Below are positions 1 through 22,767 of a stretch of 22,767 nt of DNA, piece after piece. The notes beneath the pieces were generated by a model. The model saw nothing but the letters and a program-made list of their open reading frames with translations. It did no database searches and was not told where the DNA came from. Position 1 is the stretch's first letter. The number at the start of each line of letters is the position of its first letter. The stretch comes from a virus: IMG/VR virus record IMGVR_UViG_3300046323_000103, positions 1 to 22,767 of that record, one strand, 5' to 3'. Both the position numbers and the translations under genes were made by a program.

Positions 1-1970
1 TTATGGGTAAGGTGAATGAGTGGGTTGTAAATCAAGACGGAAGTACAGATTTTACTCGCGGCGCTGAGACCGAAGAATATAATAACGGCGTTAGAGAAAA
101 CGCTCTTTTAATTAAAAAGATTTTAGCCTCAGACGTTTCACTAGCCACTGTTCGCTACGACTGGCAGTCGGGTCAGGTATTTACCGAATATGATAATACC
201 AAGCCCATGGAGGGGATGCAGTTTTACGTTCTGTCAAGTTCAAATAACGTCTATAAATGCCTATCCAATAACGGCGGCGCACCCTCTACCCAAGAGCCTT
301 ATGGTAAACCTTACGACGTTTTAAGAACCATTGACGGATATCTTTGGAAATATATGTACTCAATCCCGTCTTACAAATATACAAAATTTGTAGATGCTGG
401 GTATATGCCAGTTCAGAACTCTAATTCTAATAGATTTTATAATAATGGCTCCGTTGATTATGTAAATGTTATTGATGGCGGGTCAGGCTATTCATCTACG
501 CTTGCAACACAATTAGTCGTTTCTGGAACTACTACGGGTTCAGGTGCGTCGGCTAAAATTGTCGTGGGTACTTATGGGCAGATTACAGGGTTTACCGATA
601 TCATCGGGGGCTCTGGATATACTAAAGGTGCAACCATAGTATTTGCCCCTACGTCGGGTGTGGGTGCGGTGCTGACTCCAGTGTTTGCTGCAGGGGTTCT
701 TACGGGGTTTACAATTACCGATGGTGGAGCGGGGTATTCTACGGGTGAAGCAGTTTCGTTGTCAGTCGGCGGGGCGGTTCTAATTCCATCAATCTCTCAA
801 ACCGGCAGCATCACTGACGTTACGATTGTAAACGCGGGTGTTGGTTATACTGTTGCACCCACAATTACAGTCACTTCTAGTGGAACTGGAAACGGCATCT
901 ACGGCAACGCAACGGCTGTGGTGGAGTGCGCCGAGGCCAATGGCGGTATTGCGTATGTTTACGTTAAAGACCCTGGTACGGCGTATCCTAAAAACACCGA
1001 GACTTCTATCACAGTAAGCGGTGACGGTACGGGTGCTAGTTTTAGCCCTGTTGTTATTGGTGGTAAAGTTGTGTCTGTTGTTATTGATTCACCCGGAGTT
1101 GGTTATACCTCTATGAGGTTGACTGTGGTCGGGGCTGGGGTTGATGCAAAAGTGTCGCCTGCGCTCAAAACCAATGACTATACGTCAGACCAATCCATTG
1201 TGGAACAAACCGCAGTCAAAGGCGCAGTCTATAACGTCAAAGTTACAGTCGGTGGTACAAACTACACCAACACGACCCAGATGACGGTTTCGGGTGACGG
1301 AACAGGGTTTAGCGCAGTTCCTGTTATTGTTAATGGTGCAATTTACCGAGTAGATATTATTTCATACGGCTCAGGGTATTCTTACCTAGATATTACCTTT
1401 AACGACCCTAACCGAGGCGTTGTTGGTACGGTAACAGATGCTAAGACTTACGCTATTATTTCGCCCATCGGAGGGCATGGGTCTGATGCAATAGCTGAAC
1501 TCATGGCGACTCAGTTAGTCATCAACACCGAGTTTAGACAGGGTATTGGTAATGAGGATTTAGTTCAAGACTATCGCCAGTACGGGATATTTAAAAACTT
1601 GACGACTCCGGTATCAGATAAAATCTTTACCGAAAACTCTAGTATCATCGCGTATAAGGTTCAGCTTACTGGAACAACAACTCCGGTTCTTGATGAAGTG
1701 TTGATTCAAGACTCCACCAAAGTAAAGTATCGTGTTGCTAGTGTGGCTGATGGTTATATCTACCTCCAGATACTAAGTAAACGAGCACTTTCTCCATCCG
1801 GAACCTTGGTCGCAGCGACTGATGGGTCTAGGCTCTACACGGTGGCTGAGGTTATTAGCAAACCCGTTGTCAATAAATACTCTGGTAAACTACTCTATGT
1901 GTCAAATACCCAAAAACTATTCTACACAGATACCCAGGGTATTGTAATTAAAACTGTATTGAAATTCTAA
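1..1970 (+). CDS. 8: Baseplate wedge protein, T4 gp8-like, with a large repeat insertion (5' partial)
   Basis: This is probably the homologue of T4 gp8, a subunit of the baseplate wedge. The first ATG is at position 3, but the frame is open to the window edge and gp8 proteins have a further N-terminal segment before this point, so I treat the 5' end as cut. Numbering from that ATG gives 655 residues. Visible gp8-like landmarks are DGYLWKYMYSIP (111-122), which matches DGYVWEYLFEIP in T4 gp8, and a region near 487-532 with GGHGSD followed by DYRQYGIFKNL, the counterpart of the FRQISIITNP segment. Between them, at about 150-465, lie eight degenerate repeats centred on GxGY motifs that T4 gp8 lacks (T4 gp8 is 334 residues). 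The next gene starts directly after the stop codon. Family assignment is fairly secure; the role of the insertion is unknown. Confidence 0.75.
   Translation, partial: MGKVNEWVVNQDGSTDFTRGAETEEYNNGVRENALLIKKILASDVSLATVRYDWQSGQVFTEYDNTKPMEGMQFYVLSSSNNVYKCLSNNGGAPSTQEPYGKPYDVLRTIDGYLWKYMYSIPSYKYTKFVDAGYMPVQNSNSNRFYNNGSVDYVNVIDGGSGYSSTLATQLVVSGTTTGSGASAKIVVGTYGQITGFTDIIGGSGYTKGATIVFAPTSGVGAVLTPVFAAGVLTGFTITDGGAGYSTGEAVSLSVGGAVLIPSISQTGSITDVTIVNAGVGYTVAPTITVTSSGTGNGIYGNATAVVECAEANGGIAYVYVKDPGTAYPKNTETSITVSGDGTGASFSPVVIGGKVVSVVIDSPGVGYTSMRLTVVGAGVDAKVSPALKTNDYTSDQSIVEQTAVKGAVYNVKVTVGGTNYTNTTQMTVSGDGTGFSAVPVIVNGAIYRVDIISYGSGYSYLDITFNDPNRGVVGTVTDAKTYAIISPIGGHGSDAIAELMATQLVINTEFRQGIGNEDLVQDYRQYGIFKNLTTPVSDKIFTENSSIIAYKVQLTGTTTPVLDEVLIQDSTKVKYRVASVADGYIYLQILSKRALSPSGTLVAATDGSRLYTVAEVISKPVVNKYSGKLLYVSNTQKLFYTDTQGIVIKTVLKF
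450..1400 (+). repeat. Eight degenerate GxGY protein repeats inside the gp8-like gene
   Basis: Counting from the ATG at position 3, the motifs GGSGY (159), GGSGY (202), GGAGY (241), AGVGY (278), PGTAY (324), PGVGY (364), GGTNY (417) and YGSGY (455) recur at intervals of 37 to 53 residues. Between them run short valine/threonine-rich beta strands and SGxGTGA-type turns. The DNA copies are diverged, so this is an old protein-level repeat and not a recent tandem duplication. A beta-solenoid or stacked beta-domain is an inference. Confidence 0.8.
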
Positions 1971-4900
1971 ATGACTAAAAAAAATCTGATTTCTGCTCCC
2001 TACTATGATGACTTTGCCGAAGACGCTGGGTTCCATCAGATTCTATTCAAACCCGGTGTTTCCGTACAATCAAGAGAACTGACTCAGGCGCAGTCTATTA
2101 CTCGTAACCAGATTGCTAAGTTTGGTGGGCACATTTTTAAACACGGGTCGGTTGTTGTTCCGGGTAACTCTACGTCCGATTTGAACGTATGTTATGTAAA
2201 ACTAGGCAACACGGATTACGACGTTAGCACTTTAGTGGGTAAAGATGTTGTGGGTTCTATTACTGGGTTGAAGGCTAAGATTCGGTTTGGTGTTATTCAA
2301 ACATCGACGCCAGCAACGTTGTATGTTTCTTACTACAACTCAGGGGCTGCTGGTGAAAAGGTTTTCTCCCCCTCCGAGACCCTGACTGTAGAGGGTATTG
2401 CTACCGCGTTCACAACCGCTACGGGTACGCCGTGTGGCGGGGCTTCTATGGCCTTTGTAAACAAGGGTGTATTCTTTGTAAACGGGTCTTTTGTTACCGT
2501 ACTTCCACAGTCTATCGTTCTGAGTGAAACTACAGAGCCTTCATGTCATGTGATGCTCCGGATTGATGAAAGTATTGTTACTTCAGATAATGACGAAACG
2601 CTTTTAGACCCTGCGCAAGGCTCCTACAACTACGCGGCTCCGGGCGCGGATAGGTTGAAGATTTCGCTCACCTTGGTAAAGTTACCCCTGGGCTCGGCGC
2701 TTTCTGATGACTACATCGAATTGATGAGGTTTGATACTGGGGTTTTGCTAGAACACTCGCGTTATCCAAAATACAATGAGTTGGAGAAGTCGCTGGCTCG
2801 TCGCACGTTTGATGAGGCGGGGGATTATGTGGTGGGTGGGTTGACGACTAAGATTCGCGAGCACTTGAAGACTGACCTCAACGGGGGTAAGTTTGCCTCG
2901 CCCGTGGGTAATGTTGATAAAATGATTTATACAGTTTCTCCGGGTAAAGCATACATCAAAGGGTTTGAAAACGAGCGCCTAGGTTCTACCGAAATCGTAG
3001 CAGATAAGGCTCGTGGGTCTGAGCACGTTTCTAATATTGTTGCAAACTTGGTGCCTTCGTTTGGGCAGTTTTTCTACGTCTCCAATATTACTTCTTTGCC
3101 CGACTTTGACCACCGTGAGGTCATAACCCTTCACTCCGCAACTTCAGCGGGTTCGGTTATCGGAACTGCGCGGGTTATTGCGGTAGATTACTTAGAGAGT
3201 AACACCACGGATAACAACGCGATTTATAAATTGTTTGTATCCGATGTGACCTTTACGGGCGGTAACTCCACTGCGTCTATTGGTAGAGTTTCTTATAGCT
3301 CGGGTTCGATGTCGGTGCTCCACAAAGCATCTATTGTTCTTTCTAGTGCGGCGGATTTTGTCAACGACACGCTACTCACATCGGGCTCTAGGGTTGGTAC
3401 AATTCATAAGTTTTCCCGAGCCGAGGCTACCCTCTACATCAAACGCCACACAGACACTGTTAGCCTACCAATTGCTAACGACAGCGCTACATCGCCCCAG
3501 TCTAGTTGCAAAATTTTATCGGTTGCGTCAGTTGGTAAAAACGCCAACGACAATATGCTCATCAAACTCCCTACAAACTCTACTTACCGAGTCAAGGGCC
3601 CAGATTCAGCGCCAAATATTAGCTATAAAATTTACCATAAAGAAATCGTCAATATCGTGGGTGGCGAGGGTGCGTTTTCCGTATCGGGTATGACTATAGA
3701 CCCTAAAGAGGTGGGGAATTTTATTATCACCTCTGCTGCCGGAATTCACCCAATTAGCGCGGCTACAGTTTCACCCGACGGGTTGACGGTTACGTTTGCG
3801 GGTATTTCCCCAGCATCTACCACAATTCATGTAATCTGCGCAGCCACTAAGACTGGGGCAAACGGGGCTCCAAAGACTAAGACTTATTCACCAGCATATT
3901 CCGAGAGTGGGTTGACTCCTGCGTCAGTTGTTGCGTTGGAGATGGCGGATATTATCCGTATCAAGTCTATCACCTCTACGGTAAATGGCGACGTCACGGA
4001 TAGGTTCAAACTAGACAATGGTCAGCGCGACTATGCGTACTTGCCGGGTTCGTTGATTCTTACCGGAACCCTACCCACCGGAACGCTTACTGTGGTGTAT
4101 GATTACTTTAACCACAACGCGGGTTCGGGTGATTACTTCTCAGTAGATTCTTACGAGTTCTCGGGTCTCGAAAACTACTACGAAAACTCCGTACTCTCTT
4201 ATAAATCAATCAACACGGGCAAAGTGTATGACTTGCGAGATGTACTAGATTTTAGATGCAAATTGGCCGACGCTTCCACATCCGCTACGCCTCAAGTAGA
4301 CTCTAGAATTACGACTGGCGTGCAACAGTACGTTGGCCGTATTGACGCAATTGTCATGGGCAAGGGTGGTGTGGTTTCCGCTATTACAGGTACGCCTTCA
4401 CAAACTCCTAAGACCCCTACTATTCCATCCGAGTCGTTGCACTTGGCATCTATCCGGGTCAGCCCATATACGTTTAGCGTAATGGATAACGTGATAACAC
4501 CCAAGAGCAATCGCGGCTACACGATGCGGGATGTTGGTGTGATTGAGTCTAGGGTTAAGAACTTGGAAGAGTACGTTTTACTGACTCAGTCTGAGACTTC
4601 GGCAGTGAATTACGATATTATCGACGCGGCCACCGGGTTGTCTAGGTTCAAGAGCGGGTACTTGGTTGATGCGTTTAATAATGCAGACACTATTGCCGAC
4701 GTTTATAACCCAGGGTTTACGGTGACGTATGCTTCGGGCGTGATTATTCCGCAGTTTGAGAGTATCTTTACCCCACTTACTCTGGTATCTGCTACGGCGC
4801 AAACTACCAACAACGTTGTGACTATGCCGTACACTTCGGCGGTGTTGGCTTCTCAGCCCATGTCGTCAAGGATTACCAACATCAACCCATTCTCCGTATT

Positions 4901-5297
4901 CTCCTGGAAAGGAAATATGAACCTAGTGCCCTCTAAGGACTCATGGGTTACGGTTGAGGAGTTGCCCGATAACTATACGTCGTCGGTTGAAACTGTTTAT
5001 ATTACTAGACCCTACGTTCCGCCAGTTCCACCGAGCTCTAGCGCATCCTTCCATTCTAGCGGATCAGTTGTAGATTTTACGTGGGCTTCAGTTGGAACTT
5101 CTATTGTTGGTGACTCATGGGGTCAGGTAGGCTCAGATGACGGTGAGGCGGGTTGGGATTCTTGGTCTCCATCTTCTAGCTCCTCCATCGTGGGTGATTC
5201 ATGGGGTTCCTCGGATGATGGTGGCTGGGGTGGGAGTTCGTCTATCGTAGGCTCATGGAGCAATAGTGACGGCGACTCAAGCAGCAGCGGCGATTAA
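1971..5297 (+). CDS. Large virion structural protein, DUF4815 family
   Basis: The protein has 1108 residues. Its N-terminus (APYYDDF, then a KPGVSVQSRELTQAQSI segment and FGGHIFKHGSVVVPG) is typical of the DUF4815 virion proteins of T4-like and other large myophages, which sit among baseplate and tail-fibre genes. Near the C-terminus, NPFSVFSWKGNMNLVPS followed by DSWVTVEELP is also characteristic of these proteins. After that comes a proline/serine-rich tail (nt 5014-5294) with three copies of a SIVG(D)SW motif. The ATG directly follows the stop codon of the gp8-like gene, so translation is probably coupled. The partner and exact virion location are not known from sequence. In other phages, as I recall, sequences like this gene and the next can occur in one polypeptide, so the two may be separate halves of an ancestral protein. 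Confidence 0.75.
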   Translation: MTKKNLISAPYYDDFAEDAGFHQILFKPGVSVQSRELTQAQSITRNQIAKFGGHIFKHGSVVVPGNSTSDLNVCYVKLGNTDYDVSTLVGKDVVGSITGLKAKIRFGVIQTSTPATLYVSYYNSGAAGEKVFSPSETLTVEGIATAFTTATGTPCGGASMAFVNKGVFFVNGSFVTVLPQSIVLSETTEPSCHVMLRIDESIVTSDNDETLLDPAQGSYNYAAPGADRLKISLTLVKLPLGSALSDDYIELMRFDTGVLLEHSRYPKYNELEKSLARRTFDEAGDYVVGGLTTKIREHLKTDLNGGKFASPVGNVDKMIYTVSPGKAYIKGFENERLGSTEIVADKARGSEHVSNIVANLVPSFGQFFYVSNITSLPDFDHREVITLHSATSAGSVIGTARVIAVDYLESNTTDNNAIYKLFVSDVTFTGGNSTASIGRVSYSSGSMSVLHKASIVLSSAADFVNDTLLTSGSRVGTIHKFSRAEATLYIKRHTDTVSLPIANDSATSPQSSCKILSVASVGKNANDNMLIKLPTNSTYRVKGPDSAPNISYKIYHKEIVNIVGGEGAFSVSGMTIDPKEVGNFIITSAAGIHPISAATVSPDGLTVTFAGISPASTTIHVICAATKTGANGAPKTKTYSPAYSESGLTPASVVALEMADIIRIKSITSTVNGDVTDRFKLDNGQRDYAYLPGSLILTGTLPTGTLTVVYDYFNHNAGSGDYFSVDSYEFSGLENYYENSVLSYKSINTGKVYDLRDVLDFRCKLADASTSATPQVDSRITTGVQQYVGRIDAIVMGKGGVVSAITGTPSQTPKTPTIPSESLHLASIRVSPYTFSVMDNVITPKSNRGYTMRDVGVIESRVKNLEEYVLLTQSETSAVNYDIIDAATGLSRFKSGYLVDAFNNADTIADVYNPGFTVTYASGVIIPQFESIFTPLTLVSATAQTTNNVVTMPYTSAVLASQPMSSRITNINPFSVFSWKGNMNLVPSKDSWVTVEELPDNYTSSVETVYITRPYVPPVPPSSSASFHSSGSVVDFTWASVGTSIVGDSWGQVGSDDGEAGWDSWSPSSSSSIVGDSWGSSDDGGWGGSSSIVGSWSNSDGDSSSSGD
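5014..5294 (+). repeat. Ser/Gly/Trp/Asp-rich C-terminal tail with SIVG(D)SW repeats
   Basis: The last ~93 codons of the DUF4815 gene start with a proline run (YVPPVPPSS) and then consist mostly of Ser, Gly, Asp and Trp. SIVGDSWG occurs twice (about nt 5098-5122 and 5184-5207) and SIVGSW once (about 5238-5258). The tail is acidic, probably disordered, and unusually rich in tryptophan for low-complexity sequence. Confidence 0.8.
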
Positions 5298-5301
5298 AGT
5301 A

Positions 5302-5309
5302 GTTAAATA
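5302..5309 (+). promoter_or_regulatory. Late-promoter-like octamer GTTAAATA
   Basis: The 53-base gap before the structural gene at 5351 contains GTTAAATA, 41 nt before the ATG. The octamer recurs in three other gaps (12325, 14203, 22410), always on the coding strand and upstream of a gene. It keeps the TAAATA core of the T4 late promoter TATAAATA. No -35 box is expected for that class. Promoter function is inferred. Confidence 0.6.
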
Positions 5310-5350
5310 CTTTATACACACTTAGTCACAGAATAAAGAACATACACAAT

Positions 5351-7504
5351 ATGGCAACACGTCAAGTAAGTACACGCGCTCTGGTAGGGTTAAAATCCCT
5401 ATCCTTTATTCGCCCCCAGCGGATAAGTTTCAACACAGTAAGCACCAAACCATCAACCCGCCTTTACGCATTTTTCGATGGCGTATCCGTAGACCAATAC
5501 ATTACGCCTACGGGTGGTGCGTTGGGTGGCGCTATTACCACTAATGCTGCGGGTGAAGTGTCGGGGACTTTTGATATTCCCCCAATGACCTTTAACACGG
5601 GCGATAGAGAGTTTAAACTCCAGGATGACCCAGTGTACGCGGTATCATCTATCCCAGGGTCTACGGTTGGGTTTGCGACTTCTAATTTCTACACATCAGG
5701 GCTTCAAGAAACCTACCAAACCACGATCAATACTATTACTGAAAATGTCGTAGAAATTGTTGCCTCAAATAACGGGGAGGCTGATGGTGGGGGTGATCCA
5801 CTTGCACAGACCTTCTTTACCTACGGCGTTACGGGTGGGTGCTTTATTACGGCGATTGATATTTTCTTTCAATCCAAGGATTCTTCAATCCCCGTTACCG
5901 TAGAGCTGCGTGAAACTCAGAACGGATACCCAGCGGGTAAACGAGTTTCTAGATACTCAACCGTAACGTTGCCTCCGGCTAGTGTTGTTATTTCTCAAAC
6001 TGCCGCGACTCCAACTAAGTTTACTTTTTCTAGGCCCATTTACCTTGAAGAGAATAAAGACTATTGTTTTGTTCTACTCGCCAATACCAACAAATACAAC
6101 GTCTGGACTTCTAAACTGGGTGAGACTTCTATTGAAACGGGTAAGTCTATTTTTGAACAACCCTTTGTTGGGAGTATGTTTAAGTCTGAGAACAACGTTA
6201 CTTGGACAGCTGAGCAGACTGAGGACATTAAGTTTACTCTTTACAAGGCGCAGTTTGCCGTGGGTACGTCTGAGCTCTCGTTTAAAGCCACGGCGGCACC
6301 AGTTTTAGTCTATGGTTCTAAGTTCTCCGTTACTTCGGGTTCCCCAGTTGTGACTTGTGAGTTGCCGTTCCAACACAGTTTTAGAACGGGTGATAAAGTG
6401 TTCTTGACCGGAAACGCTCTCGCATCTTATAGAGGCATTGCTAACTCGGTAATTTGTGCAACAACGGGTTTTGCGGTAACTACGGTTGATGATTACAAGT
6501 TTACATTCTCCGCAGGCGCGTCCGCAACGTCTACGGGTACTTTGGCCTCAAGTGGCGGTTTAGACCGCGTAGACGTTGATCTCGTAGGTTCTGGATATGT
6601 TTCTCCATCCATATCGTTCAACGGCGGCGGTGGAACGGGCGCAGCGGCCACTCCGGTTGTCGTGGGTGGTAAGATTGTATCGGTTACGGTGACTTCTAGA
6701 GGCTCTGGGTACACATCAACGCCTAACTTGGTGCTGTCTGACGTATCGGGTTCGGGTGCTTTGTTGACGCCAATCTCTGAAACTATTTTCTCGGCTCAGA
6801 TAAACCGACCATACCAAAACTTTGTTCCTATCGTTACCGTGGATACTCCACCAGATACGGGTGTTTCAAACTCGGTAAAAACTTCTACCAAAGATTACGT
6901 TGCGGGTGCGTTTATTGATGCGCCTTTGAATAAAACAGTGCTCACTGGAACCCAGAACGCAGTTGTAACGGCGGATACTGAAACTACAAACTTCGGTACC
7001 AATGCGTCTACCCAGATGATTACGCAGTTAGAGACCACTAACCCCAACGTATCCCCGGTGGTGGATATGGGTGAGCGCCCGATGATTAAGTTTAATAACT
7101 TTATTGTTAATGGTGCGGCTAATGCGACGTCTGAACTTACACCAAAAAGCGGAACCGCTCAGGCCAAGTACATATCTAAAAAGGTTGCGATCAAAATACC
7201 TTCTAAAGACATTCGCGTAATGGTAAATGCTGCGTCTATTGAGAATACTTCGTTTGGAGTGTTTGTTAGAACGTCGTTGTCTAGTGCGGTTGGCGCGCAT
7301 GAGGATTTGAACTGGGTTCAGCTAGTGTGTAAGACCCCGACTAACACATCCTCTACGTGGGATAAGTTCAAGGATTACGAGTTCTTTACTGAGAGTGGGT
7401 TGCCGGTGTTTGACGTGTATGATATTAAGATTGTATTGTACTCGGAAAATAAAACCGTATTCCCTAAAATAAACAGCTACAGCGCTATCGTACTGGCGAC
7501 TTGA
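5351..7504 (+). CDS. Large virion structural protein of cyanophage-like T4 relatives
   Basis: The protein has 717 residues. Residues 21-44 carry the RPQRISF then KPSTRLYAFFDG motif found in large tail or baseplate-associated proteins of T4-like phages. DPLAQTFF at 149-156 and the following beta-rich block up to about 300 (GYPAGKR, YLEENKDYCFVLLA, VWTSKLGE, TWTAEQTEDIKFTLYKAQF) are typical of the same family. The C-terminus (AKYISKKV, RVMVNA, FDVYDIKIVLYSEN) also fits it. Between about 300 and 480 sits extra sequence with two GxGY repeats like those in the gp8-like protein. The gene has its own late-promoter-like site and follows the DUF4815 gene after 53 bases. There is no strong Shine-Dalgarno; AAAGAAC lies upstream. 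The role is structural; the exact site in the particle is not determined. Confidence 0.7.
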   Translation: MATRQVSTRALVGLKSLSFIRPQRISFNTVSTKPSTRLYAFFDGVSVDQYITPTGGALGGAITTNAAGEVSGTFDIPPMTFNTGDREFKLQDDPVYAVSSIPGSTVGFATSNFYTSGLQETYQTTINTITENVVEIVASNNGEADGGGDPLAQTFFTYGVTGGCFITAIDIFFQSKDSSIPVTVELRETQNGYPAGKRVSRYSTVTLPPASVVISQTAATPTKFTFSRPIYLEENKDYCFVLLANTNKYNVWTSKLGETSIETGKSIFEQPFVGSMFKSENNVTWTAEQTEDIKFTLYKAQFAVGTSELSFKATAAPVLVYGSKFSVTSGSPVVTCELPFQHSFRTGDKVFLTGNALASYRGIANSVICATTGFAVTTVDDYKFTFSAGASATSTGTLASSGGLDRVDVDLVGSGYVSPSISFNGGGGTGAAATPVVVGGKIVSVTVTSRGSGYTSTPNLVLSDVSGSGALLTPISETIFSAQINRPYQNFVPIVTVDTPPDTGVSNSVKTSTKDYVAGAFIDAPLNKTVLTGTQNAVVTADTETTNFGTNASTQMITQLETTNPNVSPVVDMGERPMIKFNNFIVNGAANATSELTPKSGTAQAKYISKKVAIKIPSKDIRVMVNAASIENTSFGVFVRTSLSSAVGAHEDLNWVQLVCKTPTNTSSTWDKFKDYEFFTESGLPVFDVYDIKIVLYSENKTVFPKINSYSAIVLAT
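6563..6775 (+). repeat. Two GxGY repeats shared with the gp8-like protein
   Basis: Residues ~405-475 of the 5351 gene product contain two GSGY units 38 residues apart, joined by a GGGGTGAAA turn, VVVGGKIVSV and a second strand set. The layout and wording (VGGKIVSVTV here, IGGKVVSVVI in the gp8-like protein) match the repeat units of the gp8-like protein. This suggests one mobile virion domain present in two different structural proteins. Confidence 0.7.
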
Positions 7505-7512
7505 ACCCAATT

Positions 7513-7713
7513 ATGCGTCAAGTCGTTGATTCAAATGGCACCCCTATTACGGGGTTATACCGCAGGGCGGATGATTCGTTGGTTGTGGTGGATGACGCAG
7601 CTTTTATGAAAAATAAAATATCTCACGAAGCATTTGACGCATTAAATATGGAAGTAATGACGCTCAAACGTCAAATAGAACAAATTTTAGGAATGCTAAA
7701 TGGCAGAAATTAA
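7513..7713 (+). CDS. Small hypothetical protein with C-terminal coiled coil
   Basis: The product has 66 residues from the ATG at 7513. A TTG at 7501 would add four residues and overlap the previous stop, but it has no better ribosome site, so the ATG is preferred. The N-terminal half reads like a short beta segment (RQVVDSNGTPITGLYRR then DDSLVVVDD). The C-terminal part, roughly FDALNMEVMTLKRQIEQILG, is a predicted amphipathic helix or short coiled coil. I do not recognise a named family, although small proteins with this pattern are common next to phage tail-fibre genes. It overlaps the start of the next gene by 14 nt, which suggests coupled translation. Confidence 0.7.
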   Translation: MRQVVDSNGTPITGLYRRADDSLVVVDDAAFMKNKISHEAFDALNMEVMTLKRQIEQILGMLNGRN

Positions 7714-7909
7714 ATACCGAGAATCCGCTGTTGCTACTATCCCAACTTCAACATCGGCCAAGGGCGCACCCCTTACCAATTTGGAGATGGATGGCAATAT
7801 GAGGTCAATTCAGATGGACCTGCTCTCAAAAGCGTCTTCATCTTCCGTTACCGCATCAATTCAATCAGTCAACGACTCAGTTATCGCTATGTCTATAGCG
7901 TTTGGATAA
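7700..7909 (+). CDS. Small tail-fibre-like protein with LTNLEMDGN motif
   Basis: The product has 69 residues. The central segment KGAPLTNLEMDGNMRSIQ belongs to a widespread motif (KGxPLTNxEMDxNF) at the N-termini of phage tail fibres and other tail-associated proteins. Here it stands almost alone: after it come about 35 residues that look helical (LLSKASSSSVTASIQSVNDS). It may be a small attachment or linker protein, or the stump of a longer fibre. The ATG lies inside the end of the preceding gene, and the next gene begins three bases after its stop. The structural role is inferred from the motif only. Confidence 0.65.
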   Translation: MAEIKYRESAVATIPTSTSAKGAPLTNLEMDGNMRSIQMDLLSKASSSSVTASIQSVNDSVIAMSIAFG

Positions 7910-7912
7910 TAC

Positions 7913-8239
7913 ATGGCAAATACTTTTAAATCAGTTGGTACCAACGCAATCGGTACAGTAAAAACAACCACATATACTGCGCCCTCAGTTACAACGACAA
8001 CCGTGATTGGTTTGTCGGTTGCTAATATTTTAACGACCGTTACGTCGGTTGATATTATATTGGGCAAAGGGGCTTCTGAGTTCTACATTATTAAAAACGC
8101 ACCCATTATGCCTGGCGGTACGTTGGTTGTCGTGGGTGGGGATCAGAAACTTGTACTGGAAACTGGAAATACCATCAAAGTAGTTTCCACGGTTGCTGCG
8201 TCAGTTGACGTTATCGTTTCTATCTTGGAGCTCAGTTAA
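7913..8239 (+). CDS. Small virion protein, beta-rich, cyanophage-type
   Basis: The product has 108 residues: a nearly all-beta protein with threonine- and valine-rich strands (TTTYTAPSVTTTTVIGLSVAN), a central KGASEFYIIKNAPIMPGG segment and a GGDQKLVLETGNTIKVVS segment. Proteins of this size and wording are frequent in T4-like marine phages beside tail-fibre genes and are usually annotated as structural. The shape suggests a single jelly-roll-like or Ig-like domain, which is an inference. There is no signal peptide. The upstream Shine-Dalgarno is weak (TTGGAT). The next gene starts one base after the stop codon. Confidence 0.65.
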   Translation: MANTFKSVGTNAIGTVKTTTYTAPSVTTTTVIGLSVANILTTVTSVDIILGKGASEFYIIKNAPIMPGGTLVVVGGDQKLVLETGNTIKVVSTVAASVDVIVSILELS

Positions 8240-8240
8240 T

Positions 8241-8444
8241 ATGTACTTGGGTAATCAGGTTGCGTTTTACGACCCTAACCAATCAAACACAGTTGGCAAA
8301 GATGGGTTCTACGATAACACCCAGAGTATCGCCGTTGATCATACAGTGCCTCTGGGGTTTAACTCAATGACCGCTGGCCCAGTGACGGTTGAAACGGGTG
8401 TTGTTGTTACAGTTTCTACGGGTTCTACATGGACCGTTGTCTAA
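8241..8444 (+). CDS. Small adhesin-like protein with a STWTVV C-terminus
   Basis: The product has 67 residues from the ATG at 8241, with GGAG at 8227-8230 as the ribosome site. A longer reading from a non-ATG codon at 8193 overlaps the previous gene and is rejected. The protein has an N-terminal YLGNQVAFYDPNQ segment, a middle YDNTQSIAVDHTVPLGFNSM segment and the end GPVTVETGVVVTVSTGSTWT plus VV. This ending (gain of unit, then GVxVTVxxGSTWxVV) is a recurrent phage tail-tip or fibre module, and the next protein ends with a related copy. It is probably a small tail accessory or receptor-contact protein. The assignment is by motif alone. Confidence 0.65.
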   Translation: MYLGNQVAFYDPNQSNTVGKDGFYDNTQSIAVDHTVPLGFNSMTAGPVTVETGVVVTVSTGSTWTVV

Positions 8445-8454
8445 GGGATTATAA

Positions 8455-8793
8455 ATGAGTGTATCGATAAATGGTTCGGGTGATATTTTAACCCTTAGTT
8501 CGGCAACTTTTACAGCCTCGCCCCTGGGTTCTTCAGGTGGAGCGGGTTTAGTTGGGTTTACCCCAGCGAGTGGTCTTGATGCTACTACGGTTCAAGGCGC
8601 TATTGCGGAGGTTGCTACGAGTTTGTCATCCTCTATTGGTGGTGAGGACAAAGTGTTTTTCCAGAACGGGGCTACTGTTAGTACCAGTTACACGATACCT
8701 CCTGGGTATAACGCGGGTACGTTTGGTGACGTAACCATAGCCAACGGCGCGACCGTGACTATAACAAACGGGTCTAGCTGGACTTTGGTTTAA
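8455..8793 (+). CDS. Small tail fibre-like protein related to the preceding gene
   Basis: The product has 112 residues. After a short N-terminal strand region come GLVGFTPASGLDATTVQGAI and AEVATSL, an adaptor-like stretch similar in style to the linkers of the larger fibres downstream. The C-terminal half (DKVFFQNGATVSTSYTIPPG, then VTIANGATVTITNGSSWTLV) is a second version of the terminal module seen in the 8241 gene. AAGGGA at 8443-8448 is a good Shine-Dalgarno and overlaps the upstream stop codon. The gene looks like a minimal fibre: an attachment helix joined directly to a small beta tip. The function is inferred. Confidence 0.65.
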   Translation: MSVSINGSGDILTLSSATFTASPLGSSGGAGLVGFTPASGLDATTVQGAIAEVATSLSSSIGGEDKVFFQNGATVSTSYTIPPGYNAGTFGDVTIANGATVTITNGSSWTLV

Positions 8794-8808
8794 TTAGGGA
8801 TAAAGAAT

Positions 8809-10461
8809 ATGAGTACACTAAATGCACTGAACATAAGGGTTGGTCAATCTTCAACGCCCGCAAATAATATTACTGTCAATACGGATACTTCGGGTGATTT
8901 GGTCTTTAATAAAGGCGCTCCTGGTGCACTGACTGAGATTACCAGAATTAAGAATAACGGTGAGTTGGCGTACACCCCCGCTGGCACTGGTGCGGTTGCT
9001 ACTACGGTACAAAGTAAGCTGCGCGAGAGTGTGAGTGTTAAAGACTTTGGTGCGGTTGGGGATGGAAGTACCGATGATAGCGCAGCGATACAGGCCGCAA
9101 TTGATGCGTGTGTTTATACAGAAAGCAAACCATACAACTCGACTGTATATCTGCCTTCCGGGGTTTATAGGCTGAATAGTGGAATATTGTTAAAAAATGC
9201 AATTTCTTTGTGTGGTTCTGGTATCAGCAACACTATCATCAATGTTTATGACATTACGAACCCAGCAGTATCTTTGGAATCGTATTCAAATATAGATGGA
9301 ATCACATTCAAATACCCAAATCAAGTAATATCTGGGACGCCAATACAGTACCCACCTTGCATTTCACAAGCTGCTACGGGTGGGGGCGCAGACTATACAA
9401 AAATTTCAAATATCCGTTTTATGAGTACGTATATCGGAATCTCTTTGGGTGTAACAGGGGTTGGCGCGGGAAAAGTAACAATAGAAAACATTGACGGGTT
9501 TCCGTATAAAACAGGTATCGAGATTGACCGCTCTTACGACAATGTAAGAATCAACAACGTGCACTTTAATCCGAGTACACAGCCGTTTGGGGACGATCTA
9601 AAGAATTGGGTTTTCAATAACGGAACAGCGTTTTTACTGAAACGCGCAGATTCCCCTCAATTGAGCAACATCCTTGCATATGGCTACATGAATGGTTTAA
9701 GACTAACCAATAGCCCTATTGGAGGTGGTTCTGCCAATATGGTACAGACAACAAACTTTATTTTTGATATTTGTAAATCACCCATTGTTGTTGATGCCTG
9801 TCAAGATGGAGTTTACTTTTCAAATGGAATATGTACCAGCACAAACAACTACCTTTCATTAGGTAGTAATGGAGGTCCCTGTGGCATCGGTGGTGGAGTT
9901 GGAGATAATATTTATGTTAATTTCTCTAATGTTTCATTTAGGCATTTTTACACAGCGGCTGTAATTGCAACTGCGAATGTTTACTTTAGCAACTGTGAAT
10001 TTGACGATTTCAATTACTTAAACACTGGTGGGTTCTACGATGCAATTAACATAAATGCACATAATATTTCTGTAAATGCTTCAAATTGCAGGTTTAACAT
10101 GGAAGGTAGGTCCGGTTCTAGAGGCATTGTCAGCAACACTGGGATCACTGGCGTTAAGGTTTTTTTATCTGGCTGTGAGTTCAACGGTGCCCATGTCGAT
10201 GTACAGGATGTTTATCTTTTCGATGACACCTGTAAGTTACATGCTGCGTCTTGCTTAATGCCAAAGGGGTTTTATTGGAACGGTATATATGGTCGCCTTG
10301 TTGGTGGAAACCAATTTGGAACGTTTGCAATTCCAAATGGGGGCACTTGGGATAGGGGTGCTAGATTTTTGAATAGTTATCCCGCCGTTGGTGAGCCCAA
10401 AGGCTGGATATGCACAGTTAGCGGAACTCCCGGCACTTGGGTAAGCGAAGGCAACTTGTAA
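8809..10461 (+). CDS. Tail fibre/tailspike 1, pectate-lyase-like beta-helix
   Basis: The product has 550 residues. Residues 1-60 are an N-terminal attachment region nearly shared with fibre 3 (STLN, IGQ/VGQ, TPANNIT, GALTEI). Then GTGAVATTVQSKLRESVSVK leads into DFGAVGDG (79-86) and the DDSAAIQAAIDA signature of the pectate-lyase-3 right-handed beta-helix superfamily. This is followed by YLPSGVYRL and many short turns typical of a beta-helix. The end, GGTWDRGARFLNSYP, GEPKGWICTVSGTPGTWVSE, is a common tailspike C-terminal module. AGGGA at 8796-8800 is the ribosome site. The middle is AT-rich (20 of 60 G+C at 9181-9240, and again at 9241-9300), unlike the adaptor and neighbours, as expected for a swapped receptor-binding domain. 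Enzymatic activity on polysaccharide is possible but not shown. Confidence 0.85.
   Translation: MSTLNALNIRVGQSSTPANNITVNTDTSGDLVFNKGAPGALTEITRIKNNGELAYTPAGTGAVATTVQSKLRESVSVKDFGAVGDGSTDDSAAIQAAIDACVYTESKPYNSTVYLPSGVYRLNSGILLKNAISLCGSGISNTIINVYDITNPAVSLESYSNIDGITFKYPNQVISGTPIQYPPCISQAATGGGADYTKISNIRFMSTYIGISLGVTGVGAGKVTIENIDGFPYKTGIEIDRSYDNVRINNVHFNPSTQPFGDDLKNWVFNNGTAFLLKRADSPQLSNILAYGYMNGLRLTNSPIGGGSANMVQTTNFIFDICKSPIVVDACQDGVYFSNGICTSTNNYLSLGSNGGPCGIGGGVGDNIYVNFSNVSFRHFYTAAVIATANVYFSNCEFDDFNYLNTGGFYDAININAHNISVNASNCRFNMEGRSGSRGIVSNTGITGVKVFLSGCEFNGAHVDVQDVYLFDDTCKLHAASCLMPKGFYWNGIYGRLVGGNQFGTFAIPNGGTWDRGARFLNSYPAVGEPKGWICTVSGTPGTWVSEGNL
8989..9006 (+). repeat. 18-bp core of the fibre adaptor, copy 1
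   Basis: GGTGCGGTTGCTACTACG is identical at 8989-9006, 10780-10797 and 12554-12571. Conservation extends, with mismatches, about 60 bp further and encodes KLRESVSV(K/L)DFG. Identity at the DNA level makes it a likely homology block for recombination between the fibre genes. Confidence 0.85.
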
Positions 10462-10553
10462 TGACCACCAACAAAAAAACCACCTACACCCTATTAGCAA
10501 CCTCGCTAATCATATTCTGGTCAACCATTGTAGTAGTCCTATGCAAACTTTAA
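10461..10553 (+). CDS. 30-residue single-span membrane microprotein, copy A
   Basis: The ATG overlaps the stop codon of fibre 1 by one base (TAATG). The product starts MTTNKKTTYTLLATS and continues with a hydrophobic stretch LIIFWSTIVVVLCKL, so it is a positively charged N-terminus followed by one membrane helix. A 28-residue relative with the same design is at 13819-13905, also right after a fibre gene. The two copies differ at several codons but keep the protein pattern, which supports real translation. It overlaps the start of the next (truncated) gene by 13 nt, exactly as in the other copy. The function is unknown; a role in lysis or at the membrane is conceivable. Confidence 0.6.
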   Translation: MTTNKKTTYTLLATSLIIFWSTIVVVLCKL

Positions 10554-10603
10554 TCCAACTCCTGAAATCTCGCACCATCATCTTCACAGCTAAAGGAATA
10601 TAA
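10541..10603 (+). pseudogene. Truncated copy A of the 64-residue membrane protein gene
   Basis: The reading frame begins MQTLIQLLKSRTIIF, matching the first 15 residues of the intact gene at 12116 (MQTLVQLLKSRTIVF). It then ends after TAKGI at a stop formed in the leader of fibre 2. The coding sequence appears to have been deleted from this point to just before the ribosome site of fibre 2. The short peptide may still be made, but the two membrane helices are gone. Confidence 0.7.
10591..10602 (+). promoter_or_regulatory. Ribosome-binding leader shared by fibres 2 and 3
   Basis: TAAAGGAATATA precedes the ATG of fibre 2 (10609) and recurs unchanged at 12341-12352 before fibre 3 (12359). AAAGGA is the Shine-Dalgarno. 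The identical block marks the right-hand edge of the fibre cassette. Confidence 0.65.
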
Positions 10604-10608
10604 TTACT

Positions 10609-12105
10609 ATGGCATTAAACTTAAAATCACCGGGTGGCGCAGGAATAATCGTAAACCCAGCCCCTACCGCAGTAGATACAACACTTATTTTACCCGCTGT
10701 AAATGGAACTGTTGCGGTTGAAGAAGAATTTTCTGCTTCAGGCGGTTCAGGGTTGGTAGGGTATTTGCCGAGCGGCACTGGTGCGGTTGCTACTACGGTG
10801 CAGGGTAAGCTGAGGGAGAGTGTTAGCGTTAAGGATTTTGGCGCGGTTGGTGATGGTGTCGCAGATGACACCGCAGCAATAACGGCGGCGATTGATGCTG
10901 TGTTCAACGCTGGCGGGGGGACGGTTTATCTGCCCCCCGGAACCTATCTGGTTTCAAGCATAGTCAAAAACTGGACGGGCGCTGTAACCGTAAACATTCG
11001 TGGAGCAGGGAAGCGCGTAACAAAGTTAAAAAAGAAAACCGGAACGTTGTCACCTGTACTCGATTTTTCTGCTGATCTTTCCGTGTTGGATGTTTACTGC
11101 GAGTTCTCCGACTTTCGGATTGAAGGCAACGCCAAGACAAACAACGGCATTAGAGCAACACGGCTGGCCCGCTGGGTAATGCGGAATCTTCTTATTGAGT
11201 CGTGCGATGTTGGGCTTGATAACTTTGGCTCTCTGGTGTTTTCAGCTTACGACTGCACCATTCAATCAAACTTAATTGGATACCGCTGTGTAAAGTCCGG
11301 GACTATCCGTGCAAACCTAGTTCAATTCTTTGGTGGCCAGATTGGCGCAAATACGCTTTTTGGCATGGATATAGGCGATGCTGCTGGGGTTCACCTTTAT
11401 GGCACTGATCTCAGCGCAAACGGCACCGCAGCAAACACCGCAACGGGCGCAATCATGCTTCGCGCATCAATGGATGATGAAACAGGTTACTCATCATGCA
11501 CACTGAATAACGTGTGGTTTGAGGCCAACTACGGTATTACGCTGCAAACGGAAGCGGTAACTGGGTTGATGTTGACGTTGAAAGACGTTTTCATATCAAG
11601 CCCAGAGTCTGGCCGCGCTGCAACCATTGGGGCTATTTTCTCAAGTGAGATTACAAACACCATAGCTGGCGGTACAGGCGACACGATAACTATTGCAGCC
11701 GCTAGAAGCGTTGTAATGGGCGGAGTCATTCACACCCTCACCGATACCAGTACCCGATACAGGCATATCAATGTGGGGACTGGCGCAGACAATGTTGACG
11801 ACACATTCAAAGGCAGCATAAAGCGCCACAAGCTGGGGACGGTGGACTACCTATTTGGTCAATCCTCTCAGATCACGGGCGGTAGCGCAGACGACGTTGA
11901 GCATTACCTCTACGGGTCTGGGGAACAGAAATTTAGTGTGGGCGGGGTGAATGCGCTCCGCATTGGTGGCGGGACATTAGGTTTCTACAACGCAACCCCG
12001 GTAAACAAACAGACGGTAACTGGGGCAAAAGGAGGAAATGCAGCACTAGCAAGTCTACTGACTGCGCTGGCAAATGCAGGACTAATCACGGACAGCTCGG
12101 CTTGA
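10609..12105 (+). CDS. Tail fibre/tailspike 2, pectate-lyase-like beta-helix
   Basis: The product has 498 residues. Its first 50 residues (MALNLKSPGGAGIIVNPAPT and a TLILPAVNGTV strand) differ from fibres 1 and 3 and resemble another common phage fibre N-terminus. From residue 55 it carries the shared adaptor GTGAVATTVQGKLRESVSVK and DFGAVGDG (76-83), then DDTAAITAAIDA and GGGTVYLPPGTYL, the pectate-lyase-3 signature. A beta-helix body follows, then a C-terminal module ending GFYNATPVNKQTVTGAKGG with NAALASLLTALANAGLITDS, a very widespread fibre ending in phages. Body composition is GC-richer than in fibre 1 (34 of 60 at 11161-11220), which points to a different donor. The ribosome site is AAAGGA at 10592-10597. 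Confidence 0.85.
   Translation: MALNLKSPGGAGIIVNPAPTAVDTTLILPAVNGTVAVEEEFSASGGSGLVGYLPSGTGAVATTVQGKLRESVSVKDFGAVGDGVADDTAAITAAIDAVFNAGGGTVYLPPGTYLVSSIVKNWTGAVTVNIRGAGKRVTKLKKKTGTLSPVLDFSADLSVLDVYCEFSDFRIEGNAKTNNGIRATRLARWVMRNLLIESCDVGLDNFGSLVFSAYDCTIQSNLIGYRCVKSGTIRANLVQFFGGQIGANTLFGMDIGDAAGVHLYGTDLSANGTAANTATGAIMLRASMDDETGYSSCTLNNVWFEANYGITLQTEAVTGLMLTLKDVFISSPESGRAATIGAIFSSEITNTIAGGTGDTITIAAARSVVMGGVIHTLTDTSTRYRHINVGTGADNVDDTFKGSIKRHKLGTVDYLFGQSSQITGGSADDVEHYLYGSGEQKFSVGGVNALRIGGGTLGFYNATPVNKQTVTGAKGGNAALASLLTALANAGLITDSSA
10780..10797 (+). repeat. 18-bp core of the fibre adaptor, copy 2
   Basis: The sequence is identical to 8989-9006 and 12554-12571. The flanking match to copy 1 is especially long: about 13 upstream bases and most of the next 60 agree. 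Confidence 0.85.
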
Positions 12106-12128
12106 TATTAGTCATATGCAAACTCTAG
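12106..12128 (+). pseudogene. 3' remnant of the membrane microprotein gene, copy B
   Basis: TAGTCATATGCAAACT (12109-12124) after fibre 2 is identical to the 3' end of the microprotein gene copy at 13819-13905. In frame it reads V-I-C-K-L-stop (stop at 12126-12128). The rest of the gene is missing, so only the tail that overlaps the next start codon remains. Confidence 0.6.
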
Positions 12129-12310
12129 TCCAACTCCTAAAATCACGCACTATCGTATTCGCAATCTTGCTGGCAATCTTGCCACTGTTTGCCCAGTACA
12201 TCGGTGTGTTTAACCTCACACCAATTCAGCAAATGATTGCCTTGCAAGTTATTGCAACTATCGTAGCCATCTTGCGTGTTATCACCACTCAACCTATCTC
12301 TGAAAAATAA
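12116..12310 (+). CDS. 64-residue two-helix membrane protein, intact copy B
   Basis: The protein starts MQTLVQLLKSRTIVF. Helix 1 (about 14-32, IVFAILLAILPLFAQYIGV) and helix 2 (about 39-55, IALQVIATIVAILRV) are separated by a short loop with NLTPIQQ. It ends ITTQPISEK. Small two-span proteins ending in (L)R(V/F)xTTxPxxEK are common in aquatic phages, often annotated as hypothetical or holin-like. This is the only complete copy in the window; 5' fragments of the same gene follow fibre 1 (10541) and fibre 3 (13893). The charge pattern (Lys/Arg before helix 1, Lys at the end) suits an inner-membrane protein. A lysis-related role is possible but unproven. Confidence 0.7.
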   Translation: MQTLVQLLKSRTIVFAILLAILPLFAQYIGVFNLTPIQQMIALQVIATIVAILRVITTQPISEK

Positions 12311-12324
12311 TAACACCCCTAATA

Positions 12325-12332
12325 GTTAAATA
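12325..12332 (+). promoter_or_regulatory. Late-promoter-like octamer GTTAAATA before fibre 3
   Basis: The octamer lies 26 nt before the ATG of fibre 3, in the short gap after the 64-residue membrane gene and upstream of the AAAGGA ribosome site. It is the same octamer as at 5302, 14203 and 22410. Confidence 0.6.
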
Positions 12333-12358
12333 ACAATAACTAAAGGAATATACAAAAT

Positions 12359-13816
12359 ATGAGTACATTAAACTCTTCAAACATACAAATCGGCCAGTCA
12401 ATAACGCCTGCAAATAATATCACTTTAAACACGGCGGTCAATGGTGACTTGGTTGTGAGTAAGGGTGCGCAAGGTGCGTTGACTGAGATTAGTCGTATTA
12501 GTAATTCGGGATTGATGGATTCTAGTAAGGTTGGATATTTTCCTGCGGGGGTGGGTGCGGTTGCTACTACGATGCAGAGTAAGTTGCGGGAGAGTGTTAG
12601 CGTGTTGGACTTTGGAGTAAATGCCATTCCCGGTACTACTGATATGACCCTCGCCTTCAATCTGGCACTTGAGGCATATAGCTTACATAAGACAGTACGA
12701 GTTCCTGCGGGTATATATCTGATAACGGGGACACTTAATCTTGGAATAAATAAAAAACTAATTGGGGATTCCTCAAACAGCACTGTTATCAAGTTTAATT
12801 CCACAGATTCCTACTGTATTACAGGCGATGCATACACCAAGATAGAAGGCATTACGGTGCAGAAGTTAAGCGCTGGGGTTGCTACTGGTATCGCAAGTTA
12901 TACACCTACAGACGCTAATGGCTTTAGAAACGGCAGTCTTAAAGACGTAGTGATTATTGACTTTAACGTAGGCATTGGAAGCACTCGCGGCATTGCTGCT
13001 GGGCTGATGTTCAACAATACCTATGAGAGCGTGAGCATTTATAACGCCACTACAGGCGTTCAAATGGGTGCAGGTTCTAACACCAACACTTTTATCAATT
13101 GCTCATTCTGGAATTGTGGCAACCCATTGCAGTTGAATAATGTTACTTCACAGATTTTCATTGGCTGTAACTTCGAGAACTCTACGAACTACGACTTTAC
13201 TGTAGATGCTGGGTATAACATAGTATTTAAGTCGTGTTACTTTGAGCCTGCTACTGGTGGGGTATTCAGCGACTCTACTGGAGCATTTACTGATTGCCAC
13301 AGCACTGATTTTAAGACACCAACTACTCAGTTTGTAACGTACAGCAGCAACTCGACTATCAGCATTAGAGATTTCACCGACTACAACTTAGGCAGCGCAG
13401 CTAGTTATGTTACTCAGTGGTATGCACGAAGCGGTGACGGTACTGGGTATGCCAGCAAAAGCAATCTGCGAGTTCGTGCGGGCACTGCAAAAGCTGATGA
13501 GATTACAACCCCTGTAACTCCTTATGGTCCATATACAGGCTCGGTGTCCTTAGCTAATACAGCAACACAAACAATCGTTGATATGGCTGGTGCACCAGTT
13601 GGTAGGTACGAAGTCTTTGCTGCAATCCCTGCATCTGGAAGTCCAGTTAACTATGCAGCCTTTGCTACGGTGATGTGGGACACATCTTCTGCGCGGATTG
13701 TTGCAAATAACGGCGGTGCAGTAACCATTTCTTTGTCGGGAACAGCCGTAATTGTTACTAACGGGACGGGTTCCACATTTACGTTCAACTACGGATACTT
13801 ACGCATTGGTGCGTGA
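12359..13816 (+). CDS. Tail fibre/tailspike 3, beta-helix type
   Basis: The product has 485 residues. The N-terminus is clearly paralogous to fibre 1 over about 60 residues (STLN, NIQIGQ, TPANNIT, GALTEISRI). The adaptor GVGAVATTMQSKLRESVSVL and DFG follows, but the GAVGDG signature is altered to VNAIPGTTD. VRVPAGIYLITGTLNLG and later NCSFWNCGN, GCNFENSTNYDF and KSCYFEPATGG have the rhythm of a right-handed beta-helix. The last ~100 residues (GSVSLANTATQTIVDMAG onward) change to a compact beta-sandwich-like domain, possibly for trimerisation or receptor contact. The gene has its own late-promoter-like site and an AAAGGA ribosome site. Catalytic residues cannot be assigned. The fibre identity is secure; the receptor is unknown. 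Confidence 0.8.
   Translation: MSTLNSSNIQIGQSITPANNITLNTAVNGDLVVSKGAQGALTEISRISNSGLMDSSKVGYFPAGVGAVATTMQSKLRESVSVLDFGVNAIPGTTDMTLAFNLALEAYSLHKTVRVPAGIYLITGTLNLGINKKLIGDSSNSTVIKFNSTDSYCITGDAYTKIEGITVQKLSAGVATGIASYTPTDANGFRNGSLKDVVIIDFNVGIGSTRGIAAGLMFNNTYESVSIYNATTGVQMGAGSNTNTFINCSFWNCGNPLQLNNVTSQIFIGCNFENSTNYDFTVDAGYNIVFKSCYFEPATGGVFSDSTGAFTDCHSTDFKTPTTQFVTYSSNSTISIRDFTDYNLGSAASYVTQWYARSGDGTGYASKSNLRVRAGTAKADEITTPVTPYGPYTGSVSLANTATQTIVDMAGAPVGRYEVFAAIPASGSPVNYAAFATVMWDTSSARIVANNGGAVTISLSGTAVIVTNGTGSTFTFNYGYLRIGA
12554..12571 (+). repeat. 18-bp core of the fibre adaptor, copy 3
   Basis: The sequence is identical to 8989-9006 and 10780-10797. The downstream match is shorter here because the sequence diverges after the DFG codons. 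Confidence 0.85.
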
Positions 13817-13818
13817 CT

Positions 13819-13905
13819 ATGACCAACAAAACCACTTACACCCTATTAGCAACATCGCTAATAATTTTCTGGTCAACCATTGGAATAGTCATATGCAAAC
13901 TGTAA
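13819..13905 (+). CDS. 28-residue single-span membrane microprotein, copy C
   Basis: The gene starts two bases after the stop codon of fibre 3. The product begins MTNKTTYTLLATSLIIFWST and ends IGIVICKL. Compared with copy A (10461) it lacks two residues near the N-terminus and differs by a few conservative changes in the hydrophobic helix (IVVVL to IGIVI), with additional synonymous differences. Its last 13 bases overlap the ATG of the truncated membrane gene, as in copy A. Preservation of the frame, the helix and the overlap argues that the pair is a functional unit and not chance. Confidence 0.6.
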   Translation: MTNKTTYTLLATSLIIFWSTIGIVICKL

Positions 13906-13940
13906 TCCAACTCCTTAAATCCCGCGAATGTACCCACTAA
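13893..13940 (+). pseudogene. Truncated copy C of the 64-residue membrane protein gene
   Basis: The frame begins MQTVIQLLKSR like the intact gene at 12116, then departs after the CGC arginine codon into ECTH and a stop. Homology is lost at almost the same codon as in copy A. The membrane helices are absent. Its last 13 bases overlap the ATG of the following reading frame. Confidence 0.65.
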
Positions 13941-14146
13941 CCTTCTACGTCAAATCACTCCCACCTGATGTTGGTGGCCGCGCCAATGGTCCAGTTATTC
14001 GTATAATGGAAAAGTACCGCCACGACAAAGGCATCTACCGCCACGAACTTATGAACTTAAACCAAACAACAACAATCCAAAATTTCATCAGCTTAATATC
14101 TAAACTAAAAACGATAAAATACAAACCGTTTACGATGATGACGTAA
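13928..14146 (+). CDS. Hypothetical 72-residue protein, possible truncated peptidase-like gene
   Basis: The frame reads MYPLTFYVKSLPPDVGGRAN, then GPVIRIMEKYRHDKGIYRHE and LMN, and ends in a lysine/threonine-rich tail. The first ~46 residues look like the start of small phage proteins in which such a sequence leads to an HExxH zinc-binding motif (typically HELxHVKQ). Here the motif is HELMN, with Asn in place of the second His, and what follows (LNQTTTIQNFISLISKLKTI) is AT-rich and unlike a protein core. I infer a gene fragment or a decayed copy. It overlaps the preceding gene remnant by 13 nt. The resemblance is from memory and is not verified. Confidence 0.4.
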   Translation: MYPLTFYVKSLPPDVGGRANGPVIRIMEKYRHDKGIYRHELMNLNQTTTIQNFISLISKLKTIKYKPFTMMT

Positions 14147-14183
14147 ATTAGAAATATTTTGATGAACAAACAAACCGATACAA

Positions 14184-14191
14184 GATAAATA
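14184..14191 (+). promoter_or_regulatory. Late-promoter-like octamer GATAAATA
   Basis: GATAAATA lies 11 nt upstream of the GTTAAATA site at 14203, in the AT-rich gap 14147-14238 before the tail fibre gene at 14239. It shares seven of eight bases with T4 TATAAATA, so the two sites may act as tandem late promoters or only one may be used. The rest of this gap shows no gene. Confidence 0.45.
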
Positions 14192-14202
14192 ATTTGTTGT
14201 AC

Positions 14203-14210
14203 GTTAAATA
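14203..14210 (+). promoter_or_regulatory. Late-promoter-like octamer GTTAAATA before the 14239 fibre gene
   Basis: The octamer sits 28 nt before the ATG at 14239, the same spacing as the site at 22410. It is in the AT-rich intergenic stretch and on the coding strand. Confidence 0.6.
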
Positions 14211-14238
14211 AGTACAAATAGATTATCGAAAGAACTGC

Positions 14239-15126
14239 ATGTCATATATAGGCTACTCGGGCGCAACCGCAAATATCCAAAAACTGGACACTCTGGTGTT
14301 TTCTCCGGGCGCGGACTACTATACCCGAGTAAATGGTACGTTGATATCTATTAACTCAGCGTCATCCGTAATTATTTCGGTTGGCGGGGTTATACTAGAG
14401 CCGTTTACTGATTATAATGTTGTGTCTTCTAGAATCTACTTCGCCCAAGACCCTACACCAGGACTATCGTTCTTTGGTATCTCATTGGGTAAATCTATCG
14501 ACATTGGCGTACCTAGTGATAACTCTGTTACAAATTCAAAAATAGCCGGTCCGGTCTCAATCGCCAAGGGCGGTACTGGGGCTTCTACGGCAGACTCTGC
14601 GCTATCCTCGCTGGGTGGCGGTAGCGTGGGTATTTCAGTATTCAAATCACCCGACGCTACGGCCATTAGAACCCAGTTGAACTTGGGTTCGGCGGCGATA
14701 AAGAACGCAGGTACACTGGCTAATAATGTATTACTTTTGGCGGATAATAATAAACTTCCTGTACTTGATGGTTCTAACCTAACTAACCTCCCAGTTATAG
14801 GCGGTGGCGGAACGGGTAGTATCGGTGTTGGTCAGACATGGGTAAGCGTACTGGGTTCTAGAAACCTAGGAACTTCTTACTACAACGCCAGCGCACAACC
14901 AATTATGGTATCAGTATCGGGATCGGGCTCTAGCACCTCTTCCCCAGGAACAATTCAAGCCACTTGTAATGGCGTAGTCGTGGGTCAGGCTTTTACTAGC
15001 GTTTACTCGGGTACTTGGACGGCGGCTCGCGGGTTTGTATCCTTTATAGTTCCTCCGGCGGGTAGTTACTCGGTTTCAGAAATAGGCGCGGGTTCGACCG
15101 TAACCGTTTGGTCTGAGCTTAGATAA
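14239..15126 (+). CDS. Tail fibre protein, GGTGAST-type
   Basis: The product has 295 residues. The N-terminal ~90 residues form a beta-rich attachment domain (TLVFSPGADYYTRVNGTLIS, VGGVILEPFTDYNVVSSRIY) seen in T4-like aquatic phages. ITN-like linkers follow, with SIAKGGTGASTADSALSSLG at ~107-126, a hallmark of phage tail fibres. The segment DGSNLTNLP comes next, and a C-terminal domain of about 100 residues begins at GVGQTWVSVLGSRNLGTSYY, another recurrent fibre-tip module. There is no beta-helix here, so this fibre is built differently from the three upstream. The ribosome site is weak (GAAAGAAC). The small gene that follows is probably its partner or chaperone. Confidence 0.8.
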   Translation: MSYIGYSGATANIQKLDTLVFSPGADYYTRVNGTLISINSASSVIISVGGVILEPFTDYNVVSSRIYFAQDPTPGLSFFGISLGKSIDIGVPSDNSVTNSKIAGPVSIAKGGTGASTADSALSSLGGGSVGISVFKSPDATAIRTQLNLGSAAIKNAGTLANNVLLLADNNKLPVLDGSNLTNLPVIGGGGTGSIGVGQTWVSVLGSRNLGTSYYNASAQPIMVSVSGSGSSTSSPGTIQATCNGVVVGQAFTSVYSGTWTAARGFVSFIVPPAGSYSVSEIGAGSTVTVWSELR

Positions 15127-15138
15127 AGGAAATTGGTA

Positions 15139-15438
15139 ATGCCACATTTTAAAGATACAGAAAACAAATTACACTTTTTATCTGAAGAGGATATTGAGTT
15201 TGGAGCCGAGAAGTTTTTACCCCTAGGTTCTAAAAAGATAAAAGACTCAGAAGTTAAAAAACTTCAAGCCACAGAAATTATACCTGATACTTCAGTACAG
15301 GCTCAAATTGCAGAAATTGAAGCATCCATTACACCTCGTCGCATAAGGGAGGCGTTAATCTCCACGGCGGGTAAGAATTGGCTCAAGGCTGCGAACGATA
15401 AAATTGACGCGATTAGAAAAACCGTAGACGCTAACTAA
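15139..15438 (+). CDS. Small tail-fibre-associated protein (assembly-chaperone-like)
   Basis: The product has 99 residues from the ATG at 15139. AAAGGA at 15125-15130 fixes this start; an in-frame TTG six bases upstream is not needed. The protein has the layout of small proteins coded directly after phage tail fibres: an N-terminal FKDTENKLHFL beta hairpin, a middle of charged residues, and a helical C-terminal part with AQIAEIEASITPRRIREALI followed by a segment ending KIDAIRKTV. The ITPRRxREAL motif is very common in such proteins and is often annotated as fibre assembly or tail accessory. The chaperone role is inferred from position and motif. The next gene begins 10 nt downstream. Confidence 0.65.
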   Translation: MPHFKDTENKLHFLSEEDIEFGAEKFLPLGSKKIKDSEVKKLQATEIIPDTSVQAQIAEIEASITPRRIREALISTAGKNWLKAANDKIDAIRKTVDAN

Positions 15439-15448
15439 AGGTTGAATA

Positions 15449-17038
15449 ATGTTAAAAGACGCATTTTCAACGCTCAGTTCTGTTGTCGGGGCATCCGTAA
15501 AGGGCGCAGTCTCCGACTACACACCCACGGCGGCAAATATGGGTGGCGCGTTTACTCGTATTGCACAGCAAGGGATTGCAAACCTTTCCTATAGATCTCC
15601 AATCTTGGCTGACGTTGCGGCCACGATGCTTCACTCGTTTCAGAGCGAGTTGATACACCGGGATAAGGTCAGGAGTCATGTTTCGTCGGAAGATTCCAAC
15701 GCGCTCAGAGCAGCCGTTACGGAAAAACTTGGACCCGATACGTCTAAAGAAAAAGTAGACGCTGCGATGACTAAGGTCATTGATAAGATGAGCAAGATAG
15801 TTGACGCCGAGGGTATGGAAGCGGCCAAGAAGTCTGATGTCTTTAAAGAGTTTGGTGAGTATTTTAAAAACTTTAAAAAGCCTCTAGAACAGCCTCAGAC
15901 GCAGCAGAGCGGAGGTTCTAGCGACGCTGAGGGTACGCTGGGTAGGATTGATGTAAACACGTCTAAAACCGCGCAATTGCTTGCAGAAATGGTTCCAGAG
16001 GGTGGAATACCCGGAGCGCCATCACAACACCCCGAATACCCGCATGTTCCTGGGCCAACACCTAACCCTGGCTCATTTATCGACCCTATGACCGGGTTGC
16101 CTTCTATTAAGGCAGCAGTCGGGTCTATTGGCGGAACGTTCTTGGGTAAGGTTTTTGATGACGCGGTTATCACAAAGTACGCAAACAAAACTAAGTCAAA
16201 ACTGTTTGGCGTAGAGGATGATTCAGAGGATATTCTTAAGAAGCCCGAAGCCGCTAAACCTGAACCCGTAGTTACGCCTAAACGCGCCGAGGCTTCAAAA
16301 GAACGCCAGACCGAGAATATTCAAGAAATATTAAAAGGTATTTCTTTAGACCTTAGTAAACCAGCGTTGCCAGAGAGCTTTGCACCAATTGTTTCAGGTG
16401 CTACTCCATCGGTAGAGAGCTTGAATGAGGCAAATTCTAGGGATACTAAACGCGCATCATCAGCGAATAACTTACTTGAACAAATTGTTGATCAGTTAAA
16501 GAAACTCAATGATAAAAAGTCTGACCCCGCTGCCGAAGGCTCTGGGTTGGGGCTTGAAGACGTTTTGAAGTCTAAGTCTAAAGTGCTCGGTAAAGTTGGT
16601 AATGCGGCTAAACTCGCGGCTCGGTTTGCGGGGCCGGCGGCGTTGGTTGCGTCAGCGGGTGCTGCGGGTTATGGGTTAGGTACTATGATGAACCCCCTTA
16701 TAGATAAGGGTATTACTGCGGCGTCTGGAGAGGAAAACTCCCTAGGAACTTGGTTGTATAACAAGACACATTCTGATGAGGGGTTAGAGGCAACTAAAAG
16801 CACCCCTCCAATAGCGGCGGCTAAGTCTAAGCAAATTGCAGAGATTGAGAAGATGCAGTCCAAGAAGGATGAAGCGTTGACAAAACAATCTAAACCAACA
16901 ACAAACCCAGTGGTATTAAATACACCCGTAGTTACAAATAATAACAGTACAACGGTAATTGCTACTGCGTCGGTTAGAAATCAAGAATCTACGTTTGAAC
17001 GAGTTCAGTTTCAAGATTTTTGGCGCAGGGTTGCTTAA
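15449..17038 (+). CDS. Unrecognised large protein, probably virion-associated
   Basis: The product has 529 residues and is not assigned to a family. It has no signal peptide. Residues 1-150 are helical and charged. A Pro/Gly-rich stretch at about 175-215 (GGIPGAPSQHPEYPHVPGPT) looks like a flexible linker. A second helical region contains NNLLEQIVDQLKKLNDKK (~345-362, likely coiled coil). Residues ~383-420 form an alanine/glycine-rich hydrophobic segment (AARFAGPAALVASAGAAGYG) that could insert in a membrane. The end has VTNNNSTTVIATASVRNQES then TFERVQFQDFWRRV. A flexible, helical, partly membrane-active protein near tail and neck genes could be an internal virion or tail-tip protein, or a tape-measure-like helper; this is inference. 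AAAGGT at 15437-15442 is the ribosome site. Confidence 0.6.
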   Translation: MLKDAFSTLSSVVGASVKGAVSDYTPTAANMGGAFTRIAQQGIANLSYRSPILADVAATMLHSFQSELIHRDKVRSHVSSEDSNALRAAVTEKLGPDTSKEKVDAAMTKVIDKMSKIVDAEGMEAAKKSDVFKEFGEYFKNFKKPLEQPQTQQSGGSSDAEGTLGRIDVNTSKTAQLLAEMVPEGGIPGAPSQHPEYPHVPGPTPNPGSFIDPMTGLPSIKAAVGSIGGTFLGKVFDDAVITKYANKTKSKLFGVEDDSEDILKKPEAAKPEPVVTPKRAEASKERQTENIQEILKGISLDLSKPALPESFAPIVSGATPSVESLNEANSRDTKRASSANNLLEQIVDQLKKLNDKKSDPAAEGSGLGLEDVLKSKSKVLGKVGNAAKLAARFAGPAALVASAGAAGYGLGTMMNPLIDKGITAASGEENSLGTWLYNKTHSDEGLEATKSTPPIAAAKSKQIAEIEKMQSKKDEALTKQSKPTTNPVVLNTPVVTNNNSTTVIATASVRNQESTFERVQFQDFWRRVA

Positions 17039-17057
17039 TTTTTTATAGAGGTTTCGG

Positions 17058-17435
17058 ATGAAGAAATTTTTCAAGACAGATTTAACTTTTATAGTTGAGT
17101 TGTTATCGGCAGTATCGTTTTTACTAATGGCGATTTCAATTCGAGTTTCTGAAGTTCTGTCTAATAATATGTCAAATTCAGACTTCTGGATGGTAGTATT
17201 TTTTATCTTATCTTGCCTCCAGTTCCTATCACTCAGAACCCAGTACAACCTCCAGATACTTAGGATTAGTATGGCATGGATTGCAGGGTCACTCTGGGTA
17301 TCACTCGGCCTAGGTTTAACTAATAATATGTTGTCTGTACCGATTATCATGATCGGCCTTTTTAATGTTTACGCCTTTGTAGAGCTTACTCGTAAGGCTA
17401 CGCCAAATTGGCAAAAATTCTTCCTAGCAAAATAA
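17058..17435 (+). CDS. Four-helix membrane protein, unknown function
   Basis: The product has 125 residues with a strong Shine-Dalgarno (AGAGGT at 17047-17052). Predicted membrane spans by eye are at about 9-27, 42-60, 68-88 and 90-110, with short polar loops and a basic N-terminus (MKKFFKT) and C-terminus. There is no recognisable family. It stands four bases upstream of gp13, and two further multi-span membrane proteins follow gp13. All may belong to one lysis or membrane-associated group that brackets gp13. A holin, antiholin or superinfection-exclusion role cannot be distinguished from sequence. Confidence 0.65.
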   Translation: MKKFFKTDLTFIVELLSAVSFLLMAISIRVSEVLSNNMSNSDFWMVVFFILSCLQFLSLRTQYNLQILRISMAWIAGSLWVSLGLGLTNNMLSVPIIMIGLFNVYAFVELTRKATPNWQKFFLAK

Positions 17436-17439
17436 TATC

Positions 17440-18396
17440 ATGTCAATACACTCAAGAGCAGAACTAATCCAGTACGCACTCCGTAAGCTGGGTTCGCCGG
17501 TCATAAAAATCGAAGTCGATATGACTCAGGTAGAAGACCGGGTTGATGAGGCGCTCCAATATTTTCAAGACTTCCACTATGATGGAACTGAACGAGTTTA
17601 CCTGAAACACGCTATTACCGGGTCTCAAATCAACGTCAATAACGCAGCAGGATTCACACCTGGTGAGTTTGTTGTTGGGACTTCGGGTGCTAAGTTTCAA
17701 ATCGCATCTATCGCGGGTAACGCTATTACGACAAAGGCCGTTTTTAAAGACTCATCCGTAAACGGAACATTTACCGTGGGTGAGGTATTGACGGGACAGA
17801 CTTCGGGTATCTCGGCTTTATTCGTAAGCAAAGTAACTGGGGATATTGAAAATGGGTATGTGCCTATTTCAGAAATGGTTACGGGTATTGTAAGAGCTAT
17901 TCCTTGGTGGCATGCTACGTCTAACTCAAACTATATGTTTGACCCCAAGTATCAGGTGATACTGTCGACGTTTCAAACGCTATCTAATTCTTCCCTAATC
18001 TATTACTCCCAGTTAATGAGTCATATCTCGTTAATGGACCAACTGCTTAGGCCAATTGACTCAGTTCGCTTTAACCGCAAGACTGGAAAAGTATTTTTAG
18101 ATTATGACTGGACTGATGCCGAGATTGGGTCATATTTGGTGTTTGAGTGTTATAGGATTCTAGACCCCGAAACCGTTACTTCAATCTACAACGACCGGAT
18201 GTTGAAGAAGTTAGTGACGGCTAAGATTAAGTTCCAATGGGCTAGCAATACATCTAAGTATGCTGGTATCCAGTTGCTCGGTGGCGTGACTATTGATGCT
18301 TCGGCTTTAATGTCACAAGCAGTTGCCGAGATTGATTCAGCCGAGACTGAAATTAGAGACTCATATGAGATTCCCGCAATCGGGTTCGTTGCGTGA
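17440..18396 (+). CDS. 13: Neck protein, T4 gp13-like
   Basis: The product has 318 residues (T4 gp13: 309). The N-terminus (SRAELIQYALRKLGSPVIKI, DMTQVEDRVDEALQYFQDFH and YDGTERVYLKH) is the conserved start of gp13 in distant T4 relatives. Gp13 and gp14 close the filled head at the neck and form the tail docking site. Residues ~61-133 contain two copies of an F(T)xGExxxG(x)TSGxxA unit (FTPGEFVVGTSGAKFQIAS and FTVGEVLTGQTSGISALFVS), an insertion-like beta module also known from other virion proteins. The rest (IPWWHATSNSNYMFDPKYQ, then YYSQLMSHISLMDQLL, and FECYRILDPE) is ordinary for the family. In T4, gp14 follows directly; here four genes intervene. Confidence 0.8.
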   Translation: MSIHSRAELIQYALRKLGSPVIKIEVDMTQVEDRVDEALQYFQDFHYDGTERVYLKHAITGSQINVNNAAGFTPGEFVVGTSGAKFQIASIAGNAITTKAVFKDSSVNGTFTVGEVLTGQTSGISALFVSKVTGDIENGYVPISEMVTGIVRAIPWWHATSNSNYMFDPKYQVILSTFQTLSNSSLIYYSQLMSHISLMDQLLRPIDSVRFNRKTGKVFLDYDWTDAEIGSYLVFECYRILDPETVTSIYNDRMLKKLVTAKIKFQWASNTSKYAGIQLLGGVTIDASALMSQAVAEIDSAETEIRDSYEIPAIGFVA

Positions 18397-18409
18397 AATT
18401 TGAATAATT

Positions 18410-18886
18410 ATGACACAAAATATCCAAACAAAACTACCTCGAGGATCCGATAGAAGATCTACAGATAGGAGAAATATTCGTAGACCTATTAAAAGCCGTT
18501 ATCGTATCGTTAGACTTTATGTGACAATATCCATAATACTGTCGATACTTTCAATACTATTTGAACCCGCTTCTATTCACGCCCAAGTCGTAGGGTCTGC
18601 TAATTTACCAATTGCGCTATTTTATACCGCGTTGGGTGTTGGGTTTGTTGCGTTGTTAGATATTTTTATCAACGATATTCTCCCTAATAAATACAGCTTT
18701 AAACAGGCATATCTTTATAGACATTTGATCTATATGAGTTTGTCGCTAATTTCGTTCTCGCTATCAGCAGGGCTTCTAATAACTTTCAGTGGGTCTATTC
18801 TTGTGGGTAGGTTGTGGTTGGATGGGGTTGTGGCTGCGACGGTTGCGGTTTTAGATATATTTGCAAGGCATAGGAATAAGACATGA
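18410..18886 (+). CDS. Arg-rich four-span membrane protein
   Basis: The product has 158 residues. A strongly basic N-terminal tail of about 35 residues (PRGSDRRSTDRRNIRRP) precedes likely membrane spans at ~36-53, 66-88, 105-126 and 131-150. The basic tail should stay in the cytoplasm. I recognise no family. Its stop codon overlaps the ATG of the next membrane-protein gene (ATGA at 18883), so the two are probably translated together. Position in front of a holin candidate and a lysozyme suggests a lysis role, perhaps regulator or accessory holin; this is inferred only. Confidence 0.6.
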   Translation: MTQNIQTKLPRGSDRRSTDRRNIRRPIKSRYRIVRLYVTISIILSILSILFEPASIHAQVVGSANLPIALFYTALGVGFVALLDIFINDILPNKYSFKQAYLYRHLIYMSLSLISFSLSAGLLITFSGSILVGRLWLDGVVAATVAVLDIFARHRNKT

Positions 18887-19296
18887 CTCTAAGGTACGTT
18901 CTGGTAATATTGAAAATGGTCATAGCGATGCTATGGCCTATTACTGTTTCTGCGGCAGTAGTCACGGGCGCAGTTGACCCATTTATCGGTATTACTGGGA
19001 TGCACGTTTTAGTGCTGAGTATTATCTCTACGCTCTCCGGCCTCACCGCGCTTACTATTAGGATTGATAGTGAGTTGAAGCAAGCCGAGAACAATACGTT
19101 ATCTAGACCTACGCTATTTGTATCGTCTCATATGCTAGGGTCTTGGCTTGCAGGGGTGCTCGCAGTTGCAGTTTCTCAGATTAACAATTTCTCCGTTTGG
19201 TCTCAAATATCCATTGTTATTGCAGCATCATTTTCGGGTGCAAAGTTTGTCGAGAAAATATCTGAATTTTATGTTGGTAAGGTTACTAAGGAATAA
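18883..19296 (+). CDS. Multi-span membrane protein, possible LydA-like holin
   Basis: The product has 137 residues with probable spans at ~5-30, 40-58, 78-98 and 107-120, and a short charged C-terminus (GKVTKE). The second half, MLGSWLAGVLAVAVSQINNF followed by SIVIAASFSGAKFVEKISEF, resembles holin superfamily III (LydA-type) proteins, which have a similar SxxAG and SGxxG arrangement. It overlaps the preceding gene by 4 nt, and the next gene starts three bases after its stop with AAGGA at 19288-19292. The holin call is tentative because the following gene is also a good candidate; one could be holin and the other antiholin. Confidence 0.45.
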   Translation: MTLRYVLVILKMVIAMLWPITVSAAVVTGAVDPFIGITGMHVLVLSIISTLSGLTALTIRIDSELKQAENNTLSRPTLFVSSHMLGSWLAGVLAVAVSQINNFSVWSQISIVIAASFSGAKFVEKISEFYVGKVTKE

Positions 19297-19299
19297 TTT

Positions 19300-19848
19300 A
19301 TGTTGACTATTTTAGCTGCTATCCTGGGTTTTGCAGGACCATTTATCCCCGAGTTGATTAAAATCTTCCGGTCTAAACAAGACAACGCACATGAGCTCGC
19401 GATGATGGAGTTACAGGCCAAGAACGCCGAGAAAGCACACTTGTATAAGGTTGAAGAGTTGAATTTGAATGCTGATATTAACGAAGCACAAATTATCCGT
19501 CAACCCCAGACATCGTTTGGTGTGCAGGTATTGGATGCGGCCAAAGATTGGCCCAAACTTATTGTTGTTCCTATATTTTACCTGTTCGCGCTCCTGGATT
19601 TTTTCACGGGTATGGTGCGCCCAGTAATCACGTATTCCGTTGTAGGGTTTTACTTCTTCTACAAGTGGGCGCTTTATGAGTTGGCTTTAAAGGGTGCGGA
19701 TGGGGTTTGGCAAGTTGCACTATCCACCTCTTGGGGTGAGTCTGACTGGGCGCTGCTTTTGTCTACAGTGTCTTACTGGTTTGGTTCGAGAATCGTGAAA
19801 AGTCAGTTCGGCGGTTCAGCTAATACAGGAAAACCCGGTGGCGGCTAA
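19300..19848 (+). CDS. Putative holin, 3TM (GTA-holin-like) family
   Basis: The product has 182 residues. An N-terminal hydrophobic helix (MLTILAAILGFAGPFIPELI) is followed by a soluble coiled-coil-like stretch (~26-66, rich in E, K, A and L). Three hydrophobic segments come next (~86-104, 108-130 and 149-163). The order and phrases such as FFTGMVRPVITYSVVGFYFF and a WFGSR near the C-terminus match the holin-of-3TMs family found in phages and gene transfer agents. The end is a Gly-rich tail. Directly next to a lysozyme gene, this protein is the most likely pore former that releases the enzyme across the inner membrane. Confidence 0.7.
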   Translation: MLTILAAILGFAGPFIPELIKIFRSKQDNAHELAMMELQAKNAEKAHLYKVEELNLNADINEAQIIRQPQTSFGVQVLDAAKDWPKLIVVPIFYLFALLDFFTGMVRPVITYSVVGFYFFYKWALYELALKGADGVWQVALSTSWGESDWALLLSTVSYWFGSRIVKSQFGGSANTGKPGGG

Positions 19849-19852
19849 TTAA

Positions 19853-20413
19853 ATGGTATTCACCAAAGCATTATCGGCTCTTAAAGAGCCCTTTAAACAA
19901 CAACCCGAAGCCGCAGTGCCTATGACTGCTTCGGGTGTTCGCCGTGTGCCGGATTTTATTGTTGCGATGCTTATTAAGTTTGAGGGTATGGCCAAGCGCG
20001 GCGCTGATGGGTTGATATATCCGTATCACGACGTGGTTGGGTTTCCTACTATTGGGGTGGGTCATTTGTTGTCTAGAGAAAAGTGGGAAGACTTATCAAA
20101 ATACCCACCTATTACCGAAGCAGAAGCGTATGCTCTTAAATATAAAGACTTAGACCGTTTTGCTGTAGGGGTTTGTTCCTTGGTAAAGTGTAATATAAAC
20201 GATAATGAGTTTGGCGCATTGGTAATGCTTGCGTTTAATATTGGCCTGGGTAATTTAAAGAACTCTACGCTTCTGAGGAAACTAAACCGTGGCGACTCTC
20301 GGGAAGAAGTTGGAGCCGAGTTTTTAAAGTGGGATAAAGCGCAGGGTCAAAAAATTAGAGGATTGACGATTCGCAGAACTTTGGAGATGAAGGTGTTTCT
20401 AACACCTTGTTAA
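19853..20413 (+). CDS. Endolysin, T4-type lysozyme (GH24)
   Basis: The product has 186 residues. It cleaves peptidoglycan glycan strands. Candidate catalytic residues are E44 (in IKFEGM), D60 (PYHD) and T66 (GFPTIGVGH). The Asp-Thr spacing equals that of T4 lysozyme (D20-T26), but the Glu-Asp distance is 16 residues instead of nine because of an added KRGADGLI loop. The helical C-terminal domain contains FGALVMLAFNIGLGNLKNST and FLKWDKAQGQKIRGLTIRRT, typical for GH24. Residues 1-30 form an extra N-terminal segment without a clear signal peptide, so export through the holin is likely. It lies four bases after the holin gene and one base before gp14. Confidence 0.85.
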   Translation: MVFTKALSALKEPFKQQPEAAVPMTASGVRRVPDFIVAMLIKFEGMAKRGADGLIYPYHDVVGFPTIGVGHLLSREKWEDLSKYPPITEAEAYALKYKDLDRFAVGVCSLVKCNINDNEFGALVMLAFNIGLGNLKNSTLLRKLNRGDSREEVGAEFLKWDKAQGQKIRGLTIRRTLEMKVFLTPC

Positions 20414-20414
20414 A

Positions 20415-21176
20415 ATGGCAACAAATACATATTTTACGTCACATAATCAGGGTAACGAAGCAGAGAATAATCTCTACGAAGGGATGATAATTGAGTCAAT
20501 CCAGATGACGGGTCAAGACTATTACTATATTCCTCGTGAGTTATCGGATAGGTTTGATCAATTGTTTGGGGAAGATGTTTTGTCCTCATTCAATAATCAC
20601 GCGGTTATTGAGATGTGGCTTGAAAACTTCACTGGTTATGGTGGAGAATCTGAGATGCTGTCGAAATTCGGCCTAGAAACCCGCGACACTGCGTCATTTA
20701 TTGTATCCCGTAAACGTTTTGCCGAAGTCGTAGTTCCAATTATGCCAGCTGGTAGAAACGAAAACGTCAAGTGGAGGCCTTGTGAGGGTGACTTGATTTA
20801 TATCCCTTTTTCGCAATCGTTGATGGAAATTAAATTTGTTGAAGATGAGTATCCTGGGTTCTACCAGTTAAAGAAAAAGTATGTATGGGCTTTGCGTTGC
20901 GAACTTGTACAGATGAATAATGATAAATTCAACACCGGTATTCCAGAGGTTGACGATACGTTTGGTCAGAATATAAATCGGTTAAATAATACAATTCAAC
21001 TTGAAGATGGCTCTACGTTGCAGTGGGAAGACGGCGGGTCTGTTATCAACGATGAGTACGAAGTTTCCGCCCCTTATAACGACTTGATTGGGTATGGGGA
21101 GAATGAGGTTATCAAGAAAGAATTTATGGATATTATGGACTTCAGTTCCTCAGACCCTTTTAATGAACGGTTTTAA
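20415..21176 (+). CDS. 14: Neck protein, T4 gp14-like
   Basis: The product has 253 residues (T4 gp14: 256). The region IIESIQMTGQDYYYIPRELS corresponds to [20 protein letters not shown] in T4 gp14. FGEDVLSSF, FTGYGGESEMLSKFGLE and CEGDLIYIPFSQSLMEIKFV also line up with T4 in order, and FYQLKKKYVW matches the FYQL site. With gp13 it completes the head neck after packaging and provides the connector for the tail. The ATG is one base after the lysozyme stop, an unusual neighbour for a neck gene. There is no obvious strong ribosome site, so coupling to the upstream gene is likely. Confidence 0.85.
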   Translation: MATNTYFTSHNQGNEAENNLYEGMIIESIQMTGQDYYYIPRELSDRFDQLFGEDVLSSFNNHAVIEMWLENFTGYGGESEMLSKFGLETRDTASFIVSRKRFAEVVVPIMPAGRNENVKWRPCEGDLIYIPFSQSLMEIKFVEDEYPGFYQLKKKYVWALRCELVQMNNDKFNTGIPEVDDTFGQNINRLNNTIQLEDGSTLQWEDGGSVINDEYEVSAPYNDLIGYGENEVIKKEFMDIMDFSSSDPFNERF

Positions 21177-21180
21177 CTAA

Positions 21181-21978
21181 ATGCTTACCAAAACTCCTTG
21201 GTACCACGGAACTACCCGCAAAATGGTTGTCGGGTTTGCTGGCCTGTTTTCGAATATCTTTATTCAGACTAAAAACGCCCAAGGCGTTACAAAGAAGATC
21301 GTAAACGTTCCGTTGGCTTATGCTAATAAAGAGAAGTTTATCGTTCGCCTACAACAAGACCCTGGGTTGAATGAGGATGTGCAGGTTTCGCTACCACGGA
21401 TGAGTTTTGAGATTGTTGGGTTTGAGTATGATTCAAACAGACAGATTAACAAAATTCAAAAGAGCAATCTCGTAAAGAACGATAAATCCGCGTATCAGTT
21501 TGCACCCGTTCCGTATAACCTAACCTTTAACCTCTATACGTTTACACGGACGCAAGAGGATAATTTGCAGATCCTGGAGCAGATTGTTCCGTACTTTACC
21601 CCAGACATGAATTTGTCTATTAAAGTTATGCAGAACCCAGATGTTGTTCAGGATTGTACATTGATAATGAATGACGTAAATATTGACGACCAGTATGATG
21701 GTGGGTTTGAGGATCGGCGGTATATTATTTCGACCTATACGTTCACGATGCAGATGAACTACTACGGGCCTATCCTGGGTACGTCAGACCCTGAGAACCA
21801 CTTTGAATCAGGCGCAGGAGTTTCGGTTATTAAGAAAGTAATCACCAACCTCAACCAGACTAAATATACGGCTACCGTAGACCCGTTTGCGGCCAATAGC
21901 ACCGATGTTCACCAAATCCTTGAGAGTTGGAGTGAACGGGGTGGGCCGGATGATTTTGATACTAATGTGACAATATGA
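21181..21978 (+). CDS. 15: Tail completion/sheath stabiliser, T4 gp15-like
   Basis: The product has 265 residues (T4 gp15: 272). Gp15 caps the head-proximal end of the tail tube and sheath and joins the tail to the neck. Conserved landmarks are GLFSNIFIQTKN (T4: DLFSNIQIKRQ), VPLAYANKEKFIVRL (VPITYASKEHFMMKL), LPRMSFEIVGFEYDSNRQIN (LPRINLHLVDFSYNAPFKTN), YNLTFNLYTFTRTQEDNLQI (IYELSIFTRYEDDMFQI) and EQIVPYFTPDMN. The C-terminus from VTNLNQTKYTATVDPF on is variable. It follows gp14 by four bases, and its stop overlaps the ATG of the small terminase (ATGA). Confidence 0.85.
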   Translation: MLTKTPWYHGTTRKMVVGFAGLFSNIFIQTKNAQGVTKKIVNVPLAYANKEKFIVRLQQDPGLNEDVQVSLPRMSFEIVGFEYDSNRQINKIQKSNLVKNDKSAYQFAPVPYNLTFNLYTFTRTQEDNLQILEQIVPYFTPDMNLSIKVMQNPDVVQDCTLIMNDVNIDDQYDGGFEDRRYIISTYTFTMQMNYYGPILGTSDPENHFESGAGVSVIKKVITNLNQTKYTATVDPFAANSTDVHQILESWSERGGPDDFDTNVTI

Positions 21979-22406
21979 CAACACCTAAAATTGATAAATC
22001 CCTATCCGATATTTTTAACGTCGAACTGACAAAGACTGATAAAAGTATTGAAGCATTGCAACTTGAAGCGAAGCAAGAGGGTTTGTCGTCTTTGGAAAAA
22101 CAACGCCAGTATGTTTTGAATAATTTGGTGGAGATGATTGAGAACGGTAAGAAGTTGTTATCTAATATGACAACCATCGCAAACTCCACCGAACAGGGTA
22201 AGGATTTTGAGATCGCGTCTAAGCTAATTTCTACCATCGTGGATACTAACGTTACGTTGCTTGATTGTGAGGTTGCGCACGCCAAACCCCAAGAGAGCAA
22301 ATCGGGCGAACCTAGTACAGTTACAAATAATACAGCAGTGTTTGTGGGTACGACGAGCGACTTGTCTAATTATCTTAAACAGACAACTATTGACGCTAAA
22401 AACTAG
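21975..22406 (+). CDS. 16: Small terminase subunit, T4 gp16-like
   Basis: The product has 143 residues (T4 gp16: 164). The small terminase binds phage DNA and regulates the packaging motor gp17. The central stretch (LSSLEKQRQYVLNNLVEMIE, NGKKLLSNMTTIANSTEQGK and DFEIASKLISTIVDTNVTLL) forms the two long coiled-coil helices of the T4-like family. The C-terminal tail is polar and probably flexible, with a short SDLSNYLKQ end. The order gp13, gp14, gp15, gp16 follows T4. The large terminase gp17 would normally come next but is not found in the remaining 360 bases. Confidence 0.8.
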   Translation: MTTPKIDKSLSDIFNVELTKTDKSIEALQLEAKQEGLSSLEKQRQYVLNNLVEMIENGKKLLSNMTTIANSTEQGKDFEIASKLISTIVDTNVTLLDCEVAHAKPQESKSGEPSTVTNNTAVFVGTTSDLSNYLKQTTIDAKN

Positions 22407-22409
22407 AAC

Positions 22410-22417
22410 GTTAAATA
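22410..22417 (+). promoter_or_regulatory. Late-promoter-like octamer GTTAAATA after gp16
   Basis: The octamer lies four bases after the gp16 stop codon and 28 nt before the ATG at 22446, in a 39-base gap. The sequence is the same as at 5302, 12325 and 14203. Confidence 0.6.
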
Positions 22418-22445
22418 GTTATATATTCTTTAAACTGATGAGCTT

Positions 22446-22767
22446 ATGAGCAACCAAGAAAAATCAATTCGCGACAAATATTTTGCAGGAGAACTGTTTC
22501 GCTACGGTGAAATAGTAGAGGACGTTAATACTGGGGCTAAGATGAAAATCTTGGACCGAGGCTCTAACTACGTCACTGTATCTTGCAACGGTAATGTTGA
22601 AAAACGTTGGCTCAACGAGGTCAAAGAAGAAACTGTTATTGAAACGCCAGTTGAAGTTGTTGAAGCACCAAAAGAGTTTGAAATTTTAGAATCTGGTCAA
22701 ATTAAAATGTTTGGTCACGATACGCTTAATTTTGATGCCGAACTTTCTACGCTCGTTATTGAGCAGT
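22446..22767 (+). CDS. Uncharacterised protein after gp16 (3' partial)
   Basis: The frame is open from an ATG at 22446 to the window end (107 codons seen). An ATG at 22438 meets a stop after three codons and is excluded. The visible N-terminal ~60 residues (KYFAGELFRYGEIVEDVNTG, AKMKILDRGSNYVTVSCNGN and VEKRWLNEV) look like a small SH3-like or KOW-like beta barrel. I have seen this ILDRGxNYVTV...KxWLxEV pattern in phage proteins of unknown role. An acidic, proline-containing linker follows (VIETPVEVVEAP), then a second region. It has its own promoter-like site. It is not the large terminase: no Walker A motif or other gp17 feature appears in the visible part. Confidence 0.65.
   Translation, partial: MSNQEKSIRDKYFAGELFRYGEIVEDVNTGAKMKILDRGSNYVTVSCNGNVEKRWLNEVKEETVIETPVEVVEAPKEFEILESGQIKMFGHDTLNFDAELSTLVIEQ

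Follow-up and report, generated by a model that had tools for sequence, protein, structure and literature searches.

Classic work on lambdoid phages found that mosaic joints carry short conserved boundary sequences, and in phage T4 the fibre genes 37 and 38 are followed by the holin gene t. The Alteromonas phages A5, V22, and P24, which are distantly related, have host-recognition modules in common (PMC10579305), and short common sequences at gene borders have been suggested to serve as targets where otherwise different genomes undergo homologous recombination (PMC3029335, PMC6466182). When unrelated phages exchange fibres, usually only the outcome is visible; at the locus described here the joints can be read, as two named anchors, repeated stubs with a near-identical break, and the same joint across phage types.

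The stretch of DNA analysed (the window) is a 22,767-base virus record of a T4-type myovirus; relatives of its neck protein (17440) number in the hundreds among T4-like phages, those of Synechococcus, Pelagibacter, and Methylophilales included. Its fibre island is made up of three beta-helix tail-fibre genes matching PF12708: fibre 1, of the pectate-lyase type (ORF 8809..10461, E 3e-19), fibre 2 (10609..12105, E 2e-18), and fibre 3 (12359..13816, E 2e-10). The fibres, the small genes behind them, the anchors within them, and the phage's own lysis genes are all on the plus strand. The latter comprise a holin-like gene (18883..19296; phrog_785 holin, E 6e-4), retained in loci L140, L141, L142, and L144, and a lysozyme (19853..20413; PF00959, E 1e-32), and both genes (18883-20413) are retained in relatives. 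Three successive small, partly membrane-type genes occupy 18410-19848 upstream of the lysozyme, one of them holin-like by PHROG 785. At 8193-8441 and 8455-8790, two neighbouring small genes are paralogs (36% aa identity), and the second of them, along with the beginning of fibre 1, has 64–67% nt identity to contigs L011 and L050. Relatives of the gene at 14239 were sought and none was confirmed.

Behind each fibre gene lies one copy of an overlapping gene pair, consisting of a gene for a 28–30-residue microprotein with one hydrophobic helix (mic) and a gene for a 64-residue holin-like protein (hol64). Copy A has an intact mic (10461..10553), encoding 30 aa with one hydrophobic helix, and its ATG at 10461 overlaps the fibre-1 stop as TAATG. 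The accompanying hol64 is a stub, the ORF MQTLIQLLKSRTIIFTAKGI plus a stop codon (10541..10603), with homology reaching codon ~15 (~10588) before it is joined to the fibre-2 leader. Copy B retains the codons VICKL and the stop of mic (12111..12128), with homology to L003 and L004 starting at 12109, followed by an intact hol64 of 64 aa (12116..12310). Copy C combines an intact mic of 28 aa (13819..13905) with an 11-codon hol64 stub, the ORF MQTVIQLLKSRECTH plus a stop codon (13893..13940), in which homology extends up to 13925 and whose stop overlaps the start of the next gene (13928). By blastn, A and C are homologous over 102 nt (89%, E 1e-32), A and B over 58 nt (83%, E 3e-10), and B and C over 40 nt (90%, E 1e-8); the likeness among the three junctions is not chance.

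The coordinates bear out what the initial annotation had reported for each copy: an intact 30-residue microprotein and a second gene cut at about 15 codons in A, the last five microprotein codons and an intact 64-residue gene in B, and a 28-residue microprotein with a second gene cut at about 11 codons (13893-13925) in C, together with the sequence TAGTCATATGCAAACT, identical between B and C. Its summary was mistaken on two points. Each unit was said to have lost a different half, but A and C both lack the 3′ part of hol64; one intact gene of each kind was said to be left, but the intact genes are two mic and one hol64.

A fourth broken gene had been missed. Copy C runs directly into the 5′ remnant of a 138-aa HExxH peptidase-like gene (13928..14146), of which ~42 codons remain, to ~14053, with the cut inside the motif between HELM and N. 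The window copy accordingly reads HELMN, without the HExxH motif, and totals 72 aa versus 138, while the intact relatives in L052 and L054 read HELMH and HELEH; the L052 protein corresponds to phrog_13761 (E 1e-21). In cultured Alteromonas and Rheinheimera phages, of which one record each was examined, the peptidase relatives sit outside fibre–mic–hol64 contexts. At L009:3772-3905, a 22-codon peptidase stub is followed by a hol64 stub without a start codon, forming nested scars of two downstream genes, and from L111:4184 onward an 87-aa HERKH protein lies directly behind an intact hol64 with a short overlap, its sequence unlike that of the window's peptidase family.

Viral contigs contain 159 hol64 relatives in all, 13 of them close to the copy B protein (81–94% aa identity), and of the 72 distinct sites inspected, most have a long fibre-like ORF immediately upstream. 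In a scan of genome contigs, two relatives were also found in metagenome-assembled bacterial bins, each with a fibre-sized ORF upstream. The initial annotation had proposed looking for the intact pair next to a single fibre gene, and this arrangement was found in unrelated phage contigs (L003, L004, and L007), with the same overlap and directly behind one fibre, which supports its idea of an ancestral two-gene unit. More divergent intact pairs sit behind single fibres in L018, L020, L026, L033, L035, L046, and L051. The pair is thus a long-standing unit that accompanies fibre genes. It also occurs in part, as hol64 directly behind a fibre without mic (L005, L008, L011) or as mic without an intact hol64 (L054, L055).

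Every contig carrying a close copy is metagenomic, and neighbouring IMG sample numbers suggest that the closest ones come from one habitat. L008 and L050, which lie on one contig, accompany a T7-type terminase, and L013 a T4-type clamp loader. In this second T4-type carrier the pair has also decayed (L013:5926-6153): a TGG-to-TAG change puts a stop inside mic, and hol64 ends at codon 50. L053, on the same contig as L070:4001-6009, has two hol64 genes that are intact but divergent (61% and 50% to that of the window), and a separate fibre gene precedes each of them. A 72-aa mini-fibre precedes hol64 at L011:5786-6004, in which a fibre-2-type N-terminus is fused to a fibre-2-type C-terminus and the whole beta-helix is missing.

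The joints recur in other phages. Joint A, which leads from the stub through the TTCACAGCTAAAGGAAT leader into fibre 2, is present in L050, and there the intact, mic-less hol64 of L008 comes after the fibre-2-type gene, giving the A-plus-B layout of the window minus the five mic codons of B. Joint C, at which the stub leads into the peptidase and overlaps its start, is also found in L052, before an intact peptidase gene. In a third joint the stub leads into the MNPYSRR gene (L055, L009), and in a fourth into the MNDFQ gene (L022, L032, L039). Relatives of these last two genes sit behind intact hol64 in L132 and in L104 and L135, so the stubs are hol64 genes minus the 3′ part. L004, with an intact pair, and L050, with mic and a stub, belong to different phages and are 97.3% identical up to the break. 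A direction-neutral profile search of the second loci set and the window returned N-terminal stubs only (four distinct joints versus no C-terminal one); the remaining stubs came from a 5′-pattern search and are therefore unusable for comparing the two ends, and a pattern for the hol64 3′ end was too strict, missing even known members, and is uninformative on 3′ stubs. The initial annotation attributed the stubs to deletions. This stands for the loss of the hol64 3′ part, as seen from L132, L104, and L135, but not for a local origin of joints A and C, which are common to unrelated contigs and were therefore probably imported ready-made.

Could mic and the stubs instead be independent small genes that function as they are, with nothing broken? 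The mic family is under purifying selection (pooled pN/pS 0.37), and its occurrence without an intact hol64 in L054 and L055 would agree with this. However, the stubs diverge after codon 11–17, have lost both membrane helices, and run into unrelated leaders, their C-terminus is unconserved, and the mic of L013 contains an internal stop. We regard this reading as very improbable.

The DNA common to the window and the unrelated carriers is limited to the N-terminal GAVATTVQSKLRESVSVKDFGAVGDG segment of the fibres, mic/hol64/peptidase, and the ends of fibre 2; in L011 and L050, the immediate flanks of the GAVATTVQSKLRESVSVKDFGAVGDG segment are shared as well. This segment forms the 5′ anchor of fibre 1 (8971..9086), which is 84–97% identical in nucleotides to L003, L004, L013, L055, and others, with L055 (90%) the closest among the matches listed. 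The anchor of fibre 2 (10774..10879) matches L003 at 91.5% across 106 nt and fibre 1 at 81%, and that of fibre 3 (12554..12615) is 87% identical both to L055 and to fibre 2. Window proteins outside the fibre island have no relative in these carriers except for a 32% lysozyme in L008/L011. Short sequences common to otherwise unrelated genomes are thus found at the module borders, as expected of mosaic boundaries.

These comparisons bear on how the island arose. The initial annotation proposed local tandem duplication of one fibre–mic–hol64 unit followed by independent deletions. One genome does hold three copies, A and C are 89% identical over 102 nt, and the two could be sisters, as a tree of 107 columns gives a joint A+C clade a p-AU of 0.14, so that the clade is neither backed nor rejected. 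Against this, copy C is nearer to L013 (90.0%, across mic and 11 hol64 codons) than to A (86.4%), the fibre-1 and fibre-2 anchors are nearer to other phages than to each other, and joints A and C are found in unrelated phages. The pair is also absent from myovirus relatives covering the region: mic, hol64, and peptidase had no match before the neck gene in L142 and L143, whose neck protein is 64–67% identical and which have other fibre regions, or in the cultured phage BUCT-ZZ01; the closer L140 and L141 end short of the fibre region. The window copies resemble one another no more than they resemble those of unrelated phages, so local duplication with the fibre genes is not supported, and we consider it quite unlikely.

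We instead favour, as the likely though far from certain explanation, that the island consists of fibre cassettes imported by recombination at two anchors, with redundant lysis-type genes hitchhiking and decaying. A cassette would comprise a fibre gene and the translationally coupled mic and hol64, followed, depending on the carrier, by peptidase, spanin-like, or endolysin genes. Recombination between two short common sequences would let unrelated phages exchange the part that recognizes the host; these sequences are the conserved N-terminal segment of the fibre and the segment just behind it that contains mic and the start of hol64. Each acquisition would leave the 5′ end of a downstream gene, hol64 or the peptidase, as a stub fused to the next module. 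Membrane genes that hitchhike into this T4-type phage, already equipped with a holin-like gene and a lysozyme, would probably be redundant and decay. Homologous recombination at the anchors, translational coupling, a holin function of hol64, and redundancy are what we infer from the sequences; the short anchors could also be leftovers of illegitimate events rather than recombination sites. The idea that the island records the gain of fibre cassettes, already put forward in the initial annotation, is supported.

The 5′ end of hol64 is conserved in DNA beyond what coding requires. Across the intact family, identical synonymous codons at positions 6-11 reach 0.505 versus 0.351 expected and drop after codon 11; because of relatedness the z values (9 and below) are too high, and the evidence lies in the contrast along the gene. 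A weaker rise occurs at codons 55-64. An overlapping upstream frame was rejected as the cause, since the signal remains in genes without overlap. An RNA element was rejected as well, as there was no Rfam match, the core was mostly unpaired, and the folding energy equalled that of shuffles. A reused recombination boundary would explain both the 5′-only stubs and the conservation of codons 6-11. In its broadest form, the first 33-50 nt of hol64 would be a community-wide fibre-splicing boundary for T4-type and T7-terminase-type phages, with the DNA kept for recombination and not for the protein alone, a proposal that we advance as speculative and unlikely.

Another reading is that the hol64 5′ end is a dedicated site for a recombinase that inserts fibre cassettes. 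Four or more distinct joints break within hol64 codons 11-17, and the synonymous conservation peaks at codons 6-11, both of which fit such a site. Yet the joint ends differ by up to ~6 codons, RNA structure is absent, no inverted repeat was seen by eye, and no recombinase was noticed in the window; a dedicated site is accordingly very unlikely.

The stubs may also have been kept as working relays, short ORFs that, as mic may also do, pass ribosomes from the fibre message to the next gene. The stub stop overlaps the next start or lies within 5 nt of it at window joints A and C, L050, L052, and L022, most stubs retain their ATG, no Shine-Dalgarno is visible before the peptidase start in window copy C and L052, and among 48 intact hol64 genes just 19 are preceded by one. 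However, fibre 2 has its own AAAGGA, the L009 stub lacks an ATG, and stops near the next start are frequent by chance after a deletion. We view relays as a tentative and somewhat doubtful reading, compatible with imported cassettes and not opposed to them, and it may be a second reason why the 5′ end is what remains.

The intact hol64 plausibly acts in the manner of a small holin. The AlphaFold 2 model places helices at 11-27 and 36-58 over the hydrophobic stretches (pLDDT 80), giving a 64-aa protein with at least one predicted transmembrane helix. The second gene downstream of hol64 in L003-L007 is of the M15-peptidase type (PF08291, 3e-16 for L003), placing hol64 near an endolysin-type gene there; in the window fibre 3 comes next. 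Searches of curated holin families gave no significant match (PHROG 297 at only E 0.08, no NCBIfam match, none significant in Pfam), nor did a fold search in viral structures, and because no curated holin model matched, we do not file hol64 as a holin. That mic assists or antagonizes hol64 is a guess. Given the phage's own holin-like gene and lysozyme, retained in relatives, the imported pair is probably redundant in this phage. With these genes present and two mic genes left, selection to keep one of each membrane gene, as suggested in the initial annotation, is not supported.

For annotation, these results carry a warning that short ORFs behind fibres may be scraps of lysis genes. Such scraps record the trading among phages of the parts that choose the bacterial host. 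The anchor and stub sequences can be used in crossover experiments and as a metagenome search handle for recent fibre transfers.

Set beside the described systems, the island resembles A5, V22, and P24, in which a fibre module is common to morphologically different phages and the rest of the genome is without homology (PMC10579305). In those phages, however, the module is a fibre with a chaperone, whereas here membrane or lysis-type genes stand behind the fibre and stubs mark the joints. As with T4 gene t, a holin-like gene directly follows fibre genes; unlike the T4 holin, hol64 is a 64-aa two-helix protein and had no T4 holin family match in the libraries searched. Its size, charged N-terminal part, two hydrophobic helices, and endolysin nearby in L003-L007 recall small two-helix holins, but its similarity to one such family, PHROG 297, is only that noted above, and a gene annotated as holin in MW202825 is 40% identical to it. 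Unlike known mosaic boundaries, this one lies in coding sequence, at the 5′ end of a holin-like gene; it recurs in the same genome and is common to different phage types. Phage mosaicism itself is already known; this locus adds a concrete boundary that falls within a lysis-type gene, shows repeated scars, and is common to T4-type and T7-terminase phages.
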